A DNA stretch of 64,000 bases from Candidatus Poribacteria bacterium (GTDB taxonomy: Bacteria; Poribacteria; WGA-4E; WGA-3G). The DNA is taken from assembly GCA_022821965.1 (NCBI GenBank), contig JAJECN010000010.1, positions 124,001 to 188,000 on the forward strand. The letters run 5' to 3'. Both the position numbers and the translations under genes were made by a program. The notes below the pieces were generated by a model that worked only from the letters and a program-made list of their open reading frames with translations, made no database searches and was not told the origin of the DNA. Numbering within the stretch: the first letter of the stretch is position 1; every line of letters starts with the position of its first letter. Shown here one piece after another: positions 1 to 64,000 of the stretch.

Positions 1-297
1 GTAATTCTGCTTGTCCGTATCCGCTGGTGGTTTGGAAGGCGAAGCACAGACTCATTGTCCAAAGTGCTTGATATAAGTCCCGTTAAGATAAGTGAAATAA
101 CCCGTTCATCTGAATATCTTGATGAACTTAGATATTTAATGCGAACCGTCCGCAACCGAGATGAGATCGCAGAATGGATCGAAACCTACCCTGATATGGA
201 AAACAAATTTTCTAAGCGAATGGGTATTGATGTGGAGACCGCACGACAATTGATCCTTGAACTCGTTGCTGAACTGGAAGGCGATGATGAACAGTAA
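1..297 (+). CDS. C-terminal part of a hypothetical protein (cut by the window edge)
   Basis: The reading frame is open from the first base of the window and stops at 295-297, so this is the last 98 residues of a protein whose start lies outside. The first residues (VILLVRIRWWFGRR) look like the end of a membrane segment followed by positive charges. The remaining ~80 residues are acidic and helical, ending EGDDEQ. A TTG at 55 could start an 80-residue protein, but I see no good Shine-Dalgarno sequence before it, so the partial reading is preferred. I recognise no family. A promoter and a new gene follow directly downstream. Confidence 0.5.
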   Translation, partial: VILLVRIRWWFGRRSTDSLSKVLDISPVKISEITRSSEYLDELRYLMRTVRNRDEIAEWIETYPDMENKFSKRMGIDVETARQLILELVAELEGDDEQ

Positions 298-305
298 TAT
301 TTAAC

Positions 306-334
306 TTGACAACCACGAGAAAATGTGATATATT
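306..334 (+). promoter_or_regulatory. Sigma-70 type promoter, TTGACA-17-TATATT
   Basis: TTGACA at 306-311, a 17-nt spacer and TATATT at 329-334 form a near-consensus housekeeping promoter. The expected start near 341 gives a leader of about 100 nt before the TPR gene at 441. The leader contains the hairpin listed at 361-402. Confidence 0.65.
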
Positions 335-360
335 AACAAGTAGGTTGCCAGCCGAAAAAA

Positions 361-402
361 GAAACGCCGGGGGACAAAAGTTATCAATCTTCCCGGTGTT
401 TC
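361..402 (+). promoter_or_regulatory. Leader hairpin upstream of the TPR gene
   Basis: GAAACGCCGGG (361-371) pairs with CCCGGTGTTTC (392-402), 11 base pairs with one G-U. It sits between the promoter at 306-334 and the ribosome site GAAGGAG before 441. There is no T-run after it, so it is more likely a 5'-UTR stability or regulatory hairpin than a terminator. Function is not known. Confidence 0.45.
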
Positions 403-440
403 TAACTATCTAAATTTTTACTCGAAGGAGAAGATTAATT

Positions 441-767
441 ATGAGCGAAAATAAAACTGCACTTATTACTCAACTTAGTGAAAGTTATATCCGTGTTGGA
501 GGAACTGATAGATACGCAATGAGCAACAATGAAGGTGTTGCTTCAGCAAAACAAAATAATTTTTCCTCTGCACTTAAAAGTTTTGATGAAGCAATACGCC
601 AAGACCCTGACTCAAAAGAGGCATACTACAATAGAGGGATTGCGAAAATCCAATCAGGATTTTTCGACATCGTCGGATCGTTCGACCTTTCCGAAGATTC
701 TTTGGTAAGTGATGATGGCTTTGATAAGCTCCGCTACCTTGCAAAGATTCTCAACACTTTCCTCTGA
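441..767 (+). CDS. Short TPR-repeat protein, probably truncated at its 3' end
   Basis: ATG at 441 is preceded by GAAGGAG with good spacing. Residues ~30-75 form one clear tetratricopeptide repeat (N-x-G-V-A-x-x-K-x-x-N-F-x-x-A-L-x-x-F-D-E-A-I, then D-P-D-S-K-E-A-Y-Y-N-R-G). After residue ~72 the TPR pattern stops abruptly. The last ~35 residues are the antisense reading of another small ORF on the minus strand (654-827) that has a perfect ribosome site. The simplest reading is a longer TPR protein broken by a rearrangement near 650-660, with the tail being accidental coding. TPRs mediate protein-protein contacts; nothing more specific can be said. Confidence 0.5.
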   Translation: MSENKTALITQLSESYIRVGGTDRYAMSNNEGVASAKQNNFSSALKSFDEAIRQDPDSKEAYYNRGIAKIQSGFFDIVGSFDLSEDSLVSDDGFDKLRYLAKILNTFL

Positions 768-827
768 CATGTATATTTTCCCGTTTTCACTGTAGCATCC
801 ATTTTCACTATAAATTCTATTAGACAT
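654..827 (-). CDS. Small 57-residue ORF with consensus ribosome site
   Basis: On the minus strand ATG (825-827) follows a perfect AGGAGG (837-842) at 9-nt spacing. The ORF runs 57 codons to TGA at 654-656. The product begins MSNRIYSENG and has a short repeated S-E-N-G motif (residues 7-10 and 13-16), then a helical part (SEESVENLCKVAELIKAII) ending in a charged tail. I recognise no family. It overlaps the 3' end of the TPR gene on the other strand, so one of the two is likely a remnant. The strong ribosome site argues that the start of this gene is genuine. The 3' part may have been lost at the same junction that cut the TPR gene. Confidence 0.4.
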   Translation of the reverse strand: MSNRIYSENGCYSENGKIYMSEESVENLCKVAELIKAIITYQRIFGKVERSDDVEKS

Positions 828-920
828 TGCAAAAAACCTCCTTTGTAATATCTAATATTAAAATGTGAGATTTAAAATTGCACGCACTACATAGTCTAAA
901 GAATCTATGCGCTTGACGTG

Positions 921-970
921 CAATTAAAACATGTTGGGAGATTGTAAAGAATCCCAACATGTTTTAATTG
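921..970. repeat. Perfect 19-bp inverted repeat, left-end hairpin
   Basis: CAATTAAAACATGTTGGGA (921-939) is exactly complementary to 952-970 with a 12-nt loop. It lies about 95 bp before tnpA. It could be the transposase-recognised hairpin or a hairpin that limits read-through into tnpA. Confidence 0.7.
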
Positions 971-1064
971 GTAATAAATATACTATACTAAAATATAGTT
1001 GTGACTTAATAAGTAATCGTGTATAATTAACACATATCGCAAAATTCAAAAGGGTAAATAAAAA

Positions 1065-1379
1065 ATGTTTGAAAGTATACGCTCCGAACCAAGATATAAA
1101 TCAGCTCATAATTACGTTTGGGCTTGCGATTATCACGTGATATTCTGCACCAAATATCGGAAACAACTTTTAACAAACGCTATACAAAATCGACTAAAAG
1201 AACTAATCCTTGAAAAACAAGAGGACTACAATTACACATTAACCGCACTTGAAACAATGCCGGAACACGTGCATTTACTGATTTCCATTGAACCGAAATA
1301 TTCTGTTACTCGTATTGTAGGAAAAATCAAGGGCTATACGTCTTACCAACTTTTTCGGTGTGAAAGCCCCCTCCTTTAG
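1065..1379 (+). pseudogene. tnpA: IS200-like Y1 transposase TnpA, C-terminally truncated
   Basis: ATG at 1065; 104 residues against the usual 130-150. The N-terminal fold is typical (YVWACDYHVIFCTKYRK) and the metal-binding HUH motif is intact as H68-V69-H70 in MPEHVHLLIS. The conserved segment VGKIKGYTSYQLF is followed by five unrelated residues and a stop. The helix that carries the catalytic tyrosine (Y-x-x-x-Q region in full-length relatives) is missing, so the protein should not cleave DNA. The truncation falls exactly where the right-end palindrome at 1356-1397 begins. Confidence 0.75.
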
Positions 1380-1397
1380 GTTGGGGATGAAACACCG
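1356..1397. repeat. Palindromic right-end block at the tnpA truncation
   Basis: CGGTGT (1356-1361) pairs with ACACCG (1392-1397) and an inner CCCC (1367-1370) with GGGG (1383-1386). The spacing and the motif GAAAGCCCC...GGGGATGAAAC resemble right-end/omega-RNA hairpins of IS605-group elements. The block at 2785-2807 is of the same general type (AAAGCCCC followed by a hairpin). Confidence 0.45.
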
Positions 1398-1469
1398 CCT
1401 TTGTGAATTAGACCAAAGCATTTTTTTCAAACAACACTTGACTTTTTTCGTGAGTTGTGGTTTACTATT

Positions 1470-1554
1470 AGTATCAAGTTGGCAGACATGATGAGCGTAA
1501 TCGCAAGGTTACGTGTCTGCCTACCCACTCATTAGGGGTTAAAGACTTGATACT
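1470..1554. repeat. Left-end cruciform of the tnpB element
   Basis: AGTATCAAGT (1470-1479) pairs with ACTTGATACT (1545-1554), a perfect 10-bp outer stem. Inside it GGCAGACA (1481-1488) pairs with TGTCTGCC (1514-1521). Nested subterminal hairpins like this are typical left ends of IS605-group elements. The 9 bases after the outer stem lead directly to the tnpB start. Confidence 0.6.
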
Positions 1555-1563
1555 TGATAGTCC

Positions 1564-2691
1564 ATGAAGACCTATAAATATAAGTTTGGCGATCAGTCGA
1601 ATACGATACGCCTTGGCAACTTGCTTGACGATATGTGGCAAGTGCATGACTACTTCCACAAGTGGCAACGTCAGCGATATAAAGATGGGCTGCCGTATGC
1701 GAACGACGCGGCAATGTGTGCGCATTTGACCGATTTGAAGCGGACGACCCACCCGCATTGGAACGCCTTGCCGAGCCAAGCGATTCAAGAAGAACTCAGA
1801 CGCATTGATGCAGCGTATGTGCGATTTTTCAAGAAACTTGGTGGTAGACCGAAAACCAAGAAACGACACAAGTTCAAGTCTATCACACTGAAACAAACAG
1901 GTTGGGACCTGAAAAACAATCGTATCACGCTGAACTTTCGTAAATGGGAAAGAGGTAAATGGCGATTTGACCGCGTGCCTTATACTTTCCATAAGCACCG
2001 TAAGTTTCATGGGACTATCAAACGTATCACGATCAAACGCGATACCTGTGGCGATTATTGGCTTTATCTGATAACCGATTTTGTAGATACCGAGTTCCTG
2101 CCGACAACGGGTCAGAGTGTTGGGGCAGATTTTGGTATGAAAGACGCATATTTGACACTTTCCACGGGTGAGAAAATACAACACCCACAACCCCTGAAAA
2201 CTAACTTGAAGAAACTTCGGTCTCTCAACAAAGCATTGAGTCGTAAGCAAAAAGGTTCTAACGGGTGGTGGCATTGTGTGCGACAACTCGCACGCCTTTA
2301 TCGGAAGATCAGCAATCAACGCAAAGACTTTCATTGGCAACTTGCTACCAAACTCTGCAAGGAATTTGATACCATTGTCATTGAAACTTTGAACCTTGAC
2401 GGCATGAAACGGCTTTGGGGACGTAAAGTCTCTGACCTCGCCTTCTACCAGTTTGTTGAGATATTGAAGTTCAAGTGTCAAAAACATAAGCGTCTTCTCA
2501 AACAAGTTGATCAATGGACGGCGACAACAAAACCTTGTTCCGATTGTGGTTTTCATAACCAAAACCTAACCCTCTCTGATAGACAGTGGACATGCCCCGA
2601 ATGTGGTTCATACCACGACCGAGACATCAACGCTGCGATAAACATTTTGCAGGCAGGGATACCTGTGAAAGTTTCCACACGATACGCCTGA
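1564..2691 (+). CDS. tnpB: TnpB, RNA-guided RuvC nuclease of an IS605-type element
   Basis: 375 residues, a normal TnpB length. The RuvC acidic residues are all present: D189 in VGADFGMKDAYLTL, E274 in IVIETLNLDG, and D354 in DRDINAAINIL. The zinc ribbon is complete (C325, C328, C344, C347). A basic N-terminal region with WED/REC-like character precedes them. TnpB proteins are omega-RNA-guided DNA endonucleases that help keep the element at the donor site and are the ancestors of Cas12. The start at 1564 lies 10 nt past the left-end stem and has no clear ribosome site, which is common for this gene. The ORF is undamaged, so the nuclease could be active. Confidence 0.9.
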   Translation: MKTYKYKFGDQSNTIRLGNLLDDMWQVHDYFHKWQRQRYKDGLPYANDAAMCAHLTDLKRTTHPHWNALPSQAIQEELRRIDAAYVRFFKKLGGRPKTKKRHKFKSITLKQTGWDLKNNRITLNFRKWERGKWRFDRVPYTFHKHRKFHGTIKRITIKRDTCGDYWLYLITDFVDTEFLPTTGQSVGADFGMKDAYLTLSTGEKIQHPQPLKTNLKKLRSLNKALSRKQKGSNGWWHCVRQLARLYRKISNQRKDFHWQLATKLCKEFDTIVIETLNLDGMKRLWGRKVSDLAFYQFVEILKFKCQKHKRLLKQVDQWTATTKPCSDCGFHNQNLTLSDRQWTCPECGSYHDRDINAAINILQAGIPVKVSTRYA

Positions 2692-2815
2692 TCCTCGCTT
2701 TCAGAGTTTCAGGGAATTGCCTGCTGGTGGAGCGAAAATAAGACGGTGGACTCTTTGAGAAAACCGCAGTCGCTACGAAGCCAAAGCCCCACGCTTTAGC
2801 GTGTGGGTGGTATCA
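2650..2815 (+). ncRNA. Probable omega RNA (reRNA) of TnpB
   Basis: In IS605-group elements the guide RNA is made from the 3' end of tnpB and the right end. Here the segment after the tnpB stop is non-coding and ends in CCC-CACGCT (2787-2795), TT, AGCGTG-(T)-GGG (2798-2807), a stable hairpin. The guide would be the sequence just outside the right end, beginning near 2811-2820. The 5' limit and exact end are inferred from the family, not seen. Confidence 0.45.
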
Positions 2816-2955
2816 CAGAATTATACTAATTTTCTATATTGGATTATCGAAATACGTAGATAATTCAGTGGACTGCAGGTATGAAAATCGATTTCTGATC
2901 GTGGAAGATGTTTCCTTACCTCGTCGATTGTCTGTCCACGTCAATTGATGAAAAT

Positions 2956-2984
2956 TTGACAGGGCAAAGTAGATGTGGTATCAT
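2956..2984 (+). promoter_or_regulatory. Near-consensus promoter TTGACA-17-TATCAT
   Basis: TTGACA at 2956-2961, exactly 17 nt, TATCAT at 2979-2984. Transcription would start near 2991. No protein-coding gene lies between here and the terminator at 3205-3248, so this promoter appears to drive an RNA gene or a very small ORF. Confidence 0.7.
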
Positions 2985-2990
2985 TAATAT

Positions 2991-3248
2991 TGAAGTTTAG
3001 TCCCTAACGCTGATAAATCCAAATATTTAGCGGTAATCAACCGTTGTTGAAAGATGATTCTTTTACGTTCACGCTTCAGTTTGCATAGCATGTTTAAACC
3101 GCGTCCTTGTGGTTGGTCCAAGTGCTTACAGGGAGTGTGTGCGCGAAGGGATATAACTGAAATATAGACTAAAAATCATCATTTTTCATTTTTAAGTCCT
3201 GTTTAAGCCTTATGCACACCGATCCCGGCAGCATAAGGTTTTTTTTTT
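2991..3248 (+). ncRNA. Candidate free-standing structured RNA, family unknown
   Basis: This unit has its own consensus promoter (2956-2984) and a strong intrinsic terminator (3205-3248), giving a transcript of about 255 nt. The 5' end TTTAGTC (2996-3002) is complementary to GACTAAA (3167-3173), a closing stem around ~178 nt; inside it CCCT and CGC near 3002-3010 can pair with AGGG and GCG near 3140-3150. A long closed rod is reminiscent of 6S-type RNAs, but I cannot assign a family. A 37-codon ORF (ATG at 3054 to TAG at 3167) lies inside, without a convincing ribosome site, so a small peptide is the alternative. Confidence 0.5.
3205..3248 (+). terminator. Strong intrinsic terminator
   Basis: CCTTATGC (3208-3215) pairs with GCATAAGG (3231-3238), extended by G-U and A-T pairs at the base, loop of 15 nt, followed by ten T residues (3239-3248). 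It ends the RNA unit starting near 2991 and insulates the ABC transporter gene at 3561. Confidence 0.85.
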
Positions 3249-3560
3249 GCACAGTTCACAGATTTCCAAAATTTACGACTGTATTACGAAACGCAACCCA
3301 ACGAGCCGTTTTGTTTTGTCGAAACAGACGCAATCGGCAATTTATTGTGTCTCAATAACTTATTTCGCAGAGCAATTCCAAAAAAATCCAGATTTTTTTA
3401 CAAAATGCACGTTTTCCATCCCAAAATTTTGTCTTTAATAATTAAAGACTTGATGGTGTAAACGAGTTGTATTTTTGAATTTCAGAAAATCGACATCTGA
3501 TGTATGGAGGCGCGACTCTATCTACCTGTGGAAGTTGAGAGAAATAGGGAGTATTAAAAA
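3249..3560. other. 312 bp without a recognisable gene
   Basis: AT-rich sequence between the terminator and the ABC transporter. The longest ORF (to 3438) begins inside the terminator T-run, lacks a ribosome site and resembles nothing I know. It presumably contains the transporter promoter, but I see no clear -35/-10 pair. A purine-rich stretch (GAAATAGGGAG) before 3561 is the ribosome site. Confidence 0.4.
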
Positions 3561-5333
3561 ATGTCAACAGAGAATCCGAAGGCTGTCGGAAAGCGATTTT
3601 TAAAAGGTGTTTTCCCATACTGGCCCCAGATTGTTAAGACCGTATTATGTATGACCGCAATGGTTGGTTTCTCGCTGCTGATACCTCTTTTTACAAAATT
3701 GGTAATAGACAGAGCCATTACACAACAAGACCAAAGATTGCTCTGGATCGTCTGTCTTGGAGGTGTTGGTTCTATCTGTGTGTATGTTCTACTTTCTCTA
3801 ATACGGGACCGATTCTACATCTATACAACAAGACGGATCCTACTTGATTTTCGGAATCGTTTTTTCCAGCACCTTTTACGTCTTCCGATGCCGAGTCTCA
3901 CCAAAAGACAAACAGGGGAGTATGGTTCCATGGTCATTAACGATGTAGACGCAATTCTGACGAGTGCAACGTATAATGTTCTTCATTTTTTTACAGATAC
4001 TTTGTCAGCAGTCGCCATAATCTCCATAATGTTTTACTTCAATTGGCGGTTGGCACTGATTGCCCTAATCGTTGTTCCCCTAAATGGGCTCACTTACGTC
4101 TACTTTCGACCCCATTTTCATAAAGCAACCCTAAAGAGACAAGAAGCCATGGCATCAACGCTTTCGTATGTACAACAGACCTTGTCAGCGATTCGACTGG
4201 TAAAGTCCTTTTCGGCAGAGAAGCATTATAACCGCTCCTTCTTTCGAGAATCCAAATTGTTGCTTTTTGCCCAAGCGAAGGTCTCAGTTCTGGAATCGAT
4301 TGCAGGTAACATCAGTCAGTTTGTGGTGAGAACTCAACCTATCGTGATTATCTGCTTTGGGGGTCTGGAAGTCTTAGAAAACCGATTGACGATCGGTGAG
4401 TTGGTTGCCTTCTCGGCATATCTTGAATACCTGTCTGCTCCCGTATATCGTATACTTCATTTCCACCTTGGACTCGCCGCGACCAAAGCGGTACTCCAGC
4501 GTCTTTTCCAAGTTCTTGATTTAAGGGATGAACACAGTGGAAACGAAGATATGGAGAAGAAAAAACTTGACGATGTCGTCGGGCAGATTCAGTTTCAGTC
4601 TGTGCGTTTTGCATATCAAGAGGTTGAAGTTCTTAAAGACATCAATTTGGATATCCGTCCAGGTAGCATTGTCGCGCTTGTTGGTCCTTCGGGTTCCGGC
4701 AAAACCACACTGACGAATCTAATTCCGCGCTTGTATGAACCGAATGCCGGTCGTCTTCTGCTTGATGGACATGATTTGCAAACTTTAGACTTGAAATTCC
4801 TAAGACAGCAGATCGGAATTGTCCCACAAGAACCGGTTCTATTTGATGTGAGTATCAAAGATAATATCCGATATGGGTGCCCCTCCGCAACAGACGAGGA
4901 GGTTTACACCGCAGCGCGAGCTGCGAATATACATGAGTTCATTGTGTCTCTGCCGGACGGGTACGAGACACAGATCGGTGAACGCGGTTTTAAGTTGTCC
5001 GGTGGTCAAAAACAGCGTGTCGCTATTGCCATGGCAATCCTGAAAAATCCAAAAATTTTAATCTTAGATGAAGCGACGAGTGCACTGGACTCACAATCCG
5101 AGGCACTTATCCAAGAGGCACTCCAAAATGTCATGAAGCAGCGGACGACCTTTGTCATTGCTCACCGCCTCTCTACAATTAGGAATGCAGACCAGATTGT
5201 CGTTATGGATCAGGGACAAATCGTTGAAGTTGGAAATCATTCTGACTTGTTAGCGTCCGGCAAACTCTATAGCCAATTATATCGTGAGCAATTCAAATCC
5301 GTCTTAGATTCAACAGAAACGGAAGTTGAGTAG
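3561..5333 (+). CDS. ABC exporter half-transporter, MsbA/lipid-multidrug type
   Basis: 590 residues with the standard fused layout. An N-terminal six-helix exporter membrane domain (about residues 20-310; hydrophobic segments near 25-50, 62-82, 142-182, 248-300) precedes an ATPase domain from ~345. Walker A is GPSGSGKT (375-382), Q-loop VPQEP, signature LSGGQ (479-483), Walker B ILILDE (499-504) and H-loop H535. It should act as a homodimer that pumps a hydrophobic substrate (lipid, drug or peptide) out of the cytoplasm. Nothing next to it fixes the substrate. It appears to be a single-gene unit; the DUF5916 gene begins 101 bp later with its own ribosome site. Confidence 0.93.
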   Translation: MSTENPKAVGKRFLKGVFPYWPQIVKTVLCMTAMVGFSLLIPLFTKLVIDRAITQQDQRLLWIVCLGGVGSICVYVLLSLIRDRFYIYTTRRILLDFRNRFFQHLLRLPMPSLTKRQTGEYGSMVINDVDAILTSATYNVLHFFTDTLSAVAIISIMFYFNWRLALIALIVVPLNGLTYVYFRPHFHKATLKRQEAMASTLSYVQQTLSAIRLVKSFSAEKHYNRSFFRESKLLLFAQAKVSVLESIAGNISQFVVRTQPIVIICFGGLEVLENRLTIGELVAFSAYLEYLSAPVYRILHFHLGLAATKAVLQRLFQVLDLRDEHSGNEDMEKKKLDDVVGQIQFQSVRFAYQEVEVLKDINLDIRPGSIVALVGPSGSGKTTLTNLIPRLYEPNAGRLLLDGHDLQTLDLKFLRQQIGIVPQEPVLFDVSIKDNIRYGCPSATDEEVYTAARAANIHEFIVSLPDGYETQIGERGFKLSGGQKQRVAIAMAILKNPKILILDEATSALDSQSEALIQEALQNVMKQRTTFVIAHRLSTIRNADQIVVMDQGQIVEVGNHSDLLASGKLYSQLYREQFKSVLDSTETEVE

Positions 5334-5434
5334 AAAACTCATGATACATCAACTATCTAAGAAACACTTATAGAAATTAAGAAAACAAATTGGTTGTATT
5401 CTGTGCAAAATATACCAAAAAGGAGCAGATCTTC

Positions 5435-7432
5435 ATGAGCGTTAATGTAGGTATAATTATTCGATCTTGGAAATTTTTACTGAGTTCTATAGCTTTTTTT
5501 CTTGTGGTGAATCTCGCTGCCGAGTCTCAGACGATAGAAGCTATTAAATTCCACACGTCTCCCACGATTGATGGTAAACTTGATGATGAGTGTTGGCAAC
5601 GCGTGCCAGCAGTTGAGGAATTCAAAATCGCTGAGTTGGAGACGACTGTTCCAGACAAAACTGAAGTATTTTTAGGGTATGATGGCGAAGCACTCTATAT
5701 CGGTTTTCGTTGTGCTCAAGAAGAATCATCCATAATTGCGAATCAGACGCGAAGGGATGGAAGTTTTCAGTACGAAGACCATGTTGCCGTATATCTTGAC
5801 ACACACCATGACCGTCGCCGTTCCTATTGTTTTGCAGTGAGTCCACTCGGTACACAGCGGGATGAGAAACAGGGAGACTTAGGGTGGGATGGCGAATGGT
5901 TTGCCGCTGCAATGATAGAAGCATCTGTGTGGAGCGTTGAGATGAAAATTCCGTTTGACATGCTTGATCTACCACAGTCTGAAAAACAGACATGGGGACT
6001 TAACCTCGTGCGTCGCCATCAAAATCTTGATCGAACCAGCATTTGGGCGGACACCGGAGTCAATGTCTCTGATGCAAATCAATTCGGGACGCTGACAAAT
6101 CTTGAATTCAATCCGAAGGATACTGGCAGAAAGATTCAACTCGGCGGATATGCCTCTGTCAAAGCTGAAGATGCTTCCACATCTGAAGCCTTCTCTGAAC
6201 GATTAACAGGGGCAATAGGTGGCGATGTCGCTTATAAACTCACAACCAGCACCTCTTTCATCGGCACGCTAAATCCTGACTTCAGTCACATTGAATCAGA
6301 AGTTCAAGGGATCGTTTTATCGGATCTGGAGCAACGGTTAACCGACCGACGTCCTTTCTTTCAGGAAGATGGACGAATTTTTAGAGCACCCATCGCGCTT
6401 TTTTATAGCCGTCGCATTAGTGAAATAGCGTATGGCGCGAAATTAATCGGTAAAACTGGGAGGGCGACGTATGGCTTGATGGAGGTCAAAGAGAAAACGG
6501 ACGACAGCCATAATGTTTTGCTCCGAGGGCTTTGGGATGCCGGTAACTCGTCCTCGCTTGGGCTCTTCTTTGCGTCGAAAGAGATGCCAGAGACACATAA
6601 CAGATCTATCGCTGTTGATGGGTCCATTCGCTTACCTAAGGCACTGAACTTCGTTACAAACTATGCACGAAATTGGGAGTCGGAACACGACAGCACCCGC
6701 GCATTCCTTGCGGAAATATATCGCAGGGGGAATCCTATTGTTAGTCTTGCCTATCGCGACTTTACTGCAGGCTTTAACCCTGTCAATGGATACGTTCGAC
6801 TCACAGACATCCGGCAACCCAGTTTCTGGGGCGTGTACCAGTGGCCCGTTGAGAAAGGGGTTTTGCGAACTATCAAATTTGAATCTGTCCAATCTGGGAC
6901 ATGGAACCAAGACGGGGAAAAAACACGTGGCCATCATTTTCAACTGATCGGTTTCGATTTGGGAGAAAAGATAGAGACAGGGTTTTTCTACAGAAACTGG
7001 TCTTACGATGTCCACTCAAATTGGGTGATTGCAGCGCAAACAACATATAACCGCCAAAAACCTGACCGCATTTTTGTCGTCTATCAACACGGTGAGTTTG
7101 AGGGTGCCACGGCAACCTTCGTCACGACCGCGATGAACCTAATCCCATTTCGCTTTTTATCTCTTGGAATTGAAGGTGAAAATCTCTGGCAGACATTTCC
7201 AGACGGGCACAAGACTCGAAATTTTTCTCTCCGCGCAAGTATGAATCTTGAAATAGGAACGGAAAGGTGGGTAACGGTTCGGCTGCGTTCAGCACGTGAA
7301 CATAAGCCAAATTTCAACGCTGTCTTTAAATATACTTTTATCGAAAATCTTGTGTTATACATTGTCTATGGAGATCAACACGCCGAAGCGACAATCAACC
7401 AACTGTTTACAAAAATTGCCTTTAATTGGTAG
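5435..7432 (+). CDS. Secreted DUF5916 protein with N-terminal CBM9-like domain
   Basis: ATG 5435 with AGGAG at 5421-5425 is the start; the frame is open upstream but without a ribosome site. The 665-residue product begins with a signal peptide (SWKFLLSSIAFFLVVNLAA), then a CBM9-like carbohydrate-binding fold in the first ~200 residues (IDGKLDDECWQRVPAVEEF, later VFLGYDGEALYIGFRC). The rest fits the DUF5916 pattern: a beta-rich C-terminal region ending in alternating hydrophobic strands and a terminal W (IAFNW), as in outer-membrane barrels. This suggests a surface protein that binds glycans. The biochemical function of DUF5916 is unknown. The stop overlaps the extended frame of the next gene, but the true start of that gene lies 80 bp further on. 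Confidence 0.8.
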   Translation: MSVNVGIIIRSWKFLLSSIAFFLVVNLAAESQTIEAIKFHTSPTIDGKLDDECWQRVPAVEEFKIAELETTVPDKTEVFLGYDGEALYIGFRCAQEESSIIANQTRRDGSFQYEDHVAVYLDTHHDRRRSYCFAVSPLGTQRDEKQGDLGWDGEWFAAAMIEASVWSVEMKIPFDMLDLPQSEKQTWGLNLVRRHQNLDRTSIWADTGVNVSDANQFGTLTNLEFNPKDTGRKIQLGGYASVKAEDASTSEAFSERLTGAIGGDVAYKLTTSTSFIGTLNPDFSHIESEVQGIVLSDLEQRLTDRRPFFQEDGRIFRAPIALFYSRRISEIAYGAKLIGKTGRATYGLMEVKEKTDDSHNVLLRGLWDAGNSSSLGLFFASKEMPETHNRSIAVDGSIRLPKALNFVTNYARNWESEHDSTRAFLAEIYRRGNPIVSLAYRDFTAGFNPVNGYVRLTDIRQPSFWGVYQWPVEKGVLRTIKFESVQSGTWNQDGEKTRGHHFQLIGFDLGEKIETGFFYRNWSYDVHSNWVIAAQTTYNRQKPDRIFVVYQHGEFEGATATFVTTAMNLIPFRFLSLGIEGENLWQTFPDGHKTRNFSLRASMNLEIGTERWVTVRLRSAREHKPNFNAVFKYTFIENLVLYIVYGDQHAEATINQLFTKIAFNW

Positions 7433-7512
7433 TTCACTTTATAAACCTTAAAATAAACCTTAAACCTATTGTCGAGTGCGGACACTCAAAGCTACATTTA
7501 GGAGGGTTTCCA

Positions 7513-10494
7513 ATGGAAAGAGAAAATGATGCTCAACTTATTCAGGATACGTTGGCAGGCGATGATGAAGCGTTTGATGTTTTGGTGCGAAAGTACCAAA
7601 AGAGTGTTCACGCCCTTGCGTGGCGGAAAATCGGTGATTTTCACTACGCTGAAGAGGTAACCCAAGACACGTTCCTTCGCGCATACAAAAACCTCTCGAC
7701 GCTCAAGAAGCCGCACCAATTCTCTGGATGGCTGTATGTCATCGCAAACCGGCTTTGTATCAATTGGCTTCAAAAACAGAAATCTGTGATGCAATCCTTA
7801 GAGGACACGCCTATGGAAGAAATCGAGAATGCCTCGTATACACATTATGAATCTGAAAAACGTAAAGCAGCAGCTAGCGAGCATCGCCTTGAACTCGCCA
7901 AAAAACTTCTCGCCAAACTTCCAGAGAGTGAGCAGACTGTCGCCACCCTCTATTACCTCGGTGAGATGACGACCAAAGAGATTGGCAGATTCTTGGGGGT
8001 GTCTGTAAACACGATTACGAGTCGGCTTCAGCGTGCACGAAAGCGTTTACAAGATGACCAAGAACATCTCATCAAAGAGGTCCTCGGCGGCAGACAGATA
8101 CCGGCGCGTTTAAGTGAGAGCATCAAGCGGCAAATCGCCGATATGAAACCTACACCTACGCCAGTTGGAAAACCGTTGCTACCATGGAGTGCCTTCGGCA
8201 CGGCTGTGGTCGTGATTATATTGATGCTCGGGGTCAGCAGCCGATATCTTAACCGTTTTCAGAGACCCTACAATTTTGAGGCGGAATCTGAACCTACAAT
8301 TGAAATCATTGAGGCACCTGTCGTTTTTGATGTTGACTCGAAACCCGATGTGCGAAATCAGGTCGGACGCGCTGTGTCCTCAGACAAAAGCACAGGGGCG
8401 AGTTTGCAGACTTTTGAGAACACCTCAACCTCTAATGCGCAAGACAATTCCGCTAAGTTTTCCAACGCGCAATGGATACAGGGGAATGCACCGCCAGGGG
8501 GATATGTCCGCAATATCTTTGCTGGACCTGAAGGCACCCTGTATGCTGTTTCACCAACAGGGCTGTACAGGTTTGCGGTAGGTGCGGCTGCATGGACACG
8601 CATTAACGCAAATATCCCGATTGATAAATCTTTTATGCCGATGGCAGCATATAAAGGCACCCTTTATATTGTCTCTGCTGATGCGATATTTACTTCAGGT
8701 GATAGGGGCGAGACGTGGAGTTCGATGAGCTCTCGTCCCAAGGGATATGCTGTTGGGCTCATCATACCGGATGTGCGACAGGCACCTATGACGATGTATC
8801 TGGCACTTCAAGATAAAGGGATTTTCCGTTCTACAGATGGTGGCGTAAAATGGGATCCCCTCACTGATGGACTGAGAAACAAAAGGATTTCTGCTATAGC
8901 AACTGTTGGCGCAATAGTGTTTGTTGGCACGAACCGCGGTCTCTACCGTCTCGATTCAGACATTTGGAAAAAGTTGCCGGTGGGAGGTTCACAAACTGTC
9001 TATTCCTTGGCAGTCTTTAATAATAATGTTTATGTTTCAACGGGGCCTGATTTGCCCCACCTTGATTCGGACATTTGGAAAAAGTTGCCGGTAGGAGGTT
9101 CACAAACTGTCTATTCCTTGGCAGTCTTTAATAATAATCTTCATGCTGAAACAGGTCCCGATCTATTGGGATTCACGCCAATAGAGGTAGGGAAACCAGC
9201 AGTGCCGAAAAGCGAGGCACATTCAGTCAGGATTTTCCATTCGGCTGACTTGGGAGCGTCATGGACCGAAATAATGCATATAGATAAACCTAACTCAAGG
9301 GCTGGCGCATCGGGTATAACGGTTTTAGCTGCTGGTGAAACGATCTTAGCCTTGGGAAGCACACACTCTCATTCGACAGATGGCGGACAGACATGGACAG
9401 AGTTAGGCATTGACACGGATATGCAGATGATCAGCAGCCTTCCAGCCGTAGCGATGAACGAGACAACATTTTACAAAGCGGGTGCATCCGGCATTCACCG
9501 GACAACTGATAGTGGTAAATCGTGGCATCTATTTATGGATGGAATAGTAGGAACAAGGGCAAACAACTTGGTTGTCTTCAACAATAGATTATACGCGCAT
9601 ACCGGCTATGAAGTTTATCAATCAACAGATGAAGGTGAGACTTGGAAAAAACTTGTGATCGCCGGGGAGTCTGCTACAGAGGGAACTACGGTTGCCCCCT
9701 TAAAACAGGATAGGTTCCGCGTCCATACCTCTTTCGATTCAAAGTTGATGGTTGACGGGAATATACTTTATTTCGTTTCACCTGAAAAGCACACCTTGCG
9801 AATTTACCGTTTATCTGTAGATGGCGATACGCTCATTCCAGTTCAAGACTTTTCTACATATAATCATGAATCATTATCTCCACTGCCTGAAAAAGCAGTG
9901 AAAATCAAGGCGATTGTCGTCAGTAATAATGTGCTCTACGCGGAATACGGACAAAGACTCTTCAAGTGGAAACTCGGCGATCCAAAATGGGTGGATACCG
10001 GATTGATAAACACTGATAAACACCCTCATGCGGATATGAAAAATGGTTTCAAGGTAGCAGTTTCAGAAGCAACCGTCTACGTCGGTAAGCGGGATGGTCG
10101 ACTGTTTCAATCGCTGGATAGCGGAAAAAACTGGAAAGACATTACGCTAAGTCTGCCCCTTCGCTTTACGCACTTCAACGATATCCGCTTTGTAGGTTCA
10201 ACAGTTTATATCGCAACGGACGCAGGTGTCTTGGCTTCACAAACCGGCGAACACTGGCACGTGATAACTGATAACTTGGGAGAGCGTTCCGTCATCAACA
10301 GATTTGCTGTAGATGGTATAACAGTTTATGCTGCTGGCGATGCCGGGATCTACCGTTTGGATAACCTTGGCAAGTGGAAGCAGATTTCTTCGGAAGTTTT
10401 AGGTGAAGTTATTTCTCTCGCCGTCATTAACAATCGCCTCTATACTGCCATTAATGAGCGAGGAATTTTTCATATCTCACTTGGCGAAGAATAG
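7513..10494 (+). CDS. ECF sigma factor fused through one membrane helix to an Asp-box beta-propeller
   Basis: ATG 7513 follows AGGAGGG (7500-7506); 993 residues. Residues ~20-90 are sigma region 2 (DEAFDVLVRKYQ, AEEVTQDTFLRAYKN, FSGWLYVIANRLCINW). Residues ~130-182 are region 4 (LPESEQTVATLYYLGEMTTKEIG, then GVSVNTITSRLQRARKRL). A basic linker leads to a single hydrophobic helix (~224-245, SAFGTAVVVIILMLGV). The remaining ~740 residues contain at least seven Asp-box or BNR-like turns (S-x-D-x-G-x-x-W, for example STDGGQTW, STDEGETW, SLDSGKNW), as in sialidase or YCF48-like propellers. The N-terminal sigma part would be cytoplasmic and the propeller outside. The usual ECF layout splits sigma and membrane sensor/anti-sigma into separate proteins; here both are one chain, so release probably needs proteolysis. 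No separate anti-sigma gene is adjacent. Confidence 0.88.
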   Translation: MERENDAQLIQDTLAGDDEAFDVLVRKYQKSVHALAWRKIGDFHYAEEVTQDTFLRAYKNLSTLKKPHQFSGWLYVIANRLCINWLQKQKSVMQSLEDTPMEEIENASYTHYESEKRKAAASEHRLELAKKLLAKLPESEQTVATLYYLGEMTTKEIGRFLGVSVNTITSRLQRARKRLQDDQEHLIKEVLGGRQIPARLSESIKRQIADMKPTPTPVGKPLLPWSAFGTAVVVIILMLGVSSRYLNRFQRPYNFEAESEPTIEIIEAPVVFDVDSKPDVRNQVGRAVSSDKSTGASLQTFENTSTSNAQDNSAKFSNAQWIQGNAPPGGYVRNIFAGPEGTLYAVSPTGLYRFAVGAAAWTRINANIPIDKSFMPMAAYKGTLYIVSADAIFTSGDRGETWSSMSSRPKGYAVGLIIPDVRQAPMTMYLALQDKGIFRSTDGGVKWDPLTDGLRNKRISAIATVGAIVFVGTNRGLYRLDSDIWKKLPVGGSQTVYSLAVFNNNVYVSTGPDLPHLDSDIWKKLPVGGSQTVYSLAVFNNNLHAETGPDLLGFTPIEVGKPAVPKSEAHSVRIFHSADLGASWTEIMHIDKPNSRAGASGITVLAAGETILALGSTHSHSTDGGQTWTELGIDTDMQMISSLPAVAMNETTFYKAGASGIHRTTDSGKSWHLFMDGIVGTRANNLVVFNNRLYAHTGYEVYQSTDEGETWKKLVIAGESATEGTTVAPLKQDRFRVHTSFDSKLMVDGNILYFVSPEKHTLRIYRLSVDGDTLIPVQDFSTYNHESLSPLPEKAVKIKAIVVSNNVLYAEYGQRLFKWKLGDPKWVDTGLINTDKHPHADMKNGFKVAVSEATVYVGKRDGRLFQSLDSGKNWKDITLSLPLRFTHFNDIRFVGSTVYIATDAGVLASQTGEHWHVITDNLGERSVINRFAVDGITVYAAGDAGIYRLDNLGKWKQISSEVLGEVISLAVINNRLYTAINERGIFHISLGEE
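8953..9174 (+). repeat. In-frame 111-bp tandem duplication inside the propeller
   Basis: Two adjacent 37-codon units (8953-9063 and 9064-9174) are almost identical at DNA level. Both encode SDIWKKLPVGGSQTVYSLAV and then diverge in the last ~12 residues (NVYVSTGPDL against NLHAETGPDL). This is a recent duplication of part of a propeller blade. Confidence 0.9.
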
Positions 10495-10523
10495 ACAAAG
10501 GTATACTTCCAAGCTCGCCATGC

Positions 10524-11603
10524 TTACTCGACCCGGGGTTGTCTTGCAGATGGATTTCTCTGTAAACGGACTTTTGAGTCTTTCAACGGAAGTTCAATAC
10601 GTGCGCCGTTGTGTAGATGTGATTCAATTATCCCAAAAATCAGTTCAGTGCTGGCATACGCGCACCGGACACCGCCTCGGGTCGGTTCCCCTGTATCCAC
10701 TGCGTGAACGAGGTCTTTAATCAAGTTTGCTGTGCTACTGGTGTGTTCAAATTCGGGAAAGGTTTCGGGTGCCTGACATGCCCGCCATCCGGGTACATCT
10801 TGCTGTTTGCGGAGATGCCACTGCCAACCGTTGTTCCAGCATGTAACAGTTCCACCATCACAAATCGCTTCCCATTCACTACTCCGTGGCGTTAGCAGTG
10901 CATGCGCCGTCACACCATTTTCAAACTGGATTGTTCCGCCTCCGGAGGGATCGACGCGCAGTTCATCTCCATCAAAAACCGAATCGCCTTGTGGAAGATA
11001 ACCTGTAACCCAACTTGCGGGGGCATCGCTATTCAGACGTAAAATCAGGTCGAGGTGATGGCTGGCTGAGTTGAAAAGTGTACCGTTTGAATAGATAATC
11101 AAGGTTCGGAGTTTACCAATCTCACCGCTGTCAATGATCTCTTTCATCTTGTCAAAACCTGTATGCCACCGGCGATTTGTGCCAAGGTTAAAGGCGACAT
11201 TATTTCCTTCTACCGCGGATACCATTGCTGCGGCTTCATCCATGGAAGCTGCCATCGCCTTTTCCGCGTAGATGGCTTTCACACCGTGCTCCGCTGCATA
11301 AACAACAATTTCTGCGCGGTGCTCCGGTTGTGTGGCAACACTGACGATATCCGGCTGTTCTTTTTCAAGCATTTCACGATAATCGGTGTATTGGTTCGCT
11401 TTGGGGACACTGTATCGGTTTCCAAAATGTTCCATGACTTCTGGACGGAGATCAGCACACGCGATAAGATCGGTTCGTTCTTCGGCAAAAAAACCTGCAG
11501 CATGGGAATAAGGTAACTTAATCGCTTCGTAATCCGGGACTTCGTTATCAATAAATGCGCCCATCCGGCTGCAACCGATAACGGCGGCACGATACGTTTT
11601 CAT
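10524..11603 (-). CDS. Gfo/Idh/MocA family NAD(P)-dependent oxidoreductase
   Basis: Start ATG at 11601-11603, preceded on the minus strand by AAGGAG; the frame continues upstream without a ribosome site. The 359-residue protein has the N-terminal Rossmann nucleotide site (AVIGCSRMGAFID) and the family pattern IVSVATQPEHRAEIVVYAAEHGVKAIYAEKAMA. The usual EKP lysine-proline is EKA here. The C-terminal alpha/beta catalytic domain follows (SHHLDLILRLNSDAPA, GGGTIQFENGVTAHALL). Members oxidise or reduce sugars, inositols and sugar acids, often in glycoside or polyol breakdown. The substrate cannot be read from sequence. It is convergent with the sigma-propeller gene (30 bp apart) and divergent from rsgA. 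Confidence 0.85.
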   Translation of the reverse strand: MKTYRAAVIGCSRMGAFIDNEVPDYEAIKLPYSHAAGFFAEERTDLIACADLRPEVMEHFGNRYSVPKANQYTDYREMLEKEQPDIVSVATQPEHRAEIVVYAAEHGVKAIYAEKAMAASMDEAAAMVSAVEGNNVAFNLGTNRRWHTGFDKMKEIIDSGEIGKLRTLIIYSNGTLFNSASHHLDLILRLNSDAPASWVTGYLPQGDSVFDGDELRVDPSGGGTIQFENGVTAHALLTPRSSEWEAICDGGTVTCWNNGWQWHLRKQQDVPGWRACQAPETFPEFEHTSSTANLIKDLVHAVDTGEPTRGGVRCAYASTELIFGIIESHLHNGARIELPLKDSKVRLQRNPSARQPRVE

Positions 11604-11702
11604 GGGTATTCTCCTTGTCCTCAATAAAATGATTTGATGGGTCCTTCTACCACACGTGATCAATTGGTCAATTGGTAAAAGAATAACCAATTTCGTAAAA
11701 CA

Positions 11703-11736
11703 CGTCAAGAAAAATCAGTTTAATTTTTTCTTGACG
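11703..11736. promoter_or_regulatory. 12-bp perfect inverted repeat overlapping the rsgA -35 box
   Basis: CGTCAAGAAAAA (11703-11714) is the exact complement of TTTTTCTTGACG (11725-11736). Its right arm ends in the TTGACG of the promoter at 11731-11759. A repressor dimer binding here would block that promoter. Alternatively it is a simple hairpin in the divergent intergenic space. Confidence 0.5.
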
Positions 11737-11759
11737 CACAGAGACAAATCGTGTATCCT
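11731..11759 (+). promoter_or_regulatory. Promoter TTGACG-17-TATCCT ahead of rsgA
   Basis: TTGACG at 11731-11736, 17-nt spacer, TATCCT at 11754-11759. Transcription would start near 11766 and give a leader of about 190 nt before the rsgA start. I see no other feature in the 344-bp divergent spacer 11604-11947. Confidence 0.6.
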
Positions 11760-11956
11760 TTGACTTTTTACAAATGTCAGGTTGGTTGCAGCGAAAGAAC
11801 CTTGAATCGTTTACGTGATGCCGCCTAAAGTGCATCCAAAATTGTATGTGGGTGAAAGATTATCACGTTTTATCATCGTCTGAACGAACGTCCCTTGAAT
11901 CCTTCGCTAAAATTCGCGGTGATTTGGGGTAGGCAAAACAAAGGTAATTGAAACCT

Positions 11957-13168
11957 ATGGCAATGTCTGTTTATGCGGGCACAACTTTAAGTGAAGCACA
12001 AAAAATTGTTGAAGGTGATTACGCAGCTTTTGATTGGCGGGAGCGTGCTACCTATCGCAAGGTGTATCTTGGCATGAATCCAGCGATTCGGGATGCGGAG
12101 AATGCACTTGACAACGACGAAGACAAACCTGCCGTTGTCGCATTACTACTCAAATCAGAGAAAATGCTTGTCAAAAATAGGGGCAGGCGTCTCAGTGCCA
12201 TCAAAACCGCACGAATTATACCGGACGAGGAACTTCTCAAACGGACAGGATATCTCTTTGATAGCCAAAAATTGGTTGGGCTTCCCGAAGGTGTCGTGAT
12301 GCGTGCGAGCAATGGTGTTTACCTTGTGCAGTGTGATGTGAATCAATATCAATGTTCGCTACGCGGAAAACGAGATGCGTTTAGCAGAAATCAACAGGTC
12401 TATGTCGGGGACCGCGTCAAAATTCAAGTGATTGATGAAAGGCATGGTGTCATTGCAGCCGTTATGCGTCGCAAGCGTCAATATAAACGCAAGGGAACAC
12501 AATCTAAAGGGGTTATTCTCATTCCGAATCTTGATGGACTTGTCATTGTTTCTTCCGTAAAGGAGCCACCGATCTGGCAGCGAATGCTGGATAAATTCCT
12601 CGTTATCGCCGAAGCATCACGGATTGAACCACTTGTCTGTTTTAATAAAATTGATATGCTTGAAAACCGTTCAGAAGTGGACGCGATGGTCACACTTTAC
12701 GAGAAAATCGGTTATCCGGCAATCGTCACGAGTGCAGCAACCGGTGAGGGAATCGAGGATTTGAAAGCGTGGATGAAGGGGAGGACTTCTGCACTCTCTG
12801 GGTTATCGGGCGTTGGAAAATCCTCGCTCCTGAATGCCATACAGCCCGGTTTGAAATTGAAGACGAACGCAGTGAATCCGAAACGAGGCGGAAGGCACAC
12901 GACTGCTGCAACCCAACTTTACAAATTGGATTTCGGCGGTTTTATTGCCGATACGCCGGGGCTTCGCGAGTTGCACTTTTACGACATTGAGCGTCGCTTA
13001 ATGGACCGCTATTTTCCAGAGATGAATTCGCTCCGAGAGCACTGTACAAGAGGTTCCTGTACGCATACTTATGAGGAAGGTTGCGCAGTGGAGATGGCGT
13101 TGAGAAAAGGCGACATCTCGGAGTTTCGGTATCGGAGTTATTGTGAATTTCAAAAATCGAACGATTAG
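11957..13168 (+). CDS. rsgA: RsgA, circularly permuted ribosome small-subunit maturation GTPase
   Basis: ATG 11957 has AAGG 12 nt upstream; TTG 11948 is an alternative that adds three residues. 403 residues. The GTPase motifs are in the permuted order diagnostic for RsgA/YjeQ: G4 NKID (near residue 231), G5 TSAATG, then G1 GLSGVGKS (near 283) and G3 DTPGL (near 333). An OB-fold-like region (~115-175) precedes, and a Cys/His zinc-binding end follows (HCTRGSCTHTYEEGC). The protein checks 30S assembly and releases RbfA in a GTP-dependent way. Unlike typical 290-350-residue members, it has ~105 extra N-terminal residues of charged helical character and unknown role. Confidence 0.93.
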   Translation: MAMSVYAGTTLSEAQKIVEGDYAAFDWRERATYRKVYLGMNPAIRDAENALDNDEDKPAVVALLLKSEKMLVKNRGRRLSAIKTARIIPDEELLKRTGYLFDSQKLVGLPEGVVMRASNGVYLVQCDVNQYQCSLRGKRDAFSRNQQVYVGDRVKIQVIDERHGVIAAVMRRKRQYKRKGTQSKGVILIPNLDGLVIVSSVKEPPIWQRMLDKFLVIAEASRIEPLVCFNKIDMLENRSEVDAMVTLYEKIGYPAIVTSAATGEGIEDLKAWMKGRTSALSGLSGVGKSSLLNAIQPGLKLKTNAVNPKRGGRHTTAATQLYKLDFGGFIADTPGLRELHFYDIERRLMDRYFPEMNSLREHCTRGSCTHTYEEGCAVEMALRKGDISEFRYRSYCEFQKSND

Positions 13169-13196
13169 TAAATTATTTCATTATGGAGTGAAATTT

Positions 13197-13928
13197 GTGA
13201 GTACAAAACTTTGCATTATGACGGCTTACGCCGATGAAACCTTAGCACTTCTCAACGTCTTGGGGCAGGATGTTGGTGATTCAGTTGATTGGAACAGTAG
13301 ACTTCAGTTTGAAGGCGTTGATGGAAACAAGCAATGGGTCGTCATGCAGTCGGGCATGGGCAAAGTGCGTGCGGCATCAATGTGCCAGATGATAATAGAC
13401 ACGTATCAGGTGGATACTTTCTTTGAGTTCGGGTTTGCGGGTGGTTTGGTCGATACCTTGAATATCGGAGACATTGTGGTGATTACGGGTGTCTCTGAAC
13501 ACGATGTGCCGAATAGATCCGAAATTCAGCGTGAACAAGAGGTATGGCGGGAACGTTTGTTTCAGGCTTCTGCATCGTCAATAAGCAAATTTGCAACTAT
13601 TCTATCGGCGGATCCCAATGTTACGATTACAAAATCCTCTGTGATTTGCGGTGATATGGACATATATAATCGTGAGGTGCGGGATAGGATTGCCACAGAG
13701 AGTGGAGCCGTCGCAGTCAATTGGGAGTCCTCGGCGATTGTGGATGTCTGTGCGATTAATAACGTCAAATATGTCGGTGTCCGTATCATATCTGACTTGT
13801 GTGTTGAAGAGGATAGCGGACCGATTCCGGAAGCGCGGGTTGAACGCTTACACGAATCGACTAAAGCTTACGTAAATGCTTTGGTGGACTTCAATAAGCA
13901 CACGGAGATTCTGTCGGATGCGGTCTAA
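13197..13928 (+). CDS. 5'-methylthioadenosine/S-adenosylhomocysteine nucleosidase-like protein
   Basis: Start GTG 13197 with GGAG about 8 nt upstream; a longer frame from 13143 overlaps the end of rsgA and has no ribosome site. 243 residues of the PNP/UDP phosphorylase-1 fold. Diagnostic stretches are QSGMGKVRAASMCQ, FGFAGGLVDTLNIGDIVVITGV and the base/ribose site segment VAVNWESSAIVDVCAINNVKYVGVRIISDL (glutamate and terminal Ser-Asp as in MTA/SAH nucleosidases). These enzymes split MTA or SAH and recycle by-products of SAM-dependent methylation. That fits the many methyltransferases in the window. The usual MEGAA motif is WESSA, so specificity is uncertain. The GNAT gene follows after 1 bp. 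Confidence 0.75.
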   Translation: MSTKLCIMTAYADETLALLNVLGQDVGDSVDWNSRLQFEGVDGNKQWVVMQSGMGKVRAASMCQMIIDTYQVDTFFEFGFAGGLVDTLNIGDIVVITGVSEHDVPNRSEIQREQEVWRERLFQASASSISKFATILSADPNVTITKSSVICGDMDIYNREVRDRIATESGAVAVNWESSAIVDVCAINNVKYVGVRIISDLCVEEDSGPIPEARVERLHESTKAYVNALVDFNKHTEILSDAV

Positions 13929-13929
13929 T

Positions 13930-14622
13930 ATGGAACTGATGGAAATACAGGTTGAGGTGCTATTCACACAGGATGAGAATAGATGCCTTCAATATATCAA
14001 CGAATCTACTGGTGATACAAAAATAGCACCTCGTTTTTTCTTCGGAAACACTAACGAAGGTTCAATATGTAGGTTCCGACATGACCTCCCCGATAATGTA
14101 GTTACGCAGCTGAAAGAAGTTGCTGCCACTAAACCTATGCCTATGAATTCCCAGAAAATTCCAAGTATTCACAGGCAATTCAAGGAGATTCTTCAGAGTC
14201 ATGCCCCGATTGAACGAGTTTGGATCGGTCCCGCGTATCGTTTTCCTGAACAGATTGCACTACCGACAAATGTTGTCCGACTCTCACGCGCAAACGCAGA
14301 CGTTCTGAAGGGGGATTTTGCCGAAATGGTGTCGGAACTAAATAGTTCGCAGCCCTGTTTAGCGGTCGTAGAGGATTCGCAGACTGTATCAATTTGTCGA
14401 AGTGTTCGCTTATCATCGCGTGCCCATGAAGCAGGCGTTGATACGCTAACCGGTTATCGGCGGCGTGGATATGCAACGTCGGTTGTTGCTGCTTGGGCAC
14501 TTGCTGTCCGTGCCTTGAACCGTATTCCTCTCTACAGCACATCGTGGGACAATGTGGCTTCCAAAGGTGTGGCGCGACGATTGGGCTTGGTGCAATATGG
14601 TGTGGACTATCATGTGACGTGA
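13930..14622 (+). CDS. GNAT family N-acetyltransferase
   Basis: ATG 13930 begins one base after the TAA of the nucleosidase gene, so translation is probably coupled; the frame is also open upstream into that gene. 230 residues. The C-terminal half has the GNAT fold: a substrate strand (CLAVVEDSQTVSICRSVR), the acetyl-CoA-binding turn GYRRRGYATSVVAAWA (Q/R-x-x-G-x-A pattern) and the last strand-helix (NVASKGVARRLGLVQYG). The N-terminal ~110 residues resemble nothing specific. Substrate unknown. Confidence 0.8.
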   Translation: MELMEIQVEVLFTQDENRCLQYINESTGDTKIAPRFFFGNTNEGSICRFRHDLPDNVVTQLKEVAATKPMPMNSQKIPSIHRQFKEILQSHAPIERVWIGPAYRFPEQIALPTNVVRLSRANADVLKGDFAEMVSELNSSQPCLAVVEDSQTVSICRSVRLSSRAHEAGVDTLTGYRRRGYATSVVAAWALAVRALNRIPLYSTSWDNVASKGVARRLGLVQYGVDYHVT

Positions 14623-14705
14623 TATGTACAAGGTGACATCCTTACATCACATTACACATCACTGTTTGACTTTCCGGTTCCGTGACAGTTGGATCATTTG
14701 TGGAC

Positions 14706-14734
14706 TTGACATCTGCTCCACATTATGATAGGTT
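14706..14734 (+). promoter_or_regulatory. Conserved promoter-like block TTGACA...TATGATAGG
   Basis: TTGACA (14706-14711) is followed 12 nt later by TATGATAGGTTATAGCGTTA; a 17-nt spacer would place TAGGTT at the -10. Almost the same arrangement (TTGACA, 12 nt, TATGATAGGCTGCAGCATTA) stands at 24813-24850 before the monooxygenase gene. The shared block implies common regulation or an alternative-sigma promoter. It lies ~65 bp before the PHP-domain gene. Confidence 0.4.
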
Positions 14735-14798
14735 ATAGCGTTAGTGCGTTTAAGATTGTGCCGCAAATAACCACTTCAGCGATTAGGAGGAAGACACC

Positions 14799-17135
14799 AT
14801 GCAACAGACGACAAATCGATATAGAACTATCATGAAAAAAGGAGTTAGCAGCCAATTTCATCTCCTGCTTGTCGGCTGCATATTGTTCCTTACCTTTGCT
14901 TCTGTAGGTTTCACCAATGAACTGCGTCTGGTTACTGGAGTAGAATTTCAACCGCTTGCGTCAGCAACACAGCGGCTTATTGAGGCGTTGGATTATCTCG
15001 GTTCACCTCTGTCTGAGGACGACCTTTCGGCAATTGAGAAAGCCTTGGTCTCTGAAGACCATCAACAAGCGGTTATTGACATTCAGAAAACGCTTGATGC
15101 CCACTGTTTGACCGGTGTCAATATCAATCCTGAGAGTCGTGTGAAGGTTATGGAAGGTCCCGTCAATAAGGAACTAATGCAGCAGGGTTGGCGCACATTT
15201 TTGGTAAAGGTTCACAACGAGGCTGCCGTGACAGCACCGCTGGCGGCAGAGAGCGCGAATTCAGCACCGCTGTATAAACGTTCGAGCGGAAGACCTGATC
15301 CGGAGATGACCGTCCCTAAAAGCGAGATTCCGCACCGATTTCTCGATATTGAAGTCTATACGAACCCACCCTTGAAAGCAAGTCTTTCCGGTTTAGCGTT
15401 GGAATATCGGATCGTTCAACTTTACAGTCGCGATGCAGGCAAACGGGAGGCGATGCTCGGTTTCAACATCGGTCAGGGAACACAGGACATCGGATTCCGA
15501 AGTGAAGTGCCGATCCTATTCGATTGTGTGCCAGCGGTGGGGGTAACCTTGGAGGTCTTGGACTTTGATGGAAAACCGACGACTGCAGCTTTTATCATTC
15601 GTGATAAACTGAATCGGGTATATCCGTCGCGCGGACGACGACTTGCACCGGATTTCTTCTTTCATAACCAAATCTATCGGCACAGTGGCGAATCCGTCCT
15701 CCTGCCGCCTGGCAACTATACTGTCGAATACACACGGGGACCGGAATATAAGATAAAAACACAAACCGTTACTGTCCCGAATGCCCGGACGCATCAAGAG
15801 ACCTTTCATCTGGAAAGATGGATCCATATCGCTGCGGAGGGCTGGCGTTCTGGCGATCATCATGTACACGCAGCCGGTTGCTCTCACTATGAAAGTCCGA
15901 CCGAGGGTGTTACACCGGAAGACATGATGCGGCACATTCTCGGAGAAGACCTCAATGTTGGGTGTGTGCTCTCGTGGGGACCCTGCTGGTATTTTCAGAA
16001 GCAGTTTTTTGACGGCAAGGTTCATGAACTCTCAACCGATGATTACGTAATGCGATACGATGTGGAGGTTTCAGGTTTCCCCTCTTCACACGCTGGACAT
16101 CTCTCATTACTGGGGTTGACTGAGGACGACTACAAGGGTGTTGAACGGATTGAGGAGTGGCCCAGTTGGGATCTCCCTGTCCTCCAGTGGGCGAAAGAGC
16201 AGGGCGCGGTGACAGGCTTCAGTCACAGCGGTTGGGGATTGAAAGTGGATGGCGACGAACTCCCCAATTACAACATGCCTCCTTTTGACGGTATCGGTGC
16301 GAACGAGTATATTGTAGATGTGGTTCATGACACTGTTGATTTCATCTCTACGGTGGACACACCTGCTGTTTGGGAACTGAATATCTGGTATCACACGCTG
16401 AATTGCGGTTTCCGCACGCGAATCAGTGGCGAAACGGATTTCCCTTGTATTTATGGAGAACGCGTCGGATTGGGGCGTATCTATGTGAAAATGCCTGCCG
16501 GTGCCCTTGACTTTGACGCATGGGTGGCAGGGTTGAAAGATGGTCGTTCTTATGTCGGAGATGGTAAAAGTCATCTATTAGACTTTACTGTCGGGGGCGT
16601 ACCCGTTGGAGAAAAGACAGCAACTGGAGAGCTTAGCCAGTTGGATTTGGAAGCACCCAGCACGGTAACCATCACGGCTCGCGTCGCTGCACGGCTTGGC
16701 GAAACGCCTAATCTTGAGATAAAGAATCGCGCTTTGGATCAGCAGCCGTATTGGGACGTTGAGCGTGCACGCATTGCGGAGAGCCAGAAGGTGCCTGTTG
16801 AACTCATTGTCAATGGTCAGGCGGTTGAAACACAGGAGATTGTCGCTGACGGTGAAATCGTACTCGTTCAATTTGATACACCTATTGACAGATCGAGTTG
16901 GGTCGCGCTCCGTATATTTCCATCGTCCCATACAAATCCGGTTTTTGTCATTGTAGATGGTAAACCGATTCGAGCAAGTCGCAGAAGTGCACAATGGTGC
17001 TTGGATGCCGTGGAGGTCTGCTGGAACGAAAAGGTTGATCGCATCCGGGAGGAGGAACGCGATGCTGCACGCAAAGCATACGACGTAGCATCGCAGACAT
17101 ATCAGAAAATTCTTGAGGAATCTGATGTAGATTGA
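14799..17135 (+). CDS. Secreted CehA/McbA-type PHP-domain metallohydrolase
   Basis: ATG 14799 with AGGAGG about 8 nt upstream. 778 residues with an N-terminal signal peptide (FHLLLVGCILFLTFASVGFTN). The first ~330 residues are beta-rich, including a region like a carboxypeptidase-regulatory fold (LLPPGNYTVEYTRGPEYK). The PHP metal-binding start is SGDHHVHAAGCSHYE at about residue 350; later metal-ligand candidates are VTGFSHSGWGLK and GETDFPCIYGERVG. The family includes CehA and McbA carbaryl esterases, so hydrolysis of an ester or phosphoester is likely, outside the cytoplasm. The C-terminal ~60 residues form a charged helix. It seems to be a single-gene unit. Confidence 0.78.
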   Translation: MQQTTNRYRTIMKKGVSSQFHLLLVGCILFLTFASVGFTNELRLVTGVEFQPLASATQRLIEALDYLGSPLSEDDLSAIEKALVSEDHQQAVIDIQKTLDAHCLTGVNINPESRVKVMEGPVNKELMQQGWRTFLVKVHNEAAVTAPLAAESANSAPLYKRSSGRPDPEMTVPKSEIPHRFLDIEVYTNPPLKASLSGLALEYRIVQLYSRDAGKREAMLGFNIGQGTQDIGFRSEVPILFDCVPAVGVTLEVLDFDGKPTTAAFIIRDKLNRVYPSRGRRLAPDFFFHNQIYRHSGESVLLPPGNYTVEYTRGPEYKIKTQTVTVPNARTHQETFHLERWIHIAAEGWRSGDHHVHAAGCSHYESPTEGVTPEDMMRHILGEDLNVGCVLSWGPCWYFQKQFFDGKVHELSTDDYVMRYDVEVSGFPSSHAGHLSLLGLTEDDYKGVERIEEWPSWDLPVLQWAKEQGAVTGFSHSGWGLKVDGDELPNYNMPPFDGIGANEYIVDVVHDTVDFISTVDTPAVWELNIWYHTLNCGFRTRISGETDFPCIYGERVGLGRIYVKMPAGALDFDAWVAGLKDGRSYVGDGKSHLLDFTVGGVPVGEKTATGELSQLDLEAPSTVTITARVAARLGETPNLEIKNRALDQQPYWDVERARIAESQKVPVELIVNGQAVETQEIVADGEIVLVQFDTPIDRSSWVALRIFPSSHTNPVFVIVDGKPIRASRRSAQWCLDAVEVCWNEKVDRIREEERDAARKAYDVASQTYQKILEESDVD

Positions 17136-17205
17136 AACTGAAGTCAGAACTGAAGTGTATGAGGTCTCTTGAGAAAAGCAACCATTTAACGTGGAGATGA
17201 ACTCG

Positions 17206-18132
17206 ATGCGATACGATAAAAACAGATTCAAAATATGGGCACTCCCTCACCCTATTCTCTTACACTGGGTACTGAACCCAGTAATAATGTTCCAAGAACT
17301 GATTTTCGGACAACGACTTCCCAAAGTCTCGTTGGTTGACAAAGAGAGTGATAAACCTTGGATGGAACGCTCTTACATTCCCTGTCCGCACTGTGAAACG
17401 CTGAATGACAGCCGTTTGTGGGCAACAAAAGGAAATGCCTTTGGACATTGGTTTGGCTTTGTTTGTCCAAGTTGCCATCAAATAATTCCTTGCCTATGGA
17501 ACATTTTTAGTCTCGCCGTATTGGCGATTACTTTCCCGCTGTGGTATTTCCCCGCACGGTTCTTCCACCAAAGATGGCTTGAGAAAGAAAAAGAGAGATT
17601 GGCGAAGGTCCTTGAACGTCCCCTGATCCAAGCAACGTCCATACTTTCGATAGGTTGGATAGGCATTTTCGCTTACGGTGTATCCTTCATGGTGATATGG
17701 GTGATTTGCGAGGTTTTGCGGAACGTTTGGAACGGAAGGGAATGGGATTTGAAAACGATGCTCGAAAGTTTGCCAATGGGGATGGTAGCTGGCTTTGCGA
17801 TCAGTTTATTCCTGAGCTGGATGGAGAAAGACAAAGAGAAAGAAAGATTGGCGAAGGTTCCTGAACGCCCTTTGATTCGGGCAATTCGGGCAAAGTCCAT
17901 AAATTGGTTTGAGTTAAGGTGGTTTTTTAGAGGCACTTTTTATTTTGGTGGATTCATGTGGGTAGTTTTCGGGGTGTGGGACGTTTGGACGGGAAGAGAA
18001 TCGGGTTTGATGTTTGATGGGTTGCCAGTTTGTTTGTTATTAGGCTTTATATGGGGAGCATTCATGCAAGTTTTGGTGAATCTATTGAATCTATTGGATG
18101 AATCTAAAAGGAGGAAAGGCAGAAAGACCTGA
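17206..18132 (+). CDS. Zinc-ribbon multi-pass membrane protein, paralog 1 (with duplicated C-terminal module)
   Basis: The start is set by comparison of three tandem paralogs: each has GGAG, about 9 nt, then ATG encoding M-R/Q-Y-D-K-N-R-F. 308 residues. Two cysteine pairs (PCPHC and VCPSCH) form a likely zinc ribbon on the soluble N-terminal part, followed by the membrane segment IFSLAVLAITFPLWYFPARFF. The C-terminal module (R-L-A-K-V-x-E-R-P-L-I, then two hydrophobic helices) occurs twice in tandem here, 83 residues apart, but only once in the other two paralogs. Family unknown to me. Related DNA flanks both sides, so the array arose by segmental duplication. Confidence 0.75.
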   Translation: MRYDKNRFKIWALPHPILLHWVLNPVIMFQELIFGQRLPKVSLVDKESDKPWMERSYIPCPHCETLNDSRLWATKGNAFGHWFGFVCPSCHQIIPCLWNIFSLAVLAITFPLWYFPARFFHQRWLEKEKERLAKVLERPLIQATSILSIGWIGIFAYGVSFMVIWVICEVLRNVWNGREWDLKTMLESLPMGMVAGFAISLFLSWMEKDKEKERLAKVPERPLIRAIRAKSINWFELRWFFRGTFYFGGFMWVVFGVWDVWTGRESGLMFDGLPVCLLLGFIWGAFMQVLVNLLNLLDESKRRKGRKT

Positions 18133-18239
18133 ATCTGACTGAGGAAGCCATTGGGGTATACAATCAAGTATTTTATGATTGACTATAATGTATGAAGTCT
18201 CTTAAAGAAGGGCAACCGTTTGGTACGGAGGCGAATCCG

Positions 18240-18899
18240 ATGCAATATGACAAAAACAGATTTGAAATATGGGCCGTACCTCACCCCCTTGTCTTATTCT
18301 ATGTACTGAACCCGCTAATAGTGTTCAACGAACTGATTCTCGGACAACGACTTCCCAAAGTCACATTGATTGATGAAAAGAGTGATAGACCCTTTTTTGA
18401 ACGTTGTTACATCCCCTGTCCACACTGTGAAACGCTGAATGACAACCGTTTGTGGGCAAAATGGAATGGTTTTGGGCATTGGTTTGGCATTGTTTGTCCA
18501 AGTTGCCATCAAATAATCCCGTGTCTATGGAACATTTTTAGTCTCGCCGTATTGGCGATTACTTTCCCGTTGTGGTATTTCCCCGCACGGTTCTTCCGTC
18601 GAAGATGGCTTGAGATAGAAAAAAAGAGATTGGCGAGTGTTCTTGAAGGTCCCTTGACTCAAGCAGGATACATAAATTGGTTTTTAAGAGGTGTCTTCTT
18701 TTTGGGTGGACTTGTGTGGGTGATCTTCGAGATTATTCCACAGGTATGGAAGGTTTTGAATGGCGGAGAATGGGATTGGATAATGATGTTTATTGCGTTA
18801 CCAATTTGGTTGATACCAGGCTTTGGGTGTAGCTTATTATGGATGCATCGTTGGCTGAATCGAAAAGGGAAAAAGGCGGACGGACATGAATCTGATTAA
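18240..18899 (+). CDS. Zinc-ribbon multi-pass membrane protein, paralog 2
   Basis: ATG 18240 preceded by GGAGGCGAATCCG. 219 residues, near-identical in the core to the copies on either side (PHP-L-V-L-F-Y-V-L-N-P, IPCPHCETLND, FGIVCPSCHQIIPCLWNIFSLAVLAITFPLWYFPARFF). It has one C-terminal module with two predicted helices (FLRGVFFLGGLVWVIFEII and FIALPIWLIPGFGCSLLW). After the stop lies a fragment of the downstream dioxygenase gene, showing that the duplicated unit extended past this gene. Function unknown; a membrane-anchored zinc-ribbon protein is as far as the sequence goes. Confidence 0.75.
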   Translation: MQYDKNRFEIWAVPHPLVLFYVLNPLIVFNELILGQRLPKVTLIDEKSDRPFFERCYIPCPHCETLNDNRLWAKWNGFGHWFGIVCPSCHQIIPCLWNIFSLAVLAITFPLWYFPARFFRRRWLEIEKKRLASVLEGPLTQAGYINWFLRGVFFLGGLVWVIFEIIPQVWKVLNGGEWDWIMMFIALPIWLIPGFGCSLLWMHRWLNRKGKKADGHESD

Positions 18900-18923
18900 A
18901 AATCCACTATAAGGAGCCGTGTT

Positions 18924-18971
18924 ATGAAACTTATGCCTCAAGAGGTTGAACAATTCAGTAGGTTGGGTTGA
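18924..18971 (+). pseudogene. 5' fragment of a phytanoyl-CoA dioxygenase gene
   Basis: CACTATAAGGAG...ATGAAACTTATGCCTCAAGAG repeats the ribosome site and first codons of the intact gene at 19963. After about 11 shared codons (MKLMPQE-x-EQF) the reading enters the palindromic element at 18958 and stops at TGA 18969-18971. It is the 3' end of a duplicated segment, cut off by the element. Confidence 0.8.
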
Positions 18972-19193
18972 ACGGATGTCCCCAAAACCTGAAAAACAAT
19001 CGAAAAATCAATCCACTCCGTAGATGTTACGTCAAAAAAAACCGAGTGAAACCCAACATTTTTGTGGCTCCTGAGACGCTGATGGTATGAAGTTGGGTTT
19101 CACTGCGTTCTTGATCCCATACGATGACAGGCTGGATTTGGGAGGTATTTGGGGAACACATCAGTCTTTTGAGTTCCGTTCAACCCAACCTAC
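18958..19193. mobile_element. 236-bp nested palindrome, MITE-like
   Basis: The ends are perfect 19-bp inverted repeats, GTAGGTTGGGTTGAACGGA (18958-18976) and its complement (19175-19193). Just inside, TGTCCCCAAA and TTTGGGGAACA continue the symmetry. A second perfect 13-bp pair lies at 19045-19057 (AGTGAAACCCAAC) and 19092-19104. There is no ORF of note, and no target duplication is evident. The outer motif TAGGTTGGGTTGA recurs at 42058-42070. A non-autonomous transposable element or a dispersed palindromic repeat is the likely explanation. It fills most of the 347-bp space between paralogs 2 and 3. Confidence 0.65.
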
Positions 19194-19246
19194 GGGACTG
19201 AGGAGTTTCTTAAGAAAAGCAATCATTTGACCTGGAGATGAACCCG

Positions 19247-19903
19247 ATGCAATATGACAAAAATAGATTCAAAATATGGGCACTCCCTCACCCTATTCTC
19301 TTACACTGGGTACTGAACCCAGGAGTAATGGTTGGTGAACTGATTTTCGGGGTACGAGCCGCCAAAGTCACCTTGATTGACAAAAAGAGTGATAAACCTT
19401 TGTTGGAACGTTCTTACATTCCGTGTCCGCACTGTGAAACGCTTAATGATGCCCGTTTATGGGCAAAAGGAAGGGCTTTTGGGAATTGGTTTGGCTTTGT
19501 TTGTCCAAGTTGCCATGAAATAATTCCGTGTCTATGGAACATTTTTAGTCTCGGCATATTGGCGATTACTTTCCCGTTGTGGTATTTCCCCGCACGGTTC
19601 TTCCGCCGAAGATGGCTTGAGAATGAAAAAAAGAGATTGGCGAGTGTTCTTAAACATCCCTTGATTCAAGCAGGAGACATAAATTGGCTTTTAAGAGGCA
19701 CCTTCTTTTTCGGTGGATTCATGTGGGGGATTATGGGGGTTATTCCGCAGGTCTGGGAGGTTTTGAATGGAGGGGAATGGGATTGGATAATGATGTTTAT
19801 TGCGTTGCCAATTTGGTTGGTAACAGGATTTATGTGGGGCTTATTCATGCGTTTTTTCATGAATCGAAAGGGAGAAAAGACAGACAAACATGAATCTGAA
19901 TGA
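19247..19903 (+). CDS. Zinc-ribbon multi-pass membrane protein, paralog 3
   Basis: ATG 19247 after GGAGATGAACCCG. 218 residues, closest in layout to paralog 2: PHPILLHWVLNPGVMV, IPCPHCETLNDARLW, FVCPSCHEIIPCLWNIFSLGILAITFPLWYFPARFF, then one C-terminal module with FFGGFMWGIMGVIPQVW and ALPIWLVTGFMWGLFM. The ~45 bp before the start match those before paralog 1. The following DNA leads into the intact dioxygenase gene 59 bp away; this is probably the ancestral arrangement that was duplicated. The role is unknown. Confidence 0.75.
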   Translation: MQYDKNRFKIWALPHPILLHWVLNPGVMVGELIFGVRAAKVTLIDKKSDKPLLERSYIPCPHCETLNDARLWAKGRAFGNWFGFVCPSCHEIIPCLWNIFSLGILAITFPLWYFPARFFRRRWLENEKKRLASVLKHPLIQAGDINWLLRGTFFFGGFMWGIMGVIPQVWEVLNGGEWDWIMMFIALPIWLVTGFMWGLFMRFFMNRKGEKTDKHESE

Positions 19904-19962
19904 AGAAACCGTTAGGTCTACAATTAGGTATTTTTATAATCTACTATAAGGAGCAATGTGTT

Positions 19963-20730
19963 ATGAAACTTATGCCTCAAGAGATCGAGCAATTCAAGCG
20001 CGTAGGCTATCTCAAAATCGAAGGACGCGTCATTGATGACGAGCATCTTACCGTGCTACGCGAACATTACGATGCCCAATTTTCACAGAGACGCGGCACA
20101 ATCGGTGAAGGATTGCGTAACCTTGCAGTCGTCGGGGAATCGGAGAGCGATGAAGACGCTGATCGTGAAGAAGAGATGTTACAGATTATGGAGATGTGGC
20201 GTTTGGATGAGGAATATCGGAAGTTACTCTACCACGAACCGCTGTTAGATATCGTCGAGAGTTTAATTGGATCCGATATCCAGTTATTTCACGATCAGGC
20301 ACTCTACAAACCCGCCTATCACGGCGGTGAAGTGTATTGGCACCAAGATAATGCATATTGGCAATGCGTCCCGCCCAATCTTGTGAGTATCTGGTTAGCA
20401 CTCGATGATGCCGACGAAGAGAACGGGTGTATGAACGTTATCCCCGGCAGTTATTTGGAAGGATTGGCGGCGCACGGACGTGCTGAGTCAGAGAAAGGTA
20501 AATTGCCAGCGTTGTTGGAGGTGGATGCTGATGTGGATCGTGCTGTACCCGTGCCAGTTAAAGCCGGATGCGTAATGGTACATCACTGTATGACACTCCA
20601 CCAAACGAATCCGAACCGCTCACCCCGAGACCGTCGGGCATTGGCTCTCCATTACATGCCATCCGGTACGCGGAATCGCGATGGTGAGGTAATGAAAGAC
20701 AATCCGCTGCTCCGCGGTAAGTTAGTGTGA
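19963..20730 (+). CDS. Phytanoyl-CoA dioxygenase (PhyH) family Fe(II)/2-oxoglutarate oxygenase
   Basis: ATG 19963 with AAGGAG at 19948-19953; upstream codons in frame lack a ribosome site. 255 residues, normal for the family. The iron site is H-x-D in VYWHQDNAYW, and the distal histidine is in MVHHCMTLHQTNPNRSPRDRRALALHY, where the downstream arginines would bind 2-oxoglutarate. LALDDADEENGCMNVIPGSY is the typical core between them. Members hydroxylate diverse small molecules, not only phytanoyl-CoA, and are abundant in sponge- and algae-associated bacteria. A truncated copy of its 5' end lies at 18924. It is convergent with the LamG gene. Confidence 0.88.
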   Translation: MKLMPQEIEQFKRVGYLKIEGRVIDDEHLTVLREHYDAQFSQRRGTIGEGLRNLAVVGESESDEDADREEEMLQIMEMWRLDEEYRKLLYHEPLLDIVESLIGSDIQLFHDQALYKPAYHGGEVYWHQDNAYWQCVPPNLVSIWLALDDADEENGCMNVIPGSYLEGLAAHGRAESEKGKLPALLEVDADVDRAVPVPVKAGCVMVHHCMTLHQTNPNRSPRDRRALALHYMPSGTRNRDGEVMKDNPLLRGKLV

Positions 20731-20788
20731 AAGCGGTGCCAATGGGTGAAAGGTGTATGAGTAAAATCTATTATGCCGTGATATCCGC

Positions 20789-20833
20789 GACAAGACTGAG
20801 GGTGTCCAGTGTTGAACTACACTCAGCCTTGTC
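20789..20833. terminator. Imperfect hairpin between convergent genes
   Basis: GACAAG-A-CTGAG (20789-20800) faces CTCAG-C-CTTGTC (20822-20833), 11 pairs around one mismatch. It lies between the dioxygenase and the convergent LamG gene, so a bidirectional terminator is plausible. There is no clear T-run on either side, which keeps confidence low. Confidence 0.35.
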
Positions 20834-20886
20834 ACCAGCAATTCGGAAAATTGCGAACTAACGCAATCTTTAGGTTTGGGAGTCGG

Positions 20887-21684
20887 TCAATCGGCTTTAA
20901 TATCAGCCCAGGTCGTTGTGAGTTTACCTGAAGGTTCAATATCAGCTGCTTTTTCTAACCCATCATTCATGAGGGTTTCAAGATCATCATCGTCCAACGC
21001 AACATTGAAGACGGCGACGTCGTCAACAATTCCAGCGAAAAACTGTCCCCATTGACCATGTTGTCCAGTGGCGAGATAGATACCTATTAAAAGGGGTTTA
21101 TCAGTTAACGGATTCCTTCCTAAGTTTGGCGTCGTTATACCCTCGCCAATCTGATCAGCGTCGATATATACACCAAATTCTTCGCCATCCCAGGTAACGG
21201 CAACATGATGCCAATCTGTATCCGGTTTCCAAGGTGCATCTATAAAGTGAAGCGTACCGCCTGGATCATGCGTGTGATGTCGGATTCTACCCGCATCCCA
21301 CCAAAATCCAGGAGCCCAGTCATCTTTGGTCACAACACCCATGCCACCCCCGGGCGGTTTATCTAATTTGAACCAAAGCGCAATCGTGTGTTCGCCTCCG
21401 ACATTTAAAGAATCGTCGTGAGCAATTTCTACGTAAGAATCCGAACCGTCAAGGTGTAAACCCTTACCAAATTTGCCATTAACCCATTTTGCACCACCCT
21501 CAACCGTGCCATCATTACCTGTTCCAGAGGAATCTTCGACTTTGTTACCATTCCCCTCATCAAAGAGCCACATGCCGACGCAATCTCCAAAGTCAATTGC
21601 CGCAGAGCTGGTCCCTACAAACATCAGACTCATAACCATTAAACTGACACATAGCAGTTTTAACCTTGTAACTGTAGTTTGCAT
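20887..21684 (-). CDS. Secreted LamG/concanavalin A-like protein with conserved C-terminal tail
   Basis: Start ATG (21682-21684) preceded by GGGAGGA on the minus strand. 265 residues: a signal peptide (LLCVSLMVMSLMFVGTSSA), then one LamG-type jelly roll. Typical marks are CVGMWLFDEGNGNKVEDSSGTGNDGTVEG, HTIALWFKLDKP, WHHVAVTWDGEEFGVYIDADQIG and the final FAGIVDDVAVFNVALDDDDL. The protein ends GKLTTTWADIKAD, a tail shared with the three other LamG proteins in this window. Such domains bind sugars or proteins at the cell surface. No enzyme active site is visible. The gene stands alone on the minus strand. Confidence 0.82.
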   Translation of the reverse strand: MQTTVTRLKLLCVSLMVMSLMFVGTSSAAIDFGDCVGMWLFDEGNGNKVEDSSGTGNDGTVEGGAKWVNGKFGKGLHLDGSDSYVEIAHDDSLNVGGEHTIALWFKLDKPPGGGMGVVTKDDWAPGFWWDAGRIRHHTHDPGGTLHFIDAPWKPDTDWHHVAVTWDGEEFGVYIDADQIGEGITTPNLGRNPLTDKPLLIGIYLATGQHGQWGQFFAGIVDDVAVFNVALDDDDLETLMNDGLEKAADIEPSGKLTTTWADIKAD

Positions 21685-21852
21685 CTTTTGTTTCCTCCCT
21701 TATCATTCTCAAAACGAAAACTTTAGTCCCTGAGGCAGCAAGAATAATCTGGCTTTCCTCTGTACAATTATGCTACACAATACACAATTATATCATTTAG
21801 GTGTTTCACTTGTCAAGTTGCGATTTCCAATTTCCAATGTCGCAGGTAAGTG

Positions 21853-21882
21853 TGGACTCAAAAGACGCAAGCGTGATATAAT
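21853..21882 (+). promoter_or_regulatory. Possible promoter with extended TATAAT
   Basis: TGATATAAT (-10 hexamer at 21877-21882, preceded by TG-A) has a weak TGGACT 18 nt upstream. It would serve the methyltransferase/MR-MLE pair from 21979. Confidence 0.4.
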
Positions 21883-21978
21883 CTCAAACATGTGCAAATA
21901 CCCTTTCTAAGTTTAGTGCCTGTCTCCGACAACTTTAGGATGTTTCCTATTTATTCAACTTTTTTGACGGAGGTATTG

Positions 21979-22734
21979 ATGTCAAACACCGAACTCAAGA
22001 CCACGTTTAATACTGCCCCAACGCTCTATGAAGATGTCCGACCCGGGTATCCTGAAGAACTGATTCAGGATGTCTTGGACATCTCTGGACTCAGCGATCA
22101 CAGCAGAATCCTTGAAGTCGGATGCGGCACCGGAAAAGCAACTCAACCTTTTGCGGGACGCGGATACGAATTGGTCTGTTTGGATATTGGTGCCGATCTG
22201 ATCGCCGTCGCAAAAGAAAGGTTGGAAGGATTTCCAAATGTTTCATTTGTGGAACGAGCTTTTGAAGAGTGGAAATCAGACGAAAAGTTTGATTTGGTTA
22301 TTTCTGCCACCGCCTTTCATTGGGTGGATCCAAAAGTGAGATACCTGAAGGCATCCGAAGTGCTTAAATCAAAGGGTTTCCTTGCCGTTTTCTCCAATCA
22401 GCATGTCAGAAAGGATGAGGGATTCTTTGCGGAAAGCCAGAGTCTTTATGATAAATACTACTCTCCGCTGACCATGAGTGGTCCTACACACGCCACAAAC
22501 TTTCCCGGCGTGGAAGCCTTTCAAGATCCAATTAAACGCGTCTACCCGTGGAGCCAAACATATTCATCTGAGCAGTACATCAAACTCTTGGGTACGTATT
22601 CAGGGCATATCGCGTTGCCAGAGAAAAATAAACGTCTCCTGTTTGAGGGGATTGCCAATCTCATTGAGACAAAGTACGAGGGTCGGGTAACCAAACATTA
22701 TGAAGCCGTTCTTGACCTTCGGCAGACGAAATGA
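21979..22734 (+). CDS. Class I SAM-dependent methyltransferase
   Basis: ATG 21979 after GGAGG (21969-21973); the longer frame from 21892 has no ribosome site. 251 residues. Motif I is ILEVGCGTGKATQPFAGRGYELVCLDIG and motif post-I/II lies around VISATAFHWVDPKVRYLKASEVLKSKGFLAVFS. The layout matches the UbiE/Cyp-type Methyltransf_11 group, which methylates small molecules. The N-terminal FNTAPTLYEDVRPGYPEEL is typical of this subfamily. The TGA overlaps an in-frame ATG of the next gene, so the two are probably co-translated. Substrate unknown. Confidence 0.88.
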   Translation: MSNTELKTTFNTAPTLYEDVRPGYPEELIQDVLDISGLSDHSRILEVGCGTGKATQPFAGRGYELVCLDIGADLIAVAKERLEGFPNVSFVERAFEEWKSDEKFDLVISATAFHWVDPKVRYLKASEVLKSKGFLAVFSNQHVRKDEGFFAESQSLYDKYYSPLTMSGPTHATNFPGVEAFQDPIKRVYPWSQTYSSEQYIKLLGTYSGHIALPEKNKRLLFEGIANLIETKYEGRVTKHYEAVLDLRQTK

Positions 22735-22754
22735 ATCGGAGAGAGGACAACAGA

Positions 22755-23831
22755 ATGAAGATCACAAAGGTTGAAGTCTTCCAGATTGAGACACCGCGTT
22801 ATTACGGTCATATATCGGGGCATGTTATTGTCAAAGTCCATGTAGACGATGGTCCCGTCGGATTGGGAGAAGCCTCGGACAGCAAGTCTGACGATTTAGG
22901 CGCAATCGCCAAACGCTACAACGATTTACTCATTGGACGTGACGCGACCCGTATCACTGAAATCAATGAGTTCCTACGGACACAGAATTTCGGTAGCACG
23001 GTTAGCAATCTACATCTCGCTTCCGCGATTGATCTCGCGCTTTATGACCTGAACGGCAAGGTCCAAGGCGTACCGGCTTACCAAATGCTCGGCGGCAAGA
23101 TGCGAGACAGCGTCTATTGCTGTTATCCAATTTTCGGATGGCAGGTGAAGGAGGATTTTGAAAAGACCGCGGGCTATCTACAACGCTTGATAGATCTCGG
23201 ACACCATCTCTTCCGTTATTATATATCCGGTGACAGTGCTTTAGATGACCGATTCCTGACTGAGATGAAATCCAGATTTGGTGAGCAGATTAAGCTTAAG
23301 CAACTCGACTGCTCCGGTCGCTTCAGCGATTGGGAGACTGCCCTGCGTTATGCGGATGTGCTTCGGCATCACGCGCCCTATCACTTTGAACAACCCTCAC
23401 GAGACCTGCAAGTCTGTGCTGAGTTCACTAAACGTATGGATTTACCTGTGAGTCTGCATATCGGTAATTTGGAATACGGGTATGAGGCGGCTGAACGCCG
23501 TGCTTGTACTGTCTTCAATGTGGCGTGTGTGGCGGGAGGTCCGACCCATATCCGTCGGCTGTTTGCGGTGGCAGAAGCAGCTGGACTCGAATGTCTGATT
23601 GGCACGGATCAAGAATCCACGCTTGGGACAGCCGCGCAAATCCATGTCGGTGTTTCAATGCCGAACCTTGTCCTACCATGTGATCCGATGGGACCCGTCC
23701 TCTATACCGCATCTCCAGCGAAGGAACGCATCCGCGCAGAAGCCAGCCACCTCTATCCGCCAGAGGGACCCGGACTCGGTGTTGAATTGGACGCGGATAA
23801 GTTGAACACCTTAACAGTCGCATCAGCATAG
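22755..23831 (+). CDS. Mandelate racemase/muconate-lactonizing (enolase superfamily) protein lacking the K-x-K motif
   Basis: Start ATG 22755 with GAGAGG upstream; ATG 22731 overlaps the previous stop but is worse placed. 358 residues. The N-terminal capping domain (TKVEVFQIETPRYYGHISGHVIVKVHVDDGPVGLGEA, SAIDLALYDLNGKVQGVPAYQMLGGK) is typical. In the barrel, metal-ligand candidates are D in KLKQLDCSG, E in HFEQPS and E in HIGNLEYG. The strand that normally bears the catalytic K-x-K reads HLFRYYISGD, without lysine. The enzyme therefore probably uses different acid/base chemistry or has lost racemase activity. A role in sugar-acid catabolism is the default guess. Confidence 0.8.
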   Translation: MKITKVEVFQIETPRYYGHISGHVIVKVHVDDGPVGLGEASDSKSDDLGAIAKRYNDLLIGRDATRITEINEFLRTQNFGSTVSNLHLASAIDLALYDLNGKVQGVPAYQMLGGKMRDSVYCCYPIFGWQVKEDFEKTAGYLQRLIDLGHHLFRYYISGDSALDDRFLTEMKSRFGEQIKLKQLDCSGRFSDWETALRYADVLRHHAPYHFEQPSRDLQVCAEFTKRMDLPVSLHIGNLEYGYEAAERRACTVFNVACVAGGPTHIRRLFAVAEAAGLECLIGTDQESTLGTAAQIHVGVSMPNLVLPCDPMGPVLYTASPAKERIRAEASHLYPPEGPGLGVELDADKLNTLTVASA

Positions 23832-23874
23832 AATTTCAACAGGTGTATAGGTATTTTTACATTTCGTCAGGGAA

Positions 23875-23937
23875 CAAGAGCCCCACCACCGGGGGCGAGG
23901 GTGTTTCTGCGGATTTCTTCTAATATCCTCGCTCTTG
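23875..23937. promoter_or_regulatory. Three-part stem structure after the MR/MLE gene
   Basis: CAAGAG (23875-23880) pairs with CTCTTG (23932-23937) and CGAGG (23896-23900) with CCTCG (23927-23931). Between the two left arms stands a separate hairpin, CCCC (23881-23884) ACCACC GGGG (23891-23894). The result is a continuous 11-bp stem with a side hairpin. It may be an RNA element or an imperfect terminator; there is no T-run. The rest of the 342-bp spacer 23832-24173 is AT-rich with nothing else I can name. Confidence 0.45.
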
Positions 23938-24173
23938 TATGCTAAATTTATTTTAACTTGATAAATGTTGATATATATACTATAATGTATCTATAACGAA
24001 TTTGAACCGTTAGATCATAGCAGACCACCCCTGCATAACCTAACCCAGATCTTCGATTGCTAAGCGAAACTGAACCTTTATACGTCTATTCTGTATCTCA
24101 CAACCGAAAACCTGATACCGGAGTAGACAACAATCAACGTTTGATACCAGTAAGAAAATCTAAGGAGATAAAA

Positions 24174-24674
24174 ATGACGGCTCTAAAAACTTCAAAAGAG
24201 AACAAAAAATGGTTCGCACAACGCTGCGGCGAGATGCTCCTCAAAGTCCTTCCAGGGAATATCTCCATCGTCCTTGACGACGCATTGGAATACCACGAGA
24301 TGAAAAACACCCCTGAAAACCGACGCATTTTGAAAGAAGCTTATAAAACCGCGAATCCGAATCGCACACAATACGCCGCGAAAACCTACGACCCGTTTTA
24401 TCAACTCGGCGCAGAAAAAAATGATTTAGGAGAAGAAAGGAGAAGAATTCTCGGGTATCTTGAAATTGATAGGCAAGTCAGTCTCCATGCGGTCCGAAAA
24501 GCGATCGCAAAGGCTTTTGTAAACGAGGAAATTTCTTCTCTCAATCCGAAACACCTTGATATATTTGATAAGCCGCATCAACTCTTGGATTGCATTTGCA
24601 GAGGAAAACTCAAGACACCCTTAGATGAGACAGACTCGGTTTTCAATCGTTTAAAGAAGCCGTCCCGCAATTAG
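24174..24674 (+). CDS. Hypothetical 166-residue basic protein
   Basis: ATG 24174 follows AAGGAG at 7-nt spacing; the frame is open further upstream (to 24057) without a better start. The product is rich in lysine and arginine, has no signal peptide or membrane segment, and is mostly helical (WFAQRCGEMLLKVLPG, SIVLDDALEYHEMKN, ENRRILKEAYKTANPNRTQYAAKTYDPF). The C-terminal half contains LHAVRKAIAKAFVNEEIS and KPHQLLDCICRGK. I do not recognise the family. It stands alone between two non-coding stretches, in a position and of a size typical of accessory genes. Confidence 0.6.
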   Translation: MTALKTSKENKKWFAQRCGEMLLKVLPGNISIVLDDALEYHEMKNTPENRRILKEAYKTANPNRTQYAAKTYDPFYQLGAEKNDLGEERRRILGYLEIDRQVSLHAVRKAIAKAFVNEEISSLNPKHLDIFDKPHQLLDCICRGKLKTPLDETDSVFNRLKKPSRN

Positions 24675-24812
24675 AGGCTGTAGAGTCTACCATCAAAACG
24701 CGTTAGATGCTGTCCCTCTGAATCCAACTGAACTCGCAACTCTTTTTTTCTGGCACATGCCACGCTTACGAACCGTTGTCAAAAACTTTACACACTGATT
24801 TCAACTTTGAAT

Positions 24813-24841
24813 TTGACAATGATCCCACGTTATGATAGGCT
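24813..24841 (+). promoter_or_regulatory. Second copy of the TTGACA...TATGATAGG block
   Basis: TTGACA (24813-24818), 12 nt, TATGATAGGCTGCAGCATTA, matching the block at 14706 in order, spacing and most bases. With 17-nt spacing the -10 would be TAGGCT. It precedes the monooxygenase gene by about 50 bp. Confidence 0.4.
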
Positions 24842-24889
24842 GCAGCATTAAAAGGGGATCAGTCCCTAATGTTTAAAAAAGGAGAGATT

Positions 24890-25210
24890 ATGTTTGTTAT
24901 TATTGCCCCAATTCAGATTAAAGAAGGCCACAGAGATGCGTTCGTCGAATCAATGATAGACGACGCGAAAGGCTCCGTTGAGAATGAACCCGGCTGTCTG
25001 AGATTTGACGTAATTCAGGACGGGGCCGATCCGAATCGGATCTGGCTTTACGAGGTTTATGTAGACGAGGCGGCGTTCCAAGAACACCTGAAAGCACCTC
25101 ATTTCATCAAGTGGCGTGATACCGTCAAAGACTGGTTTGCCGAGAACGATTTTAAAGGCGCAGGCAGCGGAAGTTCCAACATTTACCCACCAGATGATGC
25201 TTGGGAGTAG
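24890..25210 (+). CDS. Antibiotic biosynthesis monooxygenase (ABM)-like protein
   Basis: ATG 24890 has AAGGAGAG just upstream; ATG 24869 is a weaker alternative. 106 residues, one ferredoxin-like ABM domain: MFVIIAPIQIKEGHRDAFVESMIDDAKGSVENEPGC, then CLRFDVIQD and IWLYEVYVDEAAFQEHLKAPHFIKW. Small proteins of this family (YgiN, LsrG, ActVA-Orf6 type) act as cofactor-free quinol monooxygenases or isomerases, or as accessory dimers. The H-x-x-x-x-H/F pattern AFQEHLKAPHF is typical. The C-terminal tail is rich in glycine and serine. The ASCH gene follows after 6 bp. Confidence 0.82.
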   Translation: MFVIIAPIQIKEGHRDAFVESMIDDAKGSVENEPGCLRFDVIQDGADPNRIWLYEVYVDEAAFQEHLKAPHFIKWRDTVKDWFAENDFKGAGSGSSNIYPPDDAWE

Positions 25211-25216
25211 CCGATT

Positions 25217-25588
25217 TTGATAGTGGACGCACTGTCCATAGTTTCACCCTCTGTCCAGCGGATCGTTGCGGGAGAGAAGGTCGTCGAAATCCGGCGTTGG
25301 TTACCACCGGATATCCCTTTTCTCAATCTCGTGCTTGTTGAGAATGAGGTTTACCTGACCGAAGAAGGACAGGAGGATCCAAACGGACTGGCACGCGCAA
25401 TCGTTGACATTACGGGTGTGCACGAGTGGACACGCGAAGAAGCCGAATCGCAAGGAGTAGAGTGGATCCCTGACTATATCTGTTGGGAACTCTCAAATGT
25501 GCGGTGCATAGAGCCACCTATTCCTTGTGTTGCACGACGGAAAATCTATAAAATCGACATTAGCGCGCAACTATCTATTCGTCACTGA
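25217..25588 (+). CDS. ASCH/EVE-like RNA-binding domain protein
   Basis: 123 residues from TTG 25217 (GTG 25223 is the alternative; both follow GGGAG of the preceding stop region). The N-terminus SIVSPSVQRIVAGEKVVEIRRWLPP matches the ASCH signature (S-I-x-P-x-x-x-x-I-x-x-G-x-K-x-x-E-x-R), where the lysine and arginine face a bound nucleotide. LARAIVDITGVHEWTREEA follows as the central strand-helix. ASCH proteins bind RNA or modified nucleotides and some cleave N4-acetylcytidine. It is co-directional with ABM upstream and a methyltransferase downstream. Confidence 0.7.
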   Translation: MIVDALSIVSPSVQRIVAGEKVVEIRRWLPPDIPFLNLVLVENEVYLTEEGQEDPNGLARAIVDITGVHEWTREEAESQGVEWIPDYICWELSNVRCIEPPIPCVARRKIYKIDISAQLSIRH

Positions 25589-25634
25589 AATCGACTCGGT
25601 TTGTCGGTTGGAACACGAGAGGAGAGATGCTAAC

Positions 25635-26255
25635 ATGATGCGATTTACTGACGCACTTGTTAAAACGTACGAAAAATATGCGCATCAAAGAGCATCTCAC
25701 TCTCCTGACGAATTCAAAATCCGGGAACGGTCAGAGTTTATAAAATTCCTGAAGGCTGAAGCGAGAGAGACGCTCCTTGAAATCGGGTGTGGACACGGTC
25801 AGGATGCACAATTTTTTCAAAGTCAAGGATTGCGGATTTTAGCAGTGGACAATACACCAACGATGGTGAAACTCACTATTGAAAAGGGAATATCTGCGCG
25901 AGTCTTGGATTGCTACGATCTCGACAAAATTAACGAGCGTTTTGATGCAGTCTATACCATGAATTGTCTACTCCACATACCGAAACAGGATTTTGATCAG
26001 GTTTTGGGTTTAATCTCAGGACGACTCAATGAAGACGGATTAATGTATCTCGGCATTTGGGGAGACCAAGACTTTGAGGGGATCTGGGAACAGGATAGAT
26101 ATGAACCAAAGCGGTTCTTCTCTTTCTGGAAAACAGAGGCACTTCTTGAAGTCCTACAACGATCATTTAGATTGGAGTATTACCGACGATTAGAGCCTCA
26201 TGAAGGTAGGATATTCAATTCTTTTATTCTTCGTAAATATGGAGGTTCAAAATGA
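25635..26255 (+). CDS. Class I SAM-dependent methyltransferase
   Basis: ATG 25635 after GAGAGGAGAG; an ATG three bases later is equally usable. 206 residues. Motif I is TLLEIGCGHGQDAQFFQSQGLRILAVDNTP, motif II FDAVYTMNCLLHIPKQDF, then EDGLMYLGIWGDQDFEGI. This is a small-molecule Methyltransf_11/25 type. The stop TGA overlaps the ATG of the next gene (ATGA), so the LamG protein gene is translationally coupled to it. Substrate unknown. Confidence 0.87.
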   Translation: MMRFTDALVKTYEKYAHQRASHSPDEFKIRERSEFIKFLKAEARETLLEIGCGHGQDAQFFQSQGLRILAVDNTPTMVKLTIEKGISARVLDCYDLDKINERFDAVYTMNCLLHIPKQDFDQVLGLISGRLNEDGLMYLGIWGDQDFEGIWEQDRYEPKRFFSFWKTEALLEVLQRSFRLEYYRRLEPHEGRIFNSFILRKYGGSK

Positions 26256-27022
26256 GACGTATAATTTCCTATATGCTGAGTACGGCACTCATTTTCATAT
26301 TGGCCTTTGTGAGCAACGCGATTGAGGACGACGCAATGGTCCTTTACTTCTCCTTCGATGAAGGAAAGGGAAAAGAGGTTGAAGACCTGAGCGGTAAGGG
26401 AAATCATGGCACGCTTGAAGCCAATGCCAAATGGGAGAAAGACGGGAAGATTAATTCGGGCGTGTTTTTTGATGAACAGATTCAGAAAGGGGTCGTCGCG
26501 GCTCCAGCGTCTGATAGTCTGGCGATTACCAAGAATTTGACGATGGAGGTATGGGTATACCCGGAGAGTGTCGGCGATTATCGCAATGTACGTGGGCAGG
26601 CGGGACCCCACACGTATTATCTGAGTATCCATCAAGGTAGACCCTCCGTGTGGATGGGATGCCCCGGTGCAGGCGGGCGAACGTGGAACAGCGCAAAGAA
26701 CGAGATTCCGACCGATAAGTGGTCGCACGTCGCCGCGGTTTACGAGTTTGATAAGGAGCTTCGGCTTTATATTAACGGCAAACTTGATAATACCTATAAA
26801 GTGCAAGGCGAAATTCCTGTTTCTCAAAACGATCATTGGTTCGGCAATCGCCTCGATGGTCCGTGGCCCTATGGAGGGAAACTTGATGAATTTGTTATCT
26901 ATAACCGGGTCCTGACTGAAGATGAGATTCAGCAAGATATGGAGCAGGTTTTGAGTGTATCGCCGTTGGATAAAGCTGCGACGACTTGGGGGCTGCTCAA
27001 AAGAGATAGAGATGTTGACTAA
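26252..27022 (+). CDS. Secreted LamG/concanavalin A-like protein with conserved tail
   Basis: ATG 26252 overlaps the methyltransferase stop; GGAGG lies 7 nt upstream. 256 residues: signal peptide (MLSTALIFILAFVSNA), then a LamG jelly roll (MVLYFSFDEGKGKEVEDLSGKGNHGTLEANA, NLTMEVWVYPESVG, KWSHVAAVYEFDKELRLYINGKLDN, GKLDEFVIYNRVLTEDEIQQDME). The C-terminus is DKAATTWGLLKRDRDVD, a looser version of the KLTTTWxxIK tail seen in the other three LamG proteins. Placement of a secreted protein between two overlapping cytoplasmic enzyme genes is curious. No catalytic residues are evident. Confidence 0.82.
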   Translation: MRRIISYMLSTALIFILAFVSNAIEDDAMVLYFSFDEGKGKEVEDLSGKGNHGTLEANAKWEKDGKINSGVFFDEQIQKGVVAAPASDSLAITKNLTMEVWVYPESVGDYRNVRGQAGPHTYYLSIHQGRPSVWMGCPGAGGRTWNSAKNEIPTDKWSHVAAVYEFDKELRLYINGKLDNTYKVQGEIPVSQNDHWFGNRLDGPWPYGGKLDEFVIYNRVLTEDEIQQDMEQVLSVSPLDKAATTWGLLKRDRDVD

Positions 27023-27725
27023 ACTGATGCCGCAGCTGTTTACTTGGGCGGAAATTCACGGAGTGTCTCGGAATCAGGGATATAACTGGAATAGTTTTTT
27101 AGTCCGAGATGAAAGCAACTGTATCCGAGTATTGATAGATCCGCTCCCGCTGTCAGTGGATGAGATTCAACAAATTGACAGACTTGGCACTCCAACACAT
27201 CTAATGCTAACCTGTGCCTATCATGAGAGAAGTTTGACAGAATTCAAGCGAAAATGGGACTGCCAGGTTTTAGTCCATGAGAATCAGGTAGATGAGGTTA
27301 AATTTACTTTTGACGACACGTTCGCGGACAGAGATATTCTTTGGGATCTCCTTGAAGTCGTGCGTGTACCGAATGTCCGCCATCGTGAGGAAGTCTGTTT
27401 CTACCTAAAAAATCACAAAGGTGCACTGATAATCGGCGATCTCCTCAGTGGTGGTAGAAAAGACAGCGGCATTCCAGATGGAAAAGTGGGATTTAACGCG
27501 CCTGAATATCTGGTGGATCTCGACAAAGCACGTTTATCCCTCAGCGTGCTGTTAAATTTTGAATTCAACCTCATGTGTTTCGGTCACGGATCGCCAGTTG
27601 TTTGTGATGCCAAGGATGTTTTGAAGCACTTTATTGAGTCCGATGCTATATGGGAAGACCTGGCCCAAAGACGAGAGAAAGGATTTCGTTTAAACCCTGA
27701 ACTCAGAAAACTGCACTGCACCTAA
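27012..27725 (+). CDS. Degenerate metallo-beta-lactamase-fold protein
   Basis: ATG 27012 lies 11 bp inside the end of the LamG gene in another frame; the longer frame from 26955 is less likely. 237 residues. The fold is indicated by GYNWNSFLVRDESNCIRVLIDPLP, THLMLTCAYHERSLTEFKRKW, GALIIGDLLSGG and LMCFGHGSPVVCDAKDVLKHF. In active MBL hydrolases the second segment is T-H-x-H-x-D-H; here it reads TCAYHERS, so most zinc ligands are missing although the GDLL and GHG elements remain. It is probably a non-catalytic or single-metal family member (close to the YflN-like group). Confidence 0.7.
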   Translation: MLTKLMPQLFTWAEIHGVSRNQGYNWNSFLVRDESNCIRVLIDPLPLSVDEIQQIDRLGTPTHLMLTCAYHERSLTEFKRKWDCQVLVHENQVDEVKFTFDDTFADRDILWDLLEVVRVPNVRHREEVCFYLKNHKGALIIGDLLSGGRKDSGIPDGKVGFNAPEYLVDLDKARLSLSVLLNFEFNLMCFGHGSPVVCDAKDVLKHFIESDAIWEDLAQRREKGFRLNPELRKLHCT

Positions 27726-27770
27726 CAACGGATGCTGTTTTAATTCTAACGCGGGAAGATTAAAAAAGGT

Positions 27771-28469
27771 ATGCTGGATATTAGATTAGCACAGTTAGAT
27801 GATGCCGAAGCGATCCACCGAATATTACAGGAGACATGGGGAGAATCGCTTCTCTTTGATATGTTCGCGGATCACATTTCGTCACCTGAGCATCAGGTTT
27901 TTGTTGCGGTTGAGGCTGGCGAAGTGGTGGGTTTCCTTTCTGCATTTTTGGTGTTCAGTCCAACCCCTCGATGGGAAATAGATCTTATTATCGTTCGCTC
28001 AACAATTCAGGGAAGAGGTATTGGAACTTCTTTGATTGAGGAAGCCTTAACCTACGGTTCTAATCTCGGAGTACGTTGGGCGAAAGCATCAATCCGCGTT
28101 GATAATTATGCAAGTCAGCGTGCATTTTTCAAGGCGGGATTTACGACGGACACTCAAGTGCGTAGCCTCTTCATTTGGGATCCTCTGGCTTGCAAGTCCA
28201 CCACGAATGTGCCCGAGACTGTCCATCTTATACCTGTCGATACATTAATGTATCGTGGGTTGTGGATTGAAGGGTTTGTTGAGTCCGAACTACCGCGGAA
28301 GGAACAGCACAATGTGATTCGTGCTGCTCGAAATTCTATTTTTCATGAAGGTCGCTTAAACACAGGTATATTTATGCCAGACAGTTTTAAACACACGCTT
28401 GCTCCCGACTTATTGACCTCTGCCACTGATTTCGGTCAATATCACCGGTGGGAGTATCCATTTAAGTAA
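27771..28469 (+). CDS. GNAT family N-acetyltransferase
   Basis: 232 residues from ATG 27771 (weak AAAAAGGT upstream). The first ~140 residues are a clean GNAT domain: IRLAQLDDAEAIHRILQETWG, VFVAVEAGEVVGFLSAFLV, IDLIIVRSTIQGRGIGTSLIEEAL (acetyl-CoA loop QGRGIG) and NYASQRAFFKAGF. The remaining ~80 residues are a further region without a motif I recognise. Next to another GNAT gene, it is one of five in the window. Substrate unknown. Confidence 0.85.
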   Translation: MLDIRLAQLDDAEAIHRILQETWGESLLFDMFADHISSPEHQVFVAVEAGEVVGFLSAFLVFSPTPRWEIDLIIVRSTIQGRGIGTSLIEEALTYGSNLGVRWAKASIRVDNYASQRAFFKAGFTTDTQVRSLFIWDPLACKSTTNVPETVHLIPVDTLMYRGLWIEGFVESELPRKEQHNVIRAARNSIFHEGRLNTGIFMPDSFKHTLAPDLLTSATDFGQYHRWEYPFK

Positions 28470-28488
28470 GAACACAAAAAGGATTGCT

Positions 28489-29181
28489 ATGACACAACCG
28501 TCTCTCCAAGTCGGGACTATTGTTCAACCTATTACGCATGTTGATGTGCCTCAAAAAACAGACTATGAAGGTAAATTTATTACACTATCACCAGTCAATC
28601 CACAAACTGATGTTGCAGAACTCTATGAATGCTCTCACGGATCGGATGTAAAGGAGCAAATCTGGACCTATATGAGTTACGGTCCGTTTGACGACACGCA
28701 CGATATGCAGATGTGGCTTGAAGAAGGAGCGAGCTCGGAAGATCCACTCTTCTTTACCGTCCACCATCTTGAATCGAAGCAACGGGTTGGTATGGTGAGT
28801 TTCCTGAACATCGTTTCAGATATGCGCCGATTGGAACTCGGACACTTATGGTATTCACCGGATTCTCAGCGATCGAACGTGAACACGGAAGCCATATATT
28901 TAATGCTCTGTGAGGCTTTCGATAGATTGAAATACCGCCGTGTCGAGTGGAAATGCGATTCTCTGAATGAAAAGTCTCGATCAGCGGCACTGCGACTCGG
29001 CTTTAAGTTTGAAGGTATCTTCAGACAACATATAATCGTAAAAGGTCGAAACAGGGATACTGCGTGGTATTCAATGTTGGACAGCGAGTGGACCGCTGTT
29101 AAGAAGAACATGGAGATGTGGTTGTATCAGAACCCAGACCAGCAGCTGTCCTTAACAGCACTTAATAGTGGTAAATCCTGA
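28489..29181 (+). CDS. RimJ/RimL-type GNAT N-acetyltransferase
   Basis: 230 residues from ATG 28489, with AAAAAGGA upstream. The domain order is that of the RimJ/RimL ribosomal-protein/small-molecule acetyltransferases: KFITLSPVNPQTDVAELYECSHG, YGPFDDTHDMQMWLEE, RVGMVSFLNIVSDMRRLELGHLWYSPDSQRSNVNTEAIYLMLCEAFDRL and WKCDSLNEKSRSAALRLGFKFEGIFRQHIIVKGRNRDTAWYSM. The glycine-rich acetyl-CoA loop is replaced by QRSNVNTEA, as in many YjdJ/YokL-like members. Substrate unknown. The sugar isomerase gene follows after 14 bp. Confidence 0.85.
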   Translation: MTQPSLQVGTIVQPITHVDVPQKTDYEGKFITLSPVNPQTDVAELYECSHGSDVKEQIWTYMSYGPFDDTHDMQMWLEEGASSEDPLFFTVHHLESKQRVGMVSFLNIVSDMRRLELGHLWYSPDSQRSNVNTEAIYLMLCEAFDRLKYRRVEWKCDSLNEKSRSAALRLGFKFEGIFRQHIIVKGRNRDTAWYSMLDSEWTAVKKNMEMWLYQNPDQQLSLTALNSGKS

Positions 29182-29195
29182 AAGGAGACATATTC

Positions 29196-29993
29196 ATGAG
29201 CAAATTGAAATTCGCTTGCCACCTGATCCAATTTGGTGGTGAACAGCAAGAAAATCCAGAAAAAGTGTTACGAGAAGTCGCCGATGCCGGTTGGGAAGGG
29301 GTTGAAAGCGTTCCTTTTGAAGATGCAGAGGGACTGGTTGAGATGGCGACGCTTGCACGAAGCCTCGGACTCCATATCGTCAACGCTGGCGGTGAAGGAC
29401 TTGACAGGGTTAGGTTCAACATCACCCTCGGCAATAATGCTGCCGAAGTACCTTCATTGAGGCGTTCAGAATGGGGTGGTCCCAATCCGAGTGATGAAGA
29501 TTTTGAGAACGCTGCCCGAACATTGGACGACATTCTCGCGTATTGTGATGCTCACAACATCAAAGGGTTCCACCACGCCCATCTCGGCACATTGCTTGAG
29601 ACGGTTGATGACGCAGAACGCCTCTTGGCAGCGGCACCGAGTCTCTGGCTGCTGTTTGATACAGGGCACATGCTCGCTGCAGGAAGTGATCCGATGCAGG
29701 TCTTTGAGAGCGAAAATTTACGGAATCGGATTGGGCATGTCCATCTCAAAGACTGCCACGCAGATGACCCTGAGACATGGGATTACAGAACGCAGCGGTT
29801 TGGTGAGCAGGCACGTTTCGCGGAACTCGGTGCCGGAAACTTGGGGCTTGATGTCAAAGCCGCACTTGAAGGACTCGAAGCGGTCGGTTATGACGGATGG
29901 GTCTCTGTCGAACTTGATCGTCCGTATCCGCCGCGTCCAGCAGCCGAAGCCGCAGTCGTAAATCGAGAATATCTGCGGGGTCTTGGATATTAA
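29196..29993 (+). CDS. Sugar phosphate isomerase/epimerase (AP-endonuclease-2-like TIM barrel)
   Basis: 265 residues from ATG 29196, GAAAGGAG upstream. Xylose isomerase-like barrel: FACHLIQFGGEQQENPEKVLREVADAGWEGVESVPFED, LGLHIVNAGGEG, CDAHNIKGFHHAHLGTLLETVDDAERLLA, LWLLFDTGHMLAAGSDP, RIGHVHLKDCHADDPE and a final GYDGWVSVELDRPYPPRPAAEAA. The E, D, H and E ligands of the divalent metal can be placed in these segments. Such proteins isomerise or epimerise inositols, hexuloses or related sugars and pair functionally with Gfo/Idh/MocA enzymes, of which the window has two. Confidence 0.87.
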   Translation: MSKLKFACHLIQFGGEQQENPEKVLREVADAGWEGVESVPFEDAEGLVEMATLARSLGLHIVNAGGEGLDRVRFNITLGNNAAEVPSLRRSEWGGPNPSDEDFENAARTLDDILAYCDAHNIKGFHHAHLGTLLETVDDAERLLAAAPSLWLLFDTGHMLAAGSDPMQVFESENLRNRIGHVHLKDCHADDPETWDYRTQRFGEQARFAELGAGNLGLDVKAALEGLEAVGYDGWVSVELDRPYPPRPAAEAAVVNREYLRGLGY

Positions 29994-30009
29994 ACGGAGG
30001 CACATTCCT

Positions 30010-31323
30010 ATGCTGAAGCGAATCAAAATTCAAGGGTATAAATCACTCGTGGATCTTGAGGTAAACTTTGAGCACCTTGCTGTGCTTGTGGGTCCCAACG
30101 CTTCAGGAAAGAGCAATTTCCTTGATGCTTTACACCTTCTATCGCGCGTGGCGACCAGCCGGACCTTGAAAGGAGCGTTTGACCCGCCTTACCGAGGACA
30201 CGCACTGGAGTCGTTTACTTTTGGAAAAGAGGGTATAAAGAGCCTCTTGGAACAGGAAACGGTATCGTTTAGTATTGAGGTAGATGTTCAGCTTTCTTCC
30301 AAGATCGTTGCGGATGTCAATCGGCAGATTCAAGAAACGAGACGAACACCGCTGGATGGAGATGGATCTGTTGCAAAACGGTCACCACCTACCGTGCGCG
30401 CAGAAAATCTCCGATATCGGATTGAGATTGAGATGCTCCCGAAGTTGGGCATTTTACGTGTAGCAGACGAGTATCTCGCCGCGCTTAATACCAAAGGTGA
30501 GCTGAATCAGAAACGCAAGCCGTTCTTAGAACAGGTTGACAATCAGCTGCATTTACGGATGGAGGGGCAAGCGCGTCCAGCCCACTATGAGCGAGGTCTC
30601 AATTATAGTATCCTTTCAATGGCGCACTATCCGCCTCACCACCCTCACCTGGTTGCGATGCGACAGGAATTGGCAAGTTGGTTTACCTTCTATTTTGAGC
30701 CGCGTGAACGTATGCGACTCCCAAATCCTGTTAAGGAAGTTCATCATATCGGGTTGGTGGGGGAAGATCTCGCAGCTTTTCTTAATACTTTGCGAAGTCT
30801 CAATCCGCGACAGTTTGAATCTGTCGAAAAATCTCTCCATGCCATGATTCCTTCCGTAACGGGCATTGAAGTTAGTGTCAATAATTTAGGTGAGGTGGAA
30901 TTGGCACTGCGTGAAGGCGAAAAACGGGTTTCTACACGGGGCTTATCGGAAGGCACCCTCAGAATTTTAGGGTTTTTGGCACTCGTTGGTGCCAAAGAAC
31001 CTCCGGCGTTGATAGGATTTGAGGAACCAGAGAACGGCGTTCATCCTCGTAGAATTCGGCGCGTCGCTCAGTTTTTGGAAGCTCGCATGCTCCTTAAAGA
31101 TACCCAGTTCATTGTGACAACCCATTCGTCGCTTTTATCTGACTTAATCCCTCCTGAATCTTTGTACGTTTGCCGTAAGGTTAACGGAAACACAGAGATT
31201 GAACCCTTTACCATGATGCATCTCGGACCGCTATGGAAGAGAATAGATATTGGGGATGTGCTCGAAGAAGAAAGCGCGTTATCTCCTTCTGAACGTATCT
31301 TACGGGGGGACTTTGATGCGTAA
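30010..31323 (+). CDS. AAA/OLD-like SMC-family ATPase
   Basis: Start ATG 30010 (GGAGG of ACGGAGGCAC lies upstream); the frame is open from 29983 across the stop of the previous gene. 437 residues. N-terminal Walker A is VGPNASGKSNFLDALH (residues ~31-46). The C-terminal half carries a signature-like GLSEGTLRIL, Walker B PALIGFEEPENGVHP and a switch histidine VTTHSSLLSDL. The middle ~200 residues are a helical insertion. This is the AAA_21/OLD-like head domain class used in DNA-repair and phage-defence systems. There is no fused TOPRIM; instead the next gene, overlapping by 8 bp, encodes a TOPRIM-like protein. Confidence 0.85.
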   Translation: MLKRIKIQGYKSLVDLEVNFEHLAVLVGPNASGKSNFLDALHLLSRVATSRTLKGAFDPPYRGHALESFTFGKEGIKSLLEQETVSFSIEVDVQLSSKIVADVNRQIQETRRTPLDGDGSVAKRSPPTVRAENLRYRIEIEMLPKLGILRVADEYLAALNTKGELNQKRKPFLEQVDNQLHLRMEGQARPAHYERGLNYSILSMAHYPPHHPHLVAMRQELASWFTFYFEPRERMRLPNPVKEVHHIGLVGEDLAAFLNTLRSLNPRQFESVEKSLHAMIPSVTGIEVSVNNLGEVELALREGEKRVSTRGLSEGTLRILGFLALVGAKEPPALIGFEEPENGVHPRRIRRVAQFLEARMLLKDTQFIVTTHSSLLSDLIPPESLYVCRKVNGNTEIEPFTMMHLGPLWKRIDIGDVLEEESALSPSERILRGDFDA

Positions 31324-31912
31324 TATCAGTCTGTTCGTTGAGGATACAGTCCATGAGGATTTTCTCGTGGCACTGGTTCAGCGGGTTGCGAATGCGTACA
31401 ACATCGAAATCGACATCAAAGTTTCCAGTGTTCGCGATGGACATGAGAAGGTTATCACGGAATTAAAGCAGTATCAACAGGATTTGCTATACAGTACCGA
31501 GGAGTTACCAGATCTCATCATCGTAGGAACAGATAGCAATAGCAAAGGATTTTTGCAGCGGGAAAAAGAGATCAAGCAGGCAATCCCTAACTTGGTGGAT
31601 CGTGTCATCAGCATGATTCCGAAACCGCATATTGAACGGTGGTTGCTTCTCGATTCAGAGGCGTTCAAGAAGGTGTTTGGCGAGGACTGCTCGGTTCCGA
31701 ATCGGAAATGCGACCGCAATCGTTACAAAGGTCTTCTCCTACAAGCGATTCATGACGCAGGCGTGATTCCACTCTTGGCTGGCATTGAGTATACGAGAGA
31801 CCTTGTCAATACTATGAATCTCCAGCACATGGAGCAGCGTGATAGATCCTTCCGAAGGTTTTTCAGAGCGTTGCAACACCAGTTTGGGGCATGGCAGCAA
31901 ACAGAGAATTGA
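31316..31912 (+). CDS. DUF4276/TOPRIM-like partner of the AAA ATPase
   Basis: ATG 31316 lies inside the last codons of the ATPase gene (8-bp overlap), so it should be co-translated. 198 residues. The start, MRNISLFVEDTVHEDFLVAL, has the conserved acidic residue of DUF4276/TOPRIM-like nucleases (F-V-E-x-x-x-E). PDLIIVGTDSNSKGFLQREKEI supplies the second acidic strand, and ISMIPKPHIERWLLLDSEAF matches the DUF4276 I-P-x-x-x-x-E-x-W-L pattern. A metal-dependent nuclease role together with the ATPase is a fair inference and not demonstrated. AAA plus DUF4276 pairs occur in bacterial defence islands. Confidence 0.7.
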   Translation: MRNISLFVEDTVHEDFLVALVQRVANAYNIEIDIKVSSVRDGHEKVITELKQYQQDLLYSTEELPDLIIVGTDSNSKGFLQREKEIKQAIPNLVDRVISMIPKPHIERWLLLDSEAFKKVFGEDCSVPNRKCDRNRYKGLLLQAIHDAGVIPLLAGIEYTRDLVNTMNLQHMEQRDRSFRRFFRALQHQFGAWQQTEN

Positions 31913-31926
31913 TACTATGCTTACGT

Positions 31927-33543
31927 TTACTCCACTCCCGCCGCGTGCCTTCCAGCAGCCGGGTCCCCTGCAGCGTAGTACGTTCCACTCTCTTTGTCAA
32001 TGTGAATCATGGAAGGCGCGGCAATCGCACCACCGTGTACCCTGAGTTGATGCCCGCGATTGGCAAGTTCTTCCCTGACGTTTTCGCTCACACTGTCATT
32101 GATAGTCAACGAACCTGCTTGTCCGAATGTCTGCGCACGGTTCGGATTCGGATCAAATGAATCTTCGTGATGTGCGGTGGCAAAACGCGGTGCTGTAACG
32201 GCATCCTCTGGTAGCATGTCGAACTCAACGAAATCAAGTAGTAAATTCATTGTCGCTTGATCTTGTAGATCACCACCGGCAACACTGATGGCTAAGATCG
32301 GCGCACCGTCCTTAAGAACCAATGTAGGCGTAAGTGTAATTCTCGGACGCTTTCCGGGTTGGATACAGTTCGGATGTCCGGGCGTTGTATTGAGACTGCG
32401 TAGACGGTTGCCATAACTGACACCTGTCGGACCGACCATTCCGCCTGCGTGGTAGACATTAGCACTCGGTGTTGCAGCGACGACGTTACCCCACCGGTCA
32501 GCAACTGTACAGGTCGTCGTTCCACCCACTCCAGGGCGAAAAACACCGCCCGCTTTCAATGGCTTCATGTTATCCACATCGCCAGGACGCACCTCGTGTG
32601 ATGCTTTCTGCATGTTGATGAGCGGTCGGCGGATCTCAGTATAGGCATCGGAAAGTAGGGTGGATAACGGAACATCCACAAATTCTGGATCGCCATAGTA
32701 CGCGTCTCGGTCAGCCATCGCCAGTTTGAGTGCTTCTGTGACCACATGCACGTAGTCTGCGGAGGCGTTACCCATCGTTTTGAGATCAAAGCCTTCCAGT
32801 AAACGCAGTGCTTGGCAGAGATAAGGACCTTGCGTCCAGGGACCGCACTTGTGCACCGTATATCCTCGATAGTTCACCGTCACGGGGTCTTCAACGAGCG
32901 TAACATGGGCAGCGAGGTCTGACTTACGGAGGAACCCGCCCTTGTCGATGTAAAAACCTTCCAAGGCATCGGCAATATCGGTATCGGCACCGTTCCGTCC
33001 GTAGAAATGATCGCTTGCCGCTTGGATTTTTTCCTCGCGGCTTCCAGACGTTTTCTGTTCCGATTCAACCATCCGACGCAAGGTGACTGCTAAATCAGAA
33101 TGCCAGTCCGCCTCGCCAGCATCAAGGAGAGCAAGCGTGGGTGCGACGATGTCTTCAAACGTCTTCGTACCATACAACTTGAGTGTGGTCGTGCAGAGGT
33201 CAACAACCGATGGCACGGGTGCCATTTTGATGTCACCGTTCGGAATACCGTTCTCCATATACCAATCAATAGCGGTCTGTGAGAGGGGGGCACGCCCCTG
33301 TCCGGAGAGTGATTTCACTTCCTGCTTTTCCGCGTCGAAGATGAGGAGTGGCACCTCACCACCGATAGAACAGGCACCATGATCTGTGACGTTGAGCGCA
33401 AGTATCGTTCCCGCTGCTGCGTCTGCTGCATTTCCACCGGCTTCCAGAATCTCAATTCCTGCTGCAACGGCTTTTGCACCGCCAGCAGCAACGGCTCCAG
33501 TTTTACTAACAGCATTCCAACCAATTTCTTGCGTATTTGGCAT
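31927..33543 (-). CDS. ggt: Gamma-glutamyltransferase (Ntn hydrolase)
   Basis: Start ATG (33541-33543), GGAG-rich site upstream on the minus strand (CAAAGGAGAAACCG). 538 residues. The N-terminal segment AVAAGGAKAVAAGIEILEAGGNAADAAAGTILALNV is typical. The autoprocessing nucleophile is the first threonine of GTTTCTVADRWGNVVAATPS (about T342). In most GGTs the motif reads T-T-H; here the histidine is threonine. No signal peptide is visible, so a cytoplasmic enzyme in glutathione or gamma-glutamyl compound turnover is likely. The C-terminal subunit ends with the usual GGAIAAPSMIHIDKESGTYYAAGDPAAGRHAAG. It is convergent with the ATPase/TOPRIM pair, 14 bp apart. Confidence 0.92.
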   Translation of the reverse strand: MPNTQEIGWNAVSKTGAVAAGGAKAVAAGIEILEAGGNAADAAAGTILALNVTDHGACSIGGEVPLLIFDAEKQEVKSLSGQGRAPLSQTAIDWYMENGIPNGDIKMAPVPSVVDLCTTTLKLYGTKTFEDIVAPTLALLDAGEADWHSDLAVTLRRMVESEQKTSGSREEKIQAASDHFYGRNGADTDIADALEGFYIDKGGFLRKSDLAAHVTLVEDPVTVNYRGYTVHKCGPWTQGPYLCQALRLLEGFDLKTMGNASADYVHVVTEALKLAMADRDAYYGDPEFVDVPLSTLLSDAYTEIRRPLINMQKASHEVRPGDVDNMKPLKAGGVFRPGVGGTTTCTVADRWGNVVAATPSANVYHAGGMVGPTGVSYGNRLRSLNTTPGHPNCIQPGKRPRITLTPTLVLKDGAPILAISVAGGDLQDQATMNLLLDFVEFDMLPEDAVTAPRFATAHHEDSFDPNPNRAQTFGQAGSLTINDSVSENVREELANRGHQLRVHGGAIAAPSMIHIDKESGTYYAAGDPAAGRHAAGVE

Positions 33544-33662
33544 CGGTTTCTCCTTTGCTTTATCAGAAGCTTATCCGGTTTCCTTCTTTGCATTAGAGCA
33601 TAACATAAAATCTTATCTTATGCAATCCCTAAAGTACAGCGTTATTCAGTTGTCCTGTAAGA

Positions 33663-33678
33663 ACGATCTCCAGATCGT
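33663..33678. repeat. Short palindrome ACGATCT-CC-AGATCGT
   Basis: Seven-base arms at 33663-33669 and 33672-33678 in the divergent spacer between the glutamyltransferase and GNAT genes. It could be an operator or a copy of a dispersed palindromic repeat. No other feature is seen in 33544-33774. Confidence 0.4.
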
Positions 33679-33774
33679 ACCCTCGTTCACTGCTGTAAAA
33701 GGTTTATGAGTTGAATAATGGTAGGAATTCGGTTAAAATATTGTTCAAGCAGCAAATAAAGGAATGGGAAAACG

Positions 33775-34653
33775 ATGATCGAAATACAATCTCACGATCA
33801 TGCAAGCGAGCTTATTTCACTTTCGGAGGCATATCTGGAACAGAACGAGAGTGAAAATAATCTACCTATCGGTTTAGCTTATAGGCTTGCTGAGGATCCA
33901 CACTACTACGGACCCGAGTCGCCGCTTTTGTTAAGTATTTTGGAACAAGGGAAAGTCGTCGGTGTCGCAGTAAGGACCCCACCTCACCGAATCATCTTGA
34001 GCAGAATTGACACAAATATCCAGGTTGCTATAGTTCATCTTATCCGCTATCTACGTGGCATTGATACGCGAATACCGGGGGGCGTTGGGCCGGCAGCCGA
34101 AGCCCAAGCCTTTTCTGATTGTTGGATTGAAGACGAACATAGTGTATCACCCAGGATAGTTATGCGACTGCGTGTATTTGAAGCAAGACAGGTCACGGAT
34201 CTGCCACTTTCACAGGGAAAATTACGCTTGGCACGTATGGACGACCATCTACTCATGGCACAGTGGTTTGTCGCCTTTTCGGAGGAAATAGGTGAGCCCG
34301 CTGATCTCGAGAGTGCCAAAAAACGCGCCGAACAGCACATCAAGGCTCGACGATTATACATTTGGGATCACGGTGCGCCGGTTTCTATCGCCGCCGCGAC
34401 GCGTCCGACGAGAAATGGCACAACAATCAACTGGGTGTACACACCACCGGAGCATCGCAACAAGGGATATGCGACTTCGTGTGTTTGGTCGTTAACGAAG
34501 AAGATGCTTACAGATGGCTATTCATTTTGTAGCCTATTTACCGATTTGTCAAATCCAACCTCTAACAGCATCTACACTAAAATCGGCTATGTGCCAATAG
34601 GGGATGCGTTATCTTATGATTTTATATCTTCAGATGAACACAAGACGGATTAA
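33775..34653 (+). CDS. GNAT family N-acetyltransferase with N-terminal extension
   Basis: 292 residues from ATG 33775 (AAAGGAATGGGAAAACG upstream). The N-terminal ~140 residues are a GNAT-like, probably non-catalytic domain (ASELISLSEAYLEQNESENNLPIGLAYRL, GKVVGVAVRTPPHRIILSRI). The C-terminal domain carries the acetyl-CoA loop: GAPVSIAAATRPTRNGTTINWVYTPPEHRNKGYATSCVWSLTKKML, then NPTSNSIYTKIGYVPIGDA. The two-domain layout resembles the predicted GNAT family that includes mycothiol synthase-like duplications. Substrate unknown. It appears to be transcribed alone. Confidence 0.83.
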   Translation: MIEIQSHDHASELISLSEAYLEQNESENNLPIGLAYRLAEDPHYYGPESPLLLSILEQGKVVGVAVRTPPHRIILSRIDTNIQVAIVHLIRYLRGIDTRIPGGVGPAAEAQAFSDCWIEDEHSVSPRIVMRLRVFEARQVTDLPLSQGKLRLARMDDHLLMAQWFVAFSEEIGEPADLESAKKRAEQHIKARRLYIWDHGAPVSIAAATRPTRNGTTINWVYTPPEHRNKGYATSCVWSLTKKMLTDGYSFCSLFTDLSNPTSNSIYTKIGYVPIGDALSYDFISSDEHKTD

Positions 34654-34854
34654 CACTATGTCTTCAGTTGGGGTCCAAGAAGTTCTCAGCGAAACTATGG
34701 CGCATCGCAGGCACAATCTCATCCCATTTCTGATGAATATACCTCTCAATTGTAGCATAAACTGTTAGTTTGTGCTGTATTGTGCCATAACTCACAAAAT
34801 CGGTAATGCAACACGAATTTTTAGAAATGGTATTGGCACTAATAAAGGAAAAAT

Positions 34855-35919
34855 ATGGCTGAATACAAGATTGCGGTAATTCGAGGAGACGGGATCGGGG
34901 TTGAAGTGATAGAGGAAGGCATCAAGGTCCTCAACGCTATCGCCGATAGGTATGACATCAAATGGGACTTTGTAGAGTTCCCTTGGGGTTCAGACTACTA
35001 TTTCGAGCATGGGCAGATGATGCCAGCGGATGCCCTTGATACCCTTGCGGAGTTCGACCAGATTTATCTTGGCGCAGTCGGGCACCCCGACATCCAAGAC
35101 CATGTTTCGCTCAATGGGCTTCTGCTGCCGATCCGACGGAGGTTCGATCAGTACGTCTGTGAGCGACCGAGTGTCCTCTATCCGGGCATTAACACACCGC
35201 TCAAGGACAAGGAGGCTTGGGAGATTGATCTCGTGGTGATAAGAGAGAACACAGAAGGGGAATATGCCAACGTCGGTGGGTTTCAATACCAAGGATTCCC
35301 CGAAGAGATCGGCGTGCAGGTTGGCGTATTTACTCGCCACGGCTGCGAGCGCATCATCACTTATGCCTTTGAGCAAGCTCGTGCACGAGATAAGAAGCGC
35401 AAAGTCACTTCAATCACCAAGTCGAATGCGCAAGGCTACGGTATGATTGTATGGGATACAGCCTTCGAGCGAGTGGCTGCAAAGTATTCCGACATAGAGG
35501 CGGAATCGTTGCTTGTGGACGCAGCATGTATGGATTTCGTGCGGCGACCAGAGGACTTTGACGTGGTTGTTGCCAGTAATCTGTTTGGGGATATCCTCAC
35601 GGACATCGGCGCGATTATCACCGGAAGCATGGGGTTGGCACCGAGTGGCAATATTGACCCGCAACGTCGATTTCCATCGATGTTCGAGCCGGTTCACGGA
35701 AGTGCCCCGGACATTATGGGGACGGGCATCGCGAATCCGTTGGCGGCAATTATCTCCGGTTCGATGATGTTGCGCTTCATCGGTGAGGAAGAAGCGGCGG
35801 AAACAATAGACGCAGCTGTACTAAAAGTTGTTGAAGAAGGGAAAACCCTTCCTCCCGACTTAGGTGGTCAAGCCACGACTTCACAGGTTGGCAACGCTGT
35901 CGTGAATGCGCTCGGCTAA
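34855..35919 (+). CDS. Tartrate/isopropylmalate/isocitrate-type NAD-dependent dehydrogenase
   Basis: 354 residues from ATG 34855 (AAAGGAAAAAT upstream). Marks of the beta-decarboxylating dehydrogenase family are IAVIRGDGIGVEVIEEGI, the substrate arginine block LLLPIRRRFDQYVCERPSVLYPG, VVIRENTEGEYANVGG, the catalytic lysine in SITKSNAQGYGM, the metal aspartates in NLFGDILTDIGAIITGSMGLAPSGNI and the NAD-binding FEPVHGSAPDIMGTGIANPLA. The tyrosine in the VRENTEGEY motif and overall length fit tartrate dehydrogenase/D-malate dehydrogenase better than LeuB. A role in tartrate, malate or related hydroxy-diacid use is likely. Confidence 0.9.
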   Translation: MAEYKIAVIRGDGIGVEVIEEGIKVLNAIADRYDIKWDFVEFPWGSDYYFEHGQMMPADALDTLAEFDQIYLGAVGHPDIQDHVSLNGLLLPIRRRFDQYVCERPSVLYPGINTPLKDKEAWEIDLVVIRENTEGEYANVGGFQYQGFPEEIGVQVGVFTRHGCERIITYAFEQARARDKKRKVTSITKSNAQGYGMIVWDTAFERVAAKYSDIEAESLLVDAACMDFVRRPEDFDVVVASNLFGDILTDIGAIITGSMGLAPSGNIDPQRRFPSMFEPVHGSAPDIMGTGIANPLAAIISGSMMLRFIGEEEAAETIDAAVLKVVEEGKTLPPDLGGQATTSQVGNAVVNALG

Positions 35920-35963
35920 TGTGCTTTGGAAGAATTTTCCTAATGCTATTTTCATAAATTAAT

Positions 35964-35992
35964 TTGCATTTCTCAATTAAATATGTTATCAT
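35964..35992 (+). promoter_or_regulatory. Promoter TTGCAT-17-TATCAT
   Basis: TTGCAT (35964-35969), 17 nt, TATCAT (35987-35992). It would drive the ankyrin gene at 36234 through a leader of about 235 nt. I see no other structure or gene in the 314-bp spacer 35920-36233. Confidence 0.5.
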
Positions 35993-36233
35993 ATATAATG
36001 TAATCTTAAGGTAAGCAAATAGGTTCGGCGTAGTAAAACACAACGAAAAAAGGTTCTCTACATGTTTTCAGATTTTACGGATGCTAAGGTCGCGTAGAAC
36101 TCAGGTAAATGCTTAGGGAAGTAATTTGTCACCCGTTAGATTAATGCGCGAATTGGGTTGCATGGAAGATGAATCTTTATGTCGAACTCACGTTTTTGAA
36201 AACACAATTAACCTAACATATTGGAGAATAGAT

Positions 36234-36920
36234 ATGGAACTCGGTTCAATTCATGACGCGGCAGCCAGCGGGGACCTCGATGCCGTAAAGAAAATCGTTG
36301 AACAGGACCCTCGTCTGGTTAACCAAGACGACAAATACGAATGGCGTCCTATATTTCATGCCGGATTAAGATGCCATTATGATGTTGTTAAATATCTAAT
36401 AGACTATGGTGCTGATTTGGCAGCCCATGATGGCTATGCAATTCACTATGCTGGAGAAGTGCCAGACAATAAGGAAGTCGTATCATTACTCATTGCGTAT
36501 GGGGGCTTGGATGCACATGCCAAACCATCGAGCGAAGCCGCGCGTCAGTTTATATACGCCGTTTTCTTAGCCAATGTGCAGCGAGTCAACGCAATGCTTC
36601 GGGACAGCCCAGCGTTAGTGCAGGAGCGTTACGCCCGTGGCGATACAGCCTTGCACCATGCTACTCGAAACGGTGACTTGGAAATTGTAGAACAGTTGGT
36701 CGGCAGTGGGGCGGATGTCAATGTAACATCAGATCACGCGCATTTTCCGCTGTACTGTGCAGCCGGTCATGGACATGTAAAAACGACGCGGTATCTTGTA
36801 GAACATGGCGCAGATTTGCAAGCCAGACTTGCTGACGGCAAAACGGTCGTTGAATGGCTAAAACAATATGCCGATAATGATCGTCGCTTGAAATCCTGTC
36901 TCGATGTCTTGGAGAGATGA
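36234..36920 (+). CDS. Ankyrin-repeat protein
   Basis: ATG 36234 with GGAG 8 nt upstream; the frame is open from 36126 but without a ribosome site. 228 residues made of about five ankyrin repeats: IHDAAASGDLDAVKKIVEQDP, RPIFHAGLRCHYDVVKYLIDYGADLAAH, IHYAGEVPDNKEVVSLLIAYGGLDAH, TALHHATRNGDLEIVEQLVGSGADVNV and FPLYCAAGHGHVKTTRYLVEHGADLQA. It has no signal peptide or membrane helix. Ankyrin proteins bind other proteins; they are often expanded in host-associated bacteria. The partner is unknown. Confidence 0.9.
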   Translation: MELGSIHDAAASGDLDAVKKIVEQDPRLVNQDDKYEWRPIFHAGLRCHYDVVKYLIDYGADLAAHDGYAIHYAGEVPDNKEVVSLLIAYGGLDAHAKPSSEAARQFIYAVFLANVQRVNAMLRDSPALVQERYARGDTALHHATRNGDLEIVEQLVGSGADVNVTSDHAHFPLYCAAGHGHVKTTRYLVEHGADLQARLADGKTVVEWLKQYADNDRRLKSCLDVLER

Positions 36921-37020
36921 TGCCTCAAATGCTGCACGACGAACGCGCTAACGGTATGTTTTCATATTCGGCAGCACAGAAATGATATGTGGAAAGTTAA
37001 CAACCTAACGGAGCAGTGAT

Positions 37021-37692
37021 TTGAAAGCGGTCTTCTTTGATTTATTTGAAACACTCATAACTGAGAAAACGAGAACAGATTTCCAAGCAAGGGCTCCGAT
37101 TCACGAGCGATTGGGCACGACTAAAGATCGATCCTCATTTTGGTGGGAGGAAAATGAGGATGCCGCGATGAGGGGGAAATTTCCTGATTGTCTGGCAAGG
37201 TTCACAGATATGTGTGTAGCGGTCGGATCGCCGCTCACGGAAAATGAAATTGTCATGGCTGCCCAAGAGCATGAGGTATGGAAATCAAAAGTCTTGAGTT
37301 GTGTCGAACCTCAGATATTTGAAATGTTGCGCAAAGTCCGAGCGCGTGGGCTGAAAGTTGGAATTATCAGCAATGCCTTACCAGAGGAGGTGCTCGCTTG
37401 GCGATTTTGTCCGCTTCAAGATCTCGTGGATCCCGTCGTGTTTTCCTGCAGTGTTGGGGTAATGAAGCCCGATAGGGAGATATTCGAGTTAGCGTGTTCA
37501 CGTATGTGTGTCCAACCTTCTGAAGCGTACTTTGTTGGGGATGGCGGTTACGATGAACTGCGGGGAGCGGCATCTGTCGGCATGAAGGCGATTCAGGCGG
37601 CGTGGTATCAAGATCGAGATGTGGAATGGTCTGGTGCATCTCCTTTAGTACGGATAGACTCGATAGGAGACCTTCCTAATCTCCTGTGTTAG
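37021..37692 (+). CDS. HAD-superfamily hydrolase
   Basis: TTG start at 37021 with GGAG 7 nt upstream. 223 residues. Motif I FFDLFETLITE starts at residue 5 (nucleophile D6), motif II LKVGIISNALPEEV and motif III/IV VMKPDREIFELACSRMCVQPSEAYFVGDGGYDELRGAASVGMKAIQA. The cap is a helical type 1 cap (residues ~18-95). Family members are phosphatases or haloacid dehalogenases on small molecules; the D-L-F-E-T variant is typical of phosphatases of the epoxide-hydrolase N-terminal/YihX group. It has its own ribosome site and 60 bp separate it from the next GNAT gene. Confidence 0.88.
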   Translation: MKAVFFDLFETLITEKTRTDFQARAPIHERLGTTKDRSSFWWEENEDAAMRGKFPDCLARFTDMCVAVGSPLTENEIVMAAQEHEVWKSKVLSCVEPQIFEMLRKVRARGLKVGIISNALPEEVLAWRFCPLQDLVDPVVFSCSVGVMKPDREIFELACSRMCVQPSEAYFVGDGGYDELRGAASVGMKAIQAAWYQDRDVEWSGASPLVRIDSIGDLPNLLC

Positions 37693-37752
37693 ATTAAGAT
37701 ATGAACAAGGAGCGATGTAGACACTATTTGACTTTGGGAAGGATCAGAAGAG

Positions 37753-38403
37753 ATGCCGCATGATATAGACTTGGCGAACCTTGAACTCCGCGAACTTACA
37801 CCAGAGCGTGCCGACGATTTTCTTGACTACTTTGATGGGGATGCCTTCGCCGACAATCCGGAGGGAGCCTCATGCTACTGTTGCTATTTCCATTGGGTCG
37901 GTGCCAATGGCGAAGATTGGTCTTTGAGAACTGCCGCAGCAAACCATGCGTGGAAGGCTGAACTCATCCAACGCTGTGAAACAACAGGCATCCTTGCTTA
38001 TCTCGACAACCGTCCGGTTGGATGGTGCCACGCAGCTGAAAAACGTTCCCTTGCGCACTTAGCTGCTATGGACGTTCTGGTGAGTCCTGACGACGAGTCG
38101 GTTGGGTCTATTGTGTGTTTCGTTGTAACCAAACGCTTTCGAGGGACAGGACTCTCAAGCCTTTTACTTGAAGCAGCGTGTGATCTGCTCGCCAAGCAGA
38201 ACCTACGAATCGTGGAAGCGTATCCAGACCGTCGAGCGACCGACAGTTACGCGAACTTTCACGGCCGTCTTGATATGTTCCTTGATGCCGGTTTCCAAGT
38301 CCATCGCGAATTAGAAGGTGATATGTCCGGAATCGTGATTGTGAGACGAAACCTGACGAACCAGAACTATGAAAACAGCAAGACCACGACAATATTGGAA
38401 TGA
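37753..38403 (+). CDS. GNAT family N-acetyltransferase
   Basis: 216 residues from ATG 37753. The N-terminal part (LELRELTPERADDFLDYFDGDAFADNPEGASCYCCYFHW) has a cysteine-rich motif common in a GNAT subgroup of unknown substrate. The acetyl-CoA loop is in SIVCFVVTKRFRGTGLSSLLLEAACDLL. A final strand (FHGRLDMFLDAGFQVHRELEGDMSGIVIVRRNL) closes the fold. The 3' end overlaps the next methyltransferase gene by 35 bp in another frame, so the two are probably one transcript. Confidence 0.85.
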   Translation: MPHDIDLANLELRELTPERADDFLDYFDGDAFADNPEGASCYCCYFHWVGANGEDWSLRTAAANHAWKAELIQRCETTGILAYLDNRPVGWCHAAEKRSLAHLAAMDVLVSPDDESVGSIVCFVVTKRFRGTGLSSLLLEAACDLLAKQNLRIVEAYPDRRATDSYANFHGRLDMFLDAGFQVHRELEGDMSGIVIVRRNLTNQNYENSKTTTILE

Positions 38404-39163
38404 TTATGCCTCGCGATTCAAAAACCGGAGTTTAGCGGAAACATACGAACTCCGCCCTCCCTATCCAGAGGAGACGTATAAGATACTTCTCAGTTTGCTT
38501 GGAGAATCGCTAGGGAGGATATTAGATGTCGGATGCGGACCAGGAAAGATAGCACGGGCACTTGTCGATCATGTAAACGGAATAGATGCAGTTGACTTTT
38601 CAGAAGAAATGATCCGAGTGGGGAAGTCGCTCGTTAACGGCAAGCATCCAAACCTCCGATGGATCGTTGGACCTGTCGAAACAGTGCAGCTGTATCCACC
38701 CTACGATATGGTGACAGCTGGTGCCAGTATTCATTGGATGGAATGGGATGTGGTTTTTCCGAGATTCAAGGAAATGCTGACGACAGATGGGTATCTGGTG
38801 ATTATTGATGGGGATTGCCCTGTTGGATCGCCTTGGCATGATGCAGAACTTTCACTGATTCACAAGTATTCCACCAACAGACACCATGAGCGGATTGATC
38901 TGATTCAAGAGCTCGTGAATAGAGGACATTTACACCTGATTGGAGATAAAAAGACGACACCGGTGAGTTTCTCACAATCGCTTACAGACTATGTTCAGTC
39001 TTTTCATTCGAGGGAAAGTATGTCTAAAGAACACATGGGTGAGGAAAACGTCAAGGGGTTTGATACCGAACTATCGCATGTCTTGTCTGACTTTGTTGAT
39101 GATGAAGGATTTCTCACTTTCCAATTAGAAGCAAGGGTTACTTGGGGAAAACCGCTGACATAA
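38369..39163 (+). CDS. Class I SAM-dependent methyltransferase
   Basis: ATG 38369 within the 3' end of the GNAT gene (35-bp overlap), which suggests coupled translation. 264 residues: YWNDYASRFKNRSLAETYELRPPYPEETYKILLSLLG, motif I GRILDVGCGPGKIARALVDHVNGIDAVDFSEEMI, motif II YDMVTAGASIHWMEWDVVFPRFKEML. Methyltransf_11-type small-molecule methyltransferase, closest in layout to the protein at 21979. Substrate unknown. It is convergent with the large membrane protein gene. Confidence 0.88.
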   Translation: MKTARPRQYWNDYASRFKNRSLAETYELRPPYPEETYKILLSLLGESLGRILDVGCGPGKIARALVDHVNGIDAVDFSEEMIRVGKSLVNGKHPNLRWIVGPVETVQLYPPYDMVTAGASIHWMEWDVVFPRFKEMLTTDGYLVIIDGDCPVGSPWHDAELSLIHKYSTNRHHERIDLIQELVNRGHLHLIGDKKTTPVSFSQSLTDYVQSFHSRESMSKEHMGEENVKGFDTELSHVLSDFVDDEGFLTFQLEARVTWGKPLT

Positions 39164-39208
39164 AACGTAAAGACTAAACATTCCACCAAATCACCATTGC
39201 TCGGTTTC

Positions 39209-41305
39209 TCACGGAAGACGAAAGTTCGGTCCACCATCTGTCGATTGGATAGTAAAACCGCTCCACCCCCACCACTTATATTTCCCTTTTCCGCGTGTAT
39301 AGATCACCTGCGTCAGATGTTCGTCGGTAATTGTGATGCTGTAACGCTTCTCAACCGTCTCATTTCCTGCTGGGATCCGCAGTCGTTGAATCTGCTTCTC
39401 ACCGCCCGCAATGAGGTTTATCTCTAACGGTTCAGATTCATTCGCGCTGAAATAGCAAGTCACTTCGTATACACCGTTGGGGAGTGCCACGCGGAAAACC
39501 CCATCTTCCCTGCTCCAAATGCTATCCTCGTCCGGCTGTGGAACTTCGGATTCGTTTCTGAAATCTTCCCGCTCCGATTCCGTCAGCCAACCGTATTGCC
39601 CATCGGTATAGACCGTGTCCGCATGAACAGCGATGTGTCCCGGTGCCGTCTGTCCATCATCCGGTTGCAAATCAAAGGCAACGGTGGGGCCACCATCCCA
39701 CATTTCGGCATCCGGTGCTGCGCGTTTGCGGCGATAGAGGCGGTTGTAGTCATTGGAATCGATGAGTTCATATTCTTCCTCCAAACCGGTGACATCGTCG
39801 TACTCTGTCCGCCAAATGATGGCGTAATCGGCAGGCAATTCTTTTTGTTTGTATTGCAGCGGAAAGTGATCCGTATTCGCTTCATAGTTATCGAGGTAAC
39901 CAATCCCCTTATGCGTTGCCAGTAGACACTCGATGTGCCCAAAAGGTTCAACGTATTTGGGTTGAAAACCGAGCGAATCTGAAAAACCGCCCCATTCCCC
40001 CGGTTCACTCGTGAGAATGGTGTCCTCCTCGTCCATACCCTCCAATGAGAGCGCGTTGGTGATGTCCCGATTGAGTAGCGTGTATGTGTGGACATTATAG
40101 CCGAGATGCCATAGGGATAGGACGATGATGACTCCCGCTACCGCATAGTTTGCGTAGCGATGCAGATTGACAGCGAAAAATGGAAGCAATACGAGGAATA
40201 TGTACAGATGAAACCTGTCATTTATCCAACCACCGCTGTAGCCTGACCACGGGGATATAAAATACATCGCAGTGATGAAAATTGCCATGAGCAGGAACCC
40301 ATCCATCTGCGTCACAATGCGCATCCAAAGTCGTTCGCCGGTCTCTTTCCATTCTTCTGATTTGTGGAATTGATAGCACTGTCGGATTCTATTGACCCCT
40401 GTAAGGACAAAGGCTATAGCAAAAAAGACTAACAGCACCCGTCCGATAAGTACGTGGTCGTCTCGAAAAGAAACTAAGGATTTCATGGAGAAGAAGTAAT
40501 CGTTTAGCCATTCAAAACCCTTATGGTTGCCCTCACCACCATGAGCGTTGGTAAGATAGAAGTAGTAGGAGAACAGGATAAAGTAAGCAGGTATAAGGCT
40601 GCCTATGAAAGTCAGGGCAGGTTTAAGTTTCGTCAGCCCCTCCTTGAAACGCAGTGCCAGTGGTTGTGATGTCTCCTTATGGTTTCCCCACATTCCACGC
40701 AAGGCATCATAGCCTGATGAAAAAAGGGCAAAGAACGTCAGGGATATAATCAGCAGCGCATAAGAGTGGTAGTGTGTGAGGTAAGTCGCCAGCAGTAGTC
40801 CGTATATGACCACGATGTTAATCAATTCGAGTTTATCCTTGACTCTCCACCAGTAGCCAAGTGTGAAGAAAAACAGCGACATACTGAGGACGAAATTGTA
40901 AAACCCCATGTGCAGCAGGTAGTTATAGGCGAAGAGAAACCCAAGCAGTCCGAAGACCATATTTCTCTTTTGGACACTGTTGAGAAAATATAAGAGTGAG
41001 AGCGGCAGGAGACCGATACAGAGGGTCAGCACTATCTTTTCACAAACGAGCGGCGGAAAGATGTATAAGAATAATAGTAAAAGTGCGTGGGATGTCCAGT
41101 TTGGAAAGACAGTCGCGTTCAGTTCATAGACTTCGCGTAATCGGTAGTTTTCGTGTTTGTGGTATTCCTTCACAACATAAGCGTTATAGATATGACTTGC
41201 TCCGTCCTGTGTCGGGAAATACTTGAAACCCCAAACCGGCAGAAGATGTCCGACCAGTAACACTATGACTGTAATATGTCCAACAGATAGTTGACGTGCT
41301 TTCAT
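39209..41305 (-). CDS. Multi-pass GT-C glycosyltransferase-like protein with C-terminal carbohydrate-binding-like domain
   Basis: ATG at 41303-41305 (AAGGTG upstream) is preferred over TTG 41344. 698 residues. About 11 hydrophobic segments fill residues 1-430, with GHLLPVWGFKYFPTQDGASHIYNAY after the first helix: an acidic residue in the first loop is where GT-C enzymes keep the catalytic aspartate. The soluble C-terminal ~230 residues end in a beta-sandwich resembling CE2/YXIM-type galactose-binding modules (YTDGQYGWL, FRVALPNGVYEVTCYF, ITITDEHLTQVIYTRGKGKYKWWGWSGFTIQ). A role in transfer of lipid-linked sugars to a surface polymer is plausible. No specific family was recognised. Confidence 0.65.
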   Translation of the reverse strand: MKARQLSVGHITVIVLLVGHLLPVWGFKYFPTQDGASHIYNAYVVKEYHKHENYRLREVYELNATVFPNWTSHALLLLFLYIFPPLVCEKIVLTLCIGLLPLSLLYFLNSVQKRNMVFGLLGFLFAYNYLLHMGFYNFVLSMSLFFFTLGYWWRVKDKLELINIVVIYGLLLATYLTHYHSYALLIISLTFFALFSSGYDALRGMWGNHKETSQPLALRFKEGLTKLKPALTFIGSLIPAYFILFSYYFYLTNAHGGEGNHKGFEWLNDYFFSMKSLVSFRDDHVLIGRVLLVFFAIAFVLTGVNRIRQCYQFHKSEEWKETGERLWMRIVTQMDGFLLMAIFITAMYFISPWSGYSGGWINDRFHLYIFLVLLPFFAVNLHRYANYAVAGVIIVLSLWHLGYNVHTYTLLNRDITNALSLEGMDEEDTILTSEPGEWGGFSDSLGFQPKYVEPFGHIECLLATHKGIGYLDNYEANTDHFPLQYKQKELPADYAIIWRTEYDDVTGLEEEYELIDSNDYNRLYRRKRAAPDAEMWDGGPTVAFDLQPDDGQTAPGHIAVHADTVYTDGQYGWLTESEREDFRNESEVPQPDEDSIWSREDGVFRVALPNGVYEVTCYFSANESEPLEINLIAGGEKQIQRLRIPAGNETVEKRYSITITDEHLTQVIYTRGKGKYKWWGWSGFTIQSTDGGPNFRLP

Positions 41306-41534
41306 TATCTCTATCACCTTATTAGCGTCTATTTGCCTTTCCAAACCCGTTCACGTCTTATTCTAATAGATTATCGCTTTTGTTTCAATATACAAATTCT
41401 TACCGACAACCGATAACTGATAACTATTGAATTTGCTATCCATCCTGAATTGTGATAGACTACTTTCAAGATTGGTGTGTATAGTATTGAAATATGATTA
41501 ATTACCGCTACTTAAGTGTTGCTTATTGTGCCTC

Positions 41535-41822
41535 ATGCATGTTATTACGCGAAAACGCCTAAACGAGTTTGCTCAGAAACATCGAAATACCCGAGTCTCG
41601 CTTGAACATTGGTATCGATTAATGAAACGAAGCAGCTTCCGATCGTTTGCTGAGCTGCGGACAGTATTTCCGCATGCTGATCAAGTCGGGAAACTAACGG
41701 TTTTCAATATTGGTGGCAACAAAGCACGTCTGATTTCGGCAATACACTACAATCGCCAAAAAGTCTATATTCGCGCAGTACTAACACACGACGAGTATAG
41801 TAAAAGCAAATGGAGGAAATGA
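41535..41822 (+). CDS. higB: HigB-type mRNA interferase toxin (RelE fold)
   Basis: ATG 41535 (TTG 41526 is the longest possible start). 95 residues. The match to the HigB toxin family is strong in VITRKRLNEFAQKHRNTRVSLEHWYRLMKRSSFRSFAELRTVFPHADQVG and NIGGNKARLISAIHYNRQKVYIRAVLTHDEYSKSKW. The C-terminal L-T-H-x-E-Y/D segment is typical of ribosome-associated RNases of this group. It precedes its antitoxin, the normal order for HigBA; TGA and the antitoxin GTG are 3 bp apart. Confidence 0.88.
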   Translation: MHVITRKRLNEFAQKHRNTRVSLEHWYRLMKRSSFRSFAELRTVFPHADQVGKLTVFNIGGNKARLISAIHYNRQKVYIRAVLTHDEYSKSKWRK

Positions 41823-41825
41823 ACC

Positions 41826-42053
41826 GTGTTAACGGAAGTCCAAACTGCTCAAAATGTGTGGCCAATGCTAACAGATGTCGTATTTGTTCCACACGCACAA
41901 GACGAGTACCAACGGCTTGTAGAGGTGTTAGATAATTTAATTGATGTCGTAGGTGGGGATGAAGATCATCCGTTGGCTTCACTAATGGAAGTCATTGGTG
42001 TGTTGATAGAAAAATATGAAGACGAACATGTTCCAGAGCTGACAGAAATATAG
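41826..42053 (+). CDS. higA: HigA-type antitoxin, truncated before its HTH domain
   Basis: GTG 41826 with GGAGG (41812-41816). 75 residues: VQTAQNVWPMLTDVVFVPHAQDEYQRLVEVLDNLIDVVGGDEDHPLASLMEVIGVLIEKYEDEHVPELTEI. The second half matches the N-terminal part of HigA antitoxins (the L-x-x-L-x-x-L-I-E-x-Y-E-D-E-H stretch), which in relatives leads into an XRE-type HTH of ~60 residues. Here the frame stops 16 residues after that stretch and the HTH is absent. Without it the protein may still bind the toxin but cannot repress the operon in the usual way. The TAG lies 7 bp before a TAGGTTGGGTTGA motif, which may mark a past rearrangement. Confidence 0.65.
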   Translation: MLTEVQTAQNVWPMLTDVVFVPHAQDEYQRLVEVLDNLIDVVGGDEDHPLASLMEVIGVLIEKYEDEHVPELTEI

Positions 42054-42057
42054 TCTA

Positions 42058-42070
42058 TAGGTTGGGTTGA
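42058..42070 (+). repeat. Second copy of the TAGGTTGGGTTGA motif
   Basis: Thirteen bases identical to the outer end of the palindromic element at 18959-18971. It abuts the antitoxin stop and contains the start region of the DUF123 gene. It may be a remnant of the same repeat family, one arm only. Confidence 0.45.
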
Positions 42071-42648
42071 TGGAAATGCCGAGTATTCGTATTATTGGCG
42101 GTAACTCACAGGCTGGAACATATATCTTGCGAATCCTCCTTAAAGAAAATACCACACTGCAATTCGGACGCTTCAAGAAAGGGAAATGGATTTCACTACT
42201 TGCTGGTGATTATATTTATGTCGGTTCCGCACTTTCAGAAAAGGGATCGACTTCGCTGGCGCGACGGCTCATTCGGCACGCAACGCGGAGTAGTGATAGA
42301 CCACCGCACGCTATCAGAGAAGAGATGGTGAAGCAATTCCGTGATTGTGGCTTAGGACCGCCTGACCCATTACCAAAAAACGGCAAAAAGTTGTTCTGGA
42401 ACATTGATTTTCTCTTGGATTTACAGGCAGCTGAGATTGTCAACATTATTGCGATTCGTTCCGCTGAACGCTTGGAAAACAGAATTGCCAAATGGCTTGA
42501 ATGCGATCCACGGACAGATATTATTGAACAAGGTTTAGGAGCAAACGATGCACCGGGTAACACACACCTGTTACGCTTCCGGGTAGATGATATGGGGTGG
42601 ATGTCGCTCACTGACAATGCAATGGCTGTTCTGGGAGAAACACCTTAA
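42070..42648 (+). CDS. DUF123/GIY-YIG family nuclease
   Basis: ATG 42070 (an ATG at 42076 is also possible; TTG 42067 gives the longest form). 192 residues. DUF123 hallmarks: SQAGTYILRILLKENTTLQFGRFKKGKWISLLAGDYIYVGSAL (the GIY-YIG-like strands), LARRLIRHATR, KKLFWNIDFLLDLQAAEIVNIIAIRSAERLENRIAKWL and HLLRFR near the end. In archaea this domain is fused to endonuclease III; in bacteria it is stand-alone. A DNA-repair or mobile-element nuclease is inferred. It follows the higBA-like pair directly, on a stretch that looks accessory. Confidence 0.82.
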   Translation: MEMPSIRIIGGNSQAGTYILRILLKENTTLQFGRFKKGKWISLLAGDYIYVGSALSEKGSTSLARRLIRHATRSSDRPPHAIREEMVKQFRDCGLGPPDPLPKNGKKLFWNIDFLLDLQAAEIVNIIAIRSAERLENRIAKWLECDPRTDIIEQGLGANDAPGNTHLLRFRVDDMGWMSLTDNAMAVLGETP

Positions 42649-42716
42649 ATCAAATGAACAATATTGAAAATTGAAACCCGTTTTTGAATTTTTACATACT
42701 CAACTTCGAGGTGAAT

Positions 42717-43829
42717 ATGCACGATCCACGACTTGATAAACTCGCAAACGTTCTCACGACACATTCCACCAAAGTCCAACCCGGCGAATTTGTGCTCATA
42801 GAGGGCATCGACCTTCCGCAGGAGATGGTCATTGCCCTCATTCGATCGGTTCGGAACGCTGGTGGGATTCCGCTCGTTGAACTCAAACAGAACCGTATCC
42901 AACGTGAAATTATCCTTGGTGGAGATGATGCTGGCATAAAATTGATTGGTGAATACGAAATATATCGTATGGAGAAGGTACAAGCATATATCGGTATTCG
43001 TGGGAGTCATAATATTACAGAGATGTCTGATGTTCCGTCAGAGGCAATGCAGCGTTATCAAAAGTATTGGGTGCGACCGCTCAACGATATCCGAGTGCCG
43101 CACACAAAATGGGTTGTCCTACGCTGGCCCTATCCAGCGATGGCGCAGCAGGCGCAGATGAGCACAGAAGCGTTCGAGGATTACTATTTTGACGTTTGCA
43201 CGCTTGACTATGGTCGAATGGAGTGCGCGATGGTTCCCCTCAAGTCTCTGATGGAGGAAACGGATGAAGTTCACATCGTCGGTGAAGGTACCGATTTGCG
43301 ATTCAGTATCAAGGATATCCCTATTATTCCTTGCGCTGGCGAGAAGAATATCCCCGATGGTGAATGTTTCACCGCCCCTGTACGGGATTCCGTCAACGGC
43401 ACGATCCATTTCAATACACCCACAATCTATCAAGGAACGACCTTTACGGACATCCGACTCTGCTTTGAAAATGGTAAAATCGTTGAGGCAACGGCGAATA
43501 ACACTGAGAGGCTAAACGCCATCCTTGATACAGACGAGGGCGCACGCTATATTGGCGAGTTTGCTATTGCGTTCAACCCGTATATCACAAGTCCGATGCT
43601 CGATATTCTGTTCGATGAAAAGATCGCTGGATCGTTTCATTTCACGCCCGGTCAGGCTTATGAGGAAGCAGATAACGGGGTCAGATCCGCTGTCCATTGG
43701 GATATGGTGATGATGCAAACACCGAAGCACGGTGGTGGAGAAATGTTCTTCGACGGAAACCTGATTCGGAAAGACGGACGATTTGTCCATCCGGCATTGG
43801 AGGCTTTAAATCCGGAGAACTTAAAATGA
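42717..43829 (+). CDS. M29 (AmpS/PepS-type) metallo-aminopeptidase
   Basis: ATG 42717 after GAGGTG; the frame is open from 42684. 370 residues, M29 family length. Diagnostic parts are DKLANVLTTHSTKVQPGEFVLIEG, VRNAGGIPLVELK, EVHIVGEGTDLRFSIKD, GECFTAPVRDSVNGTIHFNTP and GARYIGEFAIAFNPYI. The metal-ligand region GSFHFTPGQAYEEADNGVRSAVHWDMVMM matches the E-x-x-H...H-x-D pattern of these two-metal exopeptidases. It cleaves N-terminal residues from peptides in the cytoplasm. The stop overlaps the next start by ATGA. Confidence 0.9.
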   Translation: MHDPRLDKLANVLTTHSTKVQPGEFVLIEGIDLPQEMVIALIRSVRNAGGIPLVELKQNRIQREIILGGDDAGIKLIGEYEIYRMEKVQAYIGIRGSHNITEMSDVPSEAMQRYQKYWVRPLNDIRVPHTKWVVLRWPYPAMAQQAQMSTEAFEDYYFDVCTLDYGRMECAMVPLKSLMEETDEVHIVGEGTDLRFSIKDIPIIPCAGEKNIPDGECFTAPVRDSVNGTIHFNTPTIYQGTTFTDIRLCFENGKIVEATANNTERLNAILDTDEGARYIGEFAIAFNPYITSPMLDILFDEKIAGSFHFTPGQAYEEADNGVRSAVHWDMVMMQTPKHGGGEMFFDGNLIRKDGRFVHPALEALNPENLK

Positions 43830-44311
43830 GCCGAAAACAACACCCTGTATATGGCGATCCTCAGCGATTTGAAGTTGTTGCAGATTTCATTGCCGCTCGA
43901 TACGGCAATGCGATCCATTGCGTTGCCGATGTCGCCGGGGGGAAGGGAATATTGACGCGTCTTCTCACAAAAAAGAAGAATTTCGCATGCGAACTCATTG
44001 ACCCACGTCGCACAGTGCTCAAAGGTATTGATCACCGTCCTGAGCAGTTTGAACCTGAGATGGCGGATTACTATGACCTGTTGGTTGGACTCCACCCAGA
44101 TGGCGCGTTACGTGAATTGGGAGAAGCCGCACTCATTCGACCTGCCGTGATAATTCCGTGCTGTAATTTCTGGGATGAACAGCGTCGCGGACAGTATGAA
44201 TTGTTGACGGCAATTGAAGACTTCTATCGGCAACATTCAGTTCAGTTTGAGCGAATTGAACTTGGCTTCAAGGGACCGAAAAATATCGCTATCGTATCCG
44301 AACCCACTTGA
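43826..44311 (+). CDS. SAM-dependent methyltransferase-like protein, small
   Basis: ATG 43826 overlaps the aminopeptidase stop (ATGA). 161 residues. The start resembles motif I: NAIHCVADVAGGKGILTRLL, followed by an acidic strand FACELIDPRRTVLKGID and a D-L-L-V-G-L-H-P segment typical of the strand-4 region. It is shorter than most class I methyltransferases, but the V-A-G-G-K-G loop and post-motif strand are clear. The tail AIEDFYRQHSVQFERIELGFKGPKNIAIVSEP is a beta-rich end typical of the fold. Substrate unknown. It is operonic with the aminopeptidase and the VTT gene. Confidence 0.75.
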   Translation: MSRKQHPVYGDPQRFEVVADFIAARYGNAIHCVADVAGGKGILTRLLTKKKNFACELIDPRRTVLKGIDHRPEQFEPEMADYYDLLVGLHPDGALRELGEAALIRPAVIIPCCNFWDEQRRGQYELLTAIEDFYRQHSVQFERIELGFKGPKNIAIVSEPT

Positions 44312-44967
44312 ATCTTGAAGCAGATGCTAACGCTAATACTCTTATAACTACAATTCAATCTATGAGAAAATGGGTTCTCACGGCAATTGGCATCATTCTC
44401 TCACTTGCATTGGGATACCTCTTCCTTGCAGGCAGCCGCTACAGTCAATTGATCGGTTTTTTCGGATATATGAGTGTAGCCTGTACACTGATTCCATTGC
44501 CGACACCGCCGTATGTCATCGCACTCGGAAAGGTCTTTCATCCGGGCATTGTTGCCCTCACTGGAGCGATTGGAAATTGCATTGCTGCATTTGTGGAATA
44601 TCATTTGCTGCTTTGGATCTTTTCGAGAACTGAACTCCAACAGCGCGTTGAAACCAATCGCATCTTCCAACGATTTTCCCACTATTTTCATCGTGCGGCG
44701 TTCGCATGTTTAATTTTTACGGGATTCACGCCGATCCCCTTTGAGCCTTTTCGATTCGCCGCAATTCTGACACGCTATAATCTTTTCCTGTATCTCTTAG
44801 CAGTTTTGCTCGGACGTTTCCCGCGCTACTATCTGATTGCCCTCATCGGAGACCAATTCCAGATTCCAACACGCTATCTGATTGTCCTTCTTATCGTTTT
44901 GCTTGTTATTCCTATGATAGGGATGTTGATTAAGGATCGCACGTCAGTCGATAATGAAGAAACGTAA
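44308..44967 (+). CDS. VTT/DedA-like (SNARE-associated) membrane protein
   Basis: The frame starts at TTG 44308, overlapping the previous stop (TTGA); ATG 44362 (MRKWVLTAIGIIL) is a serious alternative. 219 residues, about five membrane segments: LTAIGIILSLALGYLFLAG, FFGYMSVACTLIPLPTPPYVIALGKVFHPGIVALTGAIGNCIAAFVEYHLL, HRAAFACLIFTGFTPIPFEPFRFAA, YLLAVLLGRFPRYYLIALIG and YLIVLLIVLLVIPMIGML. The P-x-x-x-x-x-x-G entrance loops and the FTGFTPIPFEPFRFAA re-entrant region match the VTT family. DedA-like proteins scramble lipids or support envelope homeostasis. Confidence 0.78.
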   Translation: MNLEADANANTLITTIQSMRKWVLTAIGIILSLALGYLFLAGSRYSQLIGFFGYMSVACTLIPLPTPPYVIALGKVFHPGIVALTGAIGNCIAAFVEYHLLLWIFSRTELQQRVETNRIFQRFSHYFHRAAFACLIFTGFTPIPFEPFRFAAILTRYNLFLYLLAVLLGRFPRYYLIALIGDQFQIPTRYLIVLLIVLLVIPMIGMLIKDRTSVDNEET

Positions 44968-44991
44968 CACGAATAACGATAGATTTCCTTG

Positions 44992-45020
44992 TTGTCGTTT
45001 TCTTAGTAATCGACTATACT
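44992..45020 (+). promoter_or_regulatory. Promoter TTGTCG-17-TATACT ahead of the sulfatase
   Basis: TTGTCG (44992-44997), 17 nt, TATACT (45015-45020). It is placed 65 bp before the sulfatase start, a normal leader length. Confidence 0.5.
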
Positions 45021-45084
45021 TAACGTGAGTTTGAAATAAATCAGGGGAACGCAATCTTAATTCAAATAACTAAAAAAGGATAAC

Positions 45085-46521
45085 ATGGCACAACAACCCA
45101 ATATTCTCTTTCTCCTTACTGACCAGCAGCGTTTCGATTCTCTGGGCTGTAACGGTGCTCCCGTCTGTAGAACACCAGCCGTTGACGAAATTGCTGCAAC
45201 AGGCATGCGATTTACGAATGCCTATACCCCTATTGCGCTCTGCTCACCGGCACGCGGGTCGCTACTCACTGGACTTTATCCCCACAATCACGGACAACTT
45301 TCAAATATGGGGAATTTCAATGGTGTGTTTGCAAACCAGATACTTGATAAACCGGCATATCCAAAACTCCTAAGTGCAGCGGGCTATCAGGTCAGTTGTA
45401 TCGGTAAGTGGCACCTCGCCAAGCAAGGCGACACCGAGTTCTGGGGCTACGACAAATGGCACCCTTATAATGAGTGGCATCAGTGGCTCCGCGACGACGG
45501 AATTGACTTCCGAATTGATACGGATGCTGTCCAACCCTTTGAGTGGGGCGGTGACGCGCCTTTCTACGGCAGACTTCCACTCCCCGTTGAGCGCACCATG
45601 GAGGCGTGGACTGCGGATAAGACAATCGAGTTAATCAACGGTTATTCAGGTTCTGAGCAACCTTTTATGATTGCTGCGAATTTCTTCGGACCGCATTTCC
45701 CTTATGCGGTACCGGCACCTTACGACACAATGTACGATCCTGACACCGTTGAACGGTGGGGCAACTTTGATGAGCAATTCATCAACAAACCCCTCATCCA
45801 ACAGAAGGAGATGCTCCGGTGGAACGCCAGCCACCTCACTTGGCCCGATTGGCAGAAGGTTATCGCTGCGTATTGGGGATTTTGCACCTTCATTGACGAT
45901 CAAGTGCGACGAATTCTCGACTGCCTTGAGGAGAACGGTTTGGCGGAAAATACCGTCGTTATCTTTTCAACCGACCACGGCGATATGCTCGGCAGCCATC
46001 GGCTTTTTAACAAAGGTTTCCACATGTACGAGGAAACACACCACATACCACTCGTGATTCGGTGGCCCGGCGGAACACCACAAGGAACGACGTGTGATGA
46101 ATTTGTGAACCTTGTAGACCTCATGCCCACGTTTTTGGAACTTGGTGGCGCGACAATGCCTGAAAATCTTGATGGTAGGTCGATTGTGCCCCTGTTGCAA
46201 GGAGAAGACGTAGAGGATTGGCCCGATGACGTGTTTGCCGAATTTCACGGATATGAACCGACACTTGCCTCTGTCAGGATGGTACGGACAGATTCATGGA
46301 AGTACGTCTACAACCCTTACAGCGAGGACGAACTCTACGACATGAAGAGCGATCCGCACGAACTCCATAACTTAGCGAATCACCTCGGCTACAAGCATGT
46401 CCTCCGTCGTATGAAAGCACGCATGGTTGATCGTTTACGTGAAACAAAAGACAACATCGTCATGGAAGGTGGGTGGCAGAGCAATTCGTTTGACCTGCTT
46501 GTTTCGGAACGGGAGCGGTAG
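45085..46521 (+). CDS. Formylglycine-dependent sulfatase
   Basis: 478 residues from ATG 45085, AAAAAGGA upstream. Metal ligands D13-Q14 stand in NILFLLTDQQRFDSLGCNG. The catalytic formylglycine precursor is C53 in the canonical C-S-P-A-R-G-S-L-L-T-G. Further active-site parts are GKWHLAKQGD, FFGPHFPYAVPAPYD, FSTDHGDMLGSHRLFNKG and the C-terminal WKYVYNPYSEDELYDMKSDPHELHNLA. No signal peptide is evident, so localisation is unclear. It removes sulfate esters from a carbohydrate or other organic sulfate. Activation needs a formylglycine-generating enzyme, which is not in this window. Confidence 0.93.
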   Translation: MAQQPNILFLLTDQQRFDSLGCNGAPVCRTPAVDEIAATGMRFTNAYTPIALCSPARGSLLTGLYPHNHGQLSNMGNFNGVFANQILDKPAYPKLLSAAGYQVSCIGKWHLAKQGDTEFWGYDKWHPYNEWHQWLRDDGIDFRIDTDAVQPFEWGGDAPFYGRLPLPVERTMEAWTADKTIELINGYSGSEQPFMIAANFFGPHFPYAVPAPYDTMYDPDTVERWGNFDEQFINKPLIQQKEMLRWNASHLTWPDWQKVIAAYWGFCTFIDDQVRRILDCLEENGLAENTVVIFSTDHGDMLGSHRLFNKGFHMYEETHHIPLVIRWPGGTPQGTTCDEFVNLVDLMPTFLELGGATMPENLDGRSIVPLLQGEDVEDWPDDVFAEFHGYEPTLASVRMVRTDSWKYVYNPYSEDELYDMKSDPHELHNLANHLGYKHVLRRMKARMVDRLRETKDNIVMEGGWQSNSFDLLVSERER

Positions 46522-46572
46522 TTTTGTCGTGCGCGTCGTAAGCACGGCTCCACAAGCGATTTGTGAGAATAG

Positions 46573-47544
46573 TTATTTCTGTTTTATTTCTCCCCACATT
46601 GTCGTTAGTAGGTTCGGTTGCGGTGAAACAGGTAGTGCTTCTGGATCAAACCAATCCGCTTGGATATTGTGTCCGTGGCGTGTGAGTTGTTTCGGTTTCC
46701 CACTGGGCAGAGCGATTCTGAAGAGTTGAAATCGCTCTCCTACTTTTTTTTCCTCGACCTGCTGTTCATAAAGAAACGCGTCCGCGCGCGGAGACCAAAC
46801 AGGCCCCAGGAACTCCAGTTTCGTTCTTTTGACGATTTGCTTTACATCTGTGCCGTCCCGATTGACGGTGTAGAGAACTTCCGTTTTGAACTCGCCTCGG
46901 TCTGGATCCCATTCACGAGCAGAGAAAACGAGTTCGTTACCTAATGGCGACCAATCTGGATTCTGCATAAACATCCGATCACCTTGGATGAGTTTCCGTG
47001 GCGGAGGATCTTGTGGGATGAGGATAGCAATCCGATTGTCCCCTGTCCCGACGAAGGCAAGTTCACTCCTGCGAGGTGCCCAAATTGGATCTCGTCCACT
47101 CGCGACGCGCACTTCTTTTTTTGTGTCCATTGCTGCAATATAGATAGCCCATCCGTCTGGGTCTCGTCGTTCATAGGCGATCTGTTTTCCATCACTGGAC
47201 CATGCTGGGTCTTCTCTACGTGCGCCTTTTGAAAACACCTGTCTTTCACTTTTCCCGTCGGCATCCATTAGATAAAGGTCAGGAAGTCCTCGACGGGTGG
47301 AAACAAAAAGTATCTGCTCCCCCGTGGGTGACCAAGCAGGATAGAAATCATCAGCGGGATTGTGGGTTAATCTCGTTTGTTGGCTTCCATCTGGGTTCAT
47401 TGTGTAAATTTCTTTATCTCCGTCTCGGGAGGAAGTGAACACAATCTTAGCGGTTTTGGGAGCTTTTGCCAATACTTTACAAATACTGGTCCCTAATAAG
47501 GTATAGCTTAGGAGAAGAAATAGAAGGCAATACTTGTATTTCAT
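46573..47544 (-). CDS. Secreted TolB-like PD40/WD40 propeller
   Basis: ATG (47542-47544), GAGG upstream on the minus strand. 323 residues: signal peptide ([22 protein letters not shown]), then six PD40 repeats of the TolB type: [111 protein letters not shown] and [17 protein letters not shown]. The role is as a periplasmic or surface interaction platform. It is not the genuine Tol-Pal TolB because the N-terminal TolB domain is missing. It is convergent with the sulfatase gene. Confidence 0.85.
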
Positions 47545-47709
47545 GTAGGACCTCATCAAAAAGCAATTATAACGGAACACTCTACTTCAATCCAACTACA
47601 AATTGGCATGGATGTTATATTCATAAACAAGGGGAAATCCAACTCTCTTCTGGTGTATCTAAGGTTTATTCTCTAACGAGTGTAGGCTCAAAAAGTCTGA
47701 AATTCAAGT

Positions 47710-47738
47710 TTGAAAAAAATGTGGAAATGTGATAATAT
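47710..47738 (+). promoter_or_regulatory. Promoter TTGAAA-17-TAATAT
   Basis: TTGAAA (47710-47715), 17 nt, TAATAT (47733-47738), 35 bp before the phosphohexomutase start. The divergent TolB-like gene lies on the other side. Confidence 0.55.
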
Positions 47739-47773
47739 CTGTATCACATTCCTATTCTAATTGGGAGACGTTG

Positions 47774-49960
47774 ATGATTATCACCGTTGACGAAAGCTAC
47801 CGTCATAAAAGGGACCACACCGAACAGCAGCTCTTCGCAGTCGTTGAACGGAATACACCTAATTCTATCAAAACACCGCTTTTTCCGCAAGACGAATCAG
47901 AGGCGTTCACATTCTATCTCGATAAGGAACTAATTGAGCGTTTGAACCTCTGGGAATGGTTTCGCAACTATGCGAAGGAAGCACAGGTCTCGACTGCTGG
48001 CATCCGAGGTCCACAGAATATTTTATACCCGTGGGATACCCGCTTCCCGATTAACCAGATTGGAATTATCTTGGCGACACTCGGTAAGAGTCTTGTCGCA
48101 AACGAAACTGCAGATGGTAAGCCGGTTGAGAAGCTTACAGGGTGTGAGGTACGCTATAACTCCCAGAAGTATGTCGAATACATCGCTCGGATCCAAGCTG
48201 CACAGGGGATTCGCACGTACGTGCCGAAAGGATTCGGGACGCTGCCTATCTGGATGGCGTCCTTCCTGATTTTCATGCTTGATTTGGACGGGGGCGAGCA
48301 TGTTACATCGAGCCACTCTGTTAGTACCAAAAACGCAACCAAGGACCTCAACAATCAGGGGAGTCAGTATTTGCCGGAAGAATCCATGCGGTTCGTCAAC
48401 AAGATTGAGGAGATTCTCAAAACTGCTGAAATGGAAGGCTACCCGATTCAGTTCAGCGCAGTTACCGATGAACACATTGATTTTGAACGACTGGATGAAC
48501 TCCACGACGGTGTGCAGCTTTATGTCGGCTATCTCAAAGGTGGGGTCGCTACAGATGCGAATCTCCGCCTTATTCGTAAAGTGAGACCTCCGATCGTTGT
48601 CGATTGTGTCGGTGGATGTATGTATCGTCCGATGCGTGCTATCTTCGAGCGATTGGGAATTGCTAACTCTGTTCGCTGGCTCCACGTTGAGGCAGATCCT
48701 CTCTATCACAACATTGGGAAACTCGACCGAAACCCGAAGACCGGCGAAGCTGAATTCTACGATCTCGGATGCGATTTTAGCATTCTTGATGTCGTAAAAT
48801 CGACAGATTACGCAACGAAACTTAAATCGCAGCCTATTGGAACTATTATTGAAGCGACCGATCCAGATGGGGATAGACTTATCGTTTGTGAGATAGAGGA
48901 CGCATCGCGGGCAGAGGTGTTAGAACATCTCGGCGTTGATTATCTTGATCTTGGTGATGACCGATTGTTAACGATTTACACGCCCAATCAAGCATTTCTC
49001 ATGCTAATGGATCTCTACGCTAAGCAGCTTAAGGCTGCTGGACTTTGGGGAAACCATCCTCGATTCATGATTAAGACGACACCTTCCGCATTGGCTTGGG
49101 ACCAGTGGGGCGCGGCGAACGATGTTGCTGTTATTAACGTGCCTGTCGGTTTCAAAGAGATCGCCGCGATTATGAAAAAGATTGAGAGGCAACTCACCGA
49201 CGCACCAGACGCTCCAGTTGTTGTTCAAGATGTCTACGGCGAGACGATTTCGCTCGGTGTCCAGCCGAGACTCATCTTTGCTGGCGAGGAGAGCGGTGGA
49301 ATGATTACCGGTCCTGAAGCACTCATTCAGAGCCAAGGCGGTCGCACTGCTATTGCGATGCGTGAGAAGTCGGCAGGCGAATCGATGGTGCTGGTTACCG
49401 CACTCGCAGCGCACTGCAAGCAAGAGAATATGCCCTTGTCGGACTATCTCGCTGGTGTTTTTACGGAGAGTCAAATCACTGCAACGTGCGATGTCAGGGA
49501 GGACATCACCTATTACAACGAGTCTGAACCGAACCCTGAGAAACTTCGTGCAGCAAAGTTGGAAGGCGAAGCGAAACGCGACAAAAACGATCTATTTTTC
49601 CTTGGTATCGCCATTGCCCTTCGTGAAGGGAAAATAGACATAGAGCAAGCGCGTGCCATCCTTACGGATGCACTTCCAACACTTGATTTCACGGCACTTG
49701 AGGATGTCCGATTTGTCGGGGATGGGAGTTATCTCAAGTTTCATGATAAGTTTGTTGAAGTGCGGAAATCCGGCACAGACGCGAAAACCAAAGCCTACGC
49801 CTCCGGTGGCGATAAGGAGGAGTGTCGAAAGTTCGCCAAAGCCTTCGGTGAGGCAAGTGGTGATTTAACCGAACTTTACACCGAACAAATAGGTCAAAAC
49901 TACTTAGGGAGTGTTGAAGAGAGAGCACGAAAGATTTATGATGCATTTCAGTCGGATTAA
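47774..49960 (+). CDS. Phosphoglucomutase/phosphomannomutase family protein (large)
   Basis: ATG 47774 with GGGAG upstream; the frame is open to 47729. 728 residues, longer than the usual 450-580. Family elements: VSTAGIRGPQNILYPWDTRFPINQIGIILATLG, the phosphoserine loop VTSSHSVSTKN (S180-H181, in place of the common T-A-S-H-N-P), the metal loop TDPDGDRLIV and the sugar-binding loop FAGEESGGMITG. The variant phosphoserine loop and ~200 extra residues set it apart from GlmM and ManB. It probably interconverts hexose 1- and 6-phosphates or a modified sugar phosphate. The neighbours give no clue to the sugar. Confidence 0.8.
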   Translation: MIITVDESYRHKRDHTEQQLFAVVERNTPNSIKTPLFPQDESEAFTFYLDKELIERLNLWEWFRNYAKEAQVSTAGIRGPQNILYPWDTRFPINQIGIILATLGKSLVANETADGKPVEKLTGCEVRYNSQKYVEYIARIQAAQGIRTYVPKGFGTLPIWMASFLIFMLDLDGGEHVTSSHSVSTKNATKDLNNQGSQYLPEESMRFVNKIEEILKTAEMEGYPIQFSAVTDEHIDFERLDELHDGVQLYVGYLKGGVATDANLRLIRKVRPPIVVDCVGGCMYRPMRAIFERLGIANSVRWLHVEADPLYHNIGKLDRNPKTGEAEFYDLGCDFSILDVVKSTDYATKLKSQPIGTIIEATDPDGDRLIVCEIEDASRAEVLEHLGVDYLDLGDDRLLTIYTPNQAFLMLMDLYAKQLKAAGLWGNHPRFMIKTTPSALAWDQWGAANDVAVINVPVGFKEIAAIMKKIERQLTDAPDAPVVVQDVYGETISLGVQPRLIFAGEESGGMITGPEALIQSQGGRTAIAMREKSAGESMVLVTALAAHCKQENMPLSDYLAGVFTESQITATCDVREDITYYNESEPNPEKLRAAKLEGEAKRDKNDLFFLGIAIALREGKIDIEQARAILTDALPTLDFTALEDVRFVGDGSYLKFHDKFVEVRKSGTDAKTKAYASGGDKEECRKFAKAFGEASGDLTELYTEQIGQNYLGSVEERARKIYDAFQSD

Positions 49961-49967
49961 TAGCAGT

Positions 49968-50110
49968 CGGCTGTCAGCGATCAGCGGTCAGAAAGATAAC
50001 CATTAGCAGTTGACAATCAGCAAGTGGTCAGAAGAATAGCGTTAGCAGTCGGCAAAAGGATGTAATTTCGCCAGAAACCTCTTTGCTGAAGGCTGAAAGT
50101 CGATGGCTGA
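49968..50110. repeat. CAGTCGGCTGTCAGC-type degenerate repeats
   Basis: Overlapping runs such as AGCAGTCGGCTGTCAGCGATCAGCGGTCAG, AGCAGTTGACAATCAGC, TTAGCAGTCGGC and GAAGGCTGAAAGTCGATGGCTGATGGC fill the spacer between the mutase and the YCF48-like gene. They are imperfect copies of the same heptamer-like unit (C-A-G-T-x-x-x) seen at 51222-51340 and 60119-60270. Direction: both orientations are present. Confidence 0.55.
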
Positions 50111-50134
50111 TGGCAAATAAAAAAGGAGATTATC

Positions 50135-51220
50135 ATGATCAGAACAATTATCGGTTCTTTTGGAGTGTTTATTGGATTTGCGCTCCTTTTTTCTTTTGCG
50201 ACGGTTGCCGATGCGGAGTGGACCGTTCTGCGCGAAGACGATATCCTCCGCGGCGACGGTATTGAAGGCATGCTACAAGATGTCTATTTCATGGATGATC
50301 AGAATGGTCTGGTTGTTGGAAATGGGGGACTCATGTTGAAGACATCGGATGGCGGCAAAACGTGGGAGAAAATGGAAGTTGATATGCGTCCTCCGGGTGC
50401 CGGACAAAGACCCGGTGGTGGAGGCGGCGGACCTCCCGGTGGTGGCTTCGGTCGCGGCGGTCCTGCACCGCTCTATAATATCTACTTTATAGATGAAAAT
50501 GTCGGGTTTATCACTGGTGGTAGAGGTACTATCCTGAAGACTGAAGACGGCGGTAAAACCTGGGCACGGAAAATAGCGAGGAGTGATACCCCTGGACGTG
50601 GTGGGAGACCGGGCGGTATTCGCGCCAATTTGATGGGCATCCAGATGATTAGTGAAACGACCGGTTTCATCGCCGGATCGGAGAATACGATTCTCAAAAC
50701 AACCGATGGCGGCGAAACTTGGGTCGGCAGCTCGGAACGCGCACGCGTCGGCGAAACCCGAAATAATCTTGAGAATATCTTGTTTGTTTCACCGACAACA
50801 GGTTGGGTTATCGGCTCATTTGGGACGCTCCTGCATACCACTGATGCTGGTGAAGCGTGGGAGAAGCGGGATCCTGGCTTTGATAACAATCTGTTCGGTA
50901 TCCATTTCCTTGATGAAAACACGGGTTGGATTTGTGGACAAGAGGGTTTAATCCTGCATACCGCCGATGGTGGTGCCACGTGGAATCAGCAAAAGACCGA
51001 ATCCTACGACGATCTCCACGATATTATCTTTGTTGATGCTATGGTCGGTTGGGCAGTCGGTGGGTATAACTCTATTTTGCATACCACTGATGGCGGTAAA
51101 ACATGGACAGTCTCGAATATACCCGGAGGCGCGACCTTCAAAGGCGTTCATGCGACAGATCAGAACCACTGTTGGACAATTAACGATTGGGGTGTCATCG
51201 CAGGATATAAAGCAGAGTAG
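50135..51220 (+). CDS. Secreted YCF48/BNR-like propeller with Gly-rich insertion
   Basis: ATG 50135 after AAAAAGGAG. 361 residues, signal peptide (GSFGVFIGFALLFSFATVADA). Six or seven repeats of the YCF48 (photosystem II assembly factor-like) type: LQDVYFMDDQNGLVVGNGGLMLKTSDGGKTWEKM, VGFITGGRGTILKTEDGGKTWAR, TGFIAGSENTILKTTDGGETWVG, TGWVIGSFGTLLHTTDAGEAWEKR, TGWICGQEGLILHTADGGATWNQQ and VGWAVGGYNSILHTTDGGKTWTV. Between repeats 1 and 2 lies a ~25-residue insertion of almost only Gly, Pro and Arg (residues ~88-112). Propellers of this class bind partner proteins. The fold resembles the C-terminal domain of the sigma fusion at 7513. Confidence 0.85.
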   Translation: MIRTIIGSFGVFIGFALLFSFATVADAEWTVLREDDILRGDGIEGMLQDVYFMDDQNGLVVGNGGLMLKTSDGGKTWEKMEVDMRPPGAGQRPGGGGGGPPGGGFGRGGPAPLYNIYFIDENVGFITGGRGTILKTEDGGKTWARKIARSDTPGRGGRPGGIRANLMGIQMISETTGFIAGSENTILKTTDGGETWVGSSERARVGETRNNLENILFVSPTTGWVIGSFGTLLHTTDAGEAWEKRDPGFDNNLFGIHFLDENTGWICGQEGLILHTADGGATWNQQKTESYDDLHDIIFVDAMVGWAVGGYNSILHTTDGGKTWTVSNIPGGATFKGVHATDQNHCWTINDWGVIAGYKAE

Positions 51221-51221
51221 T

Positions 51222-51340
51222 TATCGGTTGTCAGTTATCAGTTATCAGTTAAAAGACCACTTGTGGCGGGTACAAACCTTGTTACTGCCACAAGAAGGTA
51301 ACTGACGACTGAAGACTGATAATAGATAACTCAACTAAGG
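51222..51340. repeat. CAGTTATCAG repeats forming a palindromic spacer
   Basis: The left part has TTGTCAGTTATCAGTTATCAG, so three tandem T-C-A-G-T-T-A units. The right part has the complementary motif (TAACTGACGACTG, ACTGATAATAGATAAC). Between them stands CTTGTGGCGGG...CCACAAG, with the 7-bp pair CTTGTGG/CCACAAG. The spacer at 60119-60270 has the same plan. Confidence 0.6.
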
Positions 51341-51347
51341 AGAGACA

Positions 51348-52559
51348 ATGTCAGAACTGAAAAGTCATAAAGTCACGATGCTCGGTACTGGACTCATCGG
51401 AATGTTCTACACGATGACACTCCACAATCAACGCGGTGCAGACCGCGTTCATTCTGTCTACTCTCGACGTGAAGAACGCGCAACCGCATTCGCCGAAGAG
51501 TGGAACATTCCTCACGCGACAACCGATTTGGCAGAAGCCATCAACCACCCGGAAACAGACACTGTTGTTATTGGATTGCCTAACAACCTGCACCTGAAAG
51601 CCGTTGAACTCGCAGCAGCGGCGGGCAAAAGCATTCTCTGTACGAAACCGCTTGGACGCACTGCCGAAGAGGCAAAAGCGATGCTGGACATCGTTGAAAA
51701 CAAAGGCGTATTTGGGGGGTACCTTGAGGATTTGGTGTATCCGCCAAAAACCCTCAAAGCATTAGAGTCTGTCCAGAACGGCGCGCTTGGCAAAATTCTG
51801 TGGGTGCGTTCCCGCGAAACACATCCGGGTCCCCACAGCGATTGGTTTTGGGATCTGGAACAAGCCGGTGGCGGTGCTATCGTTGATATGGGATGCCACT
51901 GTATCGAGATCATCCGAAACTTCGTTGGAAAAAATAATAGACCGCTTGAGGTGATGTGCTGGGCGGATACACTTGTGCATCCGATTGATGCGGAGGACCA
52001 CGGCATCGCACTCATCCGTTTTGAGAGCGGCGCGATGGGACAGTTTGAGGTTGGATGGGCGTTCCGTGGCGGCATGGATTTGCGCGATGAGGTCTCCGGT
52101 AGTGAGGGAACGATCTGGCTCAATCATTGGCTCCGCACTGGTTATGAGATGTTCACGGCTGTCGGACAAGGTGGCTATGTTGCTGAAAAAGCCGAGAGCG
52201 ATACCGGTTGGCTTTTCCCTGTCGGCGATGAAGTCGCGGAACTCGGTTATCGCGATATGTTCCTTGATATGTTCAACGCAATCGACGAAGGACGAGAACC
52301 TTTGGAAACTTTCTATGACGGTTACGTCGTGAACGCTATTATTGATGCCTGTTATAAATCCGCAAAATCGAAACAGTGGGAAGCAGTTGAGATTCCGGAT
52401 TGGCGAGGCACTACCGAAACTACTGATGCACAGGCGAGCCGATCGGATGCTGATGAGCAGTATGCCCTCCTCAAAGAGGAACGGATGCCCGATGGTAGAA
52501 TGAAACGCATCTTCAGAGATCGGGAAACCGGACAGATTATTGAGAGAGTGGAAAATTGA
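51348..52559 (+). CDS. Gfo/Idh/MocA family NAD(P)-dependent oxidoreductase
   Basis: 403 residues from ATG 51348, AAGGAGAG upstream. Rossmann site [21 protein letters not shown] (G-T-G-x-I-G), the family segment [40 protein letters not shown] (T-K-P in place of E-K-P), and catalytic-domain strands [21 protein letters not shown] and [17 protein letters not shown]. Longer than the 359-residue paralog at 10524, mostly by a C-terminal helix with [26 protein letters not shown]. Acts on a sugar or cyclitol; the substrate cannot be read. Confidence 0.87.
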
Positions 52560-52658
52560 TCCCGGTTCGCTGCGAAGTTCCTTCTTGTAGGAGTGAGTTC
52601 CAGTTCGCTACACCTGCATCACAAAATTTGGGTGAATAAAGCAAAGGGGGAATTCCAA

Positions 52659-53420
52659 ATGACCCGAATGCTGACAATTATTGCACTCTTGCTCTGTTTG
52701 GGGATGAATTGTTTCGCTGCATTTGAAGAGGAGACGGTGTTATTGTATCTCTTTGACGAAGAAACCGCCGATGAAGCGACAGACCTATCCGAATTTGAGA
52801 ATCATGGCGAAATCACCGATGCTGAATGGACAAAAGACGGAAAGCTCGGTGGCGCATTGGTCTTTGATGGCGCGAGCAGCCTGATTGAAGTACCGCATCA
52901 TGAAAGTCTTTTTCCGGGAGGCGATGAACTCACAATTGAGGCGTGGTTCAAGCCGAATACATTTCCGGCTGGGCATCCGCCGATTGCGAGAAAAGGCTCG
53001 GTTCCTGAAAGCGGCTGGGGTTTTGACACACCCGGCGGAAAAATTCGCGGATTCGTTTATACTGCGCCCGGTGACCCTGTTGTTGCACAAGGCGCGACAC
53101 AAATGAAATTGGATACATGGCATCATCTCGCTATGGTCTACGATGGCGCGGAAATTCGCATTTATCTGGACGGTGAGTTGGACGGTGAAGCCCCACGAAA
53201 AGGAGACATCAACAAAAACGACGCCTCAGTCTGGATCGGTAAGAAAGCGATTGAGAGCGTTTGGCTCGACGGAACGCTTGATGAACTCCGTATTCTCAAC
53301 ATTGCAATCACCGAAGAGCAAATTCAGAAGGATATGGAAGAAGGTATCACGTTTGCTGTTGAAGTCACTGGAAAACTCACAACGACGTGGGGACGGATTA
53401 AATCTGAGGTCCACCGTTAG
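52659..53420 (+). CDS. Secreted LamG/concanavalin A-like protein with conserved tail
   Basis: ATG 52659 after AAAGGGGG; the frame opens at 52593 without a ribosome site. 253 residues: signal peptide (MLTIIALLLCLGMNCFA), one LamG domain (TVLLYLFDEETADEATDLSEFENHGEITDAEW, GGALVFDGASSLIEVPHHESL, LTIEAWFKPNTFPAGHPPIARKG, WHHLAMVYDGAEIRIYLDGELDGE, DASVWIGKKAIESVWLDGTLDELRILNIAITEEQIQKDME). C-terminus: TGKLTTTWGRIKSEVHR, the shared tail. It lies 18 bp before the second dioxygenase gene and is probably co-transcribed with it. Confidence 0.85.
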   Translation: MTRMLTIIALLLCLGMNCFAAFEEETVLLYLFDEETADEATDLSEFENHGEITDAEWTKDGKLGGALVFDGASSLIEVPHHESLFPGGDELTIEAWFKPNTFPAGHPPIARKGSVPESGWGFDTPGGKIRGFVYTAPGDPVVAQGATQMKLDTWHHLAMVYDGAEIRIYLDGELDGEAPRKGDINKNDASVWIGKKAIESVWLDGTLDELRILNIAITEEQIQKDMEEGITFAVEVTGKLTTTWGRIKSEVHR

Positions 53421-53438
53421 CAGCTGAAGGAGATGACA

Positions 53439-54290
53439 ATGGATACAAGTTGGCTGGAATACTGTGCTACAGAAGAACAACTCAAAGCATTCAATGACAA
53501 AGGCTACCTGATCGTCGAGGATGCTATAAGTTCGGAGATGGTAGACGCGTTAGAAGAGGTCGCAGATCGACTTGATGCCGAAGAACGCGCCAAAACAGGA
53601 CTGGCGCCCCACGAATTGTTATCGAAGTTCCGCACCGTCATCGAAGACGATGTATTGTTGGAGCTGCTTGACAATAAGAAGGTTTTCCCGCTACTCTGGG
53701 ATATTCTGGGGTGGAACATTCAACTTTATATCTCCCACCTCATCATGTATCCCCCAGAACCTCCCGATAAACAGCGGGTTCGCAAAGGCGCACATTGGCA
53801 TCAGGATGGCGGTAGACCCGTGCCGGAGATGGAACGTCCACACCCGCGACTCTCATTGAAGGTCAGTTACTGGTTAAGTGATGTTACCGATCGCGATAAC
53901 GGTGCTATGCGCATTGTTCCGTGTAGCCATAAGCTCGACACCCGTCCGCCAAACAGGGATGACGATCCTGATGGTGACCCGGAAGGTGCAATAGATCTGA
54001 TCGTCAAACGTGGCACAGCCGTGCTATTTGATCGACGGATGTGGCACTCACGCGGTTGGAATTTCTCCGATGCGACTCGGAAAGTTCTGTTTATGGGCTA
54101 TAGTTACCGTTGGTTGCGCGGTTTGGATTACAACCTCATGCCACCCGAGATTCTTGAGAAATGCGACCCGATTCGGCGGCAGCTCTTGGGGGACGGTGTG
54201 GACATTAAAGGTTGGTGGCAACCCACAGATGCGGATGTGCCGCTGAAGACATGGATTGCGGAGCATCGTGGGGAGGAATATGTGCGATAG
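53439..54290 (+). CDS. Phytanoyl-CoA dioxygenase (PhyH) family oxygenase
   Basis: ATG 53439 has AAGGAG at 53427-53432 with ideal spacing; ATG 53433 would be too close. 283 residues. Iron site H-x-D in HWHQDGGRPVPEM and the distal histidine in FDRRMWHSRGWNFSDATRKVLFMGYSYRWLRG, with an Arg/Lys for 2-oxoglutarate. Core: SLKVSYWLSDVTDRDNGAMRIVPCSHKL. It is distant from the 255-residue paralog at 19963, so not a recent duplicate. Reaction: Fe(II)/2-oxoglutarate-dependent hydroxylation of an unknown small molecule. Confidence 0.88.
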   Translation: MDTSWLEYCATEEQLKAFNDKGYLIVEDAISSEMVDALEEVADRLDAEERAKTGLAPHELLSKFRTVIEDDVLLELLDNKKVFPLLWDILGWNIQLYISHLIMYPPEPPDKQRVRKGAHWHQDGGRPVPEMERPHPRLSLKVSYWLSDVTDRDNGAMRIVPCSHKLDTRPPNRDDDPDGDPEGAIDLIVKRGTAVLFDRRMWHSRGWNFSDATRKVLFMGYSYRWLRGLDYNLMPPEILEKCDPIRRQLLGDGVDIKGWWQPTDADVPLKTWIAEHRGEEYVR

Positions 54291-54323
54291 TTGTTATTAG
54301 TTCTACCGAAGTTCCGCTTGTGT

Positions 54324-55061
54324 TTAGTCATCGTCATCGGATTCTTCTATCGGTATACGCTTAGACGGATCATAGTACGAGACGTATTTTACTCCATTCT
54401 GTTTGTTTTCTTCCTGCATTGCTTTCAGATACGCGTAGAGTTCGCCCGGCTTCTTGAATTGCGCGCTGATCTCTGCTTTGATTCTATAACATTCTTCGAG
54501 GATAGGATTCGTATAAGTTTCGGGGTCAAATTCTGGATACTTTTCTGGGGTTTCTTTCTCTTTCATCTGAGTGTCCTCCATCAGTTCAATAGGTGTGCAG
54601 ATGGTTGTCGGTTGAAATCCTGTCGCTTGGCAAACTTGGTTGATATGCTCACGCTTGTGTTCATTTACAATGTGCTTATGATTCCACGATACCAAGTATT
54701 CAATACCATGGACCGTTGCGATAGCAATATGCTGTGCATCTGGTTCAGCATTCCATGGGACTGCGCCAGTATCTAATAGTTTCTGCACAAACACATCTAT
54801 CTCTGGTAATAGTTCTAATACCGTCAGAGATGATACCACTTCGAGTCTTTGCTGCGCTGCGGTTGGATTACCTCTCTGGATTTCAGCGAGAACTATGTCT
54901 GAAATCACGAACTCAAATCTATCGGCATAATCTTTCCATAACCGCTGGCTTGCTCTCTGCCAGGACGCTAATATTGCATCATTGCTCGGACGCGCGACCA
55001 AGTGGCTAACAACCGTTGGCTCGATATAAACTCTTGGTTTTACTGTTGCATATTTTAACAC
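54324..55061 (-). CDS. PIN-domain protein with an extra C-terminal domain
   Basis: 245 residues; GTG at 55059-55061 is the only usable start and has a weak ribosome site. Residues ~9-160 fit a PIN nuclease of the VapC/DUF3368 type: RVYIEPTVVSHLVARPSNDAI (first acidic site E in place of the usual D), FVISDIVLAEIQRGNP, DAQHIAIATVHGIEYLVSWNHKHIVN. Residues ~165-245 are a separate charged helical region (MKEKETPEKYPEFDPETYTNPILEECYRIKAEIS, ELYAYLKAMQEENKQ) that in other genomes resembles a small protein encoded next to such PIN genes. It may be an antitoxin-like domain fused in cis. No separate antitoxin gene is adjacent. Confidence 0.7.
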   Translation of the reverse strand: MLKYATVKPRVYIEPTVVSHLVARPSNDAILASWQRASQRLWKDYADRFEFVISDIVLAEIQRGNPTAAQQRLEVVSSLTVLELLPEIDVFVQKLLDTGAVPWNAEPDAQHIAIATVHGIEYLVSWNHKHIVNEHKREHINQVCQATGFQPTTICTPIELMEDTQMKEKETPEKYPEFDPETYTNPILEECYRIKAEISAQFKKPGELYAYLKAMQEENKQNGVKYVSYYDPSKRIPIEESDDDD

Positions 55062-55108
55062 GAAATACTGCTTCTTTCAAATCAAACTTCTGGCGTAGTG
55101 AAAGCGTA

Positions 55109-55156
55109 GAAGGATGGCAGATTGGTAAAGGCTCCTTTTCCACCTTTCCATCCTTC
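55109..55156 (-). terminator. Hairpin between the sialidase and PIN genes
   Basis: GAAGGATGG (55109-55117) and CCATCCTTC (55148-55156) are perfect 9-bp arms, 22 bp after the sialidase stop on the minus strand. A short A/T stretch follows but no long T-run, so this is a possible terminator or a processing site. Confidence 0.4.
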
Positions 55157-55177
55157 CAACTCAGACTTAAAATCGTC

Positions 55178-56245
55178 TCACGCCAACGTATCCTCACCAT
55201 CCGTTAACCATGCCAGATCGAACTTCGCAAACGACAGCGTCTCATACGCACCATTCTCACCGCGTTCATAGAGGCAACATATACTCATGTCTGAGGCGAT
55301 ACAGAGGTCCGAGTAAGCCGCCGGACCCGCGTGCAAAACTTTCCCACTGCTCCAACTTTGGCACTCATCATAACTGATGCGGATTGTCATCCGTTCACGA
55401 CTCTCGCTGGCGGGATTAGAGAACAAAATGCGATTCTTGTCGTGTTGATTCGCGTTTGTATACCGCACCATACTCGCCTGACAGATCGGTTCGATGAGGT
55501 CTTCCTCGTAGCCGAATTCTGTGAATGTATCGCCGCTATCGCTACTTCGGGCGTAAGCACGTCGTTTTGGTGCGACGTAGTTCCGACAATTGAAATAGAG
55601 TCCACCGTCCACCGTCTCAACGACAACCGATTCGTTTGTTCCGGGTTGTGCTTTACCAGCCATCCGCCATGTCTCACCGCGGTCATCGCTGACAATCAGG
55701 TGTGAGTAGCCGTATTGGGCGTAGTCCCGATTGTTTCCATGCACATGGTCACACGGGATTACGAATCTGCCGTTGGTGAGTTGGATCCCGTGACAGGGAC
55801 CGGTTGCATACCACGTCCAGTCTTCGTCTTTCGTTGTGGCTGTAATTTCTCTCGGTTCCGCCCATGTCTCCCCGTCGTCTGTGCTGGCGGTTACCCAGAC
55901 GGTGCGGGGTGCTTCTCCTGCAACAATTTTCCCTTCCGCGCCGTCAGCGAGATTTTTGCAGAAAACGAGCCAAATCGTGCCTGAATCACGGTCAACGACT
56001 GGAGCAGGATTGCCATCCGTGTCGGTTCCAGTAGAGACAGCGATTTGCATCGGCTGCCAACTTTCGCCGTTGTCAAAGCTTCGTTTCAGAACAATATCAA
56101 TGTTTCCTGAGTCACCACCACCGTGTCGCCTACCTTCACAGAACGCTAAGAGTGTTCCCTCGTTTGACCGGACAAGCGCGGGGATTCGGAATGTGTGATA
56201 CCCTTCCGTCCTCGCCGTGAAAAGCGGACTCTCCGTTTTGTACAT
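55178..56245 (-). CDS. Exo-sialidase family protein (BNR propeller)
   Basis: 355 residues from ATG (56243-56245). The sialidase arginine motif is near the N-terminus (YHTFRIPALVRSNEGTLLAFCEGRRHGGGDSGNIDIVLKRSFDNGESW). Asp-boxes are S-F-D-N-G-E-S-W, S-T-D-D-G-E-T-W, S-D-D-R-G-E-T-W and S-S-D-S-G-D-T-F. Further marks are GTNESVVVETVDGGLYFNCRNYVAPKRRAYARSSDSG and LFSNPASESRERMTIRISYDECQSW. Sialidases cleave terminal sialic acids from glycans. No signal peptide is visible, unusual for a scavenging enzyme. A LamG gene follows upstream on the same strand. Confidence 0.88.
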   Translation of the reverse strand: MYKTESPLFTARTEGYHTFRIPALVRSNEGTLLAFCEGRRHGGGDSGNIDIVLKRSFDNGESWQPMQIAVSTGTDTDGNPAPVVDRDSGTIWLVFCKNLADGAEGKIVAGEAPRTVWVTASTDDGETWAEPREITATTKDEDWTWYATGPCHGIQLTNGRFVIPCDHVHGNNRDYAQYGYSHLIVSDDRGETWRMAGKAQPGTNESVVVETVDGGLYFNCRNYVAPKRRAYARSSDSGDTFTEFGYEEDLIEPICQASMVRYTNANQHDKNRILFSNPASESRERMTIRISYDECQSWSSGKVLHAGPAAYSDLCIASDMSICCLYERGENGAYETLSFAKFDLAWLTDGEDTLA

Positions 56246-56305
56246 GCTTTATCAGCTCTCCTTGTATAGTGCGAATGGTAACAACAACTGTCCCTATCGT
56301 GGTTG

Positions 56306-57025
56306 TTACTTAGCGCGCTTGATCCGTGCCCACGTTGTGGCGAGTTTTCCAATCGGTTGGACATCCGCTGGATCGTCCATTACGAATTCATCGGGTTCTT
56401 TCTGATGGTCAGAGAGTCGCAATCCATCAACGACACAATTCGTCGGGAATTTCGGATCCGGCGGCGAGGCGTTGTTAATCTCAAAGGTTTCCGCGAAGAC
56501 GGTGGGTCCCTTTTTGAAGGGAGCTTCACCTTCGAGCTTGCCATCTAAGTAAAGTTTCAAGCCATCGGGTCCCCATGTTCCTGCCATGTGATGATGGTCC
56601 CCCGTTTTCCAGTTGAGTTTAGCACTGTTGGCGTTGTGCCATGATCCAGCACTTTTAATCCGCATCTGTGCGATCCCACCACTGTTGAACTGCAGGAATA
56701 CGGCATCAGTGCCGCGTTTGTAAGTCATAAAGGTGAAAAGCTCACCATTGATTTGGCTGGCATCCAACCCCATTGTTACCCACAATTCAACGGTGCCTTC
56801 ATCGAGGTTGACGAACCGATCTTCCACGGGGAAGTGGATAACATCGCCAACCGCTTCGCTGACAAAACCGTTACCAAATTTACCGGGCTTGAAACTCCCG
56901 CCATCAACGGTGCCGCCTTCTTTTTCTACTTCCGCTTTACTCTCCAATGCAGAAAAGAAGGTCTCCTCTGCCATAGCTACAGAGGCGCAAAGCAACGTGA
57001 TCGCTAAAAGACATAACATTCTCAT
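56306..57025 (-). CDS. Secreted LamG/concanavalin A-like protein with conserved tail
   Basis: ATG (57023-57025) with AGGAGG upstream on the minus strand. 239 residues: signal peptide (MLCLLAITLLCASVAMA), then a jelly roll (FFSALESKAEVEKEGGTVDGGSFKPGKFGNGFVSEAVGDVIHF, GTVELWVTMGLDASQI, HHHMAGTWGPDGLKLYLDGKLEGEAPF, CVVDGLRLSDHQKEPDEFV). C-terminus: GKLATTWARIKRAK, the shared tail. It lies 60 bp before the sialidase gene on the same strand, so the pair may be one transcript and work on the same glycans. Confidence 0.83.
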   Translation of the reverse strand: MRMLCLLAITLLCASVAMAEETFFSALESKAEVEKEGGTVDGGSFKPGKFGNGFVSEAVGDVIHFPVEDRFVNLDEGTVELWVTMGLDASQINGELFTFMTYKRGTDAVFLQFNSGGIAQMRIKSAGSWHNANSAKLNWKTGDHHHMAGTWGPDGLKLYLDGKLEGEAPFKKGPTVFAETFEINNASPPDPKFPTNCVVDGLRLSDHQKEPDEFVMDDPADVQPIGKLATTWARIKRAK

Positions 57026-57167
57026 AAGACATCCTCCTATTTAGGTTGAAGGTTTCGGTTAAATAATGATGTGTGAACTGGTATTTTCACTGCATATATT
57101 ATAACATATCTATTGCAAAAATGATAATATTCGATTATCGTCTCCAAAGGCTTTGAGCAATGCCCTC

Positions 57168-57965
57168 TCATTTTGGCTTTGTAGAGAGAGCATACACATA
57201 AGGCGAACTCAACTGTTGGTTTGGTACGCGAAGTCCCGCGAGTAGATTACCAACGACAATATCCGTTAGATTGACGAACTTACAAAGCACTTCGTGCCCC
57301 CATCTACCGATGACTGCTCGCCACGGGGAATAATCAACAACGCTCAGCTTCAACGGACCGCCTGTATACCCAAACTCTGTGACCTGAAATCCTGTGTCTC
57401 GTAATGCTGCATCGAGATCAGTCGGCAGGATTACCTTGTGTGTCGCGAGGAGTTTCGGACTCGCGACGCGGGCGATCGGCGTATACATACCGCGCAGATT
57501 CGGTGTTACCGTGAGCATTGTTCCACCCGGTTTAAGAAGGTTATACATCTCCTCCAAGATCGCTTGTGGTGTATCGAAATGTTCAATTAACCCCATTGAA
57601 TAAACGAAATCAAAAGTTGCATGCTGGTTTTTGGCAAATGTGAACAAATCTTCACAGATGATTGTGCCGTTCGCCGCGGCAAGGGCAAGGTTCCGTTGTG
57701 CAAGTTGACACCCCAACTCCGAAAAATCAACGCCGTAACACTCGCTTTCATAATTCTGGGCGAGATAAGGGAGCCACAACGAATCGGCGCATCCTAACTC
57801 AATTAACGTCGGTTGCCTAAAGTCTGAAAGTGCTCGATCGAACAACTTAGCGAGTTGACGGTTCGCCACATAAGCCCATCGTAGGTGACGAACTTTATGT
57901 TGTTGCCCATCCCAGAGGGTCGTCCAATAGGATTCATCTGTCAAGGGTTTAACTTGCGAATCCAT
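57168..57965 (-). CDS. Class I SAM-dependent methyltransferase
   Basis: ATG (57963-57965) immediately after the DUF2851 stop, with GAGGAAGG in the end of that gene. 265 residues: ESYWTTLWDGQQHKVRHLRWAYVANRQLAKLF, motif I TLIELGCADSLWLPYLAQNYESECYGVDFSELG, motif II ATFDFVYSMGLIEHFDTPQAILEEMYNLLKPGGTMLTVTPNL. It has the general Methyltransf_25/23 layout used for small molecules or lipids. A short hydrophobic stretch near the C-terminus (FVNLTDIVVGNLLAGL) may be amphipathic. Substrate unknown. It ends the minus-strand run thiE, DUF2851, methyltransferase. Confidence 0.86.
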   Translation of the reverse strand: MDSQVKPLTDESYWTTLWDGQQHKVRHLRWAYVANRQLAKLFDRALSDFRQPTLIELGCADSLWLPYLAQNYESECYGVDFSELGCQLAQRNLALAAANGTIICEDLFTFAKNQHATFDFVYSMGLIEHFDTPQAILEEMYNLLKPGGTMLTVTPNLRGMYTPIARVASPKLLATHKVILPTDLDAALRDTGFQVTEFGYTGGPLKLSVVDYSPWRAVIGRWGHEVLCKFVNLTDIVVGNLLAGLRVPNQQLSSPYVYALSTKPK

Positions 57966-57966
57966 A

Positions 57967-59442
57967 CTAACCTTCCTCTGGAAGAACTGCATCGTGTTCC
58001 AAAATAGGGCATAGATCGCAGAGCCAATCCGCACAATAGTTTTTATGGAGACGGAGGATGCCTTGCTCAATTTTAGCTGTTGGTTTCAGGTGCCGCATCT
58101 GCTGTGCCTCTGTTGTGAAAATCTGTTCGTCAATTTTTCGGATAATCTTGTTCCCTGTTGACTTGGAACCAGTGCTGTAGAGTCGTAGAATCGCCTCCTG
58201 CAATGTCTGGCTCTCCGCCTCGACAGCCCAAACGTAGGCAGCTGGTAAAATTTTATTGATGATGATGTCCACAGCCCGAGCATCGCCAATTAGAGCTGCT
58301 TTACGGGCACCGCCTGTGCCGAAATCGAAATGTGTTTCCCAGTAGCCGATGGGTTCGAGCATCAGCAGTGCACGAAGTTTTTTTTCAATGGTTCGTAATA
58401 GTTTTGGTGTATCTACATCTGCCGCCTTTTCACAGGTTGGCAGAAAGTACATCATGAGGCTGCCGTGGCAAGCGTGAATGAGTTGACTCATCGCAGCGAT
58501 GCGTCGGGTAGGACGGTTAACAGGTCTTCCTGTAAAGCTCCAGCGTGCTTCTGTCATGCGTGCGGGGAGTTCGGCGTATTCTGAAGCGCGCCACAATTCT
58601 TCTAATGCGATAACATTGGGATCGTTTGTTACTTCAGATGGGAATGATTTCTCTCGTTGTGAGGGTAGGAGTCCAGCAACGCCGAAGAGGGTCGCCTGAA
58701 TTTCTAACGCTGATTTCTCGTCAAGATCAGTAAAAGGAACATGCTGTGCCAACTCGCGAAATGCCTTGCTATTCCGTTCATACCCGAGTGCCTCCATGAT
58801 ACCTTCATAGAGAAGTTGCTCGAAATCGAGGCGCGTTCTTAACAGGCGTATTGATTCAGCCTTTTCCAGGAACCGTTCACGTCCCAAAGATTCAAAAACG
58901 TTTTTCAGCACCTCCATGTTCAGTTGTTTCCCCGTTATTCTACAACGTCCGTCAGTTGTTTCTGGGGCTTGACTATCATCGTATAGATCCCCTGTATCTA
59001 CGGCGACCCATTTCAGCAATTCAAGGGTTGAGACGCGTTTATTGTTCTGAAGCCGCGTCCGTAGGTTGAAGTCATCGTTAAAAAACACGGCATGCAGAAT
59101 AACGCGATTATATCTGGAGTTGAGATGATGTTTGTGTGCATACCACTCCGAAGATCGGACATGAATTTCGACATCACCGACCTGAAGTTTTCCATCAATT
59201 TCGATCTCAGCGTGCATAAAATCGGGACCTTCGTTATGGTTCCAGACACCCGGTTTTAGGACGCGAATGGGTCGTCGGTCAATCGTCTCCATGTTGGTAT
59301 TGAAAAAGCGTTGCTCCTGCCACAATTTCTGAACGAACGCCTCGTCAATTTTATCCAAGTCAGGCTTATAGGTTTCGTCAATTTCTCTGAAAAGTTTAAG
59401 GACATCCTCAAGTGTGGTTATATCGTCCATATCGGTTTCCAT
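57967..59442 (-). CDS. DUF2851 family protein
   Basis: ATG (59440-59442) chosen; ATG at 59430 gives MDDITTL and is equally possible. 491 residues, typical DUF2851 length. Signature: VLKPGVWNHNEGPDFMHAEIEIDGKLQVGDVEIHVRSSEWYAHKHHLNSRYNRVILHAVFFND (G-P-D-F and G-D-V-E-I-H blocks), then FLEKAESIRLLRTRLDFEQLLYEGIMEALGYERNSKAFRELA and a C-terminal cysteine cluster (LHKNYCADWLCDLCPILEHD). The D-F and E-I-H residues look like a restriction-endonuclease-like or metal site, and the cysteines a metal or Fe-S site, but the function is unknown. Confidence 0.85.
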   Translation of the reverse strand: METDMDDITTLEDVLKLFREIDETYKPDLDKIDEAFVQKLWQEQRFFNTNMETIDRRPIRVLKPGVWNHNEGPDFMHAEIEIDGKLQVGDVEIHVRSSEWYAHKHHLNSRYNRVILHAVFFNDDFNLRTRLQNNKRVSTLELLKWVAVDTGDLYDDSQAPETTDGRCRITGKQLNMEVLKNVFESLGRERFLEKAESIRLLRTRLDFEQLLYEGIMEALGYERNSKAFRELAQHVPFTDLDEKSALEIQATLFGVAGLLPSQREKSFPSEVTNDPNVIALEELWRASEYAELPARMTEARWSFTGRPVNRPTRRIAAMSQLIHACHGSLMMYFLPTCEKAADVDTPKLLRTIEKKLRALLMLEPIGYWETHFDFGTGGARKAALIGDARAVDIIINKILPAAYVWAVEAESQTLQEAILRLYSTGSKSTGNKIIRKIDEQIFTTEAQQMRHLKPTAKIEQGILRLHKNYCADWLCDLCPILEHDAVLPEEG

Positions 59443-59452
59443 TTGTTTCGGT

Positions 59453-60082
59453 TTACTTCGCCCCTTGGATTTCGTTGAGCAATGCCTGTGTTGCGATATT
59501 TGGTTCGGAGTGCGCACAAACAGCGGAGATTACCGCGATGCCGTGTGCCCCTGCTTGGATGACTTCGCCCGCGGTTTCCACGCTAATACCGCCGATAGCG
59601 ATGACAGGGCATGCTGCGATGTCGCACATTCGGCGAAGTCGTTCTAATCCTTTCGCTGCTTCAGCATCCGGTTTTGAAAAAGTGCCGTAGATGGGTCCGA
59701 ATCCGATATAGTCGGCACCTTCTGTAATTGCTTCAAGTATTTTTTCTTCGGTTCTGGCGGATGCACCGATGATGGCTTCTGTAGGTAGGATTCGTCTCCC
59801 GATGGAGACAGGCATGTCGTCTTGTCCAAAATGCGTGCCCGTTGCTCCGACAGCCAGCGCGATGTCGGCTCTGTCGTTCACGATCAATGGCACACTGTGC
59901 CGTGTGCATACGGTTTGCATCTGTTGTGCGATTGCTACCAATTCACGCGTCGTTCCGTGTTTCTGCCGGAATTGCACCGTATCCGCGCCGCCTTCGATTG
60001 CGAGTTCCGCCAGTTCCGCGTGTGTAAATTGAGATTGCAGCGTTGTATCCGTGATGACGTGTAGAACGCCGATGTTTTTCAT
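59453..60082 (-). CDS. thiE: Thiamine phosphate synthase
   Basis: 209 residues from ATG (60080-60082). TIM barrel with all ThiE marks: LHVITDTTLQ, GGADTVQFRQKHGTTRELVAIA (R-Q-K), LIVNDRADIALAVGATGTHFGQDDMP, IIGASARTEEKILEAITEGADYIGFGPIYGTFSKPDA and VIAIGGISVETAGEVIQAGAHGIAVISAV. It couples HMP-PP and THZ-P to thiamine monophosphate. No other thi gene is nearby. The DUF2851 gene follows 10 bp downstream, so it is probably co-transcribed. Confidence 0.95.
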   Translation of the reverse strand: MKNIGVLHVITDTTLQSQFTHAELAELAIEGGADTVQFRQKHGTTRELVAIAQQMQTVCTRHSVPLIVNDRADIALAVGATGTHFGQDDMPVSIGRRILPTEAIIGASARTEEKILEAITEGADYIGFGPIYGTFSKPDAEAAKGLERLRRMCDIAACPVIAIGGISVETAGEVIQAGAHGIAVISAVCAHSEPNIATQALLNEIQGAK

Positions 60083-60118
60083 GTTGGCATGTCACCCAAA
60101 ATGTGATAAATTATAATC

Positions 60119-60270
60119 ATCGGTTGTCAGTTTTCAGTTCGGTTTTTCTGCGAAGAACCTTTCAGTTGTCAGTTAAAGAGGGTTGCTATGGCAGTAACAT
60201 ACTTTCTAACTGCTACAAGAGGTTAACTCTCACTACGAAGAGAACCAACTGGTAACTGACGACTCCTAAT
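60119..60270. repeat. Third CAGTTATCAG-type palindromic spacer
   Basis: Left: CGGTTGTCAGTTTTCAGTTCGG and CTTTCAGTTGTCAGTTAAAG. Right: GGTTAACTCTC and AACTGGTAACTGACGACTCC. The middle is GGTTGCTATGGCAGTAACA...TGCTACAAGAGG. Order and motifs parallel 51222-51340 (TCAGTT units, then GGCAGTAAC/GCCACAAG-like core, then TAACTGACGACT). It is the same repeat family in a different place. Confidence 0.6.
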
Positions 60271-60298
60271 TTAGTATATCACACTTGGGAGGTACTTT

Positions 60299-60937
60299 GT
60301 GAGTAATTTATTATTTGAATCAGGAGATAAGGTGCTGTTTATCGGGGACAGTATTACGGATTGTGGGCGACGGGATGCGCATGCCGCTCCATTGGGGAAT
60401 GGCTATGTCCGCAAAATAACTGAACTTATCACTGCAAAATATCCTGAACGTCATATCACATACATCAATAAAGGCATCGGTGGCGATATCGTTGAGGGTT
60501 TAGAAAGTCGATGGGACGTCGATGTGATTGACGAAAAACCGAAATGGCTCTCGGTGAAAATCGGCATTAACAATGCGAGTCGGCAACACGGGGAAGGGAT
60601 TTCGACAGAGGATTACTTGCCGGTTTGGGAAGCGTGTTATCGGCGGATTCTCACGCGTGCGAAAACTGAATTAGATGCCTCACTTTTTCTATTTGAAATT
60701 TTTTATATTGAAGAAGATGTTGACGCGCCGCGTCCATTGGCTGTTGATGCTTACAATGAAAGTATTCACAGGCTCGCGGGAGAATTTGATGCAAGACTGA
60801 TACCCACGAATACCGCTTTTGATAGTGCTGTCGCTGCTCGTCCCGGCGCGCTCTGGACAACCCAAGATGGCGTTCATCCGAATGCAGAGGGACATACTTT
60901 GATGGCGTTGGAATTCCTCAAGCAAGCAGCGTGGTAA
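60299..60937 (+). CDS. SGNH/GDSL-type hydrolase
   Basis: GTG 60299 with GGGAGG and 6-nt spacing. 212 residues. Catalytic serine in LFIGDSITDCGRRD (block I), an oxyanion glycine in INKGIGGDIVEGLESR (block II), IGINNASRQHGEGIS (block III, G-x-N) and Asp-His in TTQDGVHPNAEGHTLMALEFLKQ (block V). No signal peptide. It removes acyl or acetyl groups from a carbohydrate or lipid. It stands alone on the plus strand between two minus-strand runs. Confidence 0.92.
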   Translation: MSNLLFESGDKVLFIGDSITDCGRRDAHAAPLGNGYVRKITELITAKYPERHITYINKGIGGDIVEGLESRWDVDVIDEKPKWLSVKIGINNASRQHGEGISTEDYLPVWEACYRRILTRAKTELDASLFLFEIFYIEEDVDAPRPLAVDAYNESIHRLAGEFDARLIPTNTAFDSAVAARPGALWTTQDGVHPNAEGHTLMALEFLKQAAW

Positions 60938-60977
60938 ACTGTCCTCGTGGACGCGCTTTGCGGAACAGCGTTTGCTG

Positions 60978-61838
60978 CTACGGTGAAACTGCTTTGGCTT
61001 GGCGTTTCAACGTTTGGATGAGTTTCTGTTCGTGGTTTTTGTTGTGTTCGGAAGCGAGTTGTCGAGCATTGATGCGGTTACCCCAGTAGAATTGCCATCC
61101 GACTAAAGCGATACCGGTGCAGTCAACGTATCGGCGTTCACGAATTGCATCTACCGCAAGATAGATGAACGTTCCGCTCAGGGCTGCCGCGAGGATACCT
61201 TCTTTAACGCTCCCGACATAAATCTGCCCACTCCCAGGGACAATTGTGGAGAGCCATTCTGCCATTTGTGGTGATTTGTGTGGCAGCAGGGTTTCTTTAA
61301 GGAGCATGTCTGCCAATTGACGCGCCTCTTTTCTCTGCGACGTATCAATCTGAAGCGTATCCACTCGCCGTAGTTCTGTAATAGCCTTGTTCCAGTCGTT
61401 CGTATGGATGTAACACCAACCGCGCAGATAGTGCGCTGCTGCCTCGACTTCTGTGTGCTCGTTTATGTGCAGGAGTTCAAAGAGCGTGGTCCGTGCCAGT
61501 GAATACGCGCCTGAATCAAATTGGAGTTGTCCAATCATCAATTGACTCTGAAACCGGAAAGGTGAATTTGGGTGGGCAGCTAAGAATTCATGAAACAGAC
61601 GTTCAGCACGGTCGGGTTCGTTTTGGTAATAATAACTCTGCGCGATCCGATAATCCGCTACATCCGTGAATTCTGTATTAGGTTGGTAAAATAGAAAGCG
61701 TTTATACTCACGCCTCGCTGCTTGATAGTCGCCCGATTTAAAAAGTTGCTCAGCGTAACTGTATTGCTGGATCGTTTCTTCAGCAGTCCCACTTGTCGCA
61801 AAGACTATGATGGAGATTAAAAGGCTTGCAGTTGTCAT
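60978..61838 (-). CDS. TPR protein with C-terminal PGSGQxY membrane domain (paralog 2)
   Basis: ATG (61836-61838) lies 1 bp after the stop of the preceding gene (TGATATG), so the two are translated together. 286 residues: signal peptide (TTASLLISIIVFATSGTA), then TPR-like helices (QYSYAEQLFKSGDYQAARREYKRFLFYQPN, DRAERLFHEFLAAHPNSPF, EAAAHYLRGWCYIHTNDWNKAITELR), and a membrane-associated end starting STIVPGSGQIYVGSVKEGILAAALSGTFIYLAVDAI. The P-G-S-G-Q-x-Y motif is also in the paralog at 61840. These may scaffold outer-envelope assembly; the family is not named here. Confidence 0.78.
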   Translation of the reverse strand: MTTASLLISIIVFATSGTAEETIQQYSYAEQLFKSGDYQAARREYKRFLFYQPNTEFTDVADYRIAQSYYYQNEPDRAERLFHEFLAAHPNSPFRFQSQLMIGQLQFDSGAYSLARTTLFELLHINEHTEVEAAAHYLRGWCYIHTNDWNKAITELRRVDTLQIDTSQRKEARQLADMLLKETLLPHKSPQMAEWLSTIVPGSGQIYVGSVKEGILAAALSGTFIYLAVDAIRERRYVDCTGIALVGWQFYWGNRINARQLASEHNKNHEQKLIQTLKRQAKAVSP

Positions 61839-61839
61839 A

Positions 61840-62856
61840 TCAGAACTTGGATTTCCATAGGACGAGTGCTATCTGATCTTTCGGAGGCGATAGTGTCCCG
61901 AATAACCCTGAATCTCGGATTTCTTGTTGGAGTCGATTGCGAAAGTGTCGCTCCTGTTGGATGTTGAAGGTTCGTGCCGTCTGAACACTCTGATAGATAC
62001 TGTTTCCATAGAGAAACAGCCCAAGCACGCCAATAGGGACGGCAACTTCGTAACGTTCTTGGTCAGCGTAATAGAAGCTTGCACTCCCTAATACTGCTAC
62101 ACTCACAAAGGCGTAGAGACCGTTCATTGTTCGTCCGCTATAAACCTGTCCACTCCCCGGGACCAACGCTGAAAGCACGCCTGCAACCGTCGGAAAACGG
62201 TGCGGCAGCGTGTCAACATCTTTGACTGTCCGTGCTAATCTATCGCTGACTTTGGCGAAAGGACTCTCCGGGTAAGTTAAAAAAACCTCGTTCCACACGC
62301 TGCTTGCTTGTGCCCATTCTCCCTTGTCTATGTGAAGCATCCCAATTGTAAAATGCGCGCGGGGTGCCAAACTGCTCTCCTTGTGTTCCGAGAGAAAACG
62401 TGTGAGTGATGCGATCCCTTGCGCGCTATCTCCTAAAAGAACATGACACTGCGCGATATTATTTTTCGCACGCGCGACGAGAACACTTTTCGGATATGTG
62501 TCAATCAGAAGTTGATAAGCACGGATCGCGTTTTCCAGCTTACCTGCGTTCTGATAAGATGCGGCAACGCGAAATGCTATGAAGTCAATTTGGGGAGCGT
62601 CCGGATCTGAAAAGAGGAGTCGCTTATACTCGTGAGCGGCGTTAAGGTAATCACCCTCTTGGAAGAGCGAATCTGCAAAATAGCGATCAGCGTTCAGCAC
62701 TCGGAAACCATCAGCAGGGAGAATCTCTTTACTGACTGCTGATTGCTGGCTGCCGATAGCCATTCCAGTGGGTAAGGAGAATACCCAAAGAAAAATAAGA
62801 GGCAAGGCACAACTCACATGCCTATATTGTGTTGAAACAGAGAAAATGGTTTTCAT
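61840..62856 (-). CDS. TPR protein with C-terminal PGSGQxY membrane domain (paralog 1)
   Basis: ATG overlaps the cvpA stop by ATGA (62853-62856). 338 residues: signal peptide (ALPLIFLWVFSLPTGMA), then the segment GSQQSAVSKE, which translates a repeat of the CAGTCAG family, then four TPR-like units (ADSLFQEGDYLNAAHEYKRLLFSDPDAP, LENAIRAYQLLIDTYPKSVLVARAKNNIAQCHVLLGD, GIASLTRFLSEHKES, WAQASSVWNEVFLTYPES) and the membrane end LSALVPGSGQVYSGRTMNGLYAFVSVAVLGSASFYYADQE, followed by VLGLFLYGNSIYQSVQTARTFNIQQ. The two paralogs arose by tandem duplication and share the same domain order. Confidence 0.8.
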   Translation of the reverse strand: MKTIFSVSTQYRHVSCALPLIFLWVFSLPTGMAIGSQQSAVSKEILPADGFRVLNADRYFADSLFQEGDYLNAAHEYKRLLFSDPDAPQIDFIAFRVAASYQNAGKLENAIRAYQLLIDTYPKSVLVARAKNNIAQCHVLLGDSAQGIASLTRFLSEHKESSLAPRAHFTIGMLHIDKGEWAQASSVWNEVFLTYPESPFAKVSDRLARTVKDVDTLPHRFPTVAGVLSALVPGSGQVYSGRTMNGLYAFVSVAVLGSASFYYADQERYEVAVPIGVLGLFLYGNSIYQSVQTARTFNIQQERHFRNRLQQEIRDSGLFGTLSPPKDQIALVLWKSKF

Positions 62857-63347
62857 TCGGTATCGAGTTGCTTTTGCACATGTTCTTTACCGACCGCCCA
62901 AACGTTATTACCGATGTCCATGAGTTGTGGAGCAAAACGAGAATTTGCGATCTCGTTTTTAAGACCGTCGCCCCCGTATATGTTGAGTAAGATAAGTGTG
63001 GCAGCGATAACAAGTCCACCTGAAGCAATACCGAAGCAGAGCCCAAGCAAACGGTTTACCCAGCCCAGAACTCCCTTTTCAAGAATCCGCTGGATACGCT
63101 CAAAGAGTGAGTCAACAAGAATAGAAGTGGCGAGTACAAGGGCAACAATGCTTAGCCATTTTGCCCAAGTGGGATCCTTCACGAACTTTTGGAGAAACAT
63201 CGCGAGTTGGCTCCAAAATTGACAGGCGATAAAGAAACCCAAGCCGATAACGAATACACCCCATACACTTCGGGTGAAACCAGCCCGGCAGCAACTTACG
63301 CCAGCCAACCCAACAAGAATGAGAATACCGATATCGAGTTTCGTCAT
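62853..63347 (-). CDS. cvpA: CvpA family membrane protein
   Basis: 164 residues from ATG (63345-63347). It has four hydrophobic segments: DIGILILVGLAGVSCCRAGFTRSVWGVFVIGLGFFIACQFW, WLSIVALVLATSILVDSLF and LLGLCFGIASGGLVIAATLILLNIY. The early D-x-x-x-L-x-x-x-x-x-x-G-x-x-R/G-x-x-x-x-x-x pattern and the later R-x-L-G-x-x-F-G motif (NRLLGLCFGIASG) mark CvpA. CvpA proteins are needed for colicin V export and for envelope homeostasis in gut bacteria. The gene sits between a HExxH peptidase upstream and two TPR genes downstream, an operon order suggesting envelope maintenance. Confidence 0.85.
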   Translation of the reverse strand: MTKLDIGILILVGLAGVSCCRAGFTRSVWGVFVIGLGFFIACQFWSQLAMFLQKFVKDPTWAKWLSIVALVLATSILVDSLFERIQRILEKGVLGWVNRLLGLCFGIASGGLVIAATLILLNIYGGDGLKNEIANSRFAPQLMDIGNNVWAVGKEHVQKQLDTE

Positions 63348-63385
63348 TTTAGATGTTTCAGTATGGGAGATTTGCGAACTGTGCC

Positions 63386-64000
63386 TTAGAACGTGCCTGC
63401 GAGCGGAATTTCCGCCAAACTTCGTTTAAACGCCTGTTCAATTGCAGTTTCAATCGGAGTACCCTTGCTCAATTGGGAGAGCAGGGTGCGGATTTTAGAG
63501 AAACCGAATTGTTGGATGAGAAATTGTACTATCGCTGTGGATTGAATATATGCCAATTTCCGGAATTTTGGACTGAGTTGGCTAAATGGTGTGCTCAATA
63601 GTGTAAAGGGAAGTAGACGTTCTGTCTGAACGGCTTTTTGCAATTCAAACCCTTCAGACTGGAACATAGGGCGTGCGAGACTTTGTGCGAGTCCCTCATC
63701 AAGCCATGCGGGGCAATGTCCGTTTGCCAGATGGTGAACCAGCAGATGAACCCACTCATGTCGTAGCAGGGCATATAAGATACTGAGGACAGGCTCGCCA
63801 GCTGTGCAGTATGCTAAACGGATACTACCATCGTAGCATCCACTTGCCCACTTTGGTAGAGAATATTGAGATTTGGCAGTACCGTTTGTGTTTTCAATTG
63901 AGATAGAAACTGGGGAAACGGGGTAACACCCTAATGTTTCACCGAGTTCTGAATAGGTTCGGTAAATGAGTCGGCAGATGTTCCACACCGTTTGGGAATT
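63386..64000 (-). CDS. HExxH peptidase-like protein, N-terminus outside the window
   Basis: The frame stays open to the window edge (upstream codons N-S-Q-T precede the first possible start at 63988), so this is partial. At least 204 residues. The zinc site is HEWVH in LYALLRHEWVHLLVHHLANGHCPAWLDEGLAQSLARPMF: the H-E-x-x-H, and 19 residues later an E of W-L-D-E-G-L-A as third ligand. This is the gluzincin peptidase-MA arrangement. The C-terminal ~90 residues are helical (KFRKLAYIQSTAIVQFLIQQFGFSKIRTLLSQL), as in peptidase-MA proteins with TPR-like tails. It is first in the run peptidase, CvpA, TPR, TPR. Confidence 0.82.
   Translation of the reverse strand, partial: NSQTVWNICRLIYRTYSELGETLGCYPVSPVSISIENTNGTAKSQYSLPKWASGCYDGSIRLAYCTAGEPVLSILYALLRHEWVHLLVHHLANGHCPAWLDEGLAQSLARPMFQSEGFELQKAVQTERLLPFTLLSTPFSQLSPKFRKLAYIQSTAIVQFLIQQFGFSKIRTLLSQLSKGTPIETAIEQAFKRSLAEIPLAGTF

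Follow-up and report, generated by a model that had tools for sequence, protein, structure and literature searches.

ECF sigma factors that carry further domains in the same chain have been described several times. In ECF52, exemplified by SCO4117 of Streptomyces coelicolor, a sigma factor, a membrane helix and an extracellular binding domain share one polypeptide, and an autoregulated promoter and proteolytic release have been proposed for it (PMC5826349, PMC8999054). IutY (ECF243) of Pseudomonas putida is freed by Prc and RseP, and ECF57 proteins bear WD40 C-terminal extensions and a pair of conserved cysteines through which, it has been proposed, sigma 2 and sigma 4 are connected (PMC8999054). 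As one-chain ECF factors with a membrane helix thus already exist in ECF52, ECF53 and IutY, the layout described below is not new as such. For Poribacteria, the literature searched – most subscription papers lying outside its reach – holds no description of such sigma factors.

The protein considered here is encoded in a 64,000-nucleotide stretch of DNA from a Candidatus Poribacteria bacterium, referred to as the window; the features of interest are collected in Table 1.

The protein and its orthologues

The open frame encodes 993 residues, comprising an ECF sigma factor (regions 2 and 4) followed by a single transmembrane helix and an Asp-box propeller of about 690 residues, and its ATG lies 7 nt past the AGGAGG. 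An alternative frame of 1022 residues, opening with a TTG at 7426, is unlikely to mark the true start, because the orthologues begin at the codon equivalent to the ATG, usually as a GTG. When the whole chain was scanned with Pfam, Sigma70_r2 (residues 24–90) and Sigma70_r4_2 (130–179) were the sole sigma-region matches above cut-off; the TIGR02937 sigma70-ECF model scores 95.9 bits (cut-off 42.9), and SigW (5wuq, 3e-22) and E. coli sigma-E (6jbq, 1e-14) can each be aligned to almost the entire sigma part. Judged by its sequence, it is an ECF sigma factor by definition, with regions 2 and 4, a short linker and neither region 1.1 nor region 3. By hydropathy, rather than by a trained topology predictor, exactly one hydrophobic helix is found in the chain, at about residues 223–242, and the stalk that follows (243–286) has the consensus QYLxRFQKPYSFxAxSExTIEIIDAPIVLDxxxKPDVRNQ. 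Structure prediction for six close orthologues, at a mean pLDDT of 36, placed helices up to about residue 248 and strands from about residue 334.

Table 1. Positions, in the window, of the sigma/propeller gene, its parts and the predicted operon
Feature	Position	Strand	Basis and remarks
Predicted ECF-type promoter of the operon, TGCACG-N~19-TTGTCTTTAA	3406..3438	+	Only convincing family-motif match in the window
ABC exporter (transmembrane region and ATPase), first gene of predicted operon	3561..5333	+	Pfam ABC_membrane, ABC_tran
DUF5916 protein, second gene of predicted operon	5390..7432	+	Pfam DUF5916, 2.3e-9
Ribosome binding site AGGAGG	7500..7505	+	Sequence; kept in orthologues
One-chain ECF sigma/transmembrane/Asp-box propeller protein	7513..10494	+	993 aa; ORF, Pfam, orthologues, dN/dS
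Sigma-70 region 2, residues 24–90	7582..7782	+	Pfam PF04542, 7.8e-15; SigW and E. coli sigma-E alignment
Sigma-70 region 4, residues 130–179, including -35 recognition helix	7900..8049	+	Pfam PF08281, 3.9e-13; alignment
Putative cytoplasmic juxtamembrane segment, residues 183–222	8059..8178	+	No HxxxCxxC zinc finger; conserved in 39 transmembrane paralogues
Transmembrane helix, residues 223–242	8179..8238	+	Hydropathy 2.14 over 19 residues; same position in 39 paralogues
Putative extracytoplasmic stalk, residues 243–286, candidate cleavage region	8239..8370	+	Conservation across paralogues
Asp-box (sortilin/YCF48-type) propeller, residues ~318–993	8464..10491	+	Pfam and PDB sequence matches; seven Asp-boxes
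102-nt tandem repeat within propeller, copy 1	8950..9051	+	Repeat search; orthologue L033 lacks one copy
102-nt repeat, copy 2	9061..9162	+	89% identical to copy 1; spacing 111 nt

In the C-terminal part, Sortilin-Vps10 (PF15902), PSII_BNR (PF14870) and DUF6242 exceed their Pfam cut-offs, and similarity to YCF48/sortilin-type propellers reaches a phmmer E of about 1e-8. Seven strict Asp-boxes (S/T-x-D-x-G-x-x-W) start at residues 395, 440, 577, 621, 664, 704 and 867; shuffled versions of the same region contain 0.03 on average and never more than 2. With these repeated boxes in a beta-rich domain, the sequence is that of an Asp-box (BNR) propeller. As to sialidases, the BNR matches are weak and stay below the Pfam cut-off, and the propeller that follows the membrane helix is, by Pfam, no recognised carbohydrate-binding module. 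The first-pass annotation had likened the propeller to YCF48-type domains, which proved apt, and had proposed that it could sense glycans, which finds no support for this member: its best relatives are of YCF48/sortilin type, and its companions in the operon are an ABC exporter and a DUF5916 protein.

Other parts of that annotation have held: an open frame with sigma regions 2 and 4 and one predicted helix, at least seven Asp-boxes and a good ribosome site, conserved in orthologues, are all present. So has its view that sensor and sigma factor are covalently joined; the Pfam scan of the full protein matched no anti-sigma domain, and no anti-sigma gene is apparent among the neighbours (ABC exporter, DUF5916 and GFO/IDH/MocA). 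Of the two modes of signal transfer that it named, cleavage or clustering, cleavage has indirect support, discussed below. What the letters of the window by themselves did not reveal is that the protein is one of many modular paralogues with a shared predicted promoter.

Orthologues are 83–95% identical overall. Five Candidatus Poribacteria contigs (L031, L032, L033 in part, L034 and L035) carry them at 83–94% identity, one of which, L031, is a single-contig chromosome of 5.85 Mb carrying the intact fusion; a wider genome search added more from the same genus and one from a different genus of the family. A sequencing error joining two frames near residue 190–220, and absence of the fusion from close relatives, had both been considered at the outset; intact orthologues in several genomes, including the single-contig chromosome, exclude them, and the fusion is therefore not an assembly artefact. 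Across four comparisons, dN/dS is 0.16–0.21 for the sigma part and 0.18–0.25 for the propeller, ratios at which the sigma part is, on sequence grounds, under purifying selection. The core of sigma factor and transmembrane helix occurs in all 59 searched genomes of the same taxonomic family, mostly in many copies; genomes of the same order have 0–2 copies, and almost none are found in the class and beyond.

Paralogues and their C-terminal partners

The source genome contains about 50 paralogous sigma fusions. As many as 112 of its stretches match the 993-residue protein, and from the matching loci 56 sigma-bearing ORFs were collected, grouped on contigs C43, C34, C61, C13, C41 and C9. A transmembrane helix stands at the same place in 39 of the 56, which have a common sigma–linker–helix–stalk module joined to unrelated ectodomains: Asp-box propellers in 20, WD40 in six, and in the remainder kelch, GHL15, LRR, Reg_prop, PD40, C-type lectin, M16 or unrecognised domains. 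Some 13 of the 56 have other partners and no helix, two are FtsZ fusions with a different sigma factor, and two are a fragment and a truncated copy. Ectodomain-like partners (lectin, kelch, WD40, Reg_prop) prevail where the helix is present, and cytosolic enzymes are among the partners where it is absent.

Among the 39 transmembrane forms, the commonest residue at a position has a mean frequency of 0.77 in sigma 2, 0.78 in sigma 4, 0.61 in the juxtamembrane segment, 0.57 in the helix and 0.69 in the stalk (243–286), and then 0.37 and 0.34 beyond it. Since conservation falls after the stalk, the common module ends about 45 residues outside the membrane. HxxxCxxC is absent from all 39, and C82 is their only conserved cysteine. 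The -35 recognition helices vary little among the paralogues.

On a tree of the sigma part, the 18 C-terminal classes need 23 changes, against a least possible 17 and a shuffled mean of 29.2, and the Asp-box class alone requires at least eight changes on well supported branches. One pair of paralogues, L089 and L098, is 93.75% identical in DNA over a stretch that opens 60 nt ahead of the start codon and reaches about codon 305, after which one continues as Asp-box propeller and the other as kelch; homology returns (87%) directly past the gene. Such sequence comparisons show that ectodomains are exchanged on one module.

Several helix-less members are of interest in their own right. Two Asp-box paralogues (L064:3137-5947 and L064:6060-8906, reverse strand) have the sigma part placed directly on the propeller, with neither transmembrane helix nor stalk. 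Family sigma modules without a helix are also fused to thioredoxin-like (L075, L076; AhpC/TSA), peptidase (L080; M61) and HTH (L068) partners. At L081:7940-9664 on the reverse strand (C59:71442-73163), a family sigma module runs in frame, without a stop, into a complete DNA polymerase III beta clamp (DnaN); this fusion was found alongside a normal DnaN gene in about 20 of the genus genomes searched, single-contig ones included, and a second, more distant sigma–DnaN protein occurs in genomes G011, G021 and G022. A covalent clamp–sigma protein recalls phage T4 late transcription, with its clamp plus gp55.

FtsZ, too, has been joined to sigma factors. A forward-strand ORF of 1411 residues (L087:3468-7703; C14:29467-33699) encodes an ECF sigma factor, FtsZ and a PHP-DNA polymerase III alpha part in a row, an arrangement present in about 15 genus genomes – among them the single-contig G005 and G009 – alongside normal FtsZ and DnaE genes; its FtsZ part retains a Met of its own with a ribosome-site-like sequence. 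A second sigma–FtsZ fusion, L081:2405-3610 on the reverse strand, has 401 residues, the GTPase domain only and a different, more distant sigma factor.

The operon and its predicted promoter

The sigma/propeller gene stands last in a predicted operon, after the genes for the ABC exporter and the DUF5916 protein, and the predicted promoter lies 4 kb before the sigma start. The predicted promoter elements are TGCACG and GTCTTTAA, and the ABC exporter gene begins 123 nt past the motif; the DUF5916 gene follows 57 nt behind the ABC gene and ends 80 nt ahead of the sigma gene. Directly upstream of the sigma gene no promoter was found, the gap from 7432 to 7513 being conserved only in its 3' part, with the ribosome site.

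A bipartite ECF-like motif, TGYAMC-N~17-CGTCTTTAA, recurs upstream of family genes in the clade to which this protein belongs, and another clade has TGCAMCC-N17-GCGTCACTATA. The former pattern has 44 matches in the genome, against 13 for a reversed control; on the same strand as a family start, 17 of the 44 lie within 500 nt upstream of it (at most 0.1 expected) and 27 within 4 kb (at most 0.9 expected). B-class promoter matches are weaker genome-wide (19, control 6). The site at 3406–3438 also precedes the orthologous operon in other genomes, with one substitution in L032 and L034 and one T fewer in L035. In L032 and L034, the first two genes have given way to an ABC-2-type set and to another, different DUF5916 gene; L031 has both gene sets, and its likely promoter falls beyond the stretch compared. 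Because the site is kept while the other operon genes are replaced, it is tied to the sigma gene rather than to the neighbours. The promoter nevertheless stands 4 kb from the sigma start, the recognition helices differ little, and any of the clade's paralogues might read it, which weighs against the model favoured below.

Across the family, neighbouring genes include many ABC-2 permeases (19 of 119), WD40/PD40 proteins and ABC ATPases – raw counts rather than an enrichment – and point to transport or export responses. Sulfatases, suspected among the neighbours from gene sizes, were discarded, the recurrent neighbours of about 500 residues being these ABC-2 permeases. Family motifs are also often paired in tandem, about 80–110 nt apart (C61:157106/157208, C61:159283/159386, C34:59116/59224 and C27:238253/238335). 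Behind A-class motifs, with no fused sigma factor in the surrounding stretch examined, lie an LRR protein (L171:4774-6489, reverse strand) and an ABC-2 permease (L173:2160-3560, reverse strand), which may be further members of the regulon.

Possible release of the sigma factor and comparison with known systems

The reading that we favour, with a probability of roughly 55%, is that of a single-chain receptor whose sigma factor stays membrane-bound and, once released by proteolysis, activates the operon that encodes it. The N-terminal sigma factor would lie in the cytoplasm, tethered by the one helix and inactive or poorly active in that state, with the propeller outside the cytoplasm taking a signal. 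Signal reception by the propeller would make the conserved stalk accessible to a membrane HtrA/DegS-like protease; intramembrane cutting by RseP would follow, and the freed sigma part would bind RNA polymerase and read promoters of its clade's motif type, above all the one at 3406–3438. The predicted output is more ABC exporter, DUF5916 protein and sigma/propeller protein, provided that this paralogue indeed pairs with this promoter. A gene for a membrane HtrA/DegS-like protease (transmembrane segment 30–48, trypsin and PDZ domains) carries a promoter motif of the same class. Of 14 other genomes of the genus examined, 7 keep this site and several more have near variants, and the non-coding DNA around it is poorly conserved; an RseP homologue with HELGH is also encoded. 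Most bacteria have homologues of HtrA and RseP, so that finding them here carries little weight in itself. It is the indirect evidence of the conserved stalk, the motif at the DegS-like protease gene and the RseP homologue, together with the precedents of IutY and ECF52, that makes regulated proteolysis the best-supported model (PMC8999054, PMC5826349).

Regulation could also do without cleavage, if ligand-driven clustering or a conformational change transmitted through the helix freed regions 2 and 4 while the protein stayed tethered. The juxtamembrane segment is conserved, partly even in some paralogues without a helix, and may therefore be a built-in regulatory element of the sigma factor; in ECF41 and ECF238, a C-terminal extension that changes its conformation indeed does the regulating (PMC8999054). 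Yet the best conserved part after the sigma factor is the stalk just outside the membrane, the promoter motif is common to the DegS-like protease gene, and IutY, the closest studied one-chain membrane ECF factor, is cut (PMC8999054), so that we consider this course rather unlikely. Less probable still is a propeller that remains in the cytoplasm as a protein-interaction scaffold for the sigma factor, the helix being peripheral or inserted the other way: the two helix-less Asp-box paralogues of L064 mean that a propeller need not be outside and that a cytoplasmic one seems possible, and other family members have plainly cytosolic partners such as DnaN, but helix (hydropathy about 2 over 19 residues) and stalk are kept and travel together in 39 paralogues, and helix-bearing and helix-less forms differ in their partners as described above.

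Similarly improbable is a sigma factor that is constitutively tethered and active mainly on membrane-near DNA, or a gene that yields two proteins through an internal start, the propeller then being a separate surface protein. Internal ATGs with ribosome-site-like sequences do occur at the joints of some cytosolic fusions, such as sigma–FtsZ and sigma–DnaN; in the transmembrane forms, however, helix and stalk are conserved in frame with the sigma factor, the joint lies within a block of DNA (60 nt upstream to about codon 305) that travels as a unit, and no signal peptide follows an internal start in the sequence of this ORF. The idea of a relic sigma domain without function, or of an ORF created by misassembly, can be given very little weight. 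Some copies do decay, as the truncated paralogue L083:14857-16092 and the 126-residue fragment L077:3115-3495 attest, but the present one is conserved in independent assemblies, including the single-contig chromosome, its sigma part shows a dN/dS of about 0.16–0.21, and a promoter motif is linked to the family.

Beyond release by proteolysis in this one protein, the family looks like a mix-and-match receptor set wired directly to gene expression, in which different sensors sit on nearly the same switch. A broader proposal, to which we assign slightly less than even odds, is that Poribacteria have a recombining repertoire in which a fixed promoter–sigma–helix–stalk cassette has been copied again and again and joined to new ectodomains. 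Shared proteases would then channel dozens of external signals to one class of promoters, an arrangement that would stand in for individual sigma/anti-sigma pairs. Such a family illustrates a way in which many receptors could arise in a bacterium, through exchange of the ectodomains carried by a single transcription switch; it would be a predicted main sensing route for an abundant, uncultured group of sponge symbionts, and it supplies a promoter motif open to test.

Set beside known systems, the propeller shares Asp-box repeats and sequence with YCF48 and sortilin-type propellers, differing in its attachment to a sigma factor via a membrane helix. A link to the TRADD-N/ECF conflict systems (PMC8195603) was not borne out, as the domains named for them were not found in the chain. 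Like ECF57, the protein has a propeller-type C-terminal extension – and six paralogues carry WD40 itself – although here it is an Asp-box propeller, and one conserved cysteine (C82) takes the place of two. With IutY, it has in common a sigma factor fused to a membrane-spanning C-terminal part; IutY, however, has a fused anti-sigma factor and a partner outer-membrane siderophore receptor, whereas here Pfam matched no FecR-type domain in the chain and no siderophore receptor is among the neighbouring genes.

ECF52 is alike in combining sigma factor, helix and (here predicted) outside domain on one chain, and in that an autoregulated promoter and proteolytic release are proposed. It has a zinc-finger anti-sigma (ZAS) domain, a proline-rich linker and a carbohydrate-binding module; between sigma factor and helix, Pfam matched no ZAS domain here, in keeping with the missing HxxxCxxC, and the predicted outer part is an Asp-box propeller. 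Moreover, ECF52 is confined to Actinobacteria, with a sole family member in S. coelicolor, compared with about 50 fusions in the one source genome here. Three traits thus set the poribacterial family apart: its copy number, ectodomains that can be exchanged on a constant stalk, and a chain in which no anti-sigma domain could be detected.

Follow-up and report, generated by a model that had tools for sequence, protein, structure and literature searches.

In the Candidatus Poribacteria genome analyzed here, a CehA/McbA-like gene and a PhyH gene flank a tandem array of paralogous genes that is very probably old, having held one to three paralogs at a single site while copies were lost, gained, and exchanged by recombination. 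The products form a membrane zinc-ribbon family that has no model in the libraries searched. The window, which is the whole 64,000-nucleotide stretch of DNA that was analyzed, lies inside contig 47 of a 5.69 Mb host genome, and the features discussed below are collected in Table 1.

Table 1 Features of the array and its flanking genes, in positions of the window
Feature	Position	Strand	Basis
Upstream anchor gene, 778 aa, CehA/McbA-family metallohydrolase	14799..17135	+	NF038032, 293.8 bits
Copy A, long form, 308 aa	17206..18132	+	ORF; 249-nt internal repeat
Copy B, short form, 219 aa	18240..18899	+	ORF
Scar: PhyH leader and first 11-12 codons, cut at one base	18900..18957	+	Repeats D7, D8
Inverted-repeat (MITE-like) element, directly at the scar	18958..19193	.	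Inverted repeat I1
Copy C, short form, 218 aa	19247..19903	+	ORF
Downstream anchor gene, 255 aa, PhyH-family dioxygenase	19963..20730	+	PF05721

A first-pass annotation of this DNA had described three neighboring paralogs with a shared ribbon, a common ribosome-site context, and a C-terminal module doubled in the first copy, and all three observations hold. Copies A, B, and C are intact and co-directional, each contains the CPHC and CPSC motifs, and in all three leaders a GGAG sequence stands ~8–9 nt ahead of the shared start. The three genes are kept in register at 70–88% identity by DNA repeats D1/D2, with C being 73% identical to B and 69% identical to A over the shared part. The doubling in copy A is real and corresponds to repeat D3 at positions 17581 and 17830, a spacing of 249 nt or 83 codons, giving a predicted order of membrane segment 1, zinc ribbon, membrane segment 2, and two tandem membrane hairpins. 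These genes are the sole members of the family in their own genome, where a search returned four matching regions, with A accounting for two. No Rfam match was found within positions 16900–20200, and promoter-like and terminator-like sites were about as numerous as in shuffled sequence.

The family could not be named at first pass, and this assessment proved correct, as Pfam, NCBIfam, and PADLOC supply no matching family and the PDB no matching sequence. No Pfam or NCBIfam family reached its membership cut-off, the Pfam scans covering copies A, B, and C at E values up to 1 and relatives at E values up to 0.1, and the best scores for ribbon-type Pfam families were ~11–18 bits against cut-offs of ~22–30. 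The SprT-like ribbon, the lunapark Zn_ribbon_10, and the ribbon part of GpA_ATPase likewise contain two CxxC pairs with similar spacing, but the present family scores under their cut-offs, and the resemblance is that of generic ribbons only. The PADLOC comparison covered five proteins at E values up to 1 (0 matches), PHROGs gave weak matches only (E of 0.015 or worse), and no published description of the family was found in the open-access literature.

The two CxxC pairs, from which the zinc ribbon is predicted, are invariant in alignments A1, A2, and A4. No substitution of the four ribbon cysteines, or of a fifth within an IPC motif (C95 of copy C), occurs in an alignment of 11 relatives, among them those from Parashewanella, a Bacteroidetes MAG, and Roseivirga, and the same five are invariant in a second 11-sequence set that includes four more distant homologs. 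The loss of cysteines in relatives that would have spoken against the first-pass reading is thus not seen in either 11-protein alignment, distant relatives included. Several Trp, Pro, and Gly residues are likewise invariant across Poribacteria, Parashewanella, the Bacteroidetes MAG, Roseivirga, and others, and the strong conservation reported at first pass for the ribbon and membrane blocks was confirmed.

An AlphaFold2 model of copy C, made with a 36-row alignment, has a mean pLDDT of 82.5 and contains helices at residues 16–33 (kinked), 99–136 (long), 147–173, and 180–205, the last two of which form a hairpin (147–205), with the ribbon at ~57–96. The model of the long form is poor (pLDDT 51.8). 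A Foldseek search with the short-form model yielded no match at an E value of 0.001 or better in the PDB or BFVD, and in the VIA fold comparison, where the best Z was 5.8, the rows span only the helical hairpin (143–214) and barely cover the ribbon domain. An octanol-scale scan, weak segments aside, identifies four hydrophobic segments in each of the 11 A4 proteins and six in copy A. Lysine and arginine are concentrated behind segment 2 and at the C-terminus; the loop between segments 3 and 4 of copy C is without them. This distribution, together with the positive-inside rule, suggests that both termini lie inside and the ribbon outside the cytoplasm. Judged from hydrophobicity and charge alone, a short copy is probably a four-segment inner-membrane protein with its N and C termini inside and an extracytoplasmic ribbon in the loop that joins segments 1 and 2. 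The strongly basic stretch after segment 2 would be inside, segments 3 and 4 would form a more variable hairpin, and in the long form the second hairpin plus its basic linker would preserve topology parity. An extracytoplasmic ribbon would be unusual.

The array occupies a fixed site. In all 22 family-bearing genomes of the genus, a copy or fragment is present at one place, between the CehA/McbA-like and PhyH genes, and these upstream and downstream anchors were found in 35 and 36 of the 38 genus genomes, respectively. The question of copy-number variation among relatives, raised at first pass, has a positive answer, with 0 to 3 copies at the site in those genus genomes that have it. The site is contiguous and occupied in 18 genomes, of which three copies are found in the window genome, G032, and G010; two in G005, G036, G018, G017, G020, G013, G003, and G029 (one of them broken); and one in G008, G001, G006, G027, G002, G025, and G019. 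Contig ends interrupt the site in G004, G014, G015, and G024, where scars or copies may be hidden, and G010, G020, G004, and G029 have copies elsewhere in the genome too. An empty site with a short gap is present in 14 genomes, and G007 and G012 are without the anchors. Counting a second version in G024, there are 15 empty junctions, whose gaps measured from the last matched codon are 27–41 bp (nine junctions), 113–115 bp (four), 193 bp (one), and 233 bp (one).

In a tree of the upstream anchor (35 rows, with G016 left out at 849 bases and G004 because its anchor was not found), one branch (98/97) separates 21 occupied from 14 empty rows, whereas shuffled occupancy labels require ~11 changes. 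The most parsimonious history is therefore one gain or one loss, in which the site would have been either filled once or emptied once within the genus. Because the anchor tree is linked to the site, recombination of the entire segment could account in part for the apparent single event.

The spacers between copies contain pieces of the flanking genes. In the window, the B–C spacer consists of a PhyH scar, the inverted-repeat element, and the leader of C, in that order. An identical scar with the same breakpoint base recurs in 10 spacers from nine of the 22 family-bearing genomes, occurring twice in G010 and once each in the window genome, G020, G005, G017, G024, G029, G036, and G014. A search that tolerated up to five mismatches located it neither at the 15 empty junctions nor at the seven contiguous single-copy sites. 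The inverted-repeat element is dispersed, with 13 matches in its own genome, and some spacers carry versions of it that have internal deletions or other changes. One spacer of G032 contains the 3' end of the upstream anchor. The identical scar in 10 spacers argues that the array is old and turning over. Our reading is that an ancestral duplication may have carried the start of the PhyH gene, with copies then lost and gained.

The triplicate had been interpreted at first pass as a recent local amplification, and here the sequence comparisons point the other way. Copies A, B, and C do not group together in the tree, and a recent triplication is rejected on the trees and the empty-site comparison. 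In a tree of the first 150 residues, which skipped two copies without an N-terminus, B groups with copies from G013, G032, and G017, and A and C are placed elsewhere without strong support. Copy B is the ortholog of the PhyH-adjacent copy in these three genomes and shares 93% identity over 150 columns with a copy in G013, and the nearest full-length relative of C is the single copy of G019 (82%). When compared in 24-codon segments, the best DNA match came from the same genome for 1–8 of 25 copies in any one segment (of 24 in the last). With best matches mostly in other genomes and the groupings seen in the tree, the three copies thus appear to be old lineages kept together. A small sign of exchange within the window is that A and C are 94% alike over their first 24 codons. 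In addition, within-genome pS is below between-genome pS in three of four parts, and the pS of segment 2 is 0.05–0.17 among the window copies as compared to a between-genome median of 0.38. Strong within-genome gene conversion as the main process was rejected, the signs of it being weak and best matches from the same genome few.

The doubled hairpin module is neither recent nor special to copy A, since two modules are present in 17 of the 32 full-start copies. A tree of the modules, from which G036_8612 (anchor pattern not found) and G001 (extended, with a different tail) were left out, places all 17 first modules in one clade (100/98) and all 17 second modules in another (80/86), the latter sitting among short-form modules. 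By this branching, the doubling arose once, before the divergence of the genomes studied. One short copy in G032 has a second-type module, as if its first module had been lost, and no long form was seen outside the genus in the subset of loci read.

Selection was compared across ORFs that have the shared start pattern and reach 180 aa, a set of 32 copies from 18 genomes. Mean pN/pS between genomes (479 pairs) is 0.42 for the N-terminal part, 0.18 for the ribbon, and 0.20 for segment 2 with the basic stretch, and the short-form hairpin has a mean of 0.68 (75 pairs). These values support the view that the ribbon and membrane segment 2 are held by purifying selection and that the C-terminal hairpin is relaxed, its value staying under 1 and giving no sign of positive selection. 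Almost every copy is open; the broken ones are frameshifted in G029 and G014, and the copy in G047 has one stop, as judged by protein search.

The family is present in 29 of 193 relatives searched, with 22 in the same genus (own genome included), six in genus g3, and one in g4. Within the phylum it was found in 29 of 84 genomes and within the genus in 22 of 38, being absent from the other 16. Among 26 loci in genome_contigs, 22 are titled Poribacteria and the remaining four are from Parashewanella hymeniacidonis, a Bacteroidetes MAG, a Roseivirga MAG, and an unconfirmed Nitrospirota stretch, L067, which has a 26-residue match only and whose genome yielded none. Three of 295 genomes carry the family in the class of the Bacteroidetes genome (one of these a remnant with stops), three of 295 in the order of Parashewanella, and 2 of 395 and 1 of 398 in phylum samples, with all four counts including the center genomes and the samples partly overlapping. 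Copy C had no match in the plasmid and phage collections and alignment A1 had none in viral contigs, and on these searches a phage or plasmid origin was rejected. In Parashewanella, the gene lies in a group of small genes flanked by conjugation-type genes and a relaxase-like gene, as named from reading translations, and is accompanied by a DUF7674 gene; the conjugation-type surroundings fit carriage as cargo. No shared neighbor across phyla was seen among the non-Poribacteria loci read, and no toxin, secretion system, or defense gene was recognized beside any copy read.

What the family does can be approached by weighing these observations together. The best explanation as a whole, which joins the array history and topology above to a protective role, is put forward tentatively. 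The protein would act alone as a protective membrane protein, in which the conserved ribbon core would be a scaffold and the variable hairpin would meet a varying membrane-acting threat, envisaged as a competitor's toxin or an incoming element, in the manner of TsaI-type membrane immunity strings. The likeness to protective systems comes from the patchy presence, variable copy number, variable hairpin, and conjugation-type context, and by analogy the protein may be a stand-alone membrane protein of a protective, immunity- or exclusion-like kind, though this is somewhat doubtful. It is unlikely, though worth stating, that this is a new immunity or exclusion family with a displayed zinc-ribbon core and with specificity in swappable hairpins, one or two per protein. 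The accompanying picture, of a small variable array at one site in sponge symbionts that is occasionally passed to other bacteria, would be just as unlikely.

Known immunity arrays offer partial parallels. The TsaI/DUF443 genes of the Staphylococcus type VII system are, like those here, non-identical tandem multi-pass membrane genes present several per genome, according to two reports (PMC7456083, PMC9484751), but the present family has a zinc ribbon, has no toxin gene recognized alongside, and belongs to a different phylum. DUF443 gave no match in the Pfam scans of A, B, C, or relatives at the thresholds above. TsaI has five membrane segments with an N-out/C-in orientation; here hydrophobicity gives four (six in the long form) and charge suggests an N-in/C-in orientation. 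TsaI paralogs are reported to recombine little (PMC9484751), so recombination within an array would not be a signature of immunity. The same report describes EsaG and TipC arrays in which copies expand or vanish via recombination between tandem paralogs (PMC9484751), a behavior like that seen here; unlike those arrays, the present one has flanking-gene scars in its spacers and segment similarity mostly to other genomes.

A housekeeping role in the envelope is about as likely as the protective role and is a serious, if minority, possibility. The protein could function in metal handling, redox, or membrane-protein quality control, with extra copies adjusting dose. Such a role agrees with how strongly purifying selection constrains the ribbon and segment 2, with the invariance across phyla of the five cysteines and nearby Trp, Pro, and Gly residues, and with the intactness of most copies, but sits less well with absence from 16 of 38 genus genomes, great rarity outside the genus (2 of 395 and 1 of 398 sampled), and the lack of a constant metabolic neighbor. 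The absence and rarity also mean that the family is not essential. The ribbon core is the most conserved part, as would be expected of a housekeeping protein, and this counts against a protective role, as do the PADLOC result and the lack of a recognized toxin, secretion, or defense gene next to the copies read.

Mostly passive turnover, in which the number and variety of a minor-use gene would be unselected and short spacers and inverted-repeat elements would promote recombination, is rather unlikely. While the scars with a common breakpoint, the inverted-repeat element at that point, the deleted spacers, the single-copy genomes without scars, and the broken copies in G029, G014, and G047 are what such turnover would leave, nearly all copies are open and constrained (core pN/pS ~0.2), and old paralogs have been retained side by side. 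Membership in one pathway with the PhyH or CehA/McbA-like neighbors is highly improbable, and the empty sites led to a functional link to PhyH being set aside as the principal interpretation: strand and site are the same in all contiguous occupied loci read, and the copy in G047, of another genus, adjoins a PhyH gene with a very similar start, but the anchors are adjacent without the family in 14 genus genomes, and relatives in other genera and phyla mostly have unrelated neighbors.

Uncultured sponge symbionts keep, under clear constraint, a family for which there is no library model. The site is a tractable natural experiment, with sister genomes that carry zero, one, two, or three copies at one junction and scars that record how copies were gained and lost. 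If the protective role is true, the array would point toward unseen antagonism inside sponges; if it is false, the array still holds an unnamed membrane protein family of simple architecture.

Within the genus, the site that holds the family copies, between the upstream CehA/McbA-like gene and the downstream PhyH gene, takes more than one form. One bin (G024, contigs 21/111 and 125) contains both an occupied version of the site and an empty one, and because both versions are present there, the bin suggests a mix of two strains or species. A second genome (G001, contig 32, 4412-6748) carries a single family copy whose C-terminal tail is repeated in frame, and approximately 1.7 kb of other DNA separates this copy from the PhyH gene. 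In a third (G030, contig 1, 18698-20986), the CehA/McbA-like gene lies in pieces, in different frames and with stops.

Features of the window and of a Parashewanella hymeniacidonis locus (L062)
Feature	Position	Strand	Size or content
Inverted-repeat (MITE-like) element	window 18958-19193		~236 bp
PhyH gene	window 19963-20730		
ORF downstream of PhyH gene	window 20887-21684	minus	265 aa
L062 small genes	L062 3283-5375		DUF7674; L7/L12-like membrane protein; family member; two unnamed

A sequence search with the inverted-repeat element of the B-C spacer returned 13 matches in the window's own genome, four of which, the window's own included, are full length at 71-100% identity. Judging by eye, the product of the ORF downstream of the PhyH gene resembles a LamG/concanavalin-type secreted protein. 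On a first look, each genome holds at least 60 loose candidate relatives of the PhyH gene. That PhyH is highly abundant in Poribacteria has been published before (PMC3909097), and in another study a 2'-O-methylcytidine demethylase screen was complemented by a Poribacteria PhyH-family member (PMC12709175).

Outside Poribacteria, the Parashewanella small-gene cluster that includes a family member is flanked by conjugation-type and relaxase-like genes, as named from their translations. In the Roseivirga reading frame (L064, 3527-4690), an N-terminal hydrophobic domain appears to be fused to the family protein, though translation may instead begin at an internal start.
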